A stretch of 56,852 nucleotides of DNA from Bacillota bacterium (GTDB lineage: Bacteria; Bacillota; Sulfobacillia; UBA995; UBA9673), in assembly GCA_003599345.1 (NCBI GenBank), contig QZJP01000078.1:1-56852 (forward strand), given 5' to 3'. The notes beneath the pieces are model-generated. The model made no database searches, had not been told where the DNA came from, and was given only the letters and a program-made list of their open reading frames with translations. Position numbers and translations under genes: made by a program. Shown piece after piece: positions 1 through 56,852 of this stretch (position 1 is the first letter of the stretch; each line of letters opens with the position of its first letter).

Positions 1-2
1 AC

Positions 3-314
3 GTCACTCAAGCCGAGGAGGCCGGCCAGGACATGATTCCGGAGGCTGCCACCGAGCGCGGCGACCTGGAGGACGAACCGCGGGAGTTCGAGGACCTCCA
101 GGAAGAGGGCGACGCCGAGGGACAGGAGGATCTCGTCGACCTCGAGGAGGGCCCGCGAGAGGAGCCGTTGGAGGAGACAGGGCCAAGGCCCGAACCCGTC
201 AAAGAGGAGGCGGGGCCTTCGCGCCCGTCCAGCCAGGAGACCCAGGGCCCGCCACGACTCAGCCTGAAGTACGTGTCGGACGAGGCCGTCCGCAAGGTCG
301 ACCTGAAGGACTGA
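3..314 (+). CDS. C-terminal part of an acidic protein, 5' end outside the window
   Basis: The frame is open from the left edge to a TGA at 312-314, so this is the 3' end of a longer gene, although a start at ATG 33 cannot be excluded. The visible residues are extremely rich in Glu and Asp, with many Pro, Gly and Arg (runs such as DLQEEGDAEGQEDLVDLEE), which suggests a disordered acidic tail. The last 20 residues are less biased (LSLKYVSDEAVRKVDLKD) and may be a conserved C-terminal motif. No family is recognised and no function is assigned. The gap to murT is 175 bases. Confidence 0.45.
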   Translation, partial: VTQAEEAGQDMIPEAATERGDLEDEPREFEDLQEEGDAEGQEDLVDLEEGPREEPLEETGPRPEPVKEEAGPSRPSSQETQGPPRLSLKYVSDEAVRKVDLKD

Positions 315-424
315 CCGCCCGGGAGGCCAGGGCAGGCGGTCCAGGTCTCAAGCCGCAAAACGAAGCCCCGCGGTCCTTGGAGCCGGAGCCGGCCCGTGGG
401 GCCCGGTGCCGTGGCCCCGGAGCG

Positions 425-433
425 TGCTATAAT
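425..433 (+). promoter_or_regulatory. Extended -10 promoter for murT-gatD
   Basis: A perfect TATAAT hexamer at 428-433 is preceded by TG one base upstream (TGCTATAAT), the extended -10 form that tolerates a weak -35. No good -35 is seen 17 bases upstream. It lies about 57 bases before the murT start, in the only gap before the gene. Confidence 0.55.
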
Positions 434-489
434 GGGCCAGGACCGCCCGCACCCACCGCTGTCACCTCTGGGGGGATACCTTCCTCGCC

Positions 490-1893
490 GTGAGGGATCT
501 ACTGGCCGTCTGGGCAGGCAAGGCCGCCCTGGGTCTGAGTCGCAGGCTGGGCCATGGTGGCTCGTCCCTACCAGGGAAGGTCGCCCTCCGGATCCAGCCG
601 GACCTTCTCACGGCCTATGGGAAGAAGCTCAGACGCGGCTCCGTCGTCATCACCGGCACCAACGGCAAGACCACCACCGCGCGCCTGCTGGCGTCCGCCT
701 TGAGAGACGCCGGCCTTCGCCTGGTCCATAACCGCTCCGGGGCCAACCTCATACCCGGCCTCGCGTCGGCTTTTCTCGAGCAGTTTGTGGAAAACCCCGC
801 CCCGCCAGACGTCGCCTTAATGGAGGTCGACGAAGCCGTGTTTCCCGACGCCGTCGGGAGACTGCGCCCGGTCGGGGTAGTCGTGACGAACTTCTTCCGG
901 GACCAGCTTGACCGGTACGGGGAGCTCGACACGACGGTATCCCATGTCCGCCGGGGGCTGGAGGCCATGGCGGGCGAAGGATTTGTCGCGCTCAACGCCG
1001 ACGACCCCCTTGTGGCCTACCTCGGGAGAGGGCTCCGCGGCCGAGTCACCTACTACGGCGTGGACGACGTCCGGGTAGGAACCAAAGAGATGACCCAGAC
1101 CCGCGAACAGCGCCAGTGCCTCGTATGTGGGCGGATTCTGGACTACGACGTCTTCTACTACAGCCACCTCGGTGACTACAGGTGCCCGGGCGGTGACTTC
1201 AGCCGGCCACCGCTGACACTGAAGGCCACTGACGTAGCCTTGGACGGCGCCCTCGGAGCGGACTTCACCCTGCGGGGGGGTGGACCGAGGGACTTGCGGG
1301 TCACGGTGCCGGTACCGGGCCTCTACAACGTCTACAACGGACTCGCCGCGCTTGCCGCCGCGATCATGCTGGGAATCCCGGTGGAGCGCGCGGTCTCTTC
1401 CGTCGCCGAGGCGGCTCCGTCATTCGGGCGCATGGAGCGCATTGCCATGGACGACCGGGAGATTCTCATGGCCCTGGTGAAGAACCCGACCGGCTACAAC
1501 CAGGTACTCAGCACGCTGCTCGGGCAGGCGTCGGACGCTCGCCCCAGGTGGTTCCTGATGGCCCTCAACGACAAATATGCCGACGGCACGGACATCTCGT
1601 GGATATGGGACGTCGACTTCGAGGCCATGGCCGCCCGGGAGAGCGCCGTCGCGGGGGTCGTCGCGTCGGGGACGCGTTCCCACGAACTGGCCTTGCGGCT
1701 CAAGTACGCCGGGCTCCCGGCGGCCAAGATAGCCTGCGTGCCGAGCCTGTCCGAAGCCCTCGACCGGACCCTGGGATCCGTTCCAACCGGCGGCACGCTG
1801 TACGTGACACCGACGTACACGGCGATGCTGGAGCTCAGAAACGTCATCAGCCGTCGCGGTTACGCCCCGCAATTCTGGGAAGGCGAGGTCTGA
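490..1893 (+). CDS. murT: Lipid II isoglutaminyl synthase, Mur-ligase-like subunit MurT
   Basis: MurT is the ATP-using subunit of the MurT-GatD complex, which amidates the alpha-carboxyl of D-Glu in lipid II to D-isoglutamine at the inner face of the membrane. The 467 residues match the family length. The central Mur ligase domain has the P-loop GTNGKTTT (56-63) and the FFRDQLDRYGE segment (135-145); the C-terminal DUF1727-type domain contains NPTGYNQ and LNDKYADGTD. The start is GTG 490 behind a GGGGGG run at 470-475. One oddity: the family's Cys4 zinc ribbon has Cys210, Cys213 and Cys232, but the fourth position (235) is Gly (CPGG rather than CPxC). gatD follows at once and the pairing is diagnostic. 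Confidence 0.93.
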   Translation: MRDLLAVWAGKAALGLSRRLGHGGSSLPGKVALRIQPDLLTAYGKKLRRGSVVITGTNGKTTTARLLASALRDAGLRLVHNRSGANLIPGLASAFLEQFVENPAPPDVALMEVDEAVFPDAVGRLRPVGVVVTNFFRDQLDRYGELDTTVSHVRRGLEAMAGEGFVALNADDPLVAYLGRGLRGRVTYYGVDDVRVGTKEMTQTREQRQCLVCGRILDYDVFYYSHLGDYRCPGGDFSRPPLTLKATDVALDGALGADFTLRGGGPRDLRVTVPVPGLYNVYNGLAALAAAIMLGIPVERAVSSVAEAAPSFGRMERIAMDDREILMALVKNPTGYNQVLSTLLGQASDARPRWFLMALNDKYADGTDISWIWDVDFEAMAARESAVAGVVASGTRSHELALRLKYAGLPAAKIACVPSLSEALDRTLGSVPTGGTLYVTPTYTAMLELRNVISRRGYAPQFWEGEV

Positions 1894-1898
1894 AGTAC

Positions 1899-2810
1899 GT
1901 GAGGCTGGCCATCTGCCATCTCTATCCCGACCTCATGAACCTCTACGGGGACCGCGGGAACGTCATCACCCTGACCCGCCGGTCCGAGTGGAGGGGTATC
2001 CGGGCTGACGTCTCGGCCGTGGGGCTCGGGGAGGATGTCGACTTCACGGCCTACGACATCCTCTTCATGGGGGGCGGGCAGGACAAGGAACAGAAGCTGA
2101 TTTGCGAGGATTTCCAGGGCCTCAAGGGACGGGCTCTGACGCAGGCGGTCGAGGACGGAATCGCCTTCCTCGCCATCTGCGGCGCCTACCAGCTTCTGGG
2201 GCGGTACTACGAAACCGGCTGCGGGGAGAGGTTGCCGGGAATTGGTCTTCTGGACGTCGAGACGAGAGCCGGCAAGAAACGCATGATTGGGAACGTGGTC
2301 ATCGCCAGCGAACTCGGCGGAGGTCGCCCCCGGACGCTGGTCGGGTTCGAGAACCACTCGGGCCGCACCTATCTAGGTGCGAGGGTGAGGCCCCTGGGAC
2401 GGGTCTGTCTCGGGTACGGGAACAACGGAGAGGACGGGTTCGAGGGGGCGGTCTACAGAAACGTGGTCGGAACCTACCTCCACGGCTCGGTCCTGCCGAA
2501 GAACCCGTGGCTCGCGGATTGGCTCATCGCCCGCGCTCTGGAGAGGAGATACGGTCCCACGAGCCTGGCTCCCCTCGACGACGGTCTTGAGCGCGCCGCC
2601 CACGACGCGGCCATCATTCACGCGGGTAGACTAGCGCGCCTCTATCGTACGCCTGTTCGCTCGCGCGACATTGCAGGCACCGGGCGCCGTCGCCAGCCGG
2701 TGAGGGCTACGGCCGGCGACGACCCCGAACACAAGGCTAACGCGGCTGTGGCGGTAGTGTGGCGCGCCACGGTAGCCGGACAGACAATGGGAAAGGAGGA
2801 TGGAAAATGA
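1899..2810 (+). CDS. gatD: Lipid II isoglutaminyl synthase, glutamine amidotransferase subunit GatD
   Basis: Class I glutamine amidotransferase that hydrolyses glutamine and passes ammonia to MurT. Cys94 in AICGAYQ is the nucleophile and His195 in GTYLHG completes the site. I chose GTG 1899, five bases after the murT stop, behind the purine-rich GGAAGGCGAGG; the frame runs on upstream but that part is shadow of murT. The gene gives 303 residues against roughly 240-250 for known GatD proteins. The extra approximately 50 residues at the C-terminus, after RLARL, are rich in Arg and Ala and look unstructured. The stop overlaps the ATG of the next gene (ATGA, 2807-2810), so the three genes were probably translationally coupled. 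Confidence 0.92.
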   Translation: MRLAICHLYPDLMNLYGDRGNVITLTRRSEWRGIRADVSAVGLGEDVDFTAYDILFMGGGQDKEQKLICEDFQGLKGRALTQAVEDGIAFLAICGAYQLLGRYYETGCGERLPGIGLLDVETRAGKKRMIGNVVIASELGGGRPRTLVGFENHSGRTYLGARVRPLGRVCLGYGNNGEDGFEGAVYRNVVGTYLHGSVLPKNPWLADWLIARALERRYGPTSLAPLDDGLERAAHDAAIIHAGRLARLYRTPVRSRDIAGTGRRRQPVRATAGDDPEHKANAAVAVVWRATVAGQTMGKEDGK

Positions 2811-3492
2811 ACACACCAACACAACCGACCCCGGCAACCCCCGACGTGGGACGACTTCTGACGGAGTCCGTCAACCTCTATCCGGCGCGTTTCGGGAGTA
2901 CGTCCCAACCGCGGTGACGATTATGATTCCGGCCTACATCCTCACGGCGATCATCAACGGCGTCGCCTCCCGCCTTGCGTTCAGGGCGGCACTCCACTAA
3001 TTGGAGACGGGGAGCTTCAGCGTGGGCTGGCTGCTACGCGGCAGTTACCTCGTGACCATGCTTGGCGACTTCATCCAGTGGACCGCGTGGGCCGTCGTCC
3101 TCGCCATGGTCGCCGAGACGGCGCGGGCACAACTCAAGGGTGGTAGCTTGGGCCTCGCCGAGATCCTGACAGGAGTCCCGCTGGGAGCGCCGGCCGTGGC
3201 GTCTCTCGTCTTCCGGGCCGGCATGGCTGTGGGTTGGTACCTGGCAGTCATCGGCGCCCTCGTATTCCTGTTCTTTTTCTGCCTGGCCCCGGCGGCGACA
3301 GCCCTGGACGGGCGGCCGCTGGTCGAAGCGTTCACTGGGGCGGCGAGAGCCTCGCTGAAGGTGCCGCTCGAGCTCGCGGCAGTTGGCCCGGCCGCACCGT
3401 TCGCGACAACGGCGGCATCGCCCGGCCGGGGCTACCGGAATCGCGCGTGGCGTTGGGGAGACTATGCCCGTGGAAGTCAGCTTGACATCTGA
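2807..3492 (+). pseudogene. Broken multi-pass membrane protein gene downstream of gatD
   Basis: The natural start is ATG 2807, which overlaps the gatD stop and has a perfect AAAGGAGGA at 2792-2800. That frame encodes MNTPTQPTPATPDVGRLLTE and then NLYPARF before a TGA near 2915. The continuation (AFREYVPTAVTIMIPAYILTAIIN as consecutive segments) is in another frame, so a one-base shift lies near 2875-2890. That second frame is cut by TAA 2998-3000 and resumes with two or three hydrophobic segments (for example VIGALVFLFFFCLAP) up to 3492, where the end looks degraded. The remnants resemble bacterial membrane proteins with a cytosolic N-terminus and several helices, but I cannot name the family. 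A sequencing error could explain one lesion, hardly both. Confidence 0.6.
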
Positions 3493-3510
3493 GACGGACA
3501 ACGGTAGTAT
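3482..3510 (+). promoter_or_regulatory. Sigma-A promoter of the csoR-trxB-trxA operon
   Basis: TTGACA at 3482-3487 and TAGTAT at 3505-3510 are separated by exactly 17 bases. It is a near-consensus vegetative promoter, and it overlaps the degraded end of the preceding pseudogene. Transcription would begin near 3517, immediately before the CsoR-type operator. Confidence 0.85.
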
Positions 3511-3522
3511 GCCGTTGGGCGG

Positions 3523-3540
3523 TATACCCCGGGGGGTATA
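3523..3540 (+). promoter_or_regulatory. CsoR-type operator
   Basis: TATACCCC and GGGGTATA are perfect 8-base inverted arms around a GG centre (3523-3530, 3533-3540). G/C tracts flanked by TAT/ATA are the hallmark of CsoR/CstR-family operators. Its place just after the predicted transcription start suits repression by roadblock or occlusion, and the next gene encodes a CsoR-family protein, so autoregulation is the simplest reading. Confidence 0.85.
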
Positions 3541-3575
3541 TTCGAGACAGCGCCGACCGGGAAGGGAATCACGAG

Positions 3576-3887
3576 ATGACGGGCGACTGCGACGGATGCG
3601 GCCAAGGACTTGCGAGCCCGAGCAACGCCGACCTCATCCGGCGTCTGAGGCGCATCGAAGGTCAGGTCCGCGGCCTGCAACGAATGCTTGAGGAAGGGCG
3701 CGCGTGCCCCGAGATCCTCAACCAGTTGGCCGCGTTGCGGGAAGCCCTGAACAAGGTCGGAGTCGGCCTCATCGCCAGGCACATGGAGAGCTGCTTCCGC
3801 GAGGAGGACGGGCTCGGCGCATCGCCCGAAAGGTCCCGGTCCGAGCGTCTCGAAGAGGCCGTGCAGATGTTCCTGAAGTTCTCGTGA
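3576..3887 (+). CDS. csoR: CsoR-family (DUF156) metal- or sulfur-sensing repressor
   Basis: A 103-residue all-helical repressor of the CsoR/RcnR/CstR family. The ligand triad of Cu(I)-sensing CsoR is present: Cys44 (ACPEIL), His69 and Cys73 (RHMESC). CstR-type persulfide sensors lack the His, so copper sensing is favoured, but the neighbours are redox genes and no copper pump or chaperone is seen in the window. An extra CxxC near the N-terminus (CDGC, 5-8) is unusual. It is the first gene after a sigma-A promoter and a matching palindromic operator, followed by trxB and trxA, so the thioredoxin system is probably induced together with it. Confidence 0.88.
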   Translation: MTGDCDGCGQGLASPSNADLIRRLRRIEGQVRGLQRMLEEGRACPEILNQLAALREALNKVGVGLIARHMESCFREEDGLGASPERSRSERLEEAVQMFLKFS

Positions 3888-3906
3888 GCGGGAGGAGGCC
3901 GACCCG

Positions 3907-4872
3907 ATGACCGGTAGCCCGCCCGGCGGCGCTTCGGCAGAGGAACCGCCAGGTGCTTATGACATCCTCGTCATTGGGGCCGGGCCGGCAGGGCTCGCCG
4001 CGGCGCTCTACGCCGCCCGGGGCGGCCTACGGACTGTCGTCGTTGAGCGTGGACCCGTAGGGGGCCAGATCGCCAACGTGGACAGGGTCGACAACTACCC
4101 GGGCTTTCCCGAGGGCGTGTCAGGCTCTGACCTGGCCGAAAGGATGGAAGAGCAGGCTCGCCGCTTCGGAGCCGTGTTCAGCGTGGGGGATGCCGGCATC
4201 GGGGCCATCGACCTGGCGTCGCCGGTCAAGACAGTGGGCGGCATGCGGGCCCGGGCTGTCATCCTGGCCACCGGCGCTCGCCCCAAGGGCCTTGGGGTTC
4301 CCGGCGAGGAGAAACTCCGGGGCCGGGGAGTGTCGTACTGCGCGACGTGCGACGGGGCGTTCTTCCGCGACCGCAGAGTGGCTGTGGTGGGAGGCGGGGA
4401 TTCCGCCGTCACCGAAGCCCTGTTCCTGACGCGGCTGGCCTCGAAGGTGACGGTGGTTCACAGGCGGGACAGGTTCCGCGCCGCGCCCTTTCTGGTAGAC
4501 CGTCTTCTTTCAGCCGGGAACGTGGAGTTGAAGATGAACAGGGTGGTCGTGGCCATCCAGGGCGAAGAGAAGGTCGAGAGCCTGGTATTGCGGCACCCTC
4601 GTGACTCCGCGCGCGAGAGCCACGAAGAAAGAATCGACCTCGACGGAGTGTTCATCTACGTCGGTCTCAGCCCGGAGACCGCCTTTGTCAAAGGGAAAGT
4701 CGACCTCGATCGCGACGGCTACGTCCTCACCGACGAGGTCATGCGCACGCGCGTGCCTCGAGTCTACGCCGCGGGGGACGTGCGCGCCAAGGAATTGAGG
4801 CAGGTTGTCACGGCGGTCGCGGAGGGAGCTCTGGCAGCCACCACAGCCGAGAAGGACCTGAGCGAGAAGTGA
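3907..4872 (+). CDS. trxB: Thioredoxin-disulfide reductase
   Basis: FAD-dependent reductase that passes electrons from NADPH to thioredoxin. In order: FAD-binding VIGAGPAGLAAA (22-33), redox-active CATC (Cys145, Cys148), NADPH-binding VVGGGDSA (160-167) with HRR.RFRA after it, and the C-terminal FAD motif YAAGDVR. The length of 321 residues is normal; the first 17 residues are a Pro/Gly/Ser-rich extension. Start ATG 3907 lies 19 bases after csoR behind GGGAGGAGG. It is in the operon with csoR and trxA. A ferredoxin- or F420-dependent variant cannot be ruled out from sequence alone, but the NADPH-type HRRxxxR motif favours NADPH. Confidence 0.93.
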   Translation: MTGSPPGGASAEEPPGAYDILVIGAGPAGLAAALYAARGGLRTVVVERGPVGGQIANVDRVDNYPGFPEGVSGSDLAERMEEQARRFGAVFSVGDAGIGAIDLASPVKTVGGMRARAVILATGARPKGLGVPGEEKLRGRGVSYCATCDGAFFRDRRVAVVGGGDSAVTEALFLTRLASKVTVVHRRDRFRAAPFLVDRLLSAGNVELKMNRVVVAIQGEEKVESLVLRHPRDSARESHEERIDLDGVFIYVGLSPETAFVKGKVDLDRDGYVLTDEVMRTRVPRVYAAGDVRAKELRQVVTAVAEGALAATTAEKDLSEK

Positions 4873-4931
4873 AGCGGAAGAGATGATGCTCTGATTCCTC
4901 GAGCCTGACAACTACGGAAGGAGCGACTCTG

Positions 4932-5264
4932 ATGGACAAGAGCGGCAATCTGCTGACAGTCTCGGATGCGGATTTCGACAGCGAGGTGCTCAAGAGAGAA
5001 CAGCCGGTCCTTGTCGACTTCTGGGCCCCTTGGTGCGGGCCGTGCCGCATGATAGCGCCCGTCGTGGAGTCCATCGCCGATGACTACGAGGGCAAGATGG
5101 CCGTGGCGAAACTCAACGTGGACGAGAATCCCGCTACCGCGCAGCGTTATCAGGTAATGGGAATTCCGACCCTCATCCTCTTCCGGGACGGGAAGCCGGT
5201 TGAGCGATTTGTCGGCTACATGCCCAAGGAAGACCTGCAGCGCCGGGTGGACGCCGCACTGTAG
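4932..5264 (+). CDS. trxA: Thioredoxin
   Basis: A 110-residue classical thioredoxin with the active site WCGPC (Cys35, Cys38), the DFWAPW lead-in and the cis-Pro segment MGIPTLILF. It reduces cytosolic protein disulfides and is recharged by the preceding trxB product. Start ATG 4932 has GGAAGGAG upstream. The 59-base gap to trxB shows no promoter or terminator, so it is likely cotranscribed with csoR-trxB. Confidence 0.96.
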   Translation: MDKSGNLLTVSDADFDSEVLKREQPVLVDFWAPWCGPCRMIAPVVESIADDYEGKMAVAKLNVDENPATAQRYQVMGIPTLILFRDGKPVERFVGYMPKEDLQRRVDAAL

Positions 5265-5267
5265 CAG

Positions 5268-5341
5268 GGCAAGGGCTCGGTAGCGTGGAACCAGAGGAGC
5301 CGGCGGGAGTTCGTTGAGGACACTCCTACCGGCCCCTTGCC
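5268..5341 (+). other. Structured intergenic element, nested stem-loops after trxA
   Basis: An outer 8-base perfect stem (GGCAAGGG 5268-5275 with CCCTTGCC 5334-5341) encloses a 12-base inner stem with one mismatch (5299-5310 with 5322-5333) and an 11-base loop. No T-run follows, so it is not a standard intrinsic terminator. It sits between trxA and the HD hydrolase gene and could be an mRNA-end structure or a cis-acting RNA. I recognise no known riboswitch. Confidence 0.45.
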
Positions 5342-5404
5342 ATCGCCCCCGTCTCGAGGGATGGCCTGGAGCCTAGGCACGCCCGGTGCGGAGGGAACCC
5401 AGAA

Positions 5405-6067
5405 GTGGCAGTCAGCCTGGATATGGTCAAACGGGACCCCGAAGTCCAGGCCTATCTGGCCGGAGGTGACGACGTCCTGGCCGCGATGGGCTACACCGAG
5501 CACGGGCAGCGGCACGCCTCGCTGGTATCGAGCATAGCCAAGAACATCCTCGAGCGTCTCGGCTTTCCGTCCCGGGACTCGGAGCTAGCGGCTATAGCGG
5601 GCTACCTACACGATATCGGGAACGTCGTCAGCCGCCACGAACATGAGCAGGTCGGCGGTCTGGTGGCGATGCGGGTCCTGGGCAGGCTGGGCATGGGCCC
5701 GTCCGAGGTCGCAACGGTCGTCGCGGCCATCGGCAATCATGGAGAGGACATCGGCGAACCCGTCAACAACATAGGGGCGGCCCTCCTGCTGGCTGACAAG
5801 TCGGACGTTCATCGCTCGAGAGTCAGGCAGGCGGACATCTCCACGTTCGACATTCACGACCGGGTCAACTACGCCGCGGAGCATTCCTTCTTGCGCGTTG
5901 ACGAGAAGCGAAAGGCCGTCGCCCTGGAACTAAAGATAGATACGAAGATATCACCGGTCATGGACTACTTTGAGATATTCCTTACACGGATGGTCCTGTG
6001 CCGGCGGGCTGCGGCCTTTCTGGGGTGCGACTTCGAGCTGGTCATAAACGGCGTAAAGCTGCTGTAA
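5405..6067 (+). CDS. HD-domain phosphohydrolase
   Basis: A 220-residue cytosolic HD-domain protein. The metal ligands of the superfamily are visible: His37 (EHGQRH), the HD pair at 69-70 (YLHDIG), a later His in AIGNHGED, and Asp in LLADKSD. Such proteins hydrolyse phosphoester bonds of nucleotides or second messengers; the substrate cannot be told from sequence. There is no GYP motif, so c-di-GMP activity is not implied. After the HD core, about 70 residues (SFLRVDEKRKAVALELKID) form a C-terminal region that looks like an added beta domain. Start GTG 5405 follows GGAGG with usual spacing. It stands alone between the structured element and a secreted-protein gene. Confidence 0.8.
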   Translation: MAVSLDMVKRDPEVQAYLAGGDDVLAAMGYTEHGQRHASLVSSIAKNILERLGFPSRDSELAAIAGYLHDIGNVVSRHEHEQVGGLVAMRVLGRLGMGPSEVATVVAAIGNHGEDIGEPVNNIGAALLLADKSDVHRSRVRQADISTFDIHDRVNYAAEHSFLRVDEKRKAVALELKIDTKISPVMDYFEIFLTRMVLCRRAAAFLGCDFELVINGVKLL

Positions 6068-6203
6068 CCCATTCCTCCAGCTTCTTCCCTGTTATCCTAA
6101 GTGAAGCCCGCAAAGAAGGAATTGCCTGCTATTGAGTGAACTGATATCCTGGTTGGGCCGACTGGCCGCTGCGGGTACTGAACCGACAAGAGGAGGTGTC
6201 CCA

Positions 6204-6581
6204 ATGCCTGGAATACTTCACCGGGTGGCGGGCGCCGTGACCCTAGCGGTCCTCGTGGTGGCGTGGGCTCCATCGGTCGTGGCGGCCGCCTCCCAGGAGC
6301 CGGCGTGTCCCGCGACCCCGGTTTCCGCCCCCGACGGCGGGGCCGTGTTGGAGCGGGCGAACTCGTTGATCTTCCATCAGATCGAAGTAGCTCAGCACGT
6401 CGCAGAGAAGACACCGGTAGACGACGCCGCGGTAGCTGAACGGCTTGTCGCATTCGCGGACCGGACCGTGGAGAGGGCCGTCAGGATGCTGGGCCCTGAC
6501 ACGGTCGAGGTTGTCTACGTTGAGGTGGAGGTCGGCGAGGCCACCGTGAGCGTCGACCCCATGAAGGTCGCCGGGGGGTAG
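6204..6581 (+). CDS. Small secreted protein of unknown function
   Basis: A 125-residue protein with a signal peptide: short basic N-terminus (MPGILHR), hydrophobic core AVTLAVLVVAW and a likely cleavage after VVAAA near residue 29. The mature part of about 95 residues is acidic and probably helical, with one Cys, ending in a Val/Glu-rich strand region (EVVYVEVEVGEATVSV). The start is ATG 6204, which has AGGAGGT at 6191-6197; the frame is open upstream to 6132 without a better start. The next gene begins 11 bases after its stop, so the two may be cotranscribed. I recognise no family. Confidence 0.6.
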   Translation: MPGILHRVAGAVTLAVLVVAWAPSVVAAASQEPACPATPVSAPDGGAVLERANSLIFHQIEVAQHVAEKTPVDDAAVAERLVAFADRTVERAVRMLGPDTVEVVYVEVEVGEATVSVDPMKVAGG

Positions 6582-6592
6582 GATGGCTGTCG

Positions 6593-7546
6593 ATGTCTAC
6601 CAAAGCCTCCGGCCCGGTGGTTCGCGTCCACGGCCTGGAAGTGAACGGCCTGGGCCATTGCCTGGAACGTGTGAGGAAGAAGTCCACTGAGATCAGCCTT
6701 CTGGCCCGGGGCGGCGGGCCAGAAGTCATGTTGCAGACCATAGCGCCCGGGTCACGCGTCACCGTGCCGGCGGGTGGACCCCGCAACGGGTTCGAGTTCT
6801 ACTTTGTGCTGGACGGGTTCCTCGACGTGGACCTGGGCGACGGCCGCTACCACAAGGTCCGCAAGGGCGAGTACCTGACAGCTGCCAGGTTGGAGCAGGA
6901 CGTCTACCTCAAGACTGACTCCGGGGTCACTCTGCTCTACGTGTCGTCCCAACCCGTCTTCCACGAGTTGAGCGAGGAGATCAACCAGCTGCTAGCCCTG
7001 GCCAAAGCTGTTGAGGAAAAGGACCCTCTCATTCGAAATCATTGCGAACGTATGCAGCAGCTGACAACGGCCGTAGGTGACGAGTTGCGGTTGCCGCCGG
7101 CGCGTCTCGAGCTTCTCATCTACGCGGCCTTCCTCCACGACGTGGGGAAGGCGGACCTTCCGGACGATCTGCTGGCTCTGACCGGGCCCCTGAGTGAATC
7201 GGACTGGGAGCAAGTGCACAGGCATCCGACCGCGGGGAGGCAAAGGCTCGAAGCGACATACCTGCGGGACGCCGGAATCATTGTGGAGCAGCACCATGAA
7301 TGGTTCGACGGTCGAGGTTATCCGTCCGGCCTCAAGGGTAACGAGACGCTCATAGAGGCTCAGATCATCGCGGTCGTGGACGCCTACGACGCCATGACGT
7401 CAGACCGGCCGTACAGGGCGCGCATGTCCCAGGAAGAGGCTTTGGCCGAGCTCGAGCGTTGCGCCGGGACCCAGTTCAACCCCACGGTCGTCGAGGCTCT
7501 CAAGAAGGTTCTTGCCTCGTCCGGTGACCGCGCCGTGCCTTGGTGA
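6593..7546 (+). CDS. Cupin plus HD-GYP phosphodiesterase
   Basis: A 317-residue two-domain protein. Residues about 40-120 form a small cupin-like beta-barrel (PGSRVTVPAGG, FEFYFVLDG, VRKGEYLTA). Residues about 145-305 form an HD-GYP domain with HD at 182-183 (FLHDVGKADLP), HHEWFDGRGYPSG (234-246) and DAYDAMTSDRPYR, all intact. HD-GYP proteins cleave cyclic di-GMP or related dinucleotides, and the cupin is likely a ligand sensor for it. There is no membrane segment, so it is cytosolic. Start ATG 6593 is preceded by GGGGGGTAGGA. Confidence 0.85.
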   Translation: MSTKASGPVVRVHGLEVNGLGHCLERVRKKSTEISLLARGGGPEVMLQTIAPGSRVTVPAGGPRNGFEFYFVLDGFLDVDLGDGRYHKVRKGEYLTAARLEQDVYLKTDSGVTLLYVSSQPVFHELSEEINQLLALAKAVEEKDPLIRNHCERMQQLTTAVGDELRLPPARLELLIYAAFLHDVGKADLPDDLLALTGPLSESDWEQVHRHPTAGRQRLEATYLRDAGIIVEQHHEWFDGRGYPSGLKGNETLIEAQIIAVVDAYDAMTSDRPYRARMSQEEALAELERCAGTQFNPTVVEALKKVLASSGDRAVPW

Positions 7547-7553
7547 AGCTCGT

Positions 7554-7582
7554 TTGCCTGTCGCGGCGGGCCATGTTATCAT
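7554..7582 (+). promoter_or_regulatory. Sigma-A promoter of tRNA-Pro
   Basis: TTGCCT at 7554-7559 and TATCAT at 7577-7582 are spaced by 17 bases. The start point would be near 7589, about 40 bases before the mature tRNA. The same TTGCCT -35 hexamer occurs in the lexA promoter of this window. Confidence 0.7.
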
Positions 7583-7628
7583 TGGCGTGTTACTAAGTCC
7601 TTGATTTGATCGTTCGTTCAAGCACGGT

Positions 7629-7705
7629 CGGGGCGTGGCGCAGCTTGGTAGCGCGCCTGAATGGGGTTCAGGAGGTCGTGGGTTCAAGTCCCACCGCTCC
7701 GACCA
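7629..7705 (+). tRNA. tRNA-Pro (anticodon GGG)
   Basis: A 77-base cloverleaf. The acceptor stem CGGGGCG (7629-7635) pairs with CGCTCCG (7695-7701) with one G-T. The anticodon stem CCTGA/TCAGG encloses loop ATGGGGT with anticodon GGG at 7663-7665, reading CCC and CCU. The T-arm carries GGTTCAAGTCC. CCA is encoded (7703-7705). A terminator follows, so it is a single-tRNA transcription unit. Confidence 0.96.
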
Positions 7706-7714
7706 GACAATCGG

Positions 7715-7744
7715 CGGCTCCGGCTTATGGCCGGGGCCGTTTTT
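7715..7744 (+). terminator. Intrinsic terminator after tRNA-Pro
   Basis: A 10-base stem (CGGCTCCGGC 7715-7724 with GCCGGGGCCG 7730-7739, one G-T) with loop TTATG is followed by TTTTT at 7740-7744. It is a canonical rho-independent terminator ten bases after the tRNA. Confidence 0.9.
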
Positions 7745-7838
7745 GTCCAGGCCCCCCGCCACAGGAATAGGGACAGCACGCGTCTAATGACCCGCTTGAT
7801 ACCTCTTTCCGAGCCACCTGCCGGAGGCGACGCGTCCC

Positions 7839-9377
7839 ATGCCGAAGACCAGGTACGTTCTCGCCCTTGACCAGGGCACCACGAGTTCGCGAGCCATCTT
7901 GTTCGACCAGGCGGGCCGGCCCGTGTCTCAGGCCCAGAAGGAGTTCAGGCAGCTCTACCCGCGGCCCGGGTGGGTGGAACACGACCCCGACGAGATCTGG
8001 GCATCCCAGCTCTCTGTGGCGAGGTCCGCCACCAGCAAAGCGGGCATCAATCCGTCCGACATAGCCGCGATAGGCATCACCAACCAACGAGAGACGACGG
8101 TGGTCTGGGACCGGTCGACCGGGCGCCCGCTGCACAACGCGATCGTCTGGCAGTGCAGGCGCACCGCGCCGCTATGTGACCGGCTCAGAGCCAACGGTCT
8201 TTCGGAGACCATAAGGGAGAAGACGGGCCTGGTCATCGATCCCTACTTCTCAGGAACCAAGATGAACTGGCTGCTCAATAGCGTCCCGGGTCTGGCCGCG
8301 GAGGCGTCGGCCGGCCGGGCGGCCTTGGGCACCGTTGACTCCTGGCTGATTTGGAACCTGACCCGCGGCCGCGTTCACGCGACGGACTTCTCCAACGCCA
8401 GTCGGACCATGTTACTCAACCTCAAGACGCTCCGCTGGGACGAGGAGCTTCTGTCCGTGATGGAGGTACCCGCTCGAGCCCTGCCCAAGGTCTTGCCGTC
8501 CAGCGGCTTCTTCGGTGACGCGCACCCGGACTGGCTTGGGGCCTCAATACCGATCATGGGCGACGCGGGAGATCAGCAGGCCGCGCTGTTCGGGCAAGGC
8601 TGTTTCGACGCCGGTTTGGCAAAGAACACCTACGGGACGGGCTGTTTCCTCCTCATGAACACGGGAGCACAGCCCATCCCTTCCCGGCATGGGCTCCTGT
8701 CAACGGTTGCCTGGGGTCTCGAAGGCCGCGTAACCTACGCCCTCGAGGGCAGCGTTTTCGTAACGGGCGCGGCGGTCCAGTGGCTCCGCGACGGGATCGG
8801 TCTCGTTGCGACGGCGGCTGAGACCGAGGACCTGGCCGCCTCCGTTCCCGACACTGGCGGCGTCTACCTGGTGCCTGCCTTCGTCGGCCTGGGGGCGCCG
8901 TACTGGGATCCCTACGCCAGGGGCCTCGTAATCGGTGTCACGCGTGGCACCGGAAGGGCGCATCTGGTCCGAGCGACTCTGGAGGCCATCGCCTACCAGA
9001 CGCGAGACGTGATAGAGGCCATGACGGCCGATTCGGGCGTGACCCTGAAGGCCCTGAGAGTGGACGGCGGTGCCGTGGTCAACAACTTCTTGATGCAATT
9101 CCAGGCGGACATCCTCGGTGTGCCGGTCGAGCGACCCGTCGTCAACGAGACAACCGCGCTGGGAGCCGCCTACCTCGCGGGCCTCGCCTCCGGTTTCTGG
9201 CGAGACCTAGGTCAGCTGTCGGCCCTCGGAGCGCGAGAGCGGGTCTTTCCGCCCGGCATGGGTGAGGAGAAACGCGCTGGCCTCTACCGGGGTTGGTCGA
9301 GGGCGGTGGAGCGAGCCCTGAGGTGGGTCGAGACCGACGATACCGCCGGGCCCGAGGGGAGCTCGCGTCAACCTTGA
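7839..9377 (+). CDS. glpK: Glycerol kinase
   Basis: ATP-dependent phosphorylation of glycerol to sn-glycerol 3-phosphate. The 512 residues match the FGGY family length. The N-terminal phosphate-binding motif is DQGTTSSR (11-18), followed by [11 protein letters not shown], the glycerol-contact region [11 protein letters not shown], the nucleotide-binding GDAGDQQAA and the C-terminal [10 protein letters not shown] and ALGAAYLAG motifs. Start ATG 7839 lies behind CCGGAGGCG. It opens a glpK-glpA-glpB-glpC cluster, so the kinase feeds the anaerobic dehydrogenase encoded next. No HPr-type phosphorylation His could be confirmed by eye. Confidence 0.97.
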
Positions 9378-9496
9378 CTCCCGCCCGGAGCGCGCATTCC
9401 TCCCTGACCCCACCCAGCTTGGGCGTATCGGCTCAAGGCCGGACTGGTTCTCGCGCGGGCGCCAGGAAGACGCCCCAGGCAGGCGGGGTACGCTGG

Positions 9497-11236
9497 TTGT
9501 CGCGACGCGACGTCGTCATCGACCACGCCGATGTCGTCATCATCGGCGGTGGAGCTACCGGCATCGGCCTTTTGTGGGACCTTAGCCTACGAGGGCTGGA
9601 TGTCATCCTCCTCGAGCAGGCCGGTCTCGCCGCCGGCACCAGCGGCGCATTTCACGGCCTTCTGCACAGCGGTATGCGCTACGCGGGGACTGACCGGAGA
9701 ACCGCGGCCGAATGCCTGGAGGAGAACGCGCTTCTTAAGAAGGTCGCCGGCCCGTTCGTCAAGGACACCGGAGGGGTTTTCTGCAGGCTGGACGACGACG
9801 ACCCCGGCTGGGAGAGACGCTGGCTGGATGGCTGCCGCGAGGTGGGGCTCAGGCCGAAGCCCTTCGCCCGCAACAGCCTCCTCTCGGCCGAGCCGAGCCT
9901 TTCCGCCCGTATCGTTTCGGCTTACGCCGTTCCCGATGCGGCCATCGACGGGTTCGGGCTTCTCTGGTCCCTCGTTTGGTCGTCGGCGGCCGCGGGAGCT
10001 CGTGTTTACTTCAGGGCGCGGGTGACCGGGTTCCTCACCGATGACGCGGGAGTCCGCGGGGTGACCGTCGTGGGACTGGGCGGGACCGAGGAAGAGGCCC
10101 TTCAGAGCGCGCCGGCCTTTCCCGCTGGCACCCCCGGACCCGCTCCGGAGCCTGGCGCCGCATTCGGCGAAGTGACCGCGCCGGTCGTCGTTAACGCCAC
10201 TGGACCGTGGGCCCGTGAGACAGCGGCTCTGGCGGGCTCCGCCGCGGCCTCTGCCGTGCCGGTCGAGCAGGACAAGGGAGTCATGTTGGTCTTCAACGCG
10301 AGACTCGTCTCTCGCGTCGTGAACAGGCTGAGGCCGCCGGCTGACGGCGACATCTTCGTCCCCCACGGCCCCGTTACTATTCTCGGGACATCCTCGGGAC
10401 TTGTCCGCGGTGACGAACGCCCGGCCGCGACGCCGGAGGAGGTCTGTCTTGTCTTTGAGCAAGGGCAGGCCCTCGTTCCCGGGCTCGGGCTTGCCGCCCC
10501 GCTGCGGGCCTACGCGGGAGTGCGACCCTTGCTGAGAGCCTGCGGTTCGGGAGGGGAGCCAGGGCGGCGCGGCGGGCGAGGCTTCCTGCTGGTCGACCAC
10601 GGGGAGGCCGGCGGGGCGGCCGGGCTCGTCACCGTCGCGGGGGGCAAGTTCACGACGTTCCGGGCCATGGCGCAGGCCGCCGGAGACCTGGTCTGCCGCC
10701 TCCTGGGCAAGAACGTCCCCGGGCGGACGGCCGAGGTTGGCATTCCGCGACTCCGGCGTCACCCCGCAGGCACCCGGTACGCCGGTGAACCCGCTGCCGG
10801 GGGGCGGGGGAGGACTGGGTCCGAGCGTGACTCGTCCCGAGCCCGTCCGGCTCGGCTCGACGGGGCTCTTGCCTGTGACTGCGAGCTTGTCGACCTGGCG
10901 CACGCCATGTCGCTCCTTGACGAGGGGTTGGGCCTAGCCGATCTGAGACGTCTTCTTAGGGTGGGGATGGGCGGGTGCCAGGGGGTATTCTGCAGCCCCA
11001 GGCTCGCAGGCGTCCTGTGGCAGGCCGGCTGGCCCGGCAGCAGGCAAAGACCACGCCCCGACGGCCCCGCCATACTCGCCGAGACGGCCTCGTTCGAGCA
11101 GGCCCGCATGGCAGGGATGAAGTCGACTCAGTGGGGCGCCCAGGCCCGCCTGGCGGCCCTGGCCGAAGCCTTCGACGAACTCACCCTCGGCGAGGATTCC
11201 CGGGCGGGCCCTCATGCCGGGGTGACGAAGCAATGA
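9497..11236 (+). CDS. glpA: Anaerobic glycerol-3-phosphate dehydrogenase, FAD subunit GlpA
   Basis: FAD subunit that oxidises glycerol 3-phosphate to dihydroxyacetone phosphate. It has the FAD-binding VVIIGGGATGIG, the DAO-fold HGLLHSGMRYA region and VAGGKFTTFR. The C-terminus carries a Bfd-like [2Fe-2S] domain with CDCELVD and GGCQGVFC. I chose TTG 9497 with AGGCGGGG upstream (579 residues); the open frame reaches back to 9293, but those residues are shadow over the glpK end. A Pro/Gly/Arg-rich stretch before the Bfd-like domain (about residues 420-450) is a low-complexity linker. The stop overlaps the glpB start (ATGA). Confidence 0.93.
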   Translation: MSRRDVVIDHADVVIIGGGATGIGLLWDLSLRGLDVILLEQAGLAAGTSGAFHGLLHSGMRYAGTDRRTAAECLEENALLKKVAGPFVKDTGGVFCRLDDDDPGWERRWLDGCREVGLRPKPFARNSLLSAEPSLSARIVSAYAVPDAAIDGFGLLWSLVWSSAAAGARVYFRARVTGFLTDDAGVRGVTVVGLGGTEEEALQSAPAFPAGTPGPAPEPGAAFGEVTAPVVVNATGPWARETAALAGSAAASAVPVEQDKGVMLVFNARLVSRVVNRLRPPADGDIFVPHGPVTILGTSSGLVRGDERPAATPEEVCLVFEQGQALVPGLGLAAPLRAYAGVRPLLRACGSGGEPGRRGGRGFLLVDHGEAGGAAGLVTVAGGKFTTFRAMAQAAGDLVCRLLGKNVPGRTAEVGIPRLRRHPAGTRYAGEPAAGGRGRTGSERDSSRARPARLDGALACDCELVDLAHAMSLLDEGLGLADLRRLLRVGMGGCQGVFCSPRLAGVLWQAGWPGSRQRPRPDGPAILAETASFEQARMAGMKSTQWGAQARLAALAEAFDELTLGEDSRAGPHAGVTKQ

Positions 11237-12462
11237 GTGGCGCGACAACCGAACGGAGTGCCCTCGACTACGACGTCGTCGTTGTAGGAGCCGGGCTGGC
11301 CGGCCTGGTCGCTGCCGCGAGCGCGGCCGAATCCGGCCTGAGAGTGGGAATTGTCGCCAGGTCGTCGGGCAGCCTCGGCCTCTGGTCAGGCCTGGTCTCG
11401 GGGCGAATCCCGCCAACCGAGGCCGGTGCTCGGGCGGTCCGCTTCTTCATGGGCTACAGCGCGGCAGCCGGATTACCGATGGCCGAGGTCCCAGGCACGC
11501 TGAGGCTGGTGTCAGCCACGGGGCGCCCGGTGACTTCGGCTCTTACGCCGCGGACCGCTGCGGCGGACCTCGCGCCGGGGAGCAAGGTGCTCGTCGTCGG
11601 GTTCAGCGAACTTGCCGACTACCCGGCGGCTCTCATTGCCGAGACAGCCAGCCGGCTGGCCGGGCTGGACTGCCATTATCGCTCCTTGAGCCTCGGCTCC
11701 GCGGCGGGTCGGGGTCTCGCTCCTCGCATCGCCCGCCTCTTTGACGACGAGGAGTGGTTTGACGGTTTTCTCACCTCCGCGCGCCGGTTCCTCGCAGCGG
11801 ACGCGTCGTCCGCCAGCACCGTGCTGCTCCCTCCGGTGACCGGCCTGGACCACTTCGGCAGGAATGTCGCCCGTCTGGAGGACTCGCTTGGGACCGCGGT
11901 CCGCGAACTGCCCGCGCTTCCCCCGTCCGTCCCCGGCCACCGTTTTTCGAGGCTGTGGCGCCACCGGCTGGAGAGTACCGGCCGCGTGTCCGTCCACATC
12001 GGCAGGACGGTGACAGGCTCCCGTGTCGAGAACGACCGCTGCCGGTGGGTCTCGGACGGCCTTGTGAGGTACGAGGCAACATCCTTCGTCCTGGCGACCG
12101 GAGGCGTCGCTGGTGGCGGCATAGTCGTCGGGCCGGACGCGTTTTTCGGCCTCTCCCGCAGCGTAGGGGACCACGCTGGGCTGGTCACGAAGCCCGTCGA
12201 GCCGGTCCTTGGCTTGGAGACCCGCGGTGAGGGAGCCGCCTGGCTGACCTGGGGCGTTCGAACAGACTACGACGGCCACCCTTATCGGGCCGGCGAGGGC
12301 GGGGGAGCCCGCCGGCTGGAGAACGTCTACGTCGCCGGCTGGGAAGCCGGGGTCTCGGGCGCAACCGGACCCCAGGCGGCGTCAACCCTACTCGACGCCT
12401 ACAGGGCCGGCAGCCTGGCGGCGCGGGACGCCTGCCTGGCGCGCGAGAGGTGGGAGACCTGA
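11233..12462 (+). CDS. glpB: Anaerobic glycerol-3-phosphate dehydrogenase, flavoprotein subunit GlpB
   Basis: Second flavin subunit of the GlpABC complex, thought to move electrons from GlpA to the iron-sulfur subunit. 409 residues; the FAD dinucleotide fold VVVVGAGLAGLVAA is near the N-terminus, with GLWSGLVSGR and the C-terminal ENVYVAGWEAG, typical of GlpB. ATG 11233 overlaps the glpA stop by ATGA and glpC begins two bases after its stop, so translation is coupled across the set. Confidence 0.92.
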   Translation: MSGATTERSALDYDVVVVGAGLAGLVAAASAAESGLRVGIVARSSGSLGLWSGLVSGRIPPTEAGARAVRFFMGYSAAAGLPMAEVPGTLRLVSATGRPVTSALTPRTAAADLAPGSKVLVVGFSELADYPAALIAETASRLAGLDCHYRSLSLGSAAGRGLAPRIARLFDDEEWFDGFLTSARRFLAADASSASTVLLPPVTGLDHFGRNVARLEDSLGTAVRELPALPPSVPGHRFSRLWRHRLESTGRVSVHIGRTVTGSRVENDRCRWVSDGLVRYEATSFVLATGGVAGGGIVVGPDAFFGLSRSVGDHAGLVTKPVEPVLGLETRGEGAAWLTWGVRTDYDGHPYRAGEGGGARRLENVYVAGWEAGVSGATGPQAASTLLDAYRAGSLAARDACLARERWET

Positions 12463-12463
12463 C

Positions 12464-13825
12464 GTGACCGCCGATGACCCTTGCGTCGGCTGCGCCTCAT
12501 GCGTGACCGCGTGCCCCGTCGCGGCGGCGGACGGGGGCTTCGGTGGACCGAAGGCGTTGGGCCCCGCGTTCTGCAGGGGCCTCGACGGCGGGTGGCCGGG
12601 AAACCCCGGCCTAGGTCCCGCGGAAGCGGCGGCTCTGGGCGCCGGGGCATGCATCCAGTGTCACCGGTGCGACCTCGCCTGCCCGATGGGACTCCCGGTC
12701 TCGGACTTCACACGGCGGGCCAAGGCCTTACTCCTGTCGCGCCCGGGCGCTCCCTATGCGCGCTACGTAGCGCGACTGCTCGCAGAGCAGGAAGCCCTCG
12801 GGCGGTTCATCGCGACCATGCGGCTTCCGCGCCGCCTGGCCCACCGCCTGGCTCCGGGCCTCGCGCGAGGGGCCGAGAGGCTGGGCCTCCAGGCCTTCGG
12901 CCTGAGCCCTCGCAGGTCCTTGCCATCACCGCCCGCTCGGACCTTTGAGGTCCCGTCCTCGGACGGTCTCGCGGGGTCTCGAGACAGGCCGACCGTCCTC
13001 CTCTACGCGGGATGCCACGTTCGCTTCTACGACCCGGCGGTGGGTCACGCGGCGGCCGGCGTGCTACGGGCGGCCGGTTACAGGGTCAAGGTGCCCGCGC
13101 AGGTCTGCTGCGGCTCACCCGCGCTCAGCGAAGGACGGGAGGACCTCGCGGTAGAGGCGGCACGGGCCAACCTGCGCCTTCTCGACCAGGCTGTCGCCCG
13201 CCTGAGTGAGAGCCAGGGGGTCGAACCGGCGATAGTCAGTCCCTGCCCGAGCTGCACTCTCGCGTTACGCAGGCAGTTCCCCGACCTGGTCGCCGGCCCT
13301 GCCGCAGCCCACCTCGCCTCCCTGGTCTGGGACCTCGGAGAGTTCCTGAGCGGACCGGCGCGTCCGAGGCTTGTGGAGGCCGTCCAGCGGGCTCGCGAGG
13401 TGGTGCCCCCTGACCCGCTGGGAGGCCGCGGCAAAGGCCAGGCCCGCCCCGCCTCAGGTACCGACTCGGCCTCCGGGCCTGTCCTGTGGACACACCACGC
13501 TTCCTGTCATCTCCGGGCACTGGGGTCGGGCAGGCCTCTCGCCGAGCTCCTGAAGGCCCTAGGCGTCGGCCTGCCTGTGGACGGGGGCCCCGCCGTCGAC
13601 GGATGCTGCGGGATGGGCGGGCTCGCCGGGCTGAAGGCTGCGGAGCACGACCGGTCCCTGGCTGTGGGTTCGCCGGTTCTTCGAGCCTACGAGGCCTTGG
13701 GCCAGGATGTTCTCGTCCTCAGCGAATGCCCGATGTGCCGGTGGCAGATCTCCGACGCGACCGGGCTTTGGTCCCTGCACCCCGTGGAAGTGCTCGCCGG
13801 CCTTCTTGGGGCTCCTTCCGCCTGA
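12464..13825 (+). CDS. glpC: Anaerobic glycerol-3-phosphate dehydrogenase, iron-sulfur subunit GlpC
   Basis: Membrane-associated iron-sulfur subunit that hands electrons to the quinone pool. Two [4Fe-4S] motifs lie at Cys7/10/13/17 (CVGCASCVTACP) and Cys63/66/69/73 (CIQCHRCDLACP). Two CCG domains follow, with VCCGSP and SPCPSC in the first and CCGMGG and ECPMC in the second. 453 residues. Start GTG 12464, two bases after glpB. A GC-rich linker (about residues 315-345, GGRGKGQARPASG) separates the CCG domains. A classical lipid anchor is absent. Confidence 0.94.
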   Translation: MTADDPCVGCASCVTACPVAAADGGFGGPKALGPAFCRGLDGGWPGNPGLGPAEAAALGAGACIQCHRCDLACPMGLPVSDFTRRAKALLLSRPGAPYARYVARLLAEQEALGRFIATMRLPRRLAHRLAPGLARGAERLGLQAFGLSPRRSLPSPPARTFEVPSSDGLAGSRDRPTVLLYAGCHVRFYDPAVGHAAAGVLRAAGYRVKVPAQVCCGSPALSEGREDLAVEAARANLRLLDQAVARLSESQGVEPAIVSPCPSCTLALRRQFPDLVAGPAAAHLASLVWDLGEFLSGPARPRLVEAVQRAREVVPPDPLGGRGKGQARPASGTDSASGPVLWTHHASCHLRALGSGRPLAELLKALGVGLPVDGGPAVDGCCGMGGLAGLKAAEHDRSLAVGSPVLRAYEALGQDVLVLSECPMCRWQISDATGLWSLHPVEVLAGLLGAPSA

Positions 13826-13882
13826 CTTACGCCCGACCTCCACAATTCCGGACCTTCCCGTTCCCACCGGGCAGGAGAATCC

Positions 13883-13911
13883 TTGACCAGCCCGAAGCAC
13901 CTAGCCATTAA
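13883..13911 (+). promoter_or_regulatory. Possible promoter for plsY
   Basis: TTGACC (13883-13888) and CATTAA (13906-13911) with a 17-base spacer lie in the 161-base gap between glpC and plsY. The -10 hexamer is imperfect, and the leader of about 70 bases before plsY is GC-rich. Confidence 0.45.
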
Positions 13912-13986
13912 GACCTGGCCTACATCCGGTGCACGGGCGCTCCGCCGGGGTCTCAGGGGCGGCCGGGCGCGTCTCGAGGGTAGGGG

Positions 13987-14607
13987 ATGATTGTGGCTTT
14001 CCTCGTGGCCGTCGGCGCGTACATCTTGGGCGGAATACCCATGGGCCTCATCGTGGCCCGGTCGGCCGCCGGAGTAGACATCCGCGAGCATGGGAGCGGG
14101 AACATCGGCACGACGAACGTCCTGCGAGTGATCGGGGCCCGATGGGCGGTCGTGGTCTTCATCCTGGACGCCCTGAAGGGCGTCCTGCCCGTCCTGGCCG
14201 GAGGCCACCTGGGCCTCGCGCCGCGGCAGCTGGCCTTTGCGGGCCTGCTGGCCGTGGCCGGCCACAACTGGTCACCGTTCCTGCGGTTCCGCGGCGGCAA
14301 GGGCGTGGCGACAAGCCTAGGTGTTCTTCTGGCCGTCTCGCCGCCCACGGCTGCGGCGGTGGCGGGTGCCTGGGGCCTGGCCGTCTTGGCCACGGGCTAT
14401 GCCTCTCTCGGTTCGATGGTGGGCCTGTCTTTGTCGGGACCGGCATCGGTCCTGTTCTCAGGCTCGCGCGACTACCTCTGGTTGGGTATCCTCCTGTTCG
14501 CTATGACGGTCTTCCAGCACAGAGCCAACATCGATCGCCTCATCCACGGGCGAGAACTCGCCATCCTCAGGAAGAAGCGGCCTGGGGGCCAGGACACCAC
14601 ACGGTGA
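13987..14607 (+). CDS. plsY: Acyl-phosphate:glycerol-3-phosphate acyltransferase PlsY
   Basis: Integral membrane enzyme that acylates glycerol 3-phosphate to lysophosphatidic acid, using acyl-phosphate. 206 residues with five or more hydrophobic helices and the three family motifs: EHGSGNIGTTNVLR, the GHNWSPFLRFRGGKGVA loop and the late FQHRANIDRLI. Start ATG 13987 with GTAGGGG upstream. The substrate is the product of glpK, encoded just before it. The stop overlaps the start of the next gene (GTGA). Confidence 0.95.
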   Translation: MIVAFLVAVGAYILGGIPMGLIVARSAAGVDIREHGSGNIGTTNVLRVIGARWAVVVFILDALKGVLPVLAGGHLGLAPRQLAFAGLLAVAGHNWSPFLRFRGGKGVATSLGVLLAVSPPTAAAVAGAWGLAVLATGYASLGSMVGLSLSGPASVLFSGSRDYLWLGILLFAMTVFQHRANIDRLIHGRELAILRKKRPGGQDTTR

Positions 14608-15698
14608 GCCTCGAAGCCCGCCAGTCCCCGGTCTTCTGCGTCGGAGCGGGAGCCATCGGGAGCCTAATCGGGGCCCGTTTGGCCTCCGCCGGCATCCCAG
14701 CGGTCCTCGTCGGCCGGGGCCGACACGTCGGGGCGATTCGCCGGAACGGCGTGACTGTCGACGAGTCAGCCCTGGGTCGAGGTAGGCGGGTCGTCCCCGT
14801 GCCTGCCTACGACTCACTCGCCGAGGCCTTACAGGCGGAGGGACAACCGTCGTCCGTGCTGCTCACCGTCAAGGCCTACGACGCCGAACCGGCAATCGGC
14901 GAGGTCTCCGCCCTCCTGCCCGCGCGCACCGCGCCCCATTGCCTGCTCGTATGCCTGCAGAACGGGTTGGGGGTGGAAGAAACCGCCTCCGGCCGCTTCG
15001 GCCTGTCGCGGGTCGTGGCCGGAGCCATCACCCTCAGTGTGGAACGGCCCGAGCCCGGAAGCTTGAGGCTCCTTACGGACCACGGTGGTATTGCCTTGTC
15101 CCCCTTGGCCCCTTCCGGCGGACGCCCGAGGACCGCGCTCGCGGCTCTGGCGGCGAGCCTGTCGGCGGCCGGCTTCCGAGTGCGGACGTATCCGCGGTTC
15201 GATTCGGTCAAATGGTCCAAGGTCATCCTCAACCTCTGGGCCAACGCGACGTCGGCGGTGTTCGACGTGTCCCCGGCGCGAGTCGTCGCGTCCCCGGCCC
15301 TGTTCGCAATCGACTGGAGAGCCTTCCGGGAAGCTACAAACGTGATGAGGAGGGCCCGCATTCCGCCCGTGGACTTACCCGGTTATCCCGTCAGGCTTCT
15401 GGTCCTTCTCGCCTCGGTTCTGCCCCAGGAGGCGTTCCGCAGGCTCGTCGGCCCTAAAGTGGTGGGCGGGCGGGGAGGCAAGATGCCCTCGTTCTGGCTC
15501 GACCTCGAGCGCGGGCGCAAGCGGTCGGAAGTATCGTTCCTCAACGGGGCCATCGCCAGCGCGGGTGACAGACTTGGAGTCGCGACGCCGGTGAACCGAG
15601 TTCTGACCGGGGCCCTTATGGATATCGTGTCGGGTGAAGTGCCTAGGGGTCGCTACATCCCCATGCGTGACGACCCGGACCGCCTCCTAGCCCTTTGA
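14604..15698 (+). CDS. Ketopantoate reductase family protein
   Basis: NADPH-dependent reductase of the PanE/ApbA family, which converts 2-dehydropantoate to pantoate for coenzyme A synthesis. 364 residues. An N-terminal Rossmann motif VGAGAIGSLIGARLA, the central LQNGLG, the catalytic-type VKWSKVILNLWANA (Lys and Asn) and SEVSFLNGAI near the C-terminus are seen. GTG 14604 overlaps the plsY stop, so coupled translation with plsY is likely. Several paralogous families share this fold, and the protein is longer than typical PanE (about 300), so the substrate is not certain. No other pantothenate gene is in the window. Confidence 0.78.
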   Translation: MSLEARQSPVFCVGAGAIGSLIGARLASAGIPAVLVGRGRHVGAIRRNGVTVDESALGRGRRVVPVPAYDSLAEALQAEGQPSSVLLTVKAYDAEPAIGEVSALLPARTAPHCLLVCLQNGLGVEETASGRFGLSRVVAGAITLSVERPEPGSLRLLTDHGGIALSPLAPSGGRPRTALAALAASLSAAGFRVRTYPRFDSVKWSKVILNLWANATSAVFDVSPARVVASPALFAIDWRAFREATNVMRRARIPPVDLPGYPVRLLVLLASVLPQEAFRRLVGPKVVGGRGGKMPSFWLDLERGRKRSEVSFLNGAIASAGDRLGVATPVNRVLTGALMDIVSGEVPRGRYIPMRDDPDRLLAL

Positions 15699-15728
15699 TG
15701 ACACCGTTCCGCAGATTCCGCCACGCAG

Positions 15729-15757
15729 TTGACACTGCGAACTTAACAACTTAGAAT
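15729..15757 (+). promoter_or_regulatory. Consensus sigma-A promoter of speD
   Basis: TTGACA at 15729-15734 and TAGAAT at 15752-15757 with a 17-base spacer. This AT-richer gap separates the plsY unit from speD. Transcription would start near 15764, leaving a leader of about 125 bases. Confidence 0.88.
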
Positions 15758-15828
15758 TGGCTATGTTGATTCGGCACCTGGCAAGTAAATCCTCAGGTAG
15801 ATGCAGTCACTCGGGTTCAAAGATGGGG

Positions 15829-15854
15829 TGGGACCGGCTTAACCGGTAAACCCA
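15829..15854 (+). other. Bulged hairpin in the speD leader
   Basis: TGGGACCGG (15829-15837) pairs with CCGGT (15843-15847) and CCCA (15851-15854) with an AAA bulge on the 3' side and loop CTTAA. An A-rich tail (AAATAAATA) follows just before the ribosome site AAGGGGGG at 15871-15878. The stem with an A-rich 3' flank resembles the layout of small translational riboswitches, but I match it to no described class. It may simply keep the leader open. Confidence 0.35.
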
Positions 15855-15887
15855 AAATAAATAGCGAGCCAAGGGGGGCTGGTCCTG

Positions 15888-16268
15888 GTGAACGCTCTAG
15901 GGCGCCATGTTCTGGCCGAGATGTACAGGTGTGACCCTAAGGCTCTCGACAACGTCGAGAGAGTCCGGGACATCATGGTGGACGCGGCCGTCAAGGCCGG
16001 GGCCGAAGTCAGGGAAGTCGCCTTCCACAAGTTCAGTCCACAGGGTGTCAGCGGAGTCGTTGTCATATCCGAGTCGCATCTCGCAGTCCATACTTGGCCC
16101 GAGTTCGGGTACGCGGCTGTCGACGTGTTCACCTGTGGGTCGGCGGTGAACCCGTGGGACGCGGTGAACTCGATAGCCGAAAGCTTCAGCAGCAAGCAGG
16201 TTACCGCCTCAGAGATGCGACGAGGCGTCTTCTTCGACGCGAACGGCGAGCGGGTCGCGGCCGGTTGA
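15888..16268 (+). CDS. speD: S-adenosylmethionine decarboxylase proenzyme SpeD
   Basis: Makes decarboxylated SAM, the aminopropyl donor for spermidine synthesis. A 126-residue class 1B proenzyme. Self-cleavage is expected between Glu62 and Ser63 (ISESH), with Ser63 becoming the pyruvoyl group; His68 and Cys83 in HTWPEFGYAAVDVFTCG complete the site. Start GTG 15888 behind AAGGGGGG. No spermidine synthase is nearby. The M42 peptidase gene begins 42 bases after the stop and may be on the same transcript. Confidence 0.96.
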   Translation: MNALGRHVLAEMYRCDPKALDNVERVRDIMVDAAVKAGAEVREVAFHKFSPQGVSGVVVISESHLAVHTWPEFGYAAVDVFTCGSAVNPWDAVNSIAESFSSKQVTASEMRRGVFFDANGERVAAG

Positions 16269-16310
16269 CGGCTGGACCCGCTTTCTTGATTCCAAGGGGG
16301 TATCGGTGTC

Positions 16311-17396
16311 GTGAGCTTTCCCAAGGAACGTCTTGAGCTTCTGCGCAGGCTCAGCGAGGCCCCGGGCATCTCAGGGTACGAGGATGAAGTCAGGCGGGTC
16401 GTCCGGGAGGAAGTGAAAGGGCTGGCCGAGGTGAGCACGGACAAGCTCGGCAGCCTGATATGTATGAAGAAAGGTAGCTCGGCGGAGCCCCGCATCATGC
16501 TCGCCGGTCACATGGACGAGATCGGCTTCATCGTAGTGAGTGTGACGAAGGAAGGATTCCTCAAGTTCCTTCCTATCGGCGGCTGGTGGGAACAAGTCAT
16601 GTTGGCCCAACGTGTCGTGGTCAAGACCAAGAAGGGCGACGTATACGGAGTCGTCGGATCAAAGCCGCCGCACATCCTTTCGGACGACGAGAGGAACAAG
16701 GTGGTCAAGAAGAAGGACATGTTCATCGACATCGGGGCGGCCGATGAGCGGGAAGCAACCGAGGACCTCGGCGTCACACCGGGCGACCAGATCGTTCCCG
16801 AAAGCCCGTTCCGCGTGATGGGGAGCGGCAAGCTCGTAATGGGCAAGGCCTGGGACGACCGTGTCGGGATCGCCCTCTTCATTGAAGTGATGCGCGAACT
16901 CCGGGGTACGGCTCACCCCAACACCATCTACGGCGTCGCCACCGTCCAGGAGGAGGTGGGGCTGCGAGGCGCGGAGACCAGCGTGGACCTCGTCGAGCCC
17001 CACGTGGGCTTCGCGCTGGAGGTCGACATACCCGGCGACACACCCGGAGTCAGCGAAAGCGAGGCGACGGTCAAGCTCGGGAAGGGTCCGTCCATTCTCA
17101 TCAAGGACGCCTCGATGATTCCCAACCGCAGGCTCTGTGAATTCGTGGCGCAGACGGCCAAGGAGGAGAAGCTCCCGTTCCAGTACTCCGCCATGGATCG
17201 CGGGGGAACAGATGCCGGGAGGATACACATGCACGCGGCCGGCGTCCCCAGTCTCGTCATCAGCGTCCCGACCCGGTACATTCACAGCCACACGTCAATC
17301 CTCAACCTGGAGGACTACGACAACGCCGTGAAACTGGTGACCGCTGTCGTAAAGAGGCTCGACGCCAGGACAGTAGGGTCACTCACCGATTTCTGA
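16311..17396 (+). CDS. M42-family metalloaminopeptidase (glutamyl aminopeptidase/endoglucanase M type)
   Basis: Cytosolic dinuclear-metal aminopeptidase of the TET/FrvX/YsdC group, which forms large tetrahedral particles and trims peptides. 361 residues, the usual length. Metal and catalytic residues are visible in AGHMDEIGF, KAWDDRVG, VQEEVGLRGA (catalytic Glu and ligand), EVDIPGD and the last His in YIHSHTS. Start GTG 16311, preceded by CCAAGGGGGT. Substrate preference (Glu, Leu, Lys) is not readable from the sequence. Confidence 0.9.
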   Translation: MSFPKERLELLRRLSEAPGISGYEDEVRRVVREEVKGLAEVSTDKLGSLICMKKGSSAEPRIMLAGHMDEIGFIVVSVTKEGFLKFLPIGGWWEQVMLAQRVVVKTKKGDVYGVVGSKPPHILSDDERNKVVKKKDMFIDIGAADEREATEDLGVTPGDQIVPESPFRVMGSGKLVMGKAWDDRVGIALFIEVMRELRGTAHPNTIYGVATVQEEVGLRGAETSVDLVEPHVGFALEVDIPGDTPGVSESEATVKLGKGPSILIKDASMIPNRRLCEFVAQTAKEEKLPFQYSAMDRGGTDAGRIHMHAAGVPSLVISVPTRYIHSHTSILNLEDYDNAVKLVTAVVKRLDARTVGSLTDF

Positions 17397-17463
17397 CCGG
17401 TATGCGCCCGAATAGGCAAGGCCGGTCCCAGCAAGGCCGAGACCCGACGGAGGTGACCCGAAC

Positions 17464-18063
17464 CTGTCCCCCAAGCACCCCGATATCATAGAGCAGACCC
17501 TGGTCCTGCTGAAACCTGACGCCGTGCGTCGCGGGCTGGTCGGACAGATACTGGCCCGCTTCGAGACCGTCGGCCTCAAGATTGTCGGACTGAAGATGGT
17601 CGTTCCCGACAGGGACCTCGCGGCCAGGCACTACCCGAACACGCCCGAGTGGATTGAGGGTATGGGCAAGAAGACCCTCGAGACGTATCGTGACCGCGGG
17701 ATGGACCCGATCGCGGAGGTCGGGACGGACGACCCCATCGAGATAGGCGAGATGGTCAAGGGCTGGAACATAGACTACCTCTCATCGGGACCCGTCGTGG
17801 CCGTCGTCCTGGAGGGACTCCACGCCATAGCGACCGTCAGGAAGCTATGCGGCGCAACGATGCCGTTCTTCGCCGACCCCGGGTCAATCCGGGGCACGTT
17901 CTCATCGGCGTCGGCGGTCGCGGCCAACGCCGTCAAGCGAGCCGTCCGGAATCTTGTACACGCTTCGTCCACACCCGATGAAGCCGCCCACGAAATAGCG
18001 CACTGGTTCGGCCGCGACCGTTTGTGCGAGTACAGTCGCGGCGACGACACGCTGCTCTACTAG
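17464..18063 (+). CDS. ndk: Nucleoside-diphosphate kinase, long form, apparent CTG start
   Basis: Transfers phosphate from ATP to other nucleoside diphosphates through His166 (LVHASSTPDEA). The N-terminal strand QTLVLLKPDAVRRGL is conserved and must be coded, yet no ATG, GTG or TTG exists in frame between the stop at 17413-17415 and GTG 17524, which would delete that strand. CTG 17464 lies seven bases after a perfect GGAGGTGA (17449-17456), so it is the best start. The protein has 199 residues against about 140-150 in the common family: an insertion of roughly 45 residues (about 58-103, from NTPEWIEGMG to KGWNIDYL) precedes SSGPVVAVVLEG. NDPKs with such an insertion are known in some archaea and bacteria. 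Confidence 0.88.
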   Translation: MSPKHPDIIEQTLVLLKPDAVRRGLVGQILARFETVGLKIVGLKMVVPDRDLAARHYPNTPEWIEGMGKKTLETYRDRGMDPIAEVGTDDPIEIGEMVKGWNIDYLSSGPVVAVVLEGLHAIATVRKLCGATMPFFADPGSIRGTFSSASAVAANAVKRAVRNLVHASSTPDEAAHEIAHWFGRDRLCEYSRGDDTLLY

Positions 18064-18174
18064 CGTGCTAGCCTGCTGGAGGCACCAGCCGTACGCCTGC
18101 GGCTCCGTTCCGGGCTGTCCGGAGGTGCACGGGCTTGGCGAGCGAAGATTCCGGGGCCGTGGGGGCGAACCATC

Positions 18175-19446
18175 ATGGCCCGTTGGATCCTGCACGTCGA
18201 CATGGACGCCTTCTTCGCGTCCGTAGAGCAAGTGCTGGACCCGACCCTCGCCGGCAGGCCCGTCATAGTCGCCGGCTCGGCGGAAGGCCGCGGCGTGGTT
18301 TCTTCGGCCTCTTACCAGGCGCGTCGCCGCGGAGTCCGCTCGGCGATGCCCACCGCGACGGCCAAGCGCCTGTGCCCGGAAGGAGTATTCCTTCCGGGCC
18401 GGCATGGGCTCTACGAGGACTACTCCCGCCGGGTGGTCACCATCCTCAGGCAGTTCACTCCACTTGTCGAGCAGGCCTCCATCGACGAGGCCTGCCTCGA
18501 CGTCACCGGATGCGAGCACCTCCACCGCGTCAAACGACCTGGAGACGGTCGACAGGGAGAGGCTCCGGAGGGTGATCGTGCGGAACCGACCGGCCTCTCC
18601 GGGGCCGTCAGCATCGCGCGGGCGGTCAAGGAGGCCGTCAAGAAACAGCTCGGACTAAGTTGCTCCGTGGGCGTCGGCCCGAACCGCCTCCTGGCCAAGA
18701 TGGCGTCAGGGCTCGATAAGCCCGACGGTCTGACTGTCATCCGAGCTAGAGATGTCCCCCGTGTCCTGTGGCCGAGGCCTGTCTCCGTCCTCCACGGCGT
18801 CGGCCCGAGGACGGAGTCGCGCCTGCGCGCCCTCGGCGTCGAGACCATCGGCGATCTCGCGCGCTTCCCCGTCGACTTCCTCATCCGCGAGTTCGGAGTG
18901 GGTGGTCGCTACTTACACGACGCGGCGCATGGCAAGGACGACACCCCAGTCCGGCCGGCGGGAGATGCCGCCGAGGCGAAGTCCCTCAGCCGGGAGACGA
19001 CGTTCAGAACCGACGTGGAATGTCTTGACACCGTCCTTGAGACACTCCTGGATCTCTGCGACCAAGTCGGCCGCCGGCTTCGCAAGCACGGCTACCTTGG
19101 CCGGACCGTGGTCGTTAAGGTCCGCCGAGCCGACTTCACGACCTTCACCCGGTCCAAGACCCTCGACATTCCCACCGACCTCGGCGAGGTTATCTACCAG
19201 GAAGCCGCGTCCATCCTGAGGGATGTCTGGAGGGCCGGGCTCAGAGTGCGCCTGCTCGGAGTGGCGATGGCCAACGTCGAGCCAGGTCCTGGTCTGGCGG
19301 CCGGCCTGTTCGACCCCGGCGAAAAGCTCCGAAGGGTATCCAGGGCCGTGGATAGAATCAGGGACCGCTACGGGGAGAATGCGGTAACCCGGGCCCGTCT
19401 CATCAAGACTCGTGGGGGCGACAGAGAGGGGGGGAGCGAGAAGTGA
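18175..19446 (+). CDS. dinB: DNA polymerase IV, Y family
   Basis: Error-prone translesion polymerase. 423 residues. Palm catalytic carboxylates lie in HVDMDAFFASVE (Asp9) and SIDEACLDV (Asp104, Glu105). HhH motifs follow (VGPNRLLAKMAS, LHGVGPRTESRLRALG) and the little-finger domain starts at about 260. A hydrophilic insert of about 25 residues (VKRPGDGRQGEAPEGD) follows the catalytic SIDE segment. Start ATG 18175. No LexA box is seen upstream. The terminus lacks an obvious QxxL[FL] clamp motif. The stop overlaps the next start (GTGA). Confidence 0.93.
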   Translation: MARWILHVDMDAFFASVEQVLDPTLAGRPVIVAGSAEGRGVVSSASYQARRRGVRSAMPTATAKRLCPEGVFLPGRHGLYEDYSRRVVTILRQFTPLVEQASIDEACLDVTGCEHLHRVKRPGDGRQGEAPEGDRAEPTGLSGAVSIARAVKEAVKKQLGLSCSVGVGPNRLLAKMASGLDKPDGLTVIRARDVPRVLWPRPVSVLHGVGPRTESRLRALGVETIGDLARFPVDFLIREFGVGGRYLHDAAHGKDDTPVRPAGDAAEAKSLSRETTFRTDVECLDTVLETLLDLCDQVGRRLRKHGYLGRTVVVKVRRADFTTFTRSKTLDIPTDLGEVIYQEAASILRDVWRAGLRVRLLGVAMANVEPGPGLAAGLFDPGEKLRRVSRAVDRIRDRYGENAVTRARLIKTRGGDREGGSEK

Positions 19447-20231
19447 TTCTCGTGGGGACCTCCGGCTACAGCTACAAGGACTGGTGCGGGCCGTTCTACC
19501 CCCAGGGTACTTCCGACCGTGACATGCTCGGCTACTACGCCACGCGCTTCCCCCTGGTCGAGCTCAACTTCTCCTACTACCGGATGCCGAACGCGCGGAC
19601 CCTGGGAGCCATGGTCGCCAAGACCTCTGACGGTTTCGAGTTCGCCATCAAGGCCCACCAATCCATGACCCACGACGTGGCTCCCGAGCCGTCCGAGAGA
19701 CGGCGGGTCTTCGAGGAGTTCCGCGCGGCCCTGCGGCCCATGGAGGATGCGGGGCGTCTTGGCTGCGTCCTCTTCCAGTTCCCGTGGAAGCACAGACCGA
19801 CGCCGGACTCGGCCGCCTACTTGATGGAGATCCGCGACCGCTACGCCGACCTGCCTGTTGTCGTGGAGTTCCGCAACACCGAGTGGGCCGTGCCCGAGAC
19901 CTACGATAGGCTCAGAAGCCTTCGCCTGGGCTACTGCTGCGTCGATGAGCCCCGGTTGAAGGGATTGATGCCGCAGCAGTCCGTGGTAACGTCCGACGTG
20001 GGCTACGTTAGGTTCCACGGGAGGAACGCGGCCAAGTGGTGGAACCACCGCGAGGCCTGGGAGCGGTACGACTACCTCTATACCAGCCAGGAACTCCAAG
20101 AGTGGGTTCCCCGAATACGGGAGATGGAGGAGACGAGCGCCAAGACCTACGTGCTCTACAACAACTGTCACGCCGGGCAGGCCGCGACCAACGCCCAGAT
20201 GATGCTCGACCTGTTGGGCCTTGCGCGTTGA
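19443..20231 (+). CDS. DUF72 family protein (YecE-like)
   Basis: A 262-residue TIM-barrel protein of the DUF72/YecE family. Family signatures: the opening ILVGTSGYSYKDWCGPFYP, VELNFSYYRMP, FEFAIKAHQSMTH, LGCVLFQFPW, VVEFRNTEW, YVRFHGRN and the C-terminal YVLYNNCHAGQAATNA. The biochemical role is not settled. GTG 19443 overlaps the dinB stop by GTGA, so the two are translationally coupled. Confidence 0.9.
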   Translation: MILVGTSGYSYKDWCGPFYPQGTSDRDMLGYYATRFPLVELNFSYYRMPNARTLGAMVAKTSDGFEFAIKAHQSMTHDVAPEPSERRRVFEEFRAALRPMEDAGRLGCVLFQFPWKHRPTPDSAAYLMEIRDRYADLPVVVEFRNTEWAVPETYDRLRSLRLGYCCVDEPRLKGLMPQQSVVTSDVGYVRFHGRNAAKWWNHREAWERYDYLYTSQELQEWVPRIREMEETSAKTYVLYNNCHAGQAATNAQMMLDLLGLAR

Positions 20232-20254
20232 CAGCCGGCCTACGGGAGGTAGAG

Positions 20255-20734
20255 ATGGAGAGGATCAACGGTCAGGCCCATGAGGAAGCGGACAAGACGC
20301 TGGAGGAGGACGTCGAACGCATCGAACGCCTTCTCAGGCGCATCAGCCACGTCGTCTACACCAAGGGACGTGCCATCCTGGTAGACTTCGGCATAACCTC
20401 GCCCCAGTTCGACGCCCTGCTCTTCCTGCACCGCGACGGAGACATGCCGATGGGTGCCCTGTGCGACAGGATGTCCCTCGCTTGCAGCACGGTCACCGAC
20501 CTAGTCGACAGGATGGAGAAGGGCGGCTTCGTGGCCCGTGAGCGCGACCAGTCGGACCGGAGAATCATCAAGGTCCGCCTGCTCCCCAGGGGCGAGGAGA
20601 TGGTAGGCAAGGTAATGACGGCTCGCATCCGCTATCTCACCAACATCCTTCGCGAACTGCCGGCGACTGAGCGCGCCAAGGCCATCTCCGCTCTGGAGGT
20701 CATCTACGAGCTCATCTACGAGCCGACCATCTGA
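20255..20734 (+). CDS. MarR-family transcriptional regulator
   Basis: A 159-residue winged-helix repressor. The recognition helix region is MGALCDRMSLACSTVTDLVDRME and the wing is VARERDQSDRRIIKVRLLPRG, the DxRxxxVxLT-like MarR signature. Helices at both ends form the dimer interface. The true start is ATG 20255 with GGGAGGT upstream. It follows DUF72 by 23 bases and ends before the Nif3-like gene. Such regulators usually sense phenolic, oxidant or drug ligands; the adjacent MFS exporter and flavoprotein are plausible targets. Confidence 0.88.
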   Translation: MERINGQAHEEADKTLEEDVERIERLLRRISHVVYTKGRAILVDFGITSPQFDALLFLHRDGDMPMGALCDRMSLACSTVTDLVDRMEKGGFVARERDQSDRRIIKVRLLPRGEEMVGKVMTARIRYLTNILRELPATERAKAISALEVIYELIYEPTI

Positions 20735-20854
20735 CCGCGAGCCGGCCATCAGGCGCCGGAGGTGGAGGTCAGGGGTCACCCCCCGGACCACTACCGGCCA
20801 TAGTCCGCCGGTCCCCCGCCGCGGGAGCACCGGCTTACCGGAGGAGCGCTCCCG

Positions 20855-21676
20855 ATGCTGAGCACAGCCGAGATCATGCAGTTGGCCCTTGACCTGGTAG
20901 GCTTCGATTCCATTCCCCCCGACAGCGCCATACAGGTCGAGGGAGACGGAATAGCGAGGGCCTTGTTCGGCATCGACATAGGGCCGTCCGAACTCCTCCT
21001 CGCCAGGCACCTGGAGGCCGACGCGGCGATCGCCCACCACCCTGGCGGCGGAGTCGTGAGCTATCCCGCCATCCTGGACAAGCACGTTGCCCAGATGACC
21101 GGCTCGGGCGTGCCCCTCGACGAAGCCGTCGCGGCCGTGCAGCCGTTGAAGGACGCCCGTACCCTCGCCGCGCACGCGGGAAACTGGGACCACACAGCTT
21201 CCGTGGCGCGCCTCCTGGGCCTGCCCTACCTGAACATCCACAACCCGCTGGACGAACTGGGCCGTCGCATCATGACCAAGGCCGTCGAGGACGCCCTTTC
21301 CGCGGCCGGACCGGGAGCCACTGTTCAGCACGTCATCGAAGGCCTCATGTCCCTCCCGGAGTTCCGGAAAGCCCCCACGGGGCCCCTGGTCGCCCTCGGG
21401 GGCGCGGCGAACCCGGCCGGCAGGGTGGTCGTAGCCCACGGCGCCGGGACGAACGGCGGGGCGAACGTCGCCCTGGCCTATTTCAAGCACGGCGTGGATA
21501 CTCTTGTCTACATCCACCTGGCCTACCCCGACCTCCTGAAGCTCAGGTCGGAGGCCCCGCCGGGAGCCAGCCTGGTGGTCGCCGGGCACATCGCCGCCGA
21601 CCTCGTCGGGATAAACCCGTTCGTGCGAGTCTTGGAGGAAAGAGGCCTCGAGATTGTCCGAGCCAGCGGTCTCTAG
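20855..21676 (+). CDS. Nif3-like dinuclear metal-centre protein
   Basis: A 273-residue protein resembling the NIF3/YqfO/YbgI family, which forms hexameric rings with two metals per subunit and is implicated in GTP cyclohydrolase-like or iron-related chemistry. Metal-ligand segments are DAAIAHHPGG, AAHAGNWDHT and the late VVAGHIAADLVGINPF. The usual order is kept but the spacing is not typical, and the central lid is short. Start ATG 20855 behind CCGGAGGAG. The next gene starts inside it by 23 bases. Confidence 0.7.
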   Translation: MLSTAEIMQLALDLVGFDSIPPDSAIQVEGDGIARALFGIDIGPSELLLARHLEADAAIAHHPGGGVVSYPAILDKHVAQMTGSGVPLDEAVAAVQPLKDARTLAAHAGNWDHTASVARLLGLPYLNIHNPLDELGRRIMTKAVEDALSAAGPGATVQHVIEGLMSLPEFRKAPTGPLVALGGAANPAGRVVVAHGAGTNGGANVALAYFKHGVDTLVYIHLAYPDLLKLRSEAPPGASLVVAGHIAADLVGINPFVRVLEERGLEIVRASGL

Positions 21677-23090
21677 GGAAGCCCCGGCGCCGAGCCTTCC
21701 CGCTCCGCCAGCCGCGGCACCGCCGGGGCGGCCGGCCGGGGCGAACCCGTACCTGCGGCGAAACCTGACGCTCCTGACGCTCGACGGCGCCTTCTTCATG
21801 GCCGGGTCGGCGTTCTATGACTCGGGAACAGTGCTTCCCACCCTGGTGAGCACATTGACCTCATCAAAGGCCCTCATCGGCCTTGCGGCAGCCATGCGGA
21901 CGATAGGGTGGTTCCTCCCGCAGTTGATCGTGGCCAGCTTGACGGAGCACCTGCGCTACAAGGGTAGGTTGGTCGTGGTCAACTCTCTTGTTCACCGCGC
22001 GCTCCTCCTGGTCATGGCCGCCGTCATCTACTTCCACGCCGGAACCAGACCCGGGCTGGCCCTTGCGCTCTTCTTCCCCGTCTTCGTCGTCTCGTGCATC
22101 AGCGAAGGAGTCAACGGGGTTCCGTGGACGGACGTGGTCGCCAACACCATCCCTCCCGACCGGAGGGGACGTCTCTTTGCCAACCAGCAGATTCTAGGAG
22201 GACTCTGGGCCTTCGGGAACGGGTTCCTCGTGCGGCTCATCCTCAACGACGCGCCGTATCCCGACGCCTACGCCATTCTGTTCCTGTGTACCTTTGTGGC
22301 GTTCTCACTGTCCGTCCTGTCTTTCATGGGCGTGAGGGAGCAGCCGGTCAGCGAAGTCGGCGGGCGACGAAGTCTCCTGGACTATCTCGGTAGCCTTCCG
22401 GCGGCCTGGAAGGGCAATCGCGATTTCGCCCGGGTCATGGTCGTGCGCTTCTGCCTCGCCTTCCTCTTCCTCTCGGTGCCGTTCTTCGTGCTCCACTCTC
22501 GGGAGAACCTCGGGGCCGACATAGGCACGGTCGGGCTCTTCGTCTCGGCCCAGATGCTGGGGTCGCTCGTGGGCAGCGCGGTCGCCGGCCGAATCAGCGA
22601 CAGGACTGGAAACCGCGTTGTGGTCATCCTGGCGGTTGCGGCATCGTTCCTCGCTCCGGCGGTGGCCGTTCTTCTGACTGCCGCTCACTCGGCGGGGGCC
22701 ACGGCCCTCGCCATGGCGGTCTTCCCGGCCGTCTACTTCTTCGTAGGTTGGACGTTCGGGGCGGGCTACATCGGCTTCACCAACTACGTGATCGATGTGT
22801 CACCGGCTGCGCAGCGGGCCACGTTCATCGGGCTCTCGAACACCCTGATGGCCCCGTTCGCCTTCCTAGCGGCGGCCGGAGGCCTACTGGCGACACTGGC
22901 CGGATATCCTGCCGTGTTCCTCATCAGCGCGTTCGTCGGCGCGATCGGCGTGGCCCTTGCCTTCCGGCTGCCCGAGCCTCGTCGCCGGCAGGTACCGCTG
23001 AGGAGCGAGCCGGCGGGCGAGAACGATTGGGGTCCGGAAGGAGTCGGAGTGGCCCCGCCCAAAGAAACGTCTCCAGGAGGCGCTGGTTGA
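21654..23090 (+). CDS. MFS transporter
   Basis: A 478-residue major facilitator with twelve predicted helices, a Pro/Ala-rich cytosolic N-terminal extension (about 30 residues) and a hydrophilic C-terminal tail of about 35 residues. The loop between helices 2 and 3 is the diverged EHLRYKGRLVV. The motif RISDRTGNR is present at the start of the second half. Substrate unknown. Start TTG 21654 overlaps the Nif3-like gene by 23 bases; an internal start cannot be excluded. Its stop overlaps the next start (TGATG), so the set Nif3-MFS-flavoprotein-HDAC is coupled. Confidence 0.85.
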   Translation: MSEPAVSREAPAPSLPAPPAAAPPGRPAGANPYLRRNLTLLTLDGAFFMAGSAFYDSGTVLPTLVSTLTSSKALIGLAAAMRTIGWFLPQLIVASLTEHLRYKGRLVVVNSLVHRALLLVMAAVIYFHAGTRPGLALALFFPVFVVSCISEGVNGVPWTDVVANTIPPDRRGRLFANQQILGGLWAFGNGFLVRLILNDAPYPDAYAILFLCTFVAFSLSVLSFMGVREQPVSEVGGRRSLLDYLGSLPAAWKGNRDFARVMVVRFCLAFLFLSVPFFVLHSRENLGADIGTVGLFVSAQMLGSLVGSAVAGRISDRTGNRVVVILAVAASFLAPAVAVLLTAAHSAGATALAMAVFPAVYFFVGWTFGAGYIGFTNYVIDVSPAAQRATFIGLSNTLMAPFAFLAAAGGLLATLAGYPAVFLISAFVGAIGVALAFRLPEPRRRQVPLRSEPAGENDWGPEGVGVAPPKETSPGGAG

Positions 23091-24025
23091 TGAAGGAGCG
23101 ACCCAAAAAGGTCTTGGGTATCGTGACGTCTCTAAGGCCCGGCGGCAATTCGGAGATGCTGGCTCGAGTAGCCCTGCGCGCCGCGTCACGGCGCGGAGCC
23201 CAGACCGACATGGTCTTCTTGAGGGATCTCAAGATAGAGTTCTGCGACGGTTGCCTGGCTTGCGTCTTCAAGACCGGGACCTGTCACCGCCAGGACGACG
23301 TCCACTGGCTCTACGAGACCGCCAGGGCCTACGACGGCCTGATTCTATCCTCTCCTACCTACATGCTGGGAGCGCCTGCCCAGGTCAAAGCTCTGGTCGA
23401 CCGCAGCGTGGGGGAGATGGTGAGCGGGGCCGGCCGTCCAGCCATCCCGGTGGGGACCATAGCCGTCGCCGGTATAGCCGGGTGGGACTACTTCGTGCGA
23501 CCGGCCCTGCGCCAGCTGGGTCTCGTCTTCGGGGGTCGTCTGGTCGGTGATGTGATGGCTTTCGCGCCGGGTCCAGCCGAATCACTTCTTGACTCCCGGC
23601 TCGTGAACGACGCCGAGGAACTCGGCGTGGCCGTCCTCGAGGACCGCGTCCTCGAGCCGCCGGAGGGCGTCTGCCCGGTGTGTCACCTCCCCACCCGCCC
23701 TCCGGGCACCGTCGCCCCGGGCGCGGCAGCCGAGGACCTTCCGGGGCACAGTGCCGGTCCGTGCCCGTTCTGCCTGCATGACCCGCGGAACCCCGATACG
23801 CCCCACCGTTTCACGCCTCACAGCCTCGGACACTTCATGGCCGATTGGATGCTTCCCACGCGGGACCGCTTCCTCGCGCGCAAGGCGGAGGTGAAGGCGG
23901 CGGCGGCATCGCTGCTCGAGACGGAAGTCGGCCGGCGGCGGCCGGAGCCGGGCCTGCGGGAAGAATCGGACGGGCGCGAAGAGCCCGGGCGGACAGGCCG
24001 TAGGGTTCCCGTAGGGGGGCGGTGA
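23090..24025 (+). CDS. Iron-sulfur flavoprotein-like FMN oxidoreductase
   Basis: A 311-residue flavodoxin-fold protein. The N-terminal FMN-phosphate loop is TSLRPGGNSE. A compact cysteine motif CDGCLACVFKTGTC (Cys52, 55, 58, 65) matches the CX2CX2CX4-7C pattern of archaeal iron-sulfur flavoprotein (Isf), which binds a [4Fe-4S] cluster. SSPTYMLGAPAQVKALVDR is the family flavin and dimer motif. Two more Cys pairs in the C-terminal third (CPVCHLP, CPFCLHD) form a possible zinc site not found in typical Isf. The last 30 residues are charged and low-complexity. ATG 23090 overlaps the MFS stop and the stop overlaps the HDAC start. Confidence 0.82.
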   Translation: MKERPKKVLGIVTSLRPGGNSEMLARVALRAASRRGAQTDMVFLRDLKIEFCDGCLACVFKTGTCHRQDDVHWLYETARAYDGLILSSPTYMLGAPAQVKALVDRSVGEMVSGAGRPAIPVGTIAVAGIAGWDYFVRPALRQLGLVFGGRLVGDVMAFAPGPAESLLDSRLVNDAEELGVAVLEDRVLEPPEGVCPVCHLPTRPPGTVAPGAAAEDLPGHSAGPCPFCLHDPRNPDTPHRFTPHSLGHFMADWMLPTRDRFLARKAEVKAAAASLLETEVGRRRPEPGLREESDGREEPGRTGRRVPVGGR

Positions 24026-25083
24026 AAGTGGTGTTCCTGGTCATAGACGACAAGGAGTACCTCGAGCATGCCCCCGGGAACTGGCCGGAAGGCCCGCACC
24101 GCCTCGAGGCCATCTGGACGGCCCTCACGCAGACCGGCGTCAGGGAGGCCCTAGTCTTCGACTCACCCCGCCCGGCCACTCCGGAGGACCTTGCCCTAGT
24201 GCACACCAAGGCCCACATTGAGGGTGTGAGGCGAATCTCGGAACAAGGGGGCGGCTATCTGACGCTCGATACGGTGATCACCCCTCGCAGCTACGAGATC
24301 GCCCTGCTTGCCGCCGGCGGGACCATGAAGGCCGTCGACGCCGTCATCGACGGCGAGGCCTGCCGCGCCGCCGCCCTGGTGAGGCCGCCAGGCCACCATG
24401 CAACGGCGAGTGAAGGCATGGGCTTCTGCTTGTTCAACAACGTGGCGGTGGCGGCGGCTCATGCCCTCTCGCGGCGAAAGCTCGAGAAGGTCCTCATCGT
24501 GGACTGGGACCTACACCACGGCAACGGCACCGAATCGCTGTTCTACGCGTCTAGGCGCGTGCTCTTCTTCTCCTGTCATGAAAGTCCGGCCTACCCAGGC
24601 ACGGGGTGGATCACCGACGTGGGGGAGGGGGAGGGGGAGGGTTACACCATCAACGTCCCTATGCCGTCGGGCTCCGGGGACCTTGATTACCACGATGCCT
24701 TCAAGAGGGTCCTCCTCCCGGCGGCCACGGCCTATCGGCCGGACATGATCTTGGTTTCGTGCGGCCTTGACGCTCATCACCTCGACCCACTCGGCCATCT
24801 CGAGTTGTCCAGCGCCGGCTACGGTGTCCTTACCGAGCTTCTGTGCTCGCTCGCTGACACCGTTTCCGGCGGGAGGCTCGTCTTCGTCCTCGAGGGCGGC
24901 TATGACCCGATTGGGTTGGGTTGGGGCATGGCCTCGGTCCTGAACGTGGCCAGCGGCCGCGGAGGACCTCTAGATGAACCCAATCCCTACACCCATCCCC
25001 GCAGCGAGACCCACCGGTCTGCGCTCGCCCGGGACAGGCTTTCCTCAGTGATTGCCACTCAGGAGGCCTACTGGCCGCTCTAG
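24022..25083 (+). CDS. Histone-deacetylase-family deacetylase
   Basis: Zinc-dependent deacetylase of the arginase/HDAC fold, related to AcuC and acetylpolyamine amidohydrolases. 353 residues. Catalytic features: the His pair in RPPGHHA (125-126), zinc ligands in VDWDLHHGNGT (Asp163, His165), and LVSCGLDAHHLDP with the third ligand. The ending LEGGYDP is typical. In bacteria the substrates are acetyl-lysine, acetylpolyamines or small acetamides; there is no acuA nearby. A (GGGGGA)-type repeat encodes GEGEGEG (24620-24640). GTG 24022 overlaps the preceding stop. Confidence 0.9.
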   Translation: MKVVFLVIDDKEYLEHAPGNWPEGPHRLEAIWTALTQTGVREALVFDSPRPATPEDLALVHTKAHIEGVRRISEQGGGYLTLDTVITPRSYEIALLAAGGTMKAVDAVIDGEACRAAALVRPPGHHATASEGMGFCLFNNVAVAAAHALSRRKLEKVLIVDWDLHHGNGTESLFYASRRVLFFSCHESPAYPGTGWITDVGEGEGEGYTINVPMPSGSGDLDYHDAFKRVLLPAATAYRPDMILVSCGLDAHHLDPLGHLELSSAGYGVLTELLCSLADTVSGGRLVFVLEGGYDPIGLGWGMASVLNVASGRGGPLDEPNPYTHPRSETHRSALARDRLSSVIATQEAYWPL

Positions 25084-25298
25084 CCGCTCTTCCGGACCGC
25101 GGTGACCCACGTGGAAACCCCTCCATTGGGCCGAAACGGATACGTGCTTGGCAATCGCTGTCAATCCGTTATCGACATTTGTCAACTAGATTCGCAGGCT
25201 GTGTCGAAAACCGCTAGATAGTGTTAACATAAGCACCCTTTCTGAGACATACACTACTGCTTGCAACCGGGCCCGGCTTGCGGTGGGGAGGTGGCCGA

Positions 25299-25622
25299 AT
25301 GTCCCGTCACAGGCGGCACGTCCGACCCGAAGCCGAGCCGGCGCTCGACCGGTTCAAGTACGAGGTCGCGGAGGACCTCGGGCTCCGGGACGACATCCAG
25401 AATCGCGGCTGGGAGAACATGACCACGCGCGAGGCCGGCAAGATCGGAGGCAACATGGTGCGCCGGATGATCGAGCGGGCTGAGCGCGACATGGCCGGCG
25501 AGGAGTACGGCACGGAGTGGGCCGAAGCCTGGGCCGGCGCTCCGGAGTATACACGTCCGGAGTTCGCACGCCGCGAGGCTGCTCTGGACCGACCGAACTA
25601 CGTCGGGCGCCGTAGGCGCTAG
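25299..25622 (+). CDS. Alpha/beta-type small acid-soluble spore protein with C-terminal extension
   Basis: DNA-coating spore protein made in the forespore. The family core is DRFKYEVAEDLGL, then WENMTTREAGKIGGNMVRRMI followed by an ER repeat; the GPR protease site corresponds to the KYEVA segment. Start ATG 25299 behind GGGGAGGTGG gives 107 residues, while the family is usually 60-90. The extra approximately 40 residues at the C-terminus (TEWAEAWAGAPEYTRPEF onward) are not part of the core. The upstream gap of 215 bases (25084-25298) is AT-richer than its surroundings and should hold a sigma-G-type promoter, but I find no convincing match. Confidence 0.9.
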   Translation: MSRHRRHVRPEAEPALDRFKYEVAEDLGLRDDIQNRGWENMTTREAGKIGGNMVRRMIERAERDMAGEEYGTEWAEAWAGAPEYTRPEFARREAALDRPNYVGRRRR

Positions 25623-25638
25623 GCTTTCGAAGGCCTCT

Positions 25639-25671
25639 GGCGGGGACTTCTCGTCCCCGCCTCTTTCCTTT
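25639..25671 (+). terminator. Intrinsic terminator after the spore protein gene
   Basis: GGCGGGGAC (25639-25647) and GTCCCCGCC (25653-25661) form a perfect 9-base stem with a 5-base loop TTCTC, then TCTTTCCTTT. It ends the spore-protein transcript. Confidence 0.88.
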
Positions 25672-25763
25672 CAGGACTCCCAGCATAAAGCCCCTTGGTT
25701 GACCATAGTTTCGAGATTGACGAAGGCTTTGCTGCGAGTCGTGCCCCGAGGAGGTCTTGAGTC

Positions 25764-26174
25764 ATGAAGGGCGGAATGGAGCGGGTCCGGTCAGTCGCCA
25801 GGCCCAAGGAAAGCCTGAACTTGCGCTACGTGACACTGGGGGTCGTCGCGGCATTCCTTTTGGCCTTCGTTCTGTCAGGAATCATCGGTCTCGTGATCTA
25901 CCAGGGCTGGGTGAGTGAGATATACTCTCCGCTCATTATGAGCCTTGTCAGCTTCACCAGTCTCTTCTTCGGAGCCGTTTATGCGGGTAGCAGGGCAGGG
26001 ACGGCAGGATGGGCTCACGGTGCACTGACCGGGCTAGCTTACATCGTCATTGTGTCAATCATCGGTCTCTTGGTGTTCGATCAACTAGCCCCGGTCATGG
26101 TGCTGGCCGGAAGGCTTGGTCTCGGAGTTGGCTTGGGTGCCGTCGCCGGAACCGTGGGTATTAATCTGAAGTAG
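25764..26174 (+). CDS. TIGR04086-type four-helix membrane protein
   Basis: A 136-residue integral membrane protein of the TIGR04086 family, found in spore-forming Firmicutes; its function is not known. Four hydrophobic segments: VTLGVVAAFLLAFVLSGIIG, the region around IMSLVSFTSLFFGAVYAG, GLAYIVIVSIIGLLVF and LGLGVGLGAVAGTVGI. The basic N-terminus (ERVRSVARPKES) is probably cytosolic. Start ATG 25764 has GAGGAGG upstream. It is a single-gene unit between two terminators. Confidence 0.8.
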   Translation: MKGGMERVRSVARPKESLNLRYVTLGVVAAFLLAFVLSGIIGLVIYQGWVSEIYSPLIMSLVSFTSLFFGAVYAGSRAGTAGWAHGALTGLAYIVIVSIIGLLVFDQLAPVMVLAGRLGLGVGLGAVAGTVGINLK

Positions 26175-26177
26175 CGG

Positions 26178-26206
26178 CGCGGGCGGGTCCCGTCGGCCCG
26201 CCCGCG
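26178..26206. terminator. Bidirectional terminator between convergent genes
   Basis: CGCGGGCGGG (26178-26187) pairs perfectly with CCCGCCCGCG (26197-26206) over a 9-base loop. Only a short T run follows on the plus strand. It lies exactly between the convergent ends at 26174 and 26212, so it may serve both. Confidence 0.65.
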
Positions 26207-26211
26207 TAGTT

Positions 26212-26442
26212 TCACTGGACGCTCTGACCCTTGCCCAAGGCCTCTTCTGCATACTTGATCATGACCCGGACCATATTGCCGCCGATGTGACCACCGATCA
26301 CTCCGCATTCTCTGGTCGGCATCTCGGGCCATCCGACCTGGCGTATCTTGTCCGACAGCCCTAGTTCGCCGGCGACTTCGTACTTGAACTGGTCCAGAAC
26401 CTGGCCCGGCAGAAGGTTCCGGCCCCCGCGAGACCGGGCCAA
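26212..26442 (-). CDS. Alpha/beta-type small acid-soluble spore protein
   Basis: Second spore DNA-binding protein, with 76 residues, the normal size. The order is MARSRGG, DQFKYEVAGELGL, WPEMPTRECGVIGG and GNMVRVMIKYAEE. The start is taken as TTG 26442 because AAAGGAGG (26458-26451) then has an 8-base spacing and the protein begins with the family-typical MARSR; a GTG at 26451 would lie inside the ribosome site. A short insertion (GHIGG) duplicates the IGG turn before the second helix, and there is one Cys. It is convergent to the TIGR04086 gene. Confidence 0.92.
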   Translation of the reverse strand: MARSRGGRNLLPGQVLDQFKYEVAGELGLSDKIRQVGWPEMPTRECGVIGGHIGGNMVRVMIKYAEEALGKGQSVQ

Positions 26443-26705
26443 AGGCAACACCTCCTTTCACCAAGGGGACTTGTAGCTCCGGGATCCAGCTTGGTATGCG
26501 ACCGCCGCGTGGTTTGTGTAATGTCGTGTCGGTCCGCTCATAGTGTCCCCCCGTAGGCAAGGCTTTGATGTTAGAAGTACTTTCGTAATCAACCGTGTAG
26601 CAGGCTGTTTGTCTTGTCAAGTCAGCGAGGAGGGCGCGAGACTGAAGGAAAGCCTTAGACGCGCCGAGAACCCTAAGCCCGGCTTCAAGGAGGGGGTGAC
26701 TGAAG

Positions 26706-27146
26706 GTGAAGCTAGCCGCGAAAGAGGAGTTGTGTTCTGGATGCAGGAGCTGTGAACTCATCTGTTCGACACGCAATTTCTCACAGCCCAACCCCGGCAA
26801 GTCAGCCATACGCGTACGCGGAAACTTCCCGGCACCTGGGCGTTATTCCATCACGTTCTGCGACCAGTGTGGAGTGTGTGCGGAGGTCTGCCCGGTCGAG
26901 GCCATCCGTGACATCGATGGTCACTTCGAGATAGATCATGACCTTTGCACGGCTTGCATGCTCTGTGTCGAGGAGTGTCCACATGGTGCGATGTTCAGCC
27001 ACCCTAGCCAGGACGTGCCGTTCAAGTGCGTTTCGTGCGGCGAGTGCATCGCCTACTGCCCGCGACAAGCTCTTGTCGACATGGACGGAGAGGTCGCTTG
27101 GGCGGGCGTCGAGGCCAGGAAGAGGGCGACAGCCTCTGGGAGGTGA
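26706..27146 (+). CDS. Polyferredoxin, electron-transfer partner of aldehyde ferredoxin oxidoreductase
   Basis: A 146-residue protein with four cysteine motifs: CSGCRSCELICS, CDQCGVCAEVCP, CTACMLCVEECP and CVSCGECIAYCP. All 16 Cys are present, enough for four [4Fe-4S] clusters. No membrane segment or signal peptide. Start GTG 26706 with GGAGGGGGTGA upstream. The AOR gene begins eight bases after its stop, with its ribosome site inside this gene's end, so the protein is most likely the ferredoxin subunit coupling AOR to other redox partners. The 263-base gap before it (26443-26705) holds no gene; it must carry the divergent promoters for this operon and the spore gene, but I identify none firmly. 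Confidence 0.88.
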   Translation: MKLAAKEELCSGCRSCELICSTRNFSQPNPGKSAIRVRGNFPAPGRYSITFCDQCGVCAEVCPVEAIRDIDGHFEIDHDLCTACMLCVEECPHGAMFSHPSQDVPFKCVSCGECIAYCPRQALVDMDGEVAWAGVEARKRATASGR

Positions 27147-27154
27147 CACCGACG

Positions 27155-29011
27155 GTGACCAGCAGCAAGCTCTTGGGGTACGGAGGCAGCATCCTCAGGG
27201 TCGACTTGTCGCGGGGGGAGGTCAGGGTCGAACCGACGCCCGCTGACCTGGCCCGCGACTATCTGGGTGGCCGCGGATTCGTGGCCAAGATCCTCTGGGA
27301 CGAGCTCCCCACCGGCGTAGAACCGTTCTCCGAGGCCAACAAGGTCGTGATGGCCTCGGGACCTCTGGCAGGTCTATTTCTCCCGTCGAGCGGCAAGATC
27401 GAAATGGGAACCAAGTCCCCGGCCACGGGGCTCTACGGCGAGGGGAACATGGGCGGTCACCTGGCCGGGGAGCTCAAGTTCGCCGGATACGACGCGGTGA
27501 TTATCGGCGGCGTGGCCTCGAAGCCGTGCGTCGTCGTCATCGACGACGACAAGGTCGAGATTCGCGATGCCGGCAGGTACTGGGGAAAGGGCGCTTTCGA
27601 AGCCGAGAAGATGCTCAAGGACGACCTCGGGGGCGAGTTTCAAATCGCCACCATCGGACCTGCCGGGGAGAAGATGGTCAGCTACGCCGTCGTCTCTCAT
27701 GATTTCGGTCGCCAGGTGGGGCGTACCGGCGTTGGAGCCGTCCTCGGCCACAAGAAGGTCAAGGCCGTCGCCGTCCGAGGTTCGCGAGGCTTCGAGGTGG
27801 CCGACCCCGCGGGAGTGCTCGCAAAGGGTAAGGAGATGTACGAGGCCTGCTTCGCCAAGCCGGGCTTCGACGAGTGGACGCCCTACGGCACGGCCGGCGT
27901 GACCGATTGGATAAACGAGATCGGGGCCTTCCCCACGAAGAACTTCTATACGGGCTATTTTGAAAAGCACAAGCAAATCAACGGCCCGACACTGCGGGAG
28001 AGAATCCTCATCCTTGACAAGGGATGCACCGGGTGCCCGATACCCTGCGGGAAGTACTCCAAGTTCACTTACGACGACAAGACCTACTACGTGGAGGGGC
28101 CGGAGTACGAAACCATCGCCCTGATGGGCGGTAACCTGCTCCTGGACAAGATCGAGGACATCGCCTACGTCAATTACGTTGCTGACGAACTGGGCATAGA
28201 CACTATCTCGGGTGGCTCCGTTGTCGCTTTCACCCTGGAGTGTCTCGAGAAAGGGGTGCTCACCCCGGCCGACGTGGGGCGCGACCTCAACTGGGGCGAC
28301 CCTGACGGAGTAGCCTGGCTGCTGGAACGGATTGCCCGGCGGGAGGGCATCGGGGAAGTCTTGTCACGCGGCGTCAAGGCGGCGGCCGCCGAGTTCGGAA
28401 AGGGCTCCGAGAAGTTCGCCATGCACATCAAGGGACTCGAGATATCCGGTTACGAGTCCCGCTACGCCCCCGCGATGATGCTGGCCTACATGACGGCGGA
28501 CATCGGAGCGCACCACAACCGGGCGTGGGCCATTACTTATGACGCCGCGGTCGGCCAGGAGAAGATATCGGGTAAGGCCTGGAAGGTCATCGAACTGCAG
28601 CACACCAGACCGCTGTTCGACGCGTTGGGTCTTTGCCGCCTTCCCTGGGTGGAAATCGGGTTCGATCTAAAATACTACGGGGAGATATTCCCCCTTGTGA
28701 CCGGAACCGACTACACCTGGGAGGACTTGCTCAAGATCTCGGAGCGTATCTGGAACCTGACCCGCTGCTTCAACCGGAGAGAGAACCGCGATTTCGGGCG
28801 GGAATGGGACCTGCCGCCGGCAAGGTGGATGGAGGAGCCTCTTCCGAGCGGCGCCGGCAAGGGTCGCTACATGAAGCCGGAAGACGCCAGGGCCATGCTC
28901 GATGAGTACTACGCCCTCCGCGGTTGGGACGAGAACGGCCTGCCGACACCCGGCAAACTCAAGGAGCTCGGTCTTGAGTTCGTGCTCAACAAAGTGAAGC
29001 TGGGAGCCTGA
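27155..29011 (+). CDS. Aldehyde ferredoxin oxidoreductase (tungstopterin enzyme)
   Basis: Oxidises aldehydes to carboxylic acids, or reduces acids in the reverse direction, with ferredoxin; the cofactor is a tungsten bis-pyranopterin. 618 residues. Domain 1 begins GYGGSILRVDLSRGEV and includes YLGGRGFVAKILWDELP. The cluster cysteines are Cys291, Cys294 and Cys298 (CTGCPIPCGK) and Cys494 (LGLCRLPW), nearly the positions known for Pyrococcus furiosus AOR. Pterin-contact segments include GEGNMGGHLAGELK and GVGAVLGHKKVKAVAV. Start GTG 27155 behind GGAGGTGA; the longer open frame is shadow. Downstream MoaD overlaps by one base. The aldehyde substrate is unknown. Confidence 0.95.
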   Translation: MTSSKLLGYGGSILRVDLSRGEVRVEPTPADLARDYLGGRGFVAKILWDELPTGVEPFSEANKVVMASGPLAGLFLPSSGKIEMGTKSPATGLYGEGNMGGHLAGELKFAGYDAVIIGGVASKPCVVVIDDDKVEIRDAGRYWGKGAFEAEKMLKDDLGGEFQIATIGPAGEKMVSYAVVSHDFGRQVGRTGVGAVLGHKKVKAVAVRGSRGFEVADPAGVLAKGKEMYEACFAKPGFDEWTPYGTAGVTDWINEIGAFPTKNFYTGYFEKHKQINGPTLRERILILDKGCTGCPIPCGKYSKFTYDDKTYYVEGPEYETIALMGGNLLLDKIEDIAYVNYVADELGIDTISGGSVVAFTLECLEKGVLTPADVGRDLNWGDPDGVAWLLERIARREGIGEVLSRGVKAAAAEFGKGSEKFAMHIKGLEISGYESRYAPAMMLAYMTADIGAHHNRAWAITYDAAVGQEKISGKAWKVIELQHTRPLFDALGLCRLPWVEIGFDLKYYGEIFPLVTGTDYTWEDLLKISERIWNLTRCFNRRENRDFGREWDLPPARWMEEPLPSGAGKGRYMKPEDARAMLDEYYALRGWDENGLPTPGKLKELGLEFVLNKVKLGA

Positions 29012-29244
29012 TGAAGGTCACGGTGCGCGTGGTCGGCCACGCCGTCGAGTTCTTCCCGGGGAGGAAGGACCGCTACGACCTGGAGTTCGAGGGCCCGGTG
29101 ACCGTTAGTGGGATTCTCGAGAAGCTCGGCGTCGGACAAGCCCTCGTGATGGCGGCGATAATCGACGGGAAGCGGGCCGACTTCGGACAGCGCGTTCCCG
29201 ACGGGGCCGAAGTGGTCCTCATGACCCCGCCGGCGGGGGGGTAG
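29011..29244 (+). CDS. MoaD/ThiS-family sulfur carrier, pterin cofactor synthesis
   Basis: A 77-residue ubiquitin-fold protein ending in Gly-Gly (PPAGG), the thiocarboxylate attachment site. Strands begin KVTVRVVG and end AEVVLMTPP. ATG 29011 overlaps the AOR stop (TGATG). In this place it is expected to supply the dithiolene sulfur for the AOR pterin; such dedicated MoaD paralogs commonly accompany AOR genes. No moaE or moeB is nearby. Confidence 0.88.
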   Translation: MKVTVRVVGHAVEFFPGRKDRYDLEFEGPVTVSGILEKLGVGQALVMAAIIDGKRADFGQRVPDGAEVVLMTPPAGG

Positions 29245-29291
29245 GCTGACTTCGCCAAGGGCGCACACCTATAGCACGAAGACGCGAATCG

Positions 29292-29320
29292 GAGCCCGGG
29301 AGAGACCACCTCCCGGGCTC
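29292..29320 (+). terminator. Strong hairpin between the AOR operon and the ABC/sigma operon
   Basis: GAGCCCGGGAG (29292-29302) and CTCCCGGGCTC (29310-29320) form an 11-base perfect stem. No T-run follows on either strand, so it is either a T-poor terminator or a 3'-end stabiliser. The rest of this 207-base gap (29245-29451) holds a small perfect palindrome ACAATG-A-CATTGT at 29425-29437, just upstream of the ABC ATPase start, which could be an operator. Confidence 0.45.
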
Positions 29321-29451
29321 AATCGCCGTACGGACCCGCGCGTTGAACCATTCGTGGCCGGGCCTCGTCTTGATGGAGGCCGGACAACGCAGCACACCCA
29401 AGGGTGCTCAGGCGCCGGCGATTGACAATGACATTGTTGGGGGCGAACCCG

Positions 29452-30327
29452 ATGCGCGTCGAGGTGGAGGGGCTCAGGAAGAACTACGGGTCCGTGGAGG
29501 CTCTGAAAGGCATAGACCTCGCCATCGACAACGGGATGTTTGGTCTCCTGGGCCCCAACGGCGCGGGGAAGACGACGTTGATGAGGGTTGTGACCACCCT
29601 CCTTGCCCCGACAGCCGGGAGGGTGACGGTCGGAGGAATCGACGTCACTCGCCGGCCGGGAGAAGTCCGGCGGCTCTTGGGCTATCTCCCGCAGGAGTTC
29701 GGGCTGTGGAAGCGCCTCCGGGCCGGTGAAGTGCTGGACTACGTCTCGCACCTGAAGGGCATAGCCCCCGCTGAGCGCCGCCGGGCCGAGATCGACCGGG
29801 TCTTGCGAATCGTGGGGCTCTCCGACAAGGCCCGCGATTTCGTGGGCGGGTTCTCGGGGGGCATGCGCCAGCGCCTCGGAATCGCCCAAGCACTGCTCGA
29901 CGACCCGAAACTCCTGGTGGTTGATGAGCCCACAGCCGGCCTCGACCCGGAAGAGAGGGTTCGCTTCCGGAACTTCCTGTCGGAACTCAGCGGAGACCGG
30001 GTCGTCATCCTGTCCACGCATATCGTGGCCGACGTGGAAAGTGCCTGCACTGCCATGGCCCTTCTCCGCGACGGTCGTCTCCTCTACGTGGGCAGTCCAG
30101 AGGACCTTTGCCGCAGGGCCAGGGGCAAGGTCTGGGAAGCGGAGGTCACCGAAGCCGCATACCGACGCCTGCGAACCGCGGCCAAGGTCGTGTCCACCCG
30201 CCGCGCTGCGGGGGGAGTCATTGCCAGGGTCGTGTCTGATGGGAGCCCCACGGGTTCAGCGTCGCCCGTGGAGCCGGACCTTCAGGACGCCTACATCGCG
30301 GCCATGGGAGGCGTTCTGGATGCGTAG
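29452..30327 (+). CDS. ABC transporter ATPase
   Basis: 291-residue ATPase of the DrrA/CcmA-like ABC-2 type. Walker A GPNGAGKTT, Q-loop LPQEFGLWKRL, signature FSGGMRQR, Walker B LLVVDEPTAGLD and H-loop STH are intact. The C-terminal approximately 80 residues form the regulatory extension usual in this group. Start taken at ATG 29452 (MRVEVEGLRKNYG); ATG 29428 is an alternative. The next gene, the membrane partner, starts eight bases inside its end. Confidence 0.9.
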   Translation: MRVEVEGLRKNYGSVEALKGIDLAIDNGMFGLLGPNGAGKTTLMRVVTTLLAPTAGRVTVGGIDVTRRPGEVRRLLGYLPQEFGLWKRLRAGEVLDYVSHLKGIAPAERRRAEIDRVLRIVGLSDKARDFVGGFSGGMRQRLGIAQALLDDPKLLVVDEPTAGLDPEERVRFRNFLSELSGDRVVILSTHIVADVESACTAMALLRDGRLLYVGSPEDLCRRARGKVWEAEVTEAAYRRLRTAAKVVSTRRAAGGVIARVVSDGSPTGSASPVEPDLQDAYIAAMGGVLDA

Positions 30328-32620
30328 AGTCCCCGGAGTGATTCGGGCCGAATTGAAGCTGCAGGTTCGTGACTACACCTACTGGGCCGTCCTCGTTCTG
30401 TGGCAGGTCATCGTCGTCTTCGCCCTGGTGGAGAACGCCGAGTTTCCGCCGGGGATGCGTACCTGGTCTGTGACCGGCGCGTTACTGCCGGTCTCGGGCG
30501 CGGCGGCGGCCCTGCACTTCGCGTCCATCCTGGCTCGGGAAGGCGCCGCCGGGGCTTTGGACCTCGTCGACGCCCTCCCTCACCGGGCGCAGGAGCTCGT
30601 TTGGGGGAAACTCCTCGCCGGGCTGACCCTGTGGGTCCTGCCGGGGCTCGAGGTGGTGTTGATCCTGGCCTGGCTCTGGGTGCGCGGTGGCGCGCCTCTC
30701 GCGGCGTTCACCCCTGCCGCGGCCCTGATGGGAGCGGTCTACTTCGTCACGGCTGTCTCCGCGGCGGGGGTGGGACTCATCGCGGCGGCCGTCTTCCGGC
30801 GGGCACGCGTGGCCTACGTCTTCGCTGCCGGGGTCTGGGTCGGTCTGGTCGTCGTTGCCCCTGTCTCACTTCTCCAGGCCGTCGACCCTCTGCGGTTGAG
30901 GTGGCTCGAGTTCCTCCTGCCCCCCGGCACAGCCGTGGGGTGGAGCGAAACGTGGGGCGTCTTCCCGGACGGCCCACTGGTCTGGCGGCAGGTCCTCTGG
31001 CACCTGGGGCTTGGCGCGGGCCTGGCCTCCCTGGCCGCCCTCCTCTACAGGCGGTGGCGGGACCCGGACGCCCGGCGCCGTTTCTCTGCCGGGGTGCTCG
31101 TCGCGGCCTTGGTCCTCGCGACTCTGGGGGCCGGAGGCTACGTATCGGTGTTTCAGGATAGGCTGGCTAGAGCCGAACGGCAATCGACAGTGTACGGCGA
31201 GTCCCGCGTGCCGGACCCGGACCAAGAGACTCGCGGACCGTTGCGGGGGACCACCGTTGTCGACGACTACTCGCTCCGCGTGCGGCTGGGCCCGGGACAC
31301 CGGCTCTCCGTCGATGGGACCTTGCGCGTCCGGAATGGCGGCGCGGTCCCACTCTCCGAGGTCAGGCTCACCCTCAATAACGAGCTCACCGTGGAGCGGG
31401 TGGCCGTAGAGACTTCGCCCATGCAATTGCCTGGAGCGGCTCCCGCTGCCGAAGTCCAGAGGTCGGGCGACCACGTGACCATCATGCTGGAAGACCCGCT
31501 GCCGCCGGGCGGGGAAGCCGTGCTCAGCCTGTCCTACGGCGGTGAGATGTGGATCTGGGATCCCGCCCTGAACTGGGGACTCGGCCTCGCGGGCGGGGGC
31601 GCTGGCGGCGGCGTGTGGCTCCCAGCTACCATCTGCTGGTACCCGGCCCCCGGCCACCAGACACTGGCCTACCGCGTCGATATAGCCTATGGCGCCACCG
31701 TTCAGGGCTGGACGCTCGAGCGGAGCGCCCCGCGCTACGACCTGGCGTCCTACCGGTTGACGTTCGAAGTCCCTGAGGCCCTAGACCTGGGGACGAGCCT
31801 GGGTCCGGCCGTGACCCCCCCGGAGGGAACGGCCGCCCGGCCGCCGGAGCAAGGCCGGCGACTGCTCTACGTCGAGGGACGGGCGTGGACTGACGAGGGC
31901 GTCCTAGTCCTCGGGGCTCAGGACCTCCAGGTGACCGACGGAGAAGCCGGCCCGGTCATCACGTCCCCGGCCCTCGCGGACGCGGGTCTGGCGGCCTCGG
32001 CCGAGGCCCGGTTGCTCCTCGATTTCTTCTCGGGCCTGTTCCCGGTGCCGGGCCCGGCGGAGCTCGTCTTAATCGCGAAACCCGACAGGCTCGGACGCGG
32101 ATCCGGCTTCTTCCCCCCGGGCGACGGCGAAGGCCTCGTCCTGCCGGAAGCCACCCTGGCGTCGTCGTCCCTTGGGAGGCTCGCTTTCGGCGATCTGGGC
32201 GACATCCCGGGCCACGCGTTCAGTCTCCTGCGCGACGTCTCGGGCGGCGCAAAAGATCTCACCTCACCGTGGTTCGGGCGCGAGGTCCCCGAGTGGTTCG
32301 CCTCCCCGGAGGTCCGACGGGCCCTGGCGGTCAAGTCGGCCTTCCGTTCGTTCTGCCGGGCCCTGGCGGTGGGAGAGGTGCATGGCCCGGCCGACTACGA
32401 AGTTATGCTGGCCGTGGAGCGACAGCTTGGTGGCCGGGGAGAGGACGAGGACTGGGAAGCTGTCCTCGGCGCCCTGGACCGGCTCTACCGCGAGAGGGGA
32501 CTGGGGGCCGTGAAGGAACTCCTCACCGAGGTCTGGTCGCCACTGTCAGCGGCCGAATTACAGCCGGAGGCGGTCCTGGAACTCACTAACAGCGCCCTAG
32601 CGGGCGACTCGGGGGAGTAG
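30320..32620 (+). CDS. ABC-2 type permease fused to a degenerate M1-peptidase-like domain
   Basis: A 766-residue membrane protein. Residues 1-290 contain about seven hydrophobic helices. Residues from about 295 form a large extracytoplasmic region that looks like the N-terminal and catalytic domains of M1 aminopeptidases (VRLTLNNELTVERV, then LLLDFFSGLFPVPGPAELVL). The zinc motif HExxH expected after this is missing: the matching place reads HAFSLL, and no other HExxH is present. The fold is therefore probably a binding or sensing domain, not a peptidase. ATG 30320 overlaps the ATPase gene by 8 bases. The related fused permease/M1 proteins usually keep the zinc site. Confidence 0.78.
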   Translation: MRRVPGVIRAELKLQVRDYTYWAVLVLWQVIVVFALVENAEFPPGMRTWSVTGALLPVSGAAAALHFASILAREGAAGALDLVDALPHRAQELVWGKLLAGLTLWVLPGLEVVLILAWLWVRGGAPLAAFTPAAALMGAVYFVTAVSAAGVGLIAAAVFRRARVAYVFAAGVWVGLVVVAPVSLLQAVDPLRLRWLEFLLPPGTAVGWSETWGVFPDGPLVWRQVLWHLGLGAGLASLAALLYRRWRDPDARRRFSAGVLVAALVLATLGAGGYVSVFQDRLARAERQSTVYGESRVPDPDQETRGPLRGTTVVDDYSLRVRLGPGHRLSVDGTLRVRNGGAVPLSEVRLTLNNELTVERVAVETSPMQLPGAAPAAEVQRSGDHVTIMLEDPLPPGGEAVLSLSYGGEMWIWDPALNWGLGLAGGGAGGGVWLPATICWYPAPGHQTLAYRVDIAYGATVQGWTLERSAPRYDLASYRLTFEVPEALDLGTSLGPAVTPPEGTAARPPEQGRRLLYVEGRAWTDEGVLVLGAQDLQVTDGEAGPVITSPALADAGLAASAEARLLLDFFSGLFPVPGPAELVLIAKPDRLGRGSGFFPPGDGEGLVLPEATLASSSLGRLAFGDLGDIPGHAFSLLRDVSGGAKDLTSPWFGREVPEWFASPEVRRALAVKSAFRSFCRALAVGEVHGPADYEVMLAVERQLGGRGEDEDWEAVLGALDRLYRERGLGAVKELLTEVWSPLSAAELQPEAVLELTNSALAGDSGE

Positions 32621-32629
32621 GGTGAACCT

Positions 32630-33310
32630 ATGGCCAGAGCCCGCTACGAAATCAGATTGATGTACCGGCTCCCGGAACTCCTTGCGGTCCTCGCCGCCTG
32701 GACTCTGATCGGCGTGGCCTACGCGAACGTGATGCAGGACCTGCCTCCCGGGGCGCGGGCGAGGGGAGTCCTGGCGATGCTAGAGACGGCACTGCCCCTG
32801 GTGGCCCTCTTCGCCGTGGGACACGCCGCGAGTATCGAATGGGAGGAGCGTACCGCTGAACTCTCCCTATCCTACCGGGGAGGTTCGTTCGGCATCCTGG
32901 GGCACCGGCTCGCTATCGCCGGAGCTCTTCTCGTGGCGGTGACCATCCTGAGTGTGACGGCGTTCGCCGCACTAATGCCCGAGATGCTGAAACCCGGACA
33001 GGTGAACGCCTTTCGAGTGGGCCTGACGGCGGTCCCACCGGCTCTTCTCATAGGGTCTGCGAGCCTCTTGGCAAGTATAGTCGGAAGAGGCTACCTGGCC
33101 GGCCTGGCCGCCGGGCTCGCGCTCTGGGGGCTCGACATCCTGCTCCCGGGCAAACTGACGGGGCCGCTGTACCTCTTCCAGGCATCCCGGCCCGTCTCAG
33201 ACCTGGGCTTGTCGCTGTCTGCGAACCGGATCGCGCTATGCCTGCTTGCCGCTTTGGTGCTAGGGGCCGCCTTGGTCTTGTGGTCGAGGCGCGAAAGGGT
33301 GGTGGGCTGA
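32630..33310 (+). CDS. Membrane protein, probable ABC-2 permease subunit
   Basis: A 226-residue protein with six hydrophobic segments (for example LLAVLAAWTLIGVAYANV, GHRLAIAGALLVAVTILSVT, IALCLLAALVLGAALVLW). The segment EWEERTAELSLSYRGG resembles the cytosolic coupling loop of ABC-2 permeases. It starts nine bases after the preceding gene and ends two bases before the sigma factor gene. Most likely the second membrane partner of the ATPase at 29452. Confidence 0.7.
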   Translation: MARARYEIRLMYRLPELLAVLAAWTLIGVAYANVMQDLPPGARARGVLAMLETALPLVALFAVGHAASIEWEERTAELSLSYRGGSFGILGHRLAIAGALLVAVTILSVTAFAALMPEMLKPGQVNAFRVGLTAVPPALLIGSASLLASIVGRGYLAGLAAGLALWGLDILLPGKLTGPLYLFQASRPVSDLGLSLSANRIALCLLAALVLGAALVLWSRRERVVG

Positions 33311-33312
33311 CG

Positions 33313-34044
33313 GTGGGCCCTCAGGATCTCGAGTCCTCGGACGAACACCTCTTCGAAGCGGCTACGTCCGGGGACTGCGAGGCCCTTGAAAGACTCATCA
33401 GGGCCCACTACTCCCGTGTCTTCGCCTACTTGCTACGGCTTTCAGGCGACTATCACGTTGCGGAAGATCTGACGCAGGATGTCTTCTACAAGGCCTGGTT
33501 ACGCCTCGAGACTTTGCGAGGAGTAGCGCCCCTCCGGACCTGGCTGTATCGCATCGCGCACAACGCCTACGTGGATCACGCCAGGTCCTGGCACCAGCGT
33601 CGGGTGAGGGCGTTGGGGAGCCTGGGCGATGAGGACGTCCTCTCCACAGCCATGCTCGAAGCCGGACAGGACGGGGAACCCGACTCGGTTGCCTCGATGG
33701 TTCAGAAGAAGCTAGAGCGAAGCCGGGCCGCGAGGCTCCTGGCCACCCTTTCCCCCGACCACCGAAGCGTCGTAGTCTTACGCTTCTACCAGGAACTGAA
33801 GCTTGAGGAGATAGCCGAGGTCCTGGGGATACCCCTCGGGACCGCCAAATCGCGCTTGCACTACGCTTTCAAGGAGCTGCGGAAGGCGGCCCTCGGCGAG
33901 GAGTGGGGGAACCCGTGCCGACCGCGCGAGCTGTCGGAGGTCGGTAGTCTGCGGTGGGCCTCGGGCGGGCGGTTGGACGCCACTCACCGGGCCGAGGGGA
34001 AGCTCACGCCGCGCGGCGGACCTGAGGAGGGAAACGGAGCATGA
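33313..34044 (+). CDS. ECF-type RNA polymerase sigma factor
   Basis: 243 residues. Region 2 (YSRVFAYLLRLSGDYHVAED followed by LTQDVFYKAW) and region 4 (LEEIAEVLGIPLGTAKSRLH) are clear. The region 2-4 linker is longer than usual and there is a C-terminal tail of about 45 residues rich in Gly, Glu and Arg (EEWGNPCRPRE onward). Start GTG 33313 lies two bases after the permease stop. The next gene overlaps by ATGA and encodes a membrane protein, the usual place for an anti-sigma factor. Coupling with ABC genes recalls the Bacillus sigY-yxlCDEFG operon, but homology of the partners is not shown. Confidence 0.9.
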   Translation: MGPQDLESSDEHLFEAATSGDCEALERLIRAHYSRVFAYLLRLSGDYHVAEDLTQDVFYKAWLRLETLRGVAPLRTWLYRIAHNAYVDHARSWHQRRVRALGSLGDEDVLSTAMLEAGQDGEPDSVASMVQKKLERSRAARLLATLSPDHRSVVVLRFYQELKLEEIAEVLGIPLGTAKSRLHYAFKELRKAALGEEWGNPCRPRELSEVGSLRWASGGRLDATHRAEGKLTPRGGPEEGNGA

Positions 34045-35012
34045 ACAACTCTCGACGCGAGGCTCTCCGGGCAGCCATAGCGAAGGAACTCGGCTCGGTC
34101 AGCGGCGACGGAGCCTTGTTCACCGAGCCAAACGCGAGCGACCGAAGCGGGGAAGTCCGCCGCGCCTCAGGAACGGGTGCCGGCCTCGCCAGCGTGTTCG
34201 AGGTCCTCGAGGACTTCCCGCGGATAGCACCGCGAGAAGCCGCCGTGAGGGAGACGGTCGAGCTACTTCTGGCCCTGCCCGCACCGGGGGCCTTCAGGCG
34301 CAGGATCCTACCCGGAGGATTCGACCGCCGCTGGGGCTTCTGGCCGGCCCTGGCACTCATCAAGAGCCAGACAAGGGTCATGTCACCGGGCTTCTGGCTC
34401 GCGGCAGCCCTGGCGACTCTAGTCGCGGCCGCGACGACAGTGAACCTCTGGTCCGGAACCCAGGTGGGCGCCGGTTCGGTGACGGCGCTGGCGCTCCCTC
34501 TGGCGGTGGTCTCGCCGGCTGCAGCGGCGCTCAGCGTCAGTTACGCCCTCCGTTCATTCGGACGAGGTCCATGGGAAGTCGAATTGTCGTGTCCCATAAC
34601 TCCGGCCGCCATGGCCGTGGGCCGGCTGGTCATCGTTGTTGCCTACGTTACAGGACTCGCTCTTGCGGCGAGCGCCGTCCTGTGGGGCGTGGCGGGCCCG
34701 TCTCGCGTCCCGGGCTCCCTCGGGGTCCTGGTAGTGACCTGGCTGGCCCCGGTGCTGTTCCTGGCGGCCCTGAGCTTCTACCTCTCGCTCCGGATCTCCC
34801 CGGTGTTCGCGTCCGCCGCGGCCCTGACCCTCTGGGGGGTCCAGGTGGTCTTTGGTCCCTGGCGGCCGGAGTGGTCGCTCCTGACCCTCCCCGGAGAGCC
34901 AGTGGCTGCTTCCTCGCTCATGATGCTCGTTCTCACTCCCATTCTCATAGCGGCATCGCTACCGGCGGCGCGGTTCGCAGCGGAACGTTGCTCAGGGAGG
35001 CCTGTGGGGTGA
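34041..35012 (+). CDS. Membrane protein, candidate anti-sigma factor or ABC permease
   Basis: A 323-residue protein with a soluble N-terminal part of about 105 residues, then six hydrophobic segments (for example FWLAAALATLVAAATTVNLW, LVIVVAYVTGLALAASAVLW, LAPVLFLAALSFYLSLRI). A cytosolic N-terminal sigma-binding segment followed by helices suits an anti-sigma factor; a permease role with the downstream ATPase is equally possible. The zinc-type HxxxCxxC motif of common anti-sigma factors is absent. ATG 34041 overlaps the sigma factor stop, and its own stop overlaps the next start (GTGA). Confidence 0.65.
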   Translation: MNNSRREALRAAIAKELGSVSGDGALFTEPNASDRSGEVRRASGTGAGLASVFEVLEDFPRIAPREAAVRETVELLLALPAPGAFRRRILPGGFDRRWGFWPALALIKSQTRVMSPGFWLAAALATLVAAATTVNLWSGTQVGAGSVTALALPLAVVSPAAAALSVSYALRSFGRGPWEVELSCPITPAAMAVGRLVIVVAYVTGLALAASAVLWGVAGPSRVPGSLGVLVVTWLAPVLFLAALSFYLSLRISPVFASAAALTLWGVQVVFGPWRPEWSLLTLPGEPVAASSLMMLVLTPILIAASLPAARFAAERCSGRPVG

Positions 35013-36067
35013 CGAACAAGGTGAACGGCAACCCCAGTCATCCGGGAGTCCGAACTGACCCTAGCTCCAACCCCGTTCCACGACCTATTGTCCGCGACCT
35101 GGGAAAACGCTACCGCGGAGCACGGCAGCCGGCCCTGCGCGGCGTGACGGCCGAGTTCGAGGTCGGAGTGACGGTCCTCGTCGGTCCGAACGGAGCCGGG
35201 AAGACCACTCTGCTCCGGATACTGGGAGCGATACTCGCGCCGACCACGGGCGCCGTCCTGTGGCGCGGAAGGCCTGTCGACGAGGCCCCGGTGGCCTACC
35301 GTGACGTCGTGGGGTATCTGCCTCAGGACTTCCTGCCCTACGAAGAGATGAGTTCCGGCCGGTTCCTGTCCTACATCGCCGCGCTGAAGGGCATACCGCG
35401 ACCGTTCGTTCCAGGCCGCGTGGCGGAAGTCCTCAGGCTGGTAGGCCTTGAGGGCGAAGCGGTAGGCCGCCCCTGCCGCACGCTGTCTCACGGACAGGTG
35501 AGGCGCCTGGGACTGGCCCAAGCTCTCCTGAACGACCCGCAGGTCCTCCTCCTGGACGAACCGACCGCAGGCATCGACCCCGAGGGACGCCTGGACCTGC
35601 TCGAGCTCGTACGCACTCACGGCGTGGGGAAGGTGGTCATTCTCAGCACTCACACCCTGGCCGACGCGGGTCAGGTCGCCGACCGTATAGCGTGCCTCGA
35701 CAACGGCCGGTTGACGGCCCTCGCGGACCGGGAGGCGTTCGTGGGCGCGGCAGCCGGTCGTGTCCTTGAGGGTATCGTGACCCGCGAGGAGGGCGCCGTG
35801 CTCCAATCCCTGACGGGAACCGCGGTCACCGAGCGGGTGCCGGTGGGGGAGGATCTCCTCAGGATCAGGCTTGTCGCCCTTCCCGGTGTCGTGGCTCAGA
35901 CTGCGGGGGCCTGCATTCCGAGGACCGGTGGGAACCTCGTGTCCCGCTGCCGCCTCCGCGGGGGACTGGCACAAGCCGAGCCCGGCCTCGAGGACGCCTA
36001 CGTCTACCACCGTCTCGCCTCGGGAACCCATCCCGGCATCTGGGCCGCCCCAGGCACCGTACGATGA
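35009..36067 (+). CDS. ABC transporter ATPase, second copy in the operon
   Basis: 352 residues. Walker A GPNGAGKTT, Q-loop LPQDFLPYEEM, Walker B LLLDEPTAGID and the H-loop STHT are intact. The signature is LSHGQVRR instead of LSGGQ, a tolerated change. An N-terminal extension of about 25 residues and a C-terminal region of about 120 residues flank the core. It starts at GTG 35009 over the preceding stop. Its membrane partner is most likely the product of 34041. It is the last gene of the six-gene operon beginning at 29452. Confidence 0.88.
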   Translation: MTNKVNGNPSHPGVRTDPSSNPVPRPIVRDLGKRYRGARQPALRGVTAEFEVGVTVLVGPNGAGKTTLLRILGAILAPTTGAVLWRGRPVDEAPVAYRDVVGYLPQDFLPYEEMSSGRFLSYIAALKGIPRPFVPGRVAEVLRLVGLEGEAVGRPCRTLSHGQVRRLGLAQALLNDPQVLLLDEPTAGIDPEGRLDLLELVRTHGVGKVVILSTHTLADAGQVADRIACLDNGRLTALADREAFVGAAAGRVLEGIVTREEGAVLQSLTGTAVTERVPVGEDLLRIRLVALPGVVAQTAGACIPRTGGNLVSRCRLRGGLAQAEPGLEDAYVYHRLASGTHPGIWAAPGTVR

Positions 36068-36150
36068 AGGAACCCGGTTGCCCTCGGAGTATACCTCGGT
36101 GACCTTTCGCGCCACGAAGCATCACCGGGCGTCCGATGGGGGAGTCCGAC

Positions 36151-36217
36151 ATGCCGTCGACCTTCAGAGCCCCGCGCCACCGCGACTTCCACTCTTTCTG
36201 CAGCGAGATACCGGGAG
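36151..36217 (+). pseudogene. Decayed copy of the MFS N-terminal coding segment
   Basis: ATG 36151 opens a short frame reading MPSTFRAPRHRDFH, closely resembling STFRALRHSSYR encoded just upstream of the MFS gene at 36239-36274. The residues after it (SFCSEIPGVGGD) still align loosely with MFWSAQMVSLLG of the MFS protein. It appears to be the remnant of a second, related MFS gene start, or a diverged tandem duplication of about 86 bases. Confidence 0.45.
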
Positions 36218-36274
36218 TAGGAGGAGACCTCCACGGCGTCCACTTTCAGAGCGCTCCGCCACTCTAGCTACCGG

Positions 36275-37504
36275 ATGTTCTGGTCCGCCCAGATGGTCTC
36301 ACTTCTTGGGACCTGGATGCAGGTAACGGGCCAGGCTTGGCTCGTCTTGACGATGACCGGCTCCGCCTTCAGGCTCGGGGTCATCTCCACGGTCCAATGG
36401 ACTCCGGTCCTGTTGTTGTCGCTGTACGCCGGAGTAGTGGCCGACCGTTTCCCCAAGCGCAGGATTCTGATAGTGACCCAGTCAGGCATGTGTCTTCTCG
36501 CCCTGACGGTCGCCTGGCTGACACTATCGGGGCGCGTTGAGTACTGGCACCTGTTAGTCGCCGCGGCCCTTGTGGGAACACTCCAGGCTTTCGACTTCCC
36601 GACCAGACAGGCTTTCACTGTCGAGATGGTGGGGCGGGACGATCTCCTCAACGCCATCGCCCTCAACTCCAGCATCTTCAACCTGGCCCGGGTGGTCGGC
36701 CCGGCCGCGGCCGGGCTCGTCATCGAGACCTTCGGAATCGGGTGGGCGTTCCTCCTCAACGGCGTAAGCTACTTCGGGGTCCTCTATGTCCTGGCCGTCA
36801 TGCGCGTCCCCGATAGGATCAGGGCGAGGGAGGACAAGGCCATAGCCGAGATACGGGCAGGGCTCGGCTACATCGGACGGACACGCGTGGTCCTGGGCCT
36901 CATGGTCCTCATCGCGCTGGTCTCGGTGTTCGCTCTCAACTTCAACGTCCTTGTGCCTCTCCTGGTGCGGAACGTGCTGGGGGGTGAAGCCAGGGAATAC
37001 GGCTTCATGATGTCAGCCATGGGCGTCGGGGCCCTTACGGGGTCCTTGAGCCTGGCCACCTTCGGCGCGAAGGGCCGTGAAACGAGACTGGCTCTCGCGG
37101 GGGTCCTCGTCTTGGGCCTCAGCCAGCTGGGTCTGGCGGTCATCACGGGGTGGACGCTCTCGGCCGCGGCCCTGTTCGTCTGCGGCGCGGCAATGGTCAC
37201 GTTCGCCACATCCTCCAACACTGCCATCCAGCTCACAGTTCCCGACGAACTCAGGGGCAGGGTCATGAGCGTCCACAGCCTCGTCTTCATAGGGGTGACG
37301 CCTCTCGGGGCGTTCATCACCGGCTCCCTGGCGGAGTATCTCGGGTCGTCGGTCACCTTCGGGGTGGCCGGGGCTATCGCCATTCTTACCGGCCTGGGAA
37401 TCCGGGCGTCCGGGCTGCTGCGGGCTACCACCGCGGCGGACCGAACCGAAGCGTCCCCGAGGCCCGCAGGCCGGGCCGGAGCAACTGACGGCCGCGGCTC
37501 TTGA
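36275..37504 (+). CDS. MFS exporter of the EntS/MFS_3 type; start uncertain
   Basis: At least 409 residues with about eleven to twelve helices; it has the family pattern MFWSAQMVSLLGTWMQVTGQAW, GVVADRFPKRRILI and PDELRGRVMSVHSL. Efflux of a siderophore- or drug-like molecule is typical for the group. The frame continues upstream of ATG 36275 with FRALRHSSYR, the conserved family N-terminus, back to a stop at 36218-36220, but with no ATG, GTG or TTG. AGGAGGAGA at 36219-36227 sits six bases before an ACG at 36233, which would be an unusual start. Either ACG initiation, an upstream frameshift, or a shortened protein from ATG 36275. Confidence 0.8.
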   Translation: MFWSAQMVSLLGTWMQVTGQAWLVLTMTGSAFRLGVISTVQWTPVLLLSLYAGVVADRFPKRRILIVTQSGMCLLALTVAWLTLSGRVEYWHLLVAAALVGTLQAFDFPTRQAFTVEMVGRDDLLNAIALNSSIFNLARVVGPAAAGLVIETFGIGWAFLLNGVSYFGVLYVLAVMRVPDRIRAREDKAIAEIRAGLGYIGRTRVVLGLMVLIALVSVFALNFNVLVPLLVRNVLGGEAREYGFMMSAMGVGALTGSLSLATFGAKGRETRLALAGVLVLGLSQLGLAVITGWTLSAAALFVCGAAMVTFATSSNTAIQLTVPDELRGRVMSVHSLVFIGVTPLGAFITGSLAEYLGSSVTFGVAGAIAILTGLGIRASGLLRATTAADRTEASPRPAGRAGATDGRGS

Positions 37505-37603
37505 AGTTGGCGCTCGTCAGCCGAAGGTGATGCCGTCTAGGGGGCGAATTGCGGAAGACACCCGCCATGCCCGGCAATTCTACGAAACAGGTGACCCTAT
37601 AAC

Positions 37604-39151
37604 GTGTCAACCAAAGGTAAGGTCCGCGGCGGGACGCCGGTAAGGGTCAGAATGGCCCCCAGCCCCACCGGGCCCGTCCACGTAGGGAACCTCCATACCG
37701 CCCTGTTCAACTGGCTTTTCGCGAGAGGCCGGGGCGGGAAGTTCGTGCTCCGTTTCGAGGACACCGACCGTGAACGCTCCGAAGCCGGATTCGAACGTCT
37801 CATTTTCGAGGAGATGCGGTGGCTCGGTCTGGATTGGGACGAGGGACCCGACGTGGGCGGCCCCTACGGACCTTACAGGCAGTCGGAGCGGCTACCCCTC
37901 TACAGGGAATACGCGGAGAGGCTCCTGGGCTCCGGCCACGTCTACCCCTGCTACTGCACCCAGGAGGAGCTCGACGCCGAGCGGCGTGAGGCCCAGAAAG
38001 CCGGACGAGCCTACAAGTACGGTGGGCGCTGCCGCCGGCTGGACAGGGCGGGACGGGCGGCCATGGAGAGTGAGGGCCGGGCGCCGGCCCTGAGGTTCGC
38101 GGTGCCGGAAGGACAGGTAATCGGCATCGACGACCTCATCCGCGGCCGCATCGACTACCCTACCGACTCCATCAGCGACTTCATCATCGTCCGGCCCAAC
38201 GGGATGCCGCTCTACAACTTCGCGGTTGTCGTCGACGACATCACCATGGACATCACCCACGTCATCCGGGGTGAAGGGCACATCTCCAACACGCCGGTCC
38301 AGTGCCTGCTCTACGACGCTCTAGACGCGGAGCGGCCCGCGTTCGGACACGTGGGGCACATCCTCCTGCCCAGCCGCGAGAAGATGGCGAAGCGCGCGGG
38401 GAACGCCTATGTGGGCATGTACCGGGAACAGGGTTTCCTTCCCGAAGCCGTGGTGAACTTCATGGCCCTGCTTGGCTGGACTCCCCCGGACGGCCGTGAG
38501 TTCCTCTCTCTGCGGGAGATCGTCCGGGAGTTTTCCATCGACAGGGTGACCAAGGCCCCGTCGGTTTTCGATCATGACAAACTGACGTGGATGAACGCCA
38601 ATTACATCAGGCGCCTGAGCGAGCGCGAGCTTGCCGAGAGATGCCTGCCCTTCCTGAAGGACGCGGGTCTCGTCTCGCGGGACCTCACGCCGGACGGTGG
38701 GAGAGAGGAAGACAGGCCCCCGGCTCCTCCGGGCATGGTGCGTTCAGACTTCGCCCGCGTCACATGGATTGTTTCGCTAGAACAAGAGCGCGTCCAGACG
38801 CTGGCCGAGATCGTGCCGGCCACCGAGTTCTTCTTTCGCCGGGAGATCGACTATGAGAAAAACGCGGTGACGGCCTTGCGGGCGCCAGGGGTCCGGGACG
38901 CGCTCGCCAAGGCCCTCGCTGAATTCGAAGCGTGCCCGGAGTGGCTTCCCGAGACGCTGGAGGCCGCCGGCCGGCGTGTCGTCTCGGACCTCGGCCTGTC
39001 GCCGAAAGAGGTGTTCCAGCCGGTGCGGGCGGCGATCACCGGGCGGTTGGCAAGCCCGCCTCTCTTCGACACGATGGCCGCCCTCGGACGGGAGTTGTGC
39101 CTGGCCCGGTTGGCCAGGGCCGTCTCCAACAACAGCTCGGAGGTGAGCTAG
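37604..39151 (+). CDS. gltX: Glutamyl-tRNA synthetase
   Basis: Class I aminoacyl-tRNA synthetase charging tRNA-Glu. 515 residues. The HIGH-type signature is varied to HVGN (PSPTGPVHVGNLHTALFNWL) and the KMSKS-type signature to KMAKR (REKMAKRAGN). VLRFEDTDRERS, the CYC zinc region near 108-110 and VIRGEGHISNTPVQ are conserved. The anticodon-binding half continues to the end. Start GTG 37604. In Bacillota without glutaminyl-tRNA synthetase this enzyme often also charges tRNA-Gln; whether it is non-discriminating is not readable here. Confidence 0.93.
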   Translation: MSTKGKVRGGTPVRVRMAPSPTGPVHVGNLHTALFNWLFARGRGGKFVLRFEDTDRERSEAGFERLIFEEMRWLGLDWDEGPDVGGPYGPYRQSERLPLYREYAERLLGSGHVYPCYCTQEELDAERREAQKAGRAYKYGGRCRRLDRAGRAAMESEGRAPALRFAVPEGQVIGIDDLIRGRIDYPTDSISDFIIVRPNGMPLYNFAVVVDDITMDITHVIRGEGHISNTPVQCLLYDALDAERPAFGHVGHILLPSREKMAKRAGNAYVGMYREQGFLPEAVVNFMALLGWTPPDGREFLSLREIVREFSIDRVTKAPSVFDHDKLTWMNANYIRRLSERELAERCLPFLKDAGLVSRDLTPDGGREEDRPPAPPGMVRSDFARVTWIVSLEQERVQTLAEIVPATEFFFRREIDYEKNAVTALRAPGVRDALAKALAEFEACPEWLPETLEAAGRRVVSDLGLSPKEVFQPVRAAITGRLASPPLFDTMAALGRELCLARLARAVSNNSSEVS

Positions 39152-39152
39152 A

Positions 39153-39758
39153 GTGGCTCGGGTGAACATCATCAAGCCTGGACGCGTGGCTGAGCCCTTT
39201 ACGGCCCGCTCGCTGGCCTGGGGGGCGGTCCTCGTCGCCCTGGGAATCCTTCTGCCTGTGCTCTTGCACCCGTTCGGCCTCGGACTCGTGCTCCTGCCCA
39301 TGAACTTCGTCGCGTTGCTTGCCGGATGTGTAGCGGGGGCGTGGACAGGCGCCGCGGTAGGCGTCGTGACGCCCCTTCTGAGTGCCCTAGTCACGGGTAT
39401 GCCGCCCTTGGCTCCCTTTCCGGTCGCCCAGCTGATGGCGGTTGAACTGGGCCTGTATGGCATGGCCACCGGACTTCTCTACTCCCGGCTGAAGGCAGGC
39501 GTCGTCCCGGCCGTCGTCGGCGGAAACCTGGCCGGAAGGCTGGCCTACGGGCTCGTCGGCTTCTATCTCCTTCCTCTCATCGGCCTGGAGCGAGTGCCGC
39601 TCCTGTTCCCGCTGACAGGCGCGGTGGTAACCGGATTACCCGGCCTCGCGGTCCAGGTGGTCCTCATCCCGGCGCTGGTCGTGGCCATCGAGCGCCACGT
39701 GGGCACGGGACTCCGACCCCGCGGCTCTCACCCGCGGTGGCTTTGGGGACGGCGGTAG
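39153..39758 (+). CDS. ECF transporter S component-like membrane protein
   Basis: A 201-residue protein with about six hydrophobic segments and the early LAWGAVLVALGILLPVLLH, typical of substrate-binding S components of energy-coupling-factor vitamin transporters. The Ala/Gly-rich helix GCVAGAWTGAAVGVV suits contact with a shared T component. The vitamin is not identifiable. No EcfA or EcfT is present in the window, which is normal for group II systems. Start GTG 39153, two bases after the gltX stop. Confidence 0.7.
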   Translation: MARVNIIKPGRVAEPFTARSLAWGAVLVALGILLPVLLHPFGLGLVLLPMNFVALLAGCVAGAWTGAAVGVVTPLLSALVTGMPPLAPFPVAQLMAVELGLYGMATGLLYSRLKAGVVPAVVGGNLAGRLAYGLVGFYLLPLIGLERVPLLFPLTGAVVTGLPGLAVQVVLIPALVVAIERHVGTGLRPRGSHPRWLWGRR

Positions 39759-39917
39759 GGCCGGGGCATGGTATCCAGACTTGCCTTCCGGTTGTTCGGC
39801 ACGGCCACGCGAGGCTCGCAGACCTCTAGCCTTCCGGGACCGCGGCGGACAACCCCCGCGTTGAGAGCACGCCCCACCTCCTCTCGTAACTGCCGCTTCT
39901 CCTTCACGCCGAGTTGT

Positions 39918-40770
39918 GTGGAGGCGGTGCGACGCAGCTGATCTCGGATGGGCCCGTCGGCGCTTGTCTTTCCGGGGGACTTGATTCGACCACGATCGTC
40001 CGGCTGATGAACGAACTTCTCGAGGAAAAGGACCGGGACGCGCGGTCCCTCGGGACGCGTCTTGAGACCTTCTCGGCCCTGTTCGACAACAACCCCATCG
40101 ATGAGAGGAACTACGTGGCGGAGGCCGTGGCCGGCACCCAGGCCGTCACGACGTATGTCCACCCGGCCCCGCGCGACATGGTGGAGGAACTTGCGGAGTT
40201 CGTCTGGCACCAAGAGGAACCCACGGTGAGCACGGGCCCCTACGCTCAATGGTGCGTCATGCGCGGGGCCTCGTCAAAGGTAAGGGTTCTCCTTGACGGG
40301 CAGGGCGGGGACGAACTCCTGGCGGGGTAGCCGTGCCTGTTGCGCTACGAGGACAAGAACTCCATGGCCTTCTCCATGGAATCCCGCGTGCCGTACCTCG
40401 ACCAGGAACTTGTCGAGCACATACTCGCCCTGCCCGAGGAGGCGATAATCCGGGGCGGGTGGAGCCGGCACATCTTGAGAGAGGCGATGGCCGGACTCCT
40501 TCCCGAGAGAATCCGCCGGCGACTCTGGAAGGTCGGCTTCACCACCCCGGAGTTCCGGTGGCTCCAGAACCGCAGGGCGGTGTTCACGGGCCTCATGGTG
40601 AGCCCCCTCTTCCAGAGCAGGCCGTACTGGAACGCGGACAAGGTGCTCGACGCCTTCCGGCGGGCGCGGGGCAACTCGAGAACTCCATGTTCTTCTCGAG
40701 GGCCATCAACACCGAGGCGTGGCAGCGAACGTTCTTCCACCCCGACGGATCCGTCCGCCGCAGGCCTCCC
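39918..40770 (+). pseudogene. asnB: Decayed asparagine synthetase (glutamine-hydrolysing) gene
   Basis: The synthetase half is recognisable but broken at several points. VEAVRR (39918-39935) is in one frame and QLISDGPVGACLSGGLDST, with the ATP-pyrophosphatase loop SGGLDS, continues in another. The frame runs to LLDGQGGDELLAG and then a TAG (40328-40330). Directly after it, in the same frame, comes LLRYEDKNSMAFSMESRVPY, which in intact enzymes lies some 70-100 residues further on, so an internal deletion is present. A further shift near 40672 moves the end (GQLENSMFFSRAINTEAWQR) into a third frame. The N-terminal glutaminase domain is missing. A single sequencing error cannot explain this. 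Confidence 0.8.
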
Positions 40771-40838
40771 TCGTCTTTCGTGGAAGCGGGGGACTCGGGT
40801 TGGGCCGTTGGGCCGCTTGGCGACGTGGCCGCTAGGCC

Positions 40839-41319
40839 GAATCCCGGGAAGCACGTGTTCGCTACGGCCCGAGGCCGAGTCTTCACCCGCTTGCCCTTGC
40901 GCACGGACCTCGTACGAGCCGGAGACAACCTGACGGAGGTGGCCCTGAAGGCTCTCGACCGGAACGGCTGGACCTCCCTGCGGGACGGAGACATCGTGGC
41001 CGTCTCCGAGAAGGTGGTGGCCATCTCGCAGGGCAGGTCGTTCCCGCTGGAGAGAATCCACCCGTCGTGGCCCGCCCGGCTCCTGTCCTTGGCCAGGGAG
41101 CGGAGCAGACCCCGCTCGCCCTGCTACGACCGGTCGCGCCCGAACATCCTGCCAGGGACGTGGGCCTCGACGCGGACCGGGTCGCGGCCGTCGCCGGTCG
41201 CTGGCGGGTCCCGACCGGGTCCTGGGGGGAGCCGGCGCGAGCCCATTCCTCAAGAGGGCATTTCCGGATTTGGCGAGTGCTTGGCAGGAATCCACATACC
41301 TTTTCGCATAATTCAGTAA
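40839..41319 (+). pseudogene. Decayed F420-0:gamma-glutamyl ligase-like domain
   Basis: From about 40839 the frame reads HVFATARGRVFTRLPLRTDL, then AGDNLTEVALKAL, LRDGDIVAVSEKVVAISQGR and ARLLSLA, strongly like the N-terminal part of CofE-type F420-0:glutamate ligase family proteins found in many Firmicutes. The similarity stops near 41095, where another frame carries TPLALLRPVAPEHPARDV, suggesting a frameshift; the rest of the catalytic domain is absent. No stop separates this domain from the asnB tail in their common frame, so the two could once have been one fused gene. The next gene starts at 41398. Confidence 0.6.
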
Positions 41320-41397
41320 ACCCGAGGCGCATAGCCAGGAACGCCCGCCAGGGAGCTCCCGTAGGTGCGGACCGCCCGGGCGGATAGGAGGTAACAC

Positions 41398-42450
41398 ATG
41401 GTGCAACGGCTAGCCAACAAGAGGTTGTCCCTTATCATCGCCCTGGTGGTTCTCACGGGCTTGGCGGCCATGCCGCTGGCGGGATGCAAGAAGGGGGGAG
41501 TGGCCGTCGGGGAACTCGCGGTCACGTGCCAACCTCACCCGGGGTTGTTCACTCTCTTCGCCGGCCTCAACATGGGCGGCTACGACCTGGAGACGGGCGA
41601 GAGCATGCACCCCCTGCGGACTAGAGTCAGGGAGGCCCTGGCCTCCGCCGACCCGGCCCTCTTCACTCCCTTCGCCAGCCTTCTGTCCCAGGCGCCACCG
41701 GAGAACCTCGCTCTCATGATGGTGAGGGACATAGGCGGTCCACCCGGCTTCTCCTACGACCTTAGCCGCGGGCTGAGAGAGGAAGGCTCCGCGGCCTGCC
41801 GCGCGCTATGGGCGGCAGCGGCGGAAGGCCTATGGGAGGACGTCTCGGAGGACCTCAACGCCATAGCCGACACTCTCGCCGCGTCCGGGGCACAAGCTGT
41901 GAGGGACGTCCTGGCCTACTGCCACGAGGAGACCAGCGCTCTCCGGGAGGTGCGTATCCTTGTCATCCCGCTCGCCTCTCAGGATTTCGTCTGCAGCTAC
42001 CTCGACGACCGAGCTTCCATGGGCTGCATAGTGCTGGGCGCCGCGGACACGGAGCGGCCCACGACGGTCCTACACCAGTACACCCGCCTGTATTTCGGTG
42101 ACGATCTTTTCCGGCAGATGGAGCTCGACGGCAAGCTCTCGCCCTTCGTGGCGGTCCGGGACAAGGCGAAAGAAGTGCCTCTCATCAAGCAATCATATGG
42201 CTCGCTCCAGGGCTTCGTCCAGGACTGCCTGATCCGCGCCCTGGTTCTCAGGGTCGGCGGAGGTGACGAAGCCGCGGTGGAGGCCGAGTATGACGCGGGC
42301 TTCACCCTGACCCCCGCATTCTACGAGGCCCTCGGGCAGTTCGAGGCGTCGTCCGAGACTCTCCTAGAGGCCCTTCCGGACATCCTGGCGGCGGTGGACG
42401 CCGGCGCCGTCCTGACGCGCATGGAGAGCGACCCGCCCGGGGCGCAATAA
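41398..42450 (+). CDS. Lipoprotein of unknown function
   Basis: A 350-residue exported lipoprotein. The signal peptide has a basic start (MVQRLANKRL), hydrophobic core and lipobox LAGC, with Cys30 as the lipid-modified residue. The mature region is helix-rich and acidic with conserved-looking blocks (PHPGLFTLFAGLNMGGYD, SYGSLQGFVQDCLIRALVLR); its PLRTRVREAL pattern resembles families of secreted helical proteins of the DUF4932 kind, but this is only an impression. Start ATG 41398 with GGAGGTAAC upstream. It is a monocistronic unit between decayed genes and a deacetylase. Confidence 0.78.
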   Translation: MVQRLANKRLSLIIALVVLTGLAAMPLAGCKKGGVAVGELAVTCQPHPGLFTLFAGLNMGGYDLETGESMHPLRTRVREALASADPALFTPFASLLSQAPPENLALMMVRDIGGPPGFSYDLSRGLREEGSAACRALWAAAAEGLWEDVSEDLNAIADTLAASGAQAVRDVLAYCHEETSALREVRILVIPLASQDFVCSYLDDRASMGCIVLGAADTERPTTVLHQYTRLYFGDDLFRQMELDGKLSPFVAVRDKAKEVPLIKQSYGSLQGFVQDCLIRALVLRVGGGDEAAVEAEYDAGFTLTPAFYEALGQFEASSETLLEALPDILAAVDAGAVLTRMESDPPGAQ

Positions 42451-42488
42451 CCAGCCCTCCGCATCGAGCAACCAGACGGTCCGACTAG

Positions 42489-42518
42489 GGGCGCTCCACC
42501 CGGGGCGCCCTTCGTTCC
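42489..42518 (+). terminator. Weak terminator after the lipoprotein gene
   Basis: GGGCGC (42489-42494) pairs with GCGCCC (42505-42510) and TTCGTTCC follows. The stem is short and the T-run is poor. Confidence 0.4.
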
Positions 42519-42710
42519 CCTGCCCATTCATTCACGCCTTCCCGTCCCTCCTCACATCTCTCGAGGCAGCTATGCCAGTGTTTCCTCTTGCCCGGGCTGA
42601 AGGTGAACACCCAGCGGCCAGAGAAACCGGGAGCCGTGCCGAACATCAGGACGCTACTCTCGCGGGTGATGGGCGTACCACGGGACCCGGGCTCGGGGGC
42701 GCCGGCTGCC

Positions 42711-43844
42711 ATGTCCGCGCGGGCGCCGAGCCAACCGGCGTCCGGCGCCGTCTCCGCGCGGGCCGGACTTGCGGCCCTCGCGCTGGTGACGCTCGTCTGC
42801 GTGCCTTGGGCCGCAGCCGAGGCGGCCACCGAGGCGTCTGGTCGCGAGCAGATCGCCGGGCCGGCCCAAGTAGTCCGGTCCGTCGCGACCGATCAGAAGG
42901 TTGTCGCCCTGACGTTCGATGCCGGCTCGGACGCGGGGCACACCCAGGTCATCCTGGACATCCTCCGCGAACAAGGTGTCCGGGCCACGTTCTTCCTCAC
43001 GGGGCAGTGGATTGACAGCTACCCGGACCTGGCCCAGGCCATAGCTTCCGGGGGCCACGACGTCGGCAACCACACCTACACCCACCCCCACATGACCGGA
43101 CTCGACGAGGAGGAAATCCAGGAGCAACTCACTCTCACCGAGGACAAGGCCGTGGCCGTGTCCGGCAGAAGCCTCAAGCCCTACTACCGTCCTCCGTTCG
43201 GCGAGCACGACGACAGGGTCGGCCGGCTGGCCGCCGCCGAAGGCTACCCCCAGGTCGTGATGTGGTCAGTCGACTCCATGGACTGGAAAACAATACCGGC
43301 CGACGAGCTTGTCAGCCGCGTCGTGGACAACGTCGCCCCCGGCGGCATAGTCCTCATGCACGTCGGTTCTCAGACCAACGAACCCGAGGCCCTGCCGCGG
43401 ATTCTCGGGGAACTGGCCCGCAAGGGCTACCGGTTCGTCACTTTGTCGGAGCTCCTGGCCCTCGCGGAACCCGCGGGCGGAACCGTGTCCTACACGGTCG
43501 CCCCGGGAGACACCTTGTCCTCGATAGCCAGGCGTTACCACGTCAGCGTGTCCTCGATCATCGAAGCCAACGCCATCCGGGACCCGGACACGCTCCAGGC
43601 GGGAGCCGTGCTCATCATACCGGTGGCAGGCGGGAGCGGGGGGAACCCTCCGTCCGGCGGTGACCCCGGGACCGGCGGGCCCGGCCCGGGCGAGGACCAG
43701 GGCGGCTGGGGAAAGGACGATCCCGGCGGCAACCAGGGCTCCCCGCGGGGCATCCTCGGCTGGCTCGCGCGGACCTGGACGGCCCTGAACCGGTTCTGGG
43801 GCGCCGTGTGGGGACTCCTCAGGCGGCTCGTACCGGAAATCTAG
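42711..43844 (+). CDS. Polysaccharide deacetylase (NodB) with LysM domain, secreted
   Basis: Extracellular deacetylase of peptidoglycan or another GlcNAc polymer (CE4 family). From ATG 42711 (behind GGGGGCG) a signal peptide is seen (SARAGLAALALVTLVCVPWA). The NodB motifs are TFDAGSD, HTYTH, RPPFGEHD, DSMDW and LMHVG; the first is a known variant of TFDDGP. A LysM domain (YTVAPGDTLSSIARRYHVSV) binds glycan. A Gly/Pro-rich linker follows, and the last 40 residues are Trp- and Arg-rich (GWLARTWTALNRFWGAVWG), an amphipathic tail. An alternative start is TTG 42588, giving 418 residues. Such enzymes can act in spore cortex or cell-wall maturation. Confidence 0.88.
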   Translation: MSARAPSQPASGAVSARAGLAALALVTLVCVPWAAAEAATEASGREQIAGPAQVVRSVATDQKVVALTFDAGSDAGHTQVILDILREQGVRATFFLTGQWIDSYPDLAQAIASGGHDVGNHTYTHPHMTGLDEEEIQEQLTLTEDKAVAVSGRSLKPYYRPPFGEHDDRVGRLAAAEGYPQVVMWSVDSMDWKTIPADELVSRVVDNVAPGGIVLMHVGSQTNEPEALPRILGELARKGYRFVTLSELLALAEPAGGTVSYTVAPGDTLSSIARRYHVSVSSIIEANAIRDPDTLQAGAVLIIPVAGGSGGNPPSGGDPGTGGPGPGEDQGGWGKDDPGGNQGSPRGILGWLARTWTALNRFWGAVWGLLRRLVPEI

Positions 43845-44680
43845 GAGCGACCCGAACGTGCGGCCGTGAGTTCGGGTACATTCTTGAGCAAGGCCTCGAG
43901 CACGCGAAGCACGGACGCCTTGAGTTCCTCGGTCCCGAAGGCCGGCCGCCATTCACGCCACAGCTCGTCGCTGACGACCAGCACGTTGGCCACGGACAGT
44001 GACCGGAAGCGGCCCAGGGCGTACATCGCCGATGTCTCCATGTCTACTCCCACCACGCCGGCTTCCCGGTACTTGTCGATCTTCCAGATGAACTCGCGAT
44101 AGGGAGCGTCGGTCGTCCAGTGCGGGCCGCGTGCGACCTCCATGCCGGCCCGGCCGAGAACCGCCTCCAAGAGGCCCGCCAGGACCGGATCGGGTCCCAC
44201 CTTCACGTCCGGAGGAATGTAGTGGAAGGACGTCCCTTCCTCGCGGACGCACTCGCCCGGAATGATGACCGAACCGACCGGCGCTTTCTCCTGCAAGCTC
44301 CCCGACAGCCCGACGCCGATGAACCTGCGGGCTCCGGCGGCGGCCAGGTCCTCCATTTCAGCCACGGTCCCGGGGGCCCCTAGCGGGAACGTGACGAGGG
44401 AGACCCCGGCTCCCCCAACCTCGCCCGAGTAGAGGATGGGATGGGACGCCGAGCCGTAGGGCCAATCCTGCGTGGGGCAGGCCCCGGAGGCTCCGACCAG
44501 GTACTCGGTCACCCAGTGGAACCAGGTGCCGATCACCAGTGGGGAGACTCCGAAGTCCTCGAGGCTCGCCGGGAGGCCCCTCCGGGCGCGCTCGCGGAGG
44601 CAGTGCTCCAAGTACATCAGGGGGGTGAAACGGACCCTCTCGCCGTCATCGCCAGCCGAATCAGCGCCTGCCCGGCTCAA
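43841..44680 (-). CDS. Purine/uridine phosphorylase family protein
   Basis: Nucleoside phosphorylase (PNP_UDP_1 fold) that releases a base from a nucleoside with phosphate. 279 residues. Motifs: GVGLSGSLQEKAPVGSVIIP, DAPYREF and VVGVDMETSAMYALG with the conserved Met-Glu of the ribose site. The first 40 residues (MYLEHCLRERARRGLP) are typical of a subgroup acting on nucleosides. Start taken as TTG 44680, which overlaps the stop of the phosphatase gene as TTGA and has GGAGGTGG at a spacing of six to eight bases. The base substrate (purine or uridine) is not certain. Confidence 0.85.
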   Translation of the reverse strand: MSRAGADSAGDDGERVRFTPLMYLEHCLRERARRGLPASLEDFGVSPLVIGTWFHWVTEYLVGASGACPTQDWPYGSASHPILYSGEVGGAGVSLVTFPLGAPGTVAEMEDLAAAGARRFIGVGLSGSLQEKAPVGSVIIPGECVREEGTSFHYIPPDVKVGPDPVLAGLLEAVLGRAGMEVARGPHWTTDAPYREFIWKIDKYREAGVVGVDMETSAMYALGRFRSLSVANVLVVSDELWREWRPAFGTEELKASVLRVLEALLKNVPELTAARSGRS

Positions 44681-45288
44681 CCCAGCCACCTCCGAGAGAC
44701 GTTCAGCGCCAGGAGACGCGGGTTCGGACCCCACTCGACCACGGTGAGCCCGCAGTTATCGATGTAGAGCGAGTCCAGGTGCTGACCTGTGAGTCCGAGG
44801 ACATGGGACACGAGTGCCCTCACCGGTCCACCGTGGGTCACCACGCCCACGGTTTGCGCCGGGTGCTTCTCGGCGAGCTCCGTCGCGGCCTGGGTGACCC
44901 TGGCGACCATGTCGCGGAAACTCTCGCCGCCGGGCGCCGTGGTCCCCACCGGGTCTCGCTGGTCCGCCTCCCACCAATCGGGGTAGAGTTCCCGCAACTC
45001 TGCGATTGTGTACCCCGCCAAGGCCCCGGCGTCGAACTCACGCCACCTGTGGTCCGGCGAGACGGACAGGCCTTTGGGGAAGCATTCCGCGACGATGCGC
45101 GCCGTCTCGAGAGCCCGCCCGAGATCCGAGCTGTAGAGCGTGCCCAGGGGTAAGCGCGATATCCAGGTGCCAAGCTCCAGGGCCTGTCCGCGGCCGTGGT
45201 CGTTCAGGGGCACGTCGAGTTGGGCCTGCCATCGCCGCTCGCGATTCCAGTCGGTCTGGCCGTGGCGTATCAAGTACAAGGTGACCAT
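44677..45288 (-). CDS. Histidine phosphatase family protein
   Basis: Acid-phosphatase/phosphoglycerate-mutase-fold enzyme of 203 residues. Catalytic LIRHGQTDWN, the Arg in the YSSDLGRALETA block, catalytic acid region REFDAGALAGYTIAEL and second His in VVTHGGPVRAL are visible. Such proteins dephosphorylate small molecules including phosphoglycerate and alpha-ribazole phosphate; the exact substrate is open. The start is ATG 45288; an open frame upstream is a shadow of the repeat element. It is cotranscribed with the nucleoside phosphorylase, so dephosphorylation of a nucleotide before phosphorolysis is a plausible pathway. Confidence 0.85.
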   Translation of the reverse strand: MVTLYLIRHGQTDWNRERRWQAQLDVPLNDHGRGQALELGTWISRLPLGTLYSSDLGRALETARIVAECFPKGLSVSPDHRWREFDAGALAGYTIAELRELYPDWWEADQRDPVGTTAPGGESFRDMVARVTQAATELAEKHPAQTVGVVTHGGPVRALVSHVLGLTGQHLDSLYIDNCGLTVVEWGPNPRLLALNVSRRWLG

Positions 45289-45400
45289 GGTCTCAGTTAT
45301 TTGCCTGTTCGCCCGGGGTTCCCTCCAGACGAGCGCCGGAACCGGCGCCCCAGCCGCCTTCAGACCCGCGGGTGCGCCCGCGCGCCCGGGACCGCACACC

Positions 45401-45464
45401 GTACCGAGACAAGGGACCAAGACAAAGGACCAACACAAAGGGGCAGGTCCCTTGACCTGCCCCT
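45401..45464. repeat. Three 13-base tandem repeats followed by a perfect hairpin
   Basis: Units at 45401-45413, 45414-45426 and 45427-45439 read GTACCGAGACAAG, GGACCAAGACAAA and GGACCAACACAAA; units two and three differ at one base. Directly after, AGGGGCAGGTC (45439-45449) pairs with GACCTGCCCCT (45454-45464) over four bases. On the minus strand the hairpin is followed by TTTGTGTT, so it can act as a terminator for the CD3324-type gene at 45632. The intergenic stretch 45289-45631 (343 bases) contains only this element. Confidence 0.7.
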
Positions 45465-45631
45465 TCGCCCATCCCCGTTACACCGGCCCGACGGCTGGCC
45501 CGGGGGCCTGTCGCCAGGCTAGCGCTCTCCGGGGATGACAGACGTGGCCTTGCGCACGCCATCACCCCCCTCCGAGTTCGTGTTCGCGGGCCGGCACCGC
45601 GTACCAAGCATAGCCCGGGGCTACCGGTCTT

Positions 45632-45934
45632 TCAGCCCACAAAACGAGATGACTCGTTCTTTCCTCCAGGCCCCGTGGCAGCCAGGATCTTGCGGATTGA
45701 GTCGTGGCCCAGGTGGAACTCGGCCATAAGCTGTTCGATGGTCGCCCCCTGGGCCTTGCGACGCCTGATGGCTTCGTTGCGGCGGGCCAGGTCTCTCCTG
45801 GCTCCGCTCCTCTCGCCCCAGCCGATCCGTTCGCCGGGGCGGGGGACGTAGAGCTGTGTCCCCGGGGCGTACTGCTGGAGCTCCGCCAGAAGATCCGGGG
45901 GCAGGACCTTCGCGGCGTTTCTGTAACGGGACAA
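45632..45934 (-). CDS. CD3324-family small DNA-binding protein (Mor-like HTH)
   Basis: A 100-residue protein of the clostridial CD3324 family. The pattern SRYRNAAKVLPPDLLAELQQ, then APGTQLYVPRPGE, RRDLARRNEAIRRRK and a helix-turn-helix (GATIEQLMAEFHLGHDSIRKI) is typical. Its role as a transcription factor is inferred from fold; targets are unknown. Start TTG 45934 behind GAGGAGG. It reads toward the tandem-repeat hairpin that probably terminates it. Confidence 0.82.
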   Translation of the reverse strand: MSRYRNAAKVLPPDLLAELQQYAPGTQLYVPRPGERIGWGERSGARRDLARRNEAIRRRKAQGATIEQLMAEFHLGHDSIRKILAATGPGGKNESSRFVG

Positions 45935-45968
45935 CTCGACCAGGCCTCCTCGCGCCTACAAAGCAAGA

Positions 45969-45991
45969 GCCGCGGGGCGACGCCCCGCGGC
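45969..45991 (-). terminator. Terminator of the small minus-strand gene
   Basis: GCCGCGGGGC (45969-45978) and GCCCCGCGGC (45982-45991) form a perfect 10-base stem with a 3-base loop. On the minus strand it is followed by TCTTGCTTTG, a broken T-tract. It stands eight bases after the stop of the small frame at 46000. Confidence 0.55.
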
Positions 45992-45999
45992 CGGCCTGG

Positions 46000-46218
46000 C
46001 TAGAGGGATTTCAGGCGGCTCTGGAGGGGGCGCGCCGGGAAGACGCTCGACTTCTCGACCTCATCCTCACGGCACCCCACCTCCTCGAACAAGATTCTGA
46101 CTGTATAACCATAACCCCTCAGACCGTCCAGGGTCAAGTAGTGCAAGAAGGACGACAGTACTAGGTAGAAGGTATCAAGGAGTGGGGGGGACCGGGGAGA
46201 AAACTCCCGTCCGTGCAC
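46000..46218 (-). CDS. Small protein of unknown function
   Basis: Up to 72 residues (GTG 46218), with a coherent core SSFLHYLTLDGLRGYGYTVR followed by ILFEEVG and a tail FPARPLQSRLKSL. The core recalls short clostridial DUF6514-like proteins, but this is a guess. Support for coding: a hairpin terminator lies exactly eight bases after the stop, and the stretch is less GC-rich than its surroundings. No good ribosome site is seen before GTG 46218, so the true start may be internal, and the whole frame may be spurious. Confidence 0.4.
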   Translation of the reverse strand: MHGREFSPRSPPLLDTFYLVLSSFLHYLTLDGLRGYGYTVRILFEEVGCREDEVEKSSVFPARPLQSRLKSL

Positions 46219-46242
46219 CCTGTCCGGTTGGAGGAGACGCTC

Positions 46243-46917
46243 ATGCCGCTAGCACAGGAAGATCTCGCCGGCTTCACGGCACACGTCCGGAAAGCCATGT
46301 TCGACGGAGCCCGGACCCACCGCTGGCCGGATAACTTCACCAACCTGTGGCCGAACATAACCCCCGAGTACCGCTTCCAGCACACGCTCCACGTACTGAA
46401 GTTCGTCGAGATGCTGCAGCGGGAGGACGGAGGAGACCTGGAGGTTCTGCAGACTTCGGCGATCTTCCACGACGTCTCCCACTTCTCATGCCACTACGAC
46501 GTTCACGGCCGGGTCTCGGCCGAGATGGCCAGAACCTACCTCGTGGAGCGCGGGCTGGACTCGACTTTCGTGGACCGGGTCTACCAGACCATCGACGACC
46601 ACGCCTCGGACAAGCCTCCGTCCTACTACCTCACCGACGCGCCGGTCGAGTCAATCATCCTCATCGAGGCGGACCTGGCCGACAAACTCGGGCCGAACGG
46701 CGTAGTGACCCACCTCCTCCTGTCAGGCTACAACAGGCGTCTCTGGCAGGCCACCAACGAGGCCCTGGAACGTTTCGTCATCGGGCGTGGCGAGAGAGCT
46801 CTCTCGTCCGGCAAGATCAGGTGGACGCCGGCCGGTCGTCGCCTCATCGAAGAGCGGCTGGCCTGGGTCAGACGCTTCCTGGGGGAGATACGAGAGGATA
46901 TCGCCTGCGTGTTCTAG
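46243..46917 (+). CDS. HD-domain hydrolase
   Basis: A 224-residue HD-domain protein. The ligands are His in RFQHTLHVLK, the HD pair in AIFHDVSHFSCHYDVHG, His-Asp in TIDDHASD and Asp in IEADLADKLG. The segment after HD carries several extra His and a Cys (HFSCHYDVH), unusual. It probably hydrolyses a phosphorylated nucleotide or a related small molecule. Start ATG 46243 with GGAGGAGA at a spacing of five bases; GTG 46213 is upstream without a ribosome site. The kinase gene follows by 32 bases, so the two form a unit. Confidence 0.82.
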   Translation: MPLAQEDLAGFTAHVRKAMFDGARTHRWPDNFTNLWPNITPEYRFQHTLHVLKFVEMLQREDGGDLEVLQTSAIFHDVSHFSCHYDVHGRVSAEMARTYLVERGLDSTFVDRVYQTIDDHASDKPPSYYLTDAPVESIILIEADLADKLGPNGVVTHLLLSGYNRRLWQATNEALERFVIGRGERALSSGKIRWTPAGRRLIEERLAWVRRFLGEIREDIACVF

Positions 46918-46949
46918 AGGTCCGTGACACCGCGAGACCGGGGGAGGGG

Positions 46950-47780
46950 ATGTGGGGGTTGGATCTCGGGTCTCTCGTCGGGCGCGGGAAGCGTGCCGAC
47001 GTCCACGCCTACGGCGATGGCCGCGTCCTAAAGCTCTTCGTCGACGGGACCGATTCCGGGGAGGCCGCCGGTGAGGCTGAGGCGACCAAGGTCGTCCACG
47101 ACTTGGGCCTGCCGGCTCCGGCGTGCTTCGGGACTGTGACCGTCGGGGCGCGGCCCGGCATTGTCTTCGAACGGGTGGACGGCCCTACCATGCTTGCGGA
47201 CTTCCTGGCCCGTCCCTGGCGGACTCTTGCAGTTGCCAGGCAGATGGCCGAGCTGCACGCGGTCATACACGGTGCCGTCATCTCCGACCGCTACCCGAGC
47301 CAGCGTGAGGCCGTGAGGCGGAAGATACTGGCGGCCGGGAGACTCGATGAGAACCTGAGAGACGCCGCGCTCAAGGCCCTGGCGGCCCTTCCCGACGGAG
47401 ACCGCGTCTGCCATGGCGACTTCCACCCGGGTAACGTGATACTCGGCCCACGGGGTCCCGTGGTCATCGATTGGCAGGACGCCAAGCGAGGCAACCCGGC
47501 GGCCGACATCGCCAGAACGGTCCTGCTCGCCCGGCACGCCCCGCTCCACTTCCCGCCAGGTCCTCACAGGGTCGTCCTGACGCTCCTGACCCGCCTCCTC
47601 GTCACCGGCTACCTGAGATACTACTCCCGGCTGAGGCCCCTCCGGCTCTCGGACGTCAGGGCATGGCTCCCGGTGCTGGCCGCCGCGAGGCTACGTGAGG
47701 GGTTAGAGGTCGAGGAGACCGCTCTTCTACGGCTCGCCGGCCTACTCGCCGGCCGGGATCCCACCTGCCGGCCCGAATGA
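46950..47780 (+). CDS. Aminoglycoside-phosphotransferase-fold small-molecule kinase
   Basis: A 276-residue protein-kinase-like fold (APH/choline kinase superfamily). A Lys in ADVHAYGDGRVLKLF is the ATP-binding residue, VCHGDFHPGNVIL is the catalytic Brenner motif, and VIDWQDAKRGNPAADIA has the metal-binding Asp. The substrate is not known; family members phosphorylate sugars, choline, nucleosides or drugs. No resistance context is seen. Start ATG 46950, behind GGGGGAGGGG. The pair HD hydrolase-kinase suggests a phosphorylation/dephosphorylation cycle on a shared metabolite, as inference. Confidence 0.8.
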   Translation: MWGLDLGSLVGRGKRADVHAYGDGRVLKLFVDGTDSGEAAGEAEATKVVHDLGLPAPACFGTVTVGARPGIVFERVDGPTMLADFLARPWRTLAVARQMAELHAVIHGAVISDRYPSQREAVRRKILAAGRLDENLRDAALKALAALPDGDRVCHGDFHPGNVILGPRGPVVIDWQDAKRGNPAADIARTVLLARHAPLHFPPGPHRVVLTLLTRLLVTGYLRYYSRLRPLRLSDVRAWLPVLAAARLREGLEVEETALLRLAGLLAGRDPTCRPE

Positions 47781-47844
47781 CGCAAAACAGGCATTTGGCG
47801 TCACTGTCAGAAGGGTTTCCCGCTGCTTCTCAAACCTGCTGCTC

Positions 47845-48771
47845 TTAGAGGTAACGCACCTGGTGCTTCTTCACGTGCCTCTTGAGCTCTTCGTTGTCCC
47901 TTACTCCCGCGTAGAGCATGGTCGTGTCCAAGGACTCGTGACCCGCCAACTTCTGGACTTCCCTGGGGTTGGCGCCGCTGATGAGGAGCTGAGTCACCCA
48001 CGTTGCCCTCAGCTTGTGCGGCGTGATCTTCTTGTCGAGGCCGGCGGACTGGGCAAGCCCTCTGACGATGCGCTGGATCTGCACGTGGGAGAGCCGCCCC
48101 TTGTTGCGGCTGACGAACAGCGGCTCCCCGTCGGGATCGGCCGGGACCTCCGGCCGAACCTTGAGGTAGGCCTGGACGTACTCTACGGCTTCGTCCGACG
48201 GCGGGACGATACGCTCCTTGTCCCCTTTTCCGACTACGCTGAGCCAGCCGTTCATCATCGCTTCGCGCCAGGTATCGAGGTTGAGGGACACGAGTTCGCT
48301 GATGCGGAGCCCTGAACCCAAGAGCAGGGTCAAGAGGGCCATGTCCCGAGCTTTCCGGAAGCTCTCGAACTCCGTCGCCGGCTCGCGCTTCCAGACCTCC
48401 AGAATCAGCCTGGACCCTTCGTCGAGCTCGAGGAAGACTGGAGAGCGGCGGGGGCGCTTCTGGGTTGAGACGTGCGCGGCGGGGTTTTCACCGTCGCTGA
48501 TCACTCTCGCGCCGACCATGAACTTGTAGAGACCCTTGATGGCGGCGAGGACCCGGTTTCTTCCCGCCGCCGAGTAGCGGCGCCCGTCCTTGCGGACCAG
48601 CCCCGAGAGGAACTCCTCGATGTCGGCTCTCGTAATGTCCTCGGGGTCGCTCCTGCCGGTCGTCACGGCCCAGTGCAGGAAGAGCCCCAGGTCCCGCCGG
48701 TATTCCTCCCGGGTAGCGGCCGAGAGCCTGAGGGAGCCCAGATAGCGTTCCACATGGTCCGCGAGGGCCAC
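47845..48771 (-). CDS. XerC/XerD-type tyrosine recombinase
   Basis: A 308-residue tyrosine recombinase. The catalytic set is visible: Arg in GLRISELVSL, Lys in VVGKGDKER, HKLRATW, the late His in LAGHESL and Tyr in TTMLYAGV. The N-terminal SAM-like domain contains LSAATREEYRRDL. Size and motifs match the chromosome-dimer-resolving Xer group. I chose GTG 48771 because GAGGAGGT (48786-48779) then has a 7-base spacing; the open frame runs back to 48972. There is no att-like duplication or integrase neighbourhood. It lies 239 bases downstream of the SOS-controlled small gene on the same strand and may share its transcript. Confidence 0.88.
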   Translation of the reverse strand: MALADHVERYLGSLRLSAATREEYRRDLGLFLHWAVTTGRSDPEDITRADIEEFLSGLVRKDGRRYSAAGRNRVLAAIKGLYKFMVGARVISDGENPAAHVSTQKRPRRSPVFLELDEGSRLILEVWKREPATEFESFRKARDMALLTLLLGSGLRISELVSLNLDTWREAMMNGWLSVVGKGDKERIVPPSDEAVEYVQAYLKVRPEVPADPDGEPLFVSRNKGRLSHVQIQRIVRGLAQSAGLDKKITPHKLRATWVTQLLISGANPREVQKLAGHESLDTTMLYAGVRDNEELKRHVKKHQVRYL

Positions 48772-49010
48772 GTCCTGTACCTCCTCGCCACCCCGTTCGA
48801 CCCGCCCCCACACAAGCCCTTCACGCCTCCGCTTGGGCGCCCGCGCTAAAAGCGTCGTTCCACGCGAGCCGGCCGGACTGGCTTCAGGCTCGAACGTGGG
48901 CCTTGTCTCGCCACCGGCTAACGATGAGTGCGGCAGCGGGCCCTCCCTACCTCCCCTCCCCTGCGCGAACACCAGTTCGTACCTTATTCTCGCGGCATCC
49001 CTGCGAGCGG

Positions 49011-49229
49011 CTATCCCGCGGCGAGTTGTTCGCCGATTCCGCCCTCCTGAGCGTCCTGCCGCCCGGCCGCGGAAGAAGAGCCGCCTTTCGACCCCTCCCC
49101 CACGCGACCGCTACGCCCGGTGCTGCCGGTAGGGCGGGAAACGGGAACGGGGATGAGCCGTCCGTCGGGTGCGCTACGCGCGGCGACGGCATACTTGTAG
49201 GTGCCTCGATCTTTGATTTGGATTCGCAT
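49011..49229 (-). CDS. Small unknown protein divergent from lexA, likely SOS-controlled
   Basis: A 72-residue protein from ATG 49229, with GAGGAGGT (49245-49238) eight bases upstream. The first 38 residues (MRIQIKDRGTYKYAVAARSA, then PDGRLIPVPVSRPTG) look like a small folded unit; the rest is Gly/Ser-rich and probably disordered. There is no membrane segment and no LysM domain, so it is not YneA, the usual divergent partner of lexA in bacilli. A near-consensus promoter with a LexA box just downstream of its -10 controls it. No family recognised. Confidence 0.7.
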   Translation of the reverse strand: MRIQIKDRGTYKYAVAARSAPDGRLIPVPVSRPTGSTGRSGRVGEGSKGGSSSAAGRQDAQEGGIGEQLAAG

Positions 49230-49309
49230 TGCTACGAACCTCCTCATAGTCCGAGTCCGGTCTCGGGTCAAAGGTTCTCCACGGGCGTCTCCATCGCCGG
49301 AGAACCGGG

Positions 49310-49323
49310 CGAACACGTGTTCG
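49310..49323. promoter_or_regulatory. LexA box 1
   Basis: CGAACACGTGTTCG, a perfect palindrome that fits the Bacillus-type SOS box (CGAAC-N4-GTTCG). It lies nine bases downstream of the -10 of the minus-strand promoter, where bound repressor would block the unknown small gene. Confidence 0.92.
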
Positions 49324-49331
49324 CTTCCCCT

Positions 49332-49360
49332 ATTCTAGTTGCCGCCACAGGCCTAGTCAA
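49332..49360 (-). promoter_or_regulatory. Sigma-A promoter of the divergent small gene
   Basis: On the minus strand TTGACT (49360-49355) and TAGAAT (49337-49332) with a 17-base spacer. It is a strong promoter, repressed by LexA through box 1. Confidence 0.85.
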
Positions 49361-49370
49361 GAGCTACGGG

Positions 49371-49384
49371 CGAACAATTGTTTG
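49371..49384. promoter_or_regulatory. LexA box 2
   Basis: CGAACAATTGTTTG, one base off the perfect palindrome. It covers the -35 of the lexA promoter and so provides autoregulation. The two boxes lie 61 bases apart, about six helical turns. Confidence 0.9.
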
Positions 49385-49410
49385 CCTTTCGACCGCCAAG
49401 CCCCTATAAT
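49382..49410 (+). promoter_or_regulatory. Sigma-A promoter of lexA
   Basis: TTGCCT (49382-49387) and the perfect TATAAT (49405-49410) with a 17-base spacer. LexA box 2 overlaps the -35. Confidence 0.88.
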
Positions 49411-49435
49411 GGAGGCGACCAGAGGAGGTGCGTGA

Positions 49436-50047
49436 GTGCCGTCCCTTACGTCGAGGCAGAAGCAGATACTCGAGTTCGTCAAGAAGTACATGCGGGAGAA
49501 GGGTTATCCCCCGTCGGTCCGGGAGATCGGGGAGAACGTAGGCCTGAGTTCCAGTTCGACCGTCCACGGGCATCTGTCGAGGCTCGAGGAGAAGGGCTAT
49601 CTCCGCCGCGACCTCTCCAAGCCTAGGGCCATCGAGCTCCTCGAGGACGAGGAGCGGGCCGTCCAGAAGCACCGGCTGGTCAACGTCCCGCTCGTCGGCC
49701 GAGTCACCGCCGGGGAGCCGGTGCTGGCCGTCCAGAACATCGAGGACTACGTCCCGCTGCCGAGAGACCTCGCCGGCGGAGAGGGCTCCTTCCTTCTCGC
49801 GGTCCGGGGCGACAGCATGATCGGCGCGGGTATCAACGACGGCGACCTGGTCATCGTCCGGCCGCAACACTCCGCCGACGAGGGAGACATCGTGGTGGCC
49901 ATGATCGAGGACGAGGCCACGGTGAAACGTTACTATCGCACCAGAGGGGCCGTGAGACTGCAACCGGAGAACCCCGCCCTGGAGCCGATTATCAGCCGCG
50001 ACGTTACCATCCTCGGCAAGGTCATCGGGCTCATCCGCCGGTTCTAG
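49436..50047 (+). CDS. lexA: LexA repressor, SOS regulator
   Basis: A 203-residue repressor with an N-terminal winged helix ([22 protein letters not shown]; written as segments [11 protein letters not shown] and [10 protein letters not shown]) and a C-terminal self-cleaving domain: cleavage site Ala92-Gly93 in VTAGEP, nucleophile Ser127 in RGDSM, base Lys164 in ATVKRYY. Start GTG 49436 with AGAGGAGGTG upstream. RecA filaments trigger cleavage and release of repressed genes after DNA damage. Two boxes upstream control it and the divergent small gene. The dinB gene in this window has no such box. Confidence 0.96.
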
Positions 50048-50118
50048 TCCCGTCACCGGGCAGAGCCGGACCCTTTCCTCGGACGGACGGGTCCCGTCCC
50101 GCTCCGTCCGGTCTCAGC

Positions 50119-52473
50119 CTACGGGTTGGACCAGTCGAGCAGGCGCACCACCATCGTCGCGGCCTCGGCCCGGGTCGCGAGTCCGCCCGGGCGGAAGGTG
50201 TAGCGCCCGTCCGGTTCCAGGCAGCCCACGACGATGCCCTCACTGACGGCCACGGCTACGTGGCCGGGTTGGGTCCATGAGCCCGCGTCCGCCCACCGCC
50301 GCCCGCCGAGTTCCGTTTCCCCGCCGTAGACGGGGACCACCCGCGCACGGGCTTCGTTGTCGAGCCCCATCGCTCGCACGGCCATGACCGCTATCTCCTC
50401 GCGGGTTATCTCACGGTCGGGCTCGAAGCGGAGGCCGGGATAGTCCTCGAGCCTGACGATACCAGCCGCCACGGCCGGGCCGAGGTAACCCTGGGTCGCC
50501 ACCCAATGACCGCCGCTGTCGGCGAAGCCACCGTCGTTACCCGGGTCAAGAGCCGTACCCGTGGCTTTCGCCAGCATCTTGACGAACGCGGCGCGGGTCA
50601 GCCGGGCCTCCGGGCGGAACGTCCCGTCCGGGTAGCCGGACACCACGCCCATTCCGGCCAGGCGGGAGATGGCCGCCTCGGCCCAGTGCCCGGACACGTC
50701 ATAGAACAGCCAGGCCGCCCGGTAAAGCCTCTCCACGAGCTCGAGCGGCACGTGAGTCACGCCTCCGATGTCTCTTACCGGGAGAGGTAGAACCACCGGT
50801 AGGCCGTCCACCCATGCGACCGCGCTCCCCTGCGTCGCAGAGGCCACGTGGCCGTCAAGCGACCAGTAGGTCCTGCCCGCCTCCGGTACACGGAACGGCG
50901 CGGCTCCGATGAGCTCGAAGGCGTTCTCACCGACCAGCACAGGGCCATCAACGTGTCTCAAAGCCGGGACACTGCCCTTCCCGCCCGGGAGTAGAGCGGT
51001 CGCGCCGCTCAAGGCCACGCCCTGACCGGCGGGGAGCTCCACGCCCCCAAGCCTGTACTCGTCGCCCTCGGAGGTCACGATAAGAAGGTCGGACAATCCC
51101 GCCGTCAGGCCCACCGGCACCCTGCATGAGAAATCCGTTGGCGACGATATTGAGAGGTCACGGACGGGCAAGTCCCCCAGGAACAGCCTGATGCCGGAGC
51201 GGACGGCGAGACCTCTCACGGAGAACCTGACGGTCTCTCCGGAAGGCGTCCAGCTCCACCAGGGACGAGGTCCGACCTCCAACTGGCCGGAGCCCGTCGT
51301 GAACGACCAGGTGCGGCGGAAGGTCTCGGGCCCGCCGCCCCGGTCCACAACACCGGCCACGGCGACGCTGTACGTCGTGTAGGGTTCGAGGGGCTGGGCG
51401 GGTACTAGCGCCACGGTGTCGGTAAGCCGGTCGTCGTTCGCCGGAGAGAAGGTGAGGGTGGTCACCTGCCTACCCGCCGGGTCCGTGAGCGCCGCCGAGG
51501 TCAGCGACAGCGAGACCGGTTCGGGGAAGAACGTGACCGACACGGTATAGCCGACCGGACCCTCCGTGCCCGGGTAGAGCCTGAACGGGTCAGGACTCTC
51601 CAGCCCGTTCCAGCTCGTCGATACCCCCGTCTGGCCAGGGAAGGGCCATTCGACGACGGCCCGCTCTGTCACCCTCTTGAGGTCCACCGCGCAGTCGAGG
51701 ACGTCGACGACCCTGGTGTCCCCGGCGTGGCCGTACCCCATGCGGGACACGTGGGGGTTCACCAGGAGGAGCCGGTGGTAGAGGCTGGCCATCCAGGCGT
51801 CTACGGCCAGCTCGGCCTTGCCCTTGTAGGCGACGACCTCGCCGACCGCCCTGTCGGGGTAGCCGAAATAGGTGGCGCGGTCGGCCGCGCTGACCCCGGT
51901 GAACCGCGCCCTACCTGGCGTCTCGACATGCGCGTCGGCCTGGGCGTGATGGGCCACGTAGCTTGCGTGGCTGGCCGCTGCGACCCCCAAGGACGGGTCG
52001 TAGGCCAGCTCGGGAAGCGCGCCGGCTATCCGGTGAGCGTTGACGCGCGACAGAGCGTGGAGGCACTCCGGGTCCGGCTCGGGCAAGGCCGAAAGGGCCG
52101 TCGCCGCGACGGTGAAGTCGAACTCGGTCTCGATAGGCTCGTAGTAGTAGCCTGCCAGGGCGGGCCTGAACTCCACTATCAGCCTGACGCGGTGGGGTCC
52201 GGACGCCAGGGGTGCCGGCGGGACGTAGACGACCCTTCCGGTTGTCGAGTCCCATCGCGCCGGGACAGGCGCACCGTCCAGCCACATCTCGGCCCTGATG
52301 AAACCGTCTCCAGGGTCGATCACGAAGGTCTGGCCGATGAGCGGGGTCCGAAACCCTATCTCACCACGCGGGAAGGGCTCGTAGATGCTGACCCGGGCCT
52401 TAGCCGCCTGGGATAGGGCGGCCAGAAGCAACAGGACGAAGATAGCCAACCGAAGCAGTGATTGTCTTGACAT
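50119..52473 (-). CDS. Secreted surface protein with CAP domain and three SLH repeats
   Basis: A 784-residue exported protein. Signal peptide: LLRLAIFVLLLLAALSQAAKA. A beta-rich part (about 25-130), a CAP/SCP-like domain (about 135-275, with LSRVNAHRIAGALPELAYDP and SLYHRLLLVNPHVSRMGYG), a bacterial-Ig-like region (about 300-395, SLSLTSAALTDPAGRQVT), then a copper-amine-oxidase-N-like region (GLPVVLPLPVRDIGGVTHVP). The C-terminus has three SLH repeats (YDVSGHWAEAAISRL; FADSGGHWVATQGYL; WADAGSWTQPGHVAV), which anchor to pyruvylated cell-wall polymer. Start ATG 52473 with GGGAG upstream. Its job may be wall maintenance; no catalytic residues are recognised. Confidence 0.88.
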   Translation of the reverse strand: MSRQSLLRLAIFVLLLLAALSQAAKARVSIYEPFPRGEIGFRTPLIGQTFVIDPGDGFIRAEMWLDGAPVPARWDSTTGRVVYVPPAPLASGPHRVRLIVEFRPALAGYYYEPIETEFDFTVAATALSALPEPDPECLHALSRVNAHRIAGALPELAYDPSLGVAAASHASYVAHHAQADAHVETPGRARFTGVSAADRATYFGYPDRAVGEVVAYKGKAELAVDAWMASLYHRLLLVNPHVSRMGYGHAGDTRVVDVLDCAVDLKRVTERAVVEWPFPGQTGVSTSWNGLESPDPFRLYPGTEGPVGYTVSVTFFPEPVSLSLTSAALTDPAGRQVTTLTFSPANDDRLTDTVALVPAQPLEPYTTYSVAVAGVVDRGGGPETFRRTWSFTTGSGQLEVGPRPWWSWTPSGETVRFSVRGLAVRSGIRLFLGDLPVRDLSISSPTDFSCRVPVGLTAGLSDLLIVTSEGDEYRLGGVELPAGQGVALSGATALLPGGKGSVPALRHVDGPVLVGENAFELIGAAPFRVPEAGRTYWSLDGHVASATQGSAVAWVDGLPVVLPLPVRDIGGVTHVPLELVERLYRAAWLFYDVSGHWAEAAISRLAGMGVVSGYPDGTFRPEARLTRAAFVKMLAKATGTALDPGNDGGFADSGGHWVATQGYLGPAVAAGIVRLEDYPGLRFEPDREITREEIAVMAVRAMGLDNEARARVVPVYGGETELGGRRWADAGSWTQPGHVAVAVSEGIVVGCLEPDGRYTFRPGGLATRAEAATMVVRLLDWSNP

Positions 52474-52566
52474 GCGGTACTCCCGGTGTTGGAAAGTTTC
52501 CGTGCCGGATACTGCCCGGATAGAGGGGTTGTGATTTCTAGGCGGGGATGGTTCGGACCTGCGCTC

Positions 52567-53046
52567 TTACGTCACTCGGAAGACAAAAAGCACAATCATG
52601 GTCAAGCCGATGGCCGCCTTGAGGACCATGCCGCCCATTACTCCGACCACCGTGGCTACTCCGACCCGGACGGCCTGATTGGCGGTACGACCGGACGCCA
52701 CCTCCCCTGTTATCGCGCCCACGAACGGGCCGACGATGAGCCCGAGCGGTCCGAGCGCGAACAGGCCGACGATGCTACCCAGAGCCGCGCCGACGATGCC
52801 GGCGCGTGACGCCTTCACCCTCCGGGCGCCGACGGCCCCGGCGAGGTAGTCCGTGGCCATCGCCAGGAGGGCAAGGCCGAACATGGCCGCGACGAAGTCG
52901 GGCCCGATCACCTGGAAGTGGTCGTACAGGCCGTATAGGAATATCCCGAGGAAAATCAGGCCGGTTCCGGGGAGAACCGGAAGGAAGGTGCCTACCAGCC
53001 CCAAGAGCATCAAGAGGATGACTCCCGCTAAAACCAGAACCTGCAC
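52567..53046 (-). CDS. DUF456-family membrane protein
   Basis: A 159-residue protein with four hydrophobic stretches and Gly zippers (GLVGTFLPVLPGTGLIFLGI, GLALLAMATDYLAGAVGARR, GALGSIVGLFALGPLGLIVG), the DUF456 family pattern. Function unknown. Start GTG 53046 follows GGGGAGGAGCC. It ends about 90 bases before the surface protein gene and starts 30 bases after the PLP-enzyme gene on the same strand, so the three genes may be cotranscribed. Confidence 0.82.
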   Translation of the reverse strand: MQVLVLAGVILLMLLGLVGTFLPVLPGTGLIFLGIFLYGLYDHFQVIGPDFVAAMFGLALLAMATDYLAGAVGARRVKASRAGIVGAALGSIVGLFALGPLGLIVGPFVGAITGEVASGRTANQAVRVGVATVVGVMGGMVLKAAIGLTMIVLFVFRVT

Positions 53047-53076
53047 GGCTCCTCCCCTCCCCTCCACCCCACAACT

Positions 53077-54423
53077 CTATTCCGAATTGGGGGCGACCAC
53101 AACGCCTATGTGGCCTTCGCGCCAGAGCTCCACCGCGCCGAGCAGGACCGCGACCTTCAGATGACTCTCGTAGAGCCCGCCCTGGAGGTACGCGGCATAG
53201 GGCTCGCGCAGCGGGGCGTCGAGACTCATCTCTATGGAAGCCCCCTGGACGAATGTCCCGGCGGCCATCACGACCTCGCCCTCATAGCCGGGCAGGCGGT
53301 CCGGCTCCGGCCGGGCCCGCGAGTCGATCGGCGCGGCGGCCTGAATCCCGCGAGCGAACGCCAGGATGGCTTCCCTGCTACCGAGGACGACGCTCTGGAT
53401 TATGTCGGTCCGCTCTTCGTCCCATCTCGGCGAGACCGGCAGCCCCGCGCTCTCGAGGAAGGCCGCGGCGAACGTGGCCCCCGCCAGGGCCGCTCCGACG
53501 GCCCGGGGCGCGAGGAAAAGCCCCTGGTAGAGGTAGCGACCGAGTCCCATGGTGGGACCGGCCAGACCCCCCAGCCCGGGGGCTGTCAAGTACTCGGCCG
53601 CCCTCGCCACGAGTTCCGACCTACCGGCCACGTAGCCTCCTGCGGGCGCGAGGCCGCCGCCCGGGTTCTTGATTAGGGAACCGGCCGCCAAGTCCGCCCC
53701 CGCGGCAGTGGGTTCGCGGTCCTCGACGAACTCGCCGTAGCAGTTGTCCACGACAGTCACGATCTCCACGCCGGCGGCTCCCGCCTCCTCGCGGGCTAGG
53801 GCCGTTATCCGCTCCAGGAGCCCGACACTTCTCGAGGGCACCTGCTCGTAGCCCCTCGACCTCTGCAGGAAAAGGCACACCCGGCCACGTGTCCGGGAGC
53901 CTCTTCCCGCGGCGATCACTATGGCCGCCTCCCCGATGGCTCTGGCGACGGCCTCAGGGTCCGCGGAGCCCTCGCGGCCAAGAGGGACTTCGAGATAGCG
54001 GCTTCCCTGAGCCTGGAGTTCCTCGATCTGGGGCCGGAGAGTATCGTAGGGTCTGCCCGTGCCCGAGACGAGGACGTCGCCCGGCCGCACACAGGCCCTG
54101 AGGGCCAGCGAGACGGCATGGGTCCCGGAGATGATCTGGAGCCTGACGAGCGCGGCCTCGGCTCCGAAGAGGGACGCGTAGATCCGGTCGAGACTCTCCC
54201 GGCCGAGGTCGCCGTAGCCGTAACCCGTCGTCCCGGACAGATGACCCTCGGTGACTCCCGCGTCCTGGAAGGCTTTGAGGACACGCAGGAACGCCCGGTC
54301 CTCCAGCTCGCGCAGGTAGGCGCGGCGCCCGGCCGTGAGGCGTTCCGCCCTGACGGCGAGGTCCACCAAAGGCGGCGGCACGTCCCACGTGCGCGCGAGA
54401 ACCTTGTAGAGAGACTCCGGCAT
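53077..54423 (-). CDS. Methionine gamma-lyase-like PLP enzyme (aluminum resistance protein family)
   Basis: A 448-residue PLP-dependent fold I enzyme of the PF06838 family, named for aluminum resistance but resembling cystathionine/methionine lyases. The cofactor Lys is in AAGSLIKNPGGGLAPAGGYV, and the upstream block TVVDNCYGEFVEDREP holds the Asp that contacts the pyridine N. TTGYGYGDLGRESLDRIYA and ISGTHAVSLALRA are family blocks. The real substrate is unproven. Start ATG 54423; the open frame runs to 54516 but that part is low-complexity and has no better ribosome site. Confidence 0.88.
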   Translation of the reverse strand: MPESLYKVLARTWDVPPPLVDLAVRAERLTAGRRAYLRELEDRAFLRVLKAFQDAGVTEGHLSGTTGYGYGDLGRESLDRIYASLFGAEAALVRLQIISGTHAVSLALRACVRPGDVLVSGTGRPYDTLRPQIEELQAQGSRYLEVPLGREGSADPEAVARAIGEAAIVIAAGRGSRTRGRVCLFLQRSRGYEQVPSRSVGLLERITALAREEAGAAGVEIVTVVDNCYGEFVEDREPTAAGADLAAGSLIKNPGGGLAPAGGYVAGRSELVARAAEYLTAPGLGGLAGPTMGLGRYLYQGLFLAPRAVGAALAGATFAAAFLESAGLPVSPRWDEERTDIIQSVVLGSREAILAFARGIQAAAPIDSRARPEPDRLPGYEGEVVMAAGTFVQGASIEMSLDAPLREPYAAYLQGGLYESHLKVAVLLGAVELWREGHIGVVVAPNSE

Positions 54424-54610
54424 CTCGACCCACCGCCCCGGTTCATTGTTCCCTTCCTCGCGCCGCCTTCCTCCAGACCTTCTAGCAGCCAAGTCAACAC
54501 GGCCCGTCCCGTCCAATAGGATTCAAGGTCTCGGGAACAGCGCGACCCACCCGGCGTCACATGCCGGTCTAGGGCGCTCCTCGCCGGGATTGCCGTAGGA
54601 GGGAAAGAGC

Positions 54611-55870
54611 ATGTCGATCAAATCCGCTCGGGCCGTACTCATCGCGTTGTGTCTCATGATCTCCCTGGCTTCGAGCCTACCGGGGTGTGCGTGGAAGGAC
54701 CACGAGATGGCTCCTCCCCTCGAGGGTGAGCCGATCGTCATCGGAATCCCTCTACCGCTCACCGGGTCCAAGGCGGCGTTCGGAGAAATCAAGCGCAACG
54801 CCTACGAAATGGCGGCTGAGGAGATTAACGCGGCCGGCGGCATCGACGGGCGCCTGCTTTCCCTCTCGTTCCGCGATACGGCGGGCGAGCCGGACTCCGC
54901 CGCGTCCGTGGCCGAGGCCCTCATCAGCGTCGACGGGGTCACGTTCCTGGCGGGGGAGTATTCGTCAGCCTGCGCCCTCGCGGTGGCCGGGGTCGCTCAG
55001 CGTCACAAGATACCCTACCTCATCGACAGCGCCGCGGCCGACAGTATCACCCAACAGAAGTGGGACTACGTCTTCCGACTGAACCCGCCCGCCAACCTGT
55101 TCGCTCAGGGCCTCACCGCCTGGTTCGGGGAGGTCGTCAAGCCCCGGTCCATGGTCATCGTGTACGAGCACAGCGACTTCGGTTCGAGCGTGGCCAAGGC
55201 CATGCGGGACTGGTGCCGGAGGGCCGGCGTCAGGGTCCCGGTCTACGAAGGCTACGAACCCGGGACCCTGGACTTCACCCCAATCATCTCCAAGGCTAAA
55301 GACGCCTCCCCGGACGTCGTCTACATGGTCTCCTACCTGATGGACGCTTCACTCATAGTGCGCCAGGCCAGAGCCCAGGGGCTTAGGCCCAAGGTCTTCG
55401 CCGGGGGGGCGGCGGGGTTCGTCCTTCCGGAGTTCATCACCAACGCCGGGGACGCCACGGAGAACGTCGTGACGGCCGCGCTATGGGCGCCTTCACTCGG
55501 GTATCCCGGGGCCCACGAGTTCGCGGAGACCTATCGCGCAAGGTTCGGGGACTATCCGACCTACCACGCCGCAGAGTCCTACTCGTGTGTCTACGTAATA
55601 GCCGACGTCATCCGGAGGGCGGCCTCGACCCACCCTGACCGTATCCGCGTGGCCCTGGCCGACACTGAACTCATGACCGTGTTCGGACCCGTCAAGTTCG
55701 AGGAGTTTGAGAAGTATCGCAACCAGAACAGGATGAACACCCTCGTCCTGCAGATCATCGGCGGGAAGCACGAGGTAGTATGGCCTCCCGAGTTCGCCAC
55801 GGCGGCCTACGTCTACCCGGACCCGGCGTCGCTGGCCGAGACCGCGGAGCCCGCGGATACCGGACGGTAG
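54611..55870 (+). CDS. Branched-chain amino acid-type ABC transporter substrate-binding lipoprotein
   Basis: A 419-residue lipoprotein. The signal peptide ends in SLPGC (Cys26, lipobox). The Peripla_BP_6/LivJ fold is recognised by VIGIPLPLTGSKAAFGE, NAYEMAAEEINAAGGIDGR, VYEHSDFGSSVAKAM and TYRARFGDYPTYHAAESYS. It binds a small ligand, usually Leu/Ile/Val, urea or an amide, and delivers it to the permease encoded next. Start ATG 54611 behind TAGGAGGG. Ligand not identified. Confidence 0.92.
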   Translation: MSIKSARAVLIALCLMISLASSLPGCAWKDHEMAPPLEGEPIVIGIPLPLTGSKAAFGEIKRNAYEMAAEEINAAGGIDGRLLSLSFRDTAGEPDSAASVAEALISVDGVTFLAGEYSSACALAVAGVAQRHKIPYLIDSAAADSITQQKWDYVFRLNPPANLFAQGLTAWFGEVVKPRSMVIVYEHSDFGSSVAKAMRDWCRRAGVRVPVYEGYEPGTLDFTPIISKAKDASPDVVYMVSYLMDASLIVRQARAQGLRPKVFAGGAAGFVLPEFITNAGDATENVVTAALWAPSLGYPGAHEFAETYRARFGDYPTYHAAESYSCVYVIADVIRRAASTHPDRIRVALADTELMTVFGPVKFEEFEKYRNQNRMNTLVLQIIGGKHEVVWPPEFATAAYVYPDPASLAETAEPADTGR

Positions 55871-55889
55871 GAGGTGATCATGAGAGGTC

Positions 55890-56843
55890 TTGCAGGCCTT
55901 TGCCGCTTCGCTTCCGTCGTGGGAGGCCCTCCTCCAGGCCCTCGTCTCGGGACTCCTGACCGGGGGCCTCTACGCCCTGCTCGGGTTGGGGATGGCCCTC
56001 ATATTCGGTGTCATGCGCATCATCAACCTCGCCCACGGTGAGTTGTTGATGGTCGGCATGTATCTCACATTCTGGTCTCACACATCGCTGGGGCTCAGTC
56101 CCTACGCCGCGGCGGCCGTTGGCGTCCCAGCCCTGTTCGCGCTCGGCTACCTCCTTGAGCGCCACCTAATCGGTCCCGTGAGCCGGGCCGACGCTGTCCT
56201 ACCCGACAACCAGGTCCTCCTTACCGTCGGAATCGGCATGGTCCTGACCAATGTCATGCTCAGCCTGTTCTCCGCGGACTACCACTCGGTGCCCTCGCCG
56301 CTCGCCGGCAGAGTGGTTCGCCTGGCCGTTCCCGGGCTGGCGGCCTCCGGCTCTTCGGGGACGGAAGCCTCCGGTTTCCTGGTCATGAACCAGGCCGCCA
56401 TCCTGGCGTTCGTGATAGCGGGTCTGGCGACAGCCGGCCTCTGGGCCTTTCTCACCCGGACCGACCTCGGGCGCGGGATACGCGCCACGGCCCAGAACCG
56501 CGAAGCCGCGGAACTCCTCGGGCTGGATACGGCCAGAGTGAGGGCCGTGACCTATGGAATCGGGGCCGCGCTGACCGGAGCGGCCGCGTCGCTTTTCGTT
56601 CCCCTTTACTACGTCTACCCAGCCGTCGGCGGGTCCTTCACCACGAAGGCGTTCATCGTGACCGTCCTCGGCGGGATGGGCAGCATCCCGGGGGCGGTGG
56701 CGGGGGGCCTCCTCCTGGGGGCCGGGGAAGCCATCGGAGCCACCTGCCTAGGTATGGACTGGAAGGATGCCGTCGGATTCTGCCTATTCGTGCTCGTCCT
56801 CGTTCTCAGGCCGGCGGGGCTGGCCGGGAGGTCGAGGTCGTGA
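55890..56843 (+). CDS. livH: Branched-chain amino acid-type ABC permease LivH
   Basis: A 317-residue permease with about eight helices. The family signature GLYALLGLGMALIFGVMRII, NLAHGELLMVG, the cytosolic EAA-like loop with AQNREAAELLGLD and VTVLGGMGSIPGA are present. The only start in frame is TTG 55890 (a TGA precedes at 55881-55883), but the good ribosome site GGAGGTGA at 55870-55877 faces ATG 55880 in another frame, so a one-base frameshift or a weak TTG start is likely. The stop overlaps a GTG at 56840 (GTGA), likely the start of the second permease gene livM, cut by the window edge. Confidence 0.88.
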   Translation: MQAFAASLPSWEALLQALVSGLLTGGLYALLGLGMALIFGVMRIINLAHGELLMVGMYLTFWSHTSLGLSPYAAAAVGVPALFALGYLLERHLIGPVSRADAVLPDNQVLLTVGIGMVLTNVMLSLFSADYHSVPSPLAGRVVRLAVPGLAASGSSGTEASGFLVMNQAAILAFVIAGLATAGLWAFLTRTDLGRGIRATAQNREAAELLGLDTARVRAVTYGIGAALTGAAASLFVPLYYVYPAVGGSFTTKAFIVTVLGGMGSIPGAVAGGLLLGAGEAIGATCLGMDWKDAVGFCLFVLVLVLRPAGLAGRSRS

Positions 56844-56852
56844 CGCGTCTCG

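Follow-up and report, generated by a model that had tools for sequence, protein, structure and literature searches.

The characterised genes adjacent to lexA in Gram-positive bacteria, namely yneA, sosA, chiZ and divS, encode division inhibitors that each have a single transmembrane segment (PMC6851548). SOS division inhibitors seemingly arose several times in these bacteria. Here, we describe a small gene divergent from lexA in a stretch of 56,852 nucleotides (the window), which is contig 5 of a genome of 2.32 Mb that is 82% complete. Its nearest relatives in our comparison were three genomes of the same family, G001, G002 and G003, each representing another genus. The features of the locus are listed in Table 1. 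On its far side, lexA is convergent with a gene (50119-52473) for a 784-aa protein that combines a CAP domain with three S-layer homology repeats.

Table 1. Features of the lexA locus in the window (SD, ribosome site)
Feature	Start	End	Strand	Basis and remarks
Xer-like tyrosine recombinase gene	47845	48771	-	308 aa; Phage_integrase 4.4e-34; SD at 48786-48779
LexA box 3, CGAACACCAGTTCG	48966	48979		Perfect; 3' of small gene; also in G001 and G002
Small gene, predicted SOS gene	49011	49229	-	72 aa; SD; kept in G001 and G002; frame score
LexA box 1, CGAACACGTGTTCG	49310	49323		Begins 8 nt after the small-gene -10
Small-gene promoter, TTGACT-17-TAGAAT	49332	49360	-	Promoter search; kept in G001 and G002
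LexA box 2, CGAACAATTGTTTG	49371	49384		Overlaps the lexA -35; kept in G001 and G002 at -66
lexA promoter, TTGCCT-17-TATAAT	49382	49410	+	Promoter search
lexA	49436	50047	+	203 aa; TIGR00498 247.5 bits (cut-off 110.95)

A small basic protein encoded beside lexA in three genera

The small gene consists of 72 codons starting from an ATG at 49229-49227, and it is preceded by the good ribosome site that a first-pass annotation of the window had pointed out (AGGAGGT, 49244-49238). Counterparts beside lexA, at equivalent positions and each with its own ribosome site, occur in two further genera of the family, encoding proteins of 57 aa (beginning MRIALGDDQRYKYVITARAGRGRFEGVPCRRV..., G001) and 71 aa (beginning MRITLGDRARFKYAQISRAGRDGRLVAVRCVRP..., G002). 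Neither lexA nor the small gene was found in G003. Since LexA boxes are present in that genome upstream of uvrA and of a Y-family polymerase gene, lexA and the small gene probably both fall in an assembly gap.

When the window and G002 were compared over 33 codons, the true frame scored 78 (BLOSUM62) and none of the other five exceeded 25. Nucleotide differences, summed over the three pairs of N-terminal 33 codons, were in excess at third positions (58 of 97 sites) relative to first and second positions (41 and 38). Judging from these comparisons, the first ~33 residues are constrained at the protein level and the tails are not; the latter gave no alignment among relatives, and their GC content by codon position followed no clear pattern. 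A chance reading frame at 49011-49229 is ruled out by the conservation across three genera together with the frame test. The first-pass annotation had staked the gene on conservation of this frame in relatives, and both G001 and G002 keep it.

The comparison is limited to three sequences, of which at least one is MAG-derived, and 11 residues are invariant among them (M1, R2, I3, D7, K12, Y13, R18, G23, R24, V28 and R32), five being arginine or lysine. The N-terminal 33 residues have a pI of 10.8-11.8 and a charge of +4.5 to +6.5. No transmembrane segment was detected in any of the three proteins, whose best 19-residue Kyte-Doolittle windows reached 0.39, 0.05 and -0.18, and Pfam retrieved no LysM domain. 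This agrees with the earlier description of a protein in the position of YneA that has neither a membrane nor a LysM segment. An AlphaFold2 model built from two sequences placed strands at residues 2-7, 10-19 and 25-27 followed by coil, with low confidence (pLDDT 54.7, pTM 0.22).

The protein had also been described as belonging to no known family, and our searches of Pfam, NCBIfam, PHROGs and PADLOC likewise gave no match. Comparison with PDB profiles was negative (best E 0.13 over 13 residues), no relatives were found in phage records or IMG/VR, and none of these sources yielded a homologue of known function. A profile search of 154 genomes of the class retrieved only the three family genomes, with nothing between 1e-19 and 3e-3.

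Operators and promoters of the divergent pair

A search of 47750-49480 for sigma-70-like promoters retrieved two, that of the small gene and that of lexA, against 0.1 expected. The small-gene promoter (TTGACT at 49360-49355 and TAGAAT at 49337-49332; 10/12) is the minus-strand promoter reported previously, with box 1 just past its -10, and its counterparts are TTGACT-18-TAGAAT in G001 and TTGACA-17-TAGAAT in G002. The motif CGAACNNNNGTTYG has five strand-matches in the whole window, all within 420 bp, against 0.14 expected. Box 1 is a perfect LexA palindrome at the small-gene transcription start; its counterparts are also perfect and lie 6 nt after the -10 in G001 and 8 nt after it in G002. 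Boxes 1 and 2 are present as first described, but that description was incomplete, since it overlooked the perfect box 3. The proposal of a LexA-controlled divergon is supported, and the small-gene promoter and the predicted operators are kept in three genera.

The same motif precedes uvrA in G001, G002 and G003 and a Y-family polymerase gene of the ImuB/DinB type in G002 and G003; in each of the four family genomes it also lies before a small gene that follows mutM (uvrA, the polymerase gene and mutM being recognised from their sequences alone). Around recA, we saw no perfect box. The motif is the predicted SOS operator of the family, validated by the boxes before uvrA and the polymerase gene. 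A perfect start-site box in three genera places the small gene beside lexA in the predicted LexA regulon, and we infer LexA binding and induction in vivo.

The small gene directly after mutM is a second LexA-boxed gene of this size. It encodes 76 aa (MQSFAMIFDTEDALRNGARRL...) at G000:C11:27174-27401 (L279, L307), and is also found at G001:C80, G002:C43 and G003:C109; at the last two, coaE lies downstream. The LexA box overlaps the -35 in four out of four family genomes. Homologues are present in 97 out of 154 class genomes; the upstream box is perfect in G004 and G025 and has one mismatch in G034 and G062. The protein matched no Pfam, NCBIfam or PADLOC family. Another perfect box (L293, G002:C84:1301) immediately precedes an ORF that, judged by eye, resembles a three-Cys-motif partner (TcmP-like) protein.

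The position beside lexA in the class

In at least 28 other genomes of the class, the gene divergent from lexA encodes a LysM protein, recognised by a GDTLW-type motif, and carries at least one LexA box. These proteins usually have a hydrophobic N-terminal segment, that is, they are YneA-like, which bears out the earlier remark that the small gene occupies the place of YneA. Seven further class genomes have a LysM gene upstream of lexA and in tandem with it. All four family genomes contain LysM domains, but the flanks of the LysM loci examined there showed no LexA box, allowing one mismatch, close to the start of a LysM gene. These loci contained three scattered sites with one mismatch, roughly as many as chance would give. 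Since our search of the family turned up no LysM gene with a LexA box, the replacement of a LysM protein by a basic soluble one would extend to every family genome in which lexA is seen.

At two other loci of the class, L075 (G008) and L077, the divergent LysM gene beside lexA is followed by a tyrosine recombinase gene on the same strand, an arrangement similar to yneA-yneB with a different class of recombinase.

Box 3 and the recombinase gene

Box 3 has a counterpart 3' of the small gene in both relatives, with one mismatch in G001 and none in G002, and the distance from the stop codon to the box is about 20-45 nt in all three genomes. LexA sites with up to one mismatch number 10 in 102 kb of family background DNA, about one per 10 kb, so the three placements are not due to chance. 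No promoter was recognisable at box 3 within the region searched. In G001 and G002, no clear gene follows the box on the small-gene strand, and its equivalents at L056 and L057 are kept even without a same-strand gene following. The L056 locus (G002:C130) contains, after box 3 and ~479 nt upstream of lexA, a 55-aa minus-strand ORF with a good ribosome site, which was seen only in G002; CRISPR-like repeats (GTCGCAACCCTCATCCCGACGAATAGGGGACTGAAAG) occupy positions 1-480 of this locus, ~1.7 kb from lexA.

The recombinase gene begins at a GTG preceded by the ribosome site GAGGAGGT. The first-pass annotation had set its start at 48972, which we revise to 48771, where the profile matches begin. A coding N-terminal extension over 48772-48972 is rejected on the same grounds, and this segment is instead a leader. 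The protein reached none of the NCBIfam Xer cut-offs, falling far short of those for XerC (197.6 bits against 335.15) and XerD (196.5 against 329.6), and also of that for integron integrase (93.1 against 265). In a phylogenetic tree, it fell outside the XerC and XerD clades on a long branch (3.79), a placement that is not reliable. The gene is absent from G001-G003, which contain only XerC/XerD-like genes with 35-38% identity, and its sole close relative in the class is in G091 (68% identity), with no LexA box around it. From this patchy distribution, the recombinase gene looks acquired. Since G001 and G002 keep box 3 without the recombinase, we conclude that the box is the older of the two.

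LexA control shared by the small gene and the recombinase had also been suggested. A LexA box of its own does lie ~195 nt before the recombinase start, but the proposal is weakened by the lack of a recognisable promoter there, of a family counterpart and of a box at the G091 relative. Any SOS link of the recombinase would therefore be peculiar to the genome of the window.

Discussion

What the compared genomes show directly is a conserved gene with its promoter and operators, the lack of membrane and LysM parts, and a pattern of replacement; a checkpoint role for the protein is put forward only as a hypothesis. We tentatively read it as a soluble, LexA-repressed SOS checkpoint effector in a YneA-type position, a reading that seems possible, if somewhat short of probable. 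LexA bound to box 2 would block the lexA -35, and LexA on box 1, at the transcription start, would shut the small gene off. Following DNA damage and LexA cleavage, a soluble, strongly basic protein of 57-72 aa would be made, replacing the YneA-type LysM protein as the SOS checkpoint effector of the family. Its likeliest role would be to delay division or replication, probably through a transient cytoplasmic delay of growth/division or replication in which the short, beta-rich basic domain binds a partner. The place shared with SosA, YneA, ChiZ and DivS argues for a checkpoint role, albeit circumstantially, whereas the absence of a membrane segment argues against the mechanism of the known lexA-adjacent inhibitors. 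The wider proposal, that a new family of soluble basic mini-proteins has replaced a membrane-anchored YneA-type protein as a cytoplasmic damage checkpoint effector in a Gram-positive lineage, is more doubtful.

The main rival to the checkpoint reading is that the protein binds nucleic acids, its basic beta mini-domain aiding repair, modulating RecA/LexA or regulating genes upon SOS induction with no relation to division. The invariant basic residues R2, K12, R18, R24 and R32, the high pI of the N-terminal 33 residues and the strands of the low-confidence model favour this view, and the basic N-terminus appears to fit it at least as well as a checkpoint role. Against it, neither fold nor sequence linked the protein to a DNA-binding family, PDB profiles included, and the position is usually occupied by a checkpoint protein; we consider it a substantial possibility, though a minority one. 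A minor or decaying gene, left as a short, weakly constrained and unimportant ORF under the boxed promoter after loss of the ancestral LysM gene, would account for the unalignable tails with no clear codon-position pattern, the length range of 57-72 aa and the confinement of the family to three genomes. It is hard to reconcile with the protein-level similarity of the N-terminal 33 codons across three genera, their third-position excess and the conserved ribosome site and promoter, and we regard it as improbable.

Least likely of all would be a single LexA-controlled operon in which the small gene and the recombinase have a joint recombination role, like yneA-yneB in bacilli, where yneB, encoding a serine resolvase, belongs to the SOS-induced yneA operon. 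The two genes share a strand, with box 3 between them and no minus-strand terminator seen, and beside lexA in G008 and L077 a tyrosine recombinase gene comes after a LysM gene. Yet 239 nt separate the small gene and the recombinase gene, none of the other three family genomes has the recombinase although two retain the small gene, and the 68% relative in G091 lacks a LexA box.

If the checkpoint reading is true, a conserved LexA-controlled soluble protein in this position would show that one mechanism of checkpoint output can be exchanged for another. The small protein is a small and easily expressed test object.

With respect to known systems, the locus resembles yneA-yneB-ynzC in that a site-specific recombinase gene comes after a small SOS gene beside lexA, in the genome of the window only. 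It differs in that the recombinase is of the tyrosine rather than the serine type and is missing in relatives, and in the LexA box between the genes. YneA and ChiZ share with the small protein a location beside lexA, LexA control and small size; the latter is soluble and basic, with no transmembrane segment, LysM domain or sequence similarity, and its membership of the YneA/ChiZ family is rejected on the two features tested, the transmembrane segment and LysM. SulA is the cytosolic SOS division inhibitor of enterobacteria, and the small protein would likewise be a soluble SOS protein of this kind if its function is division arrest; we take it to be much smaller than SulA, not homologous to it and encoded at a different locus. 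SosA differs in its membrane segment and extracellular C-terminus (PMC6851548), and we found no similarity between the two sequences. Nevertheless, SosA of staphylococci, with 77 aa encoded divergently from lexA, resembles the small protein in size, position, LexA control, restriction to one family and absence of LysM.
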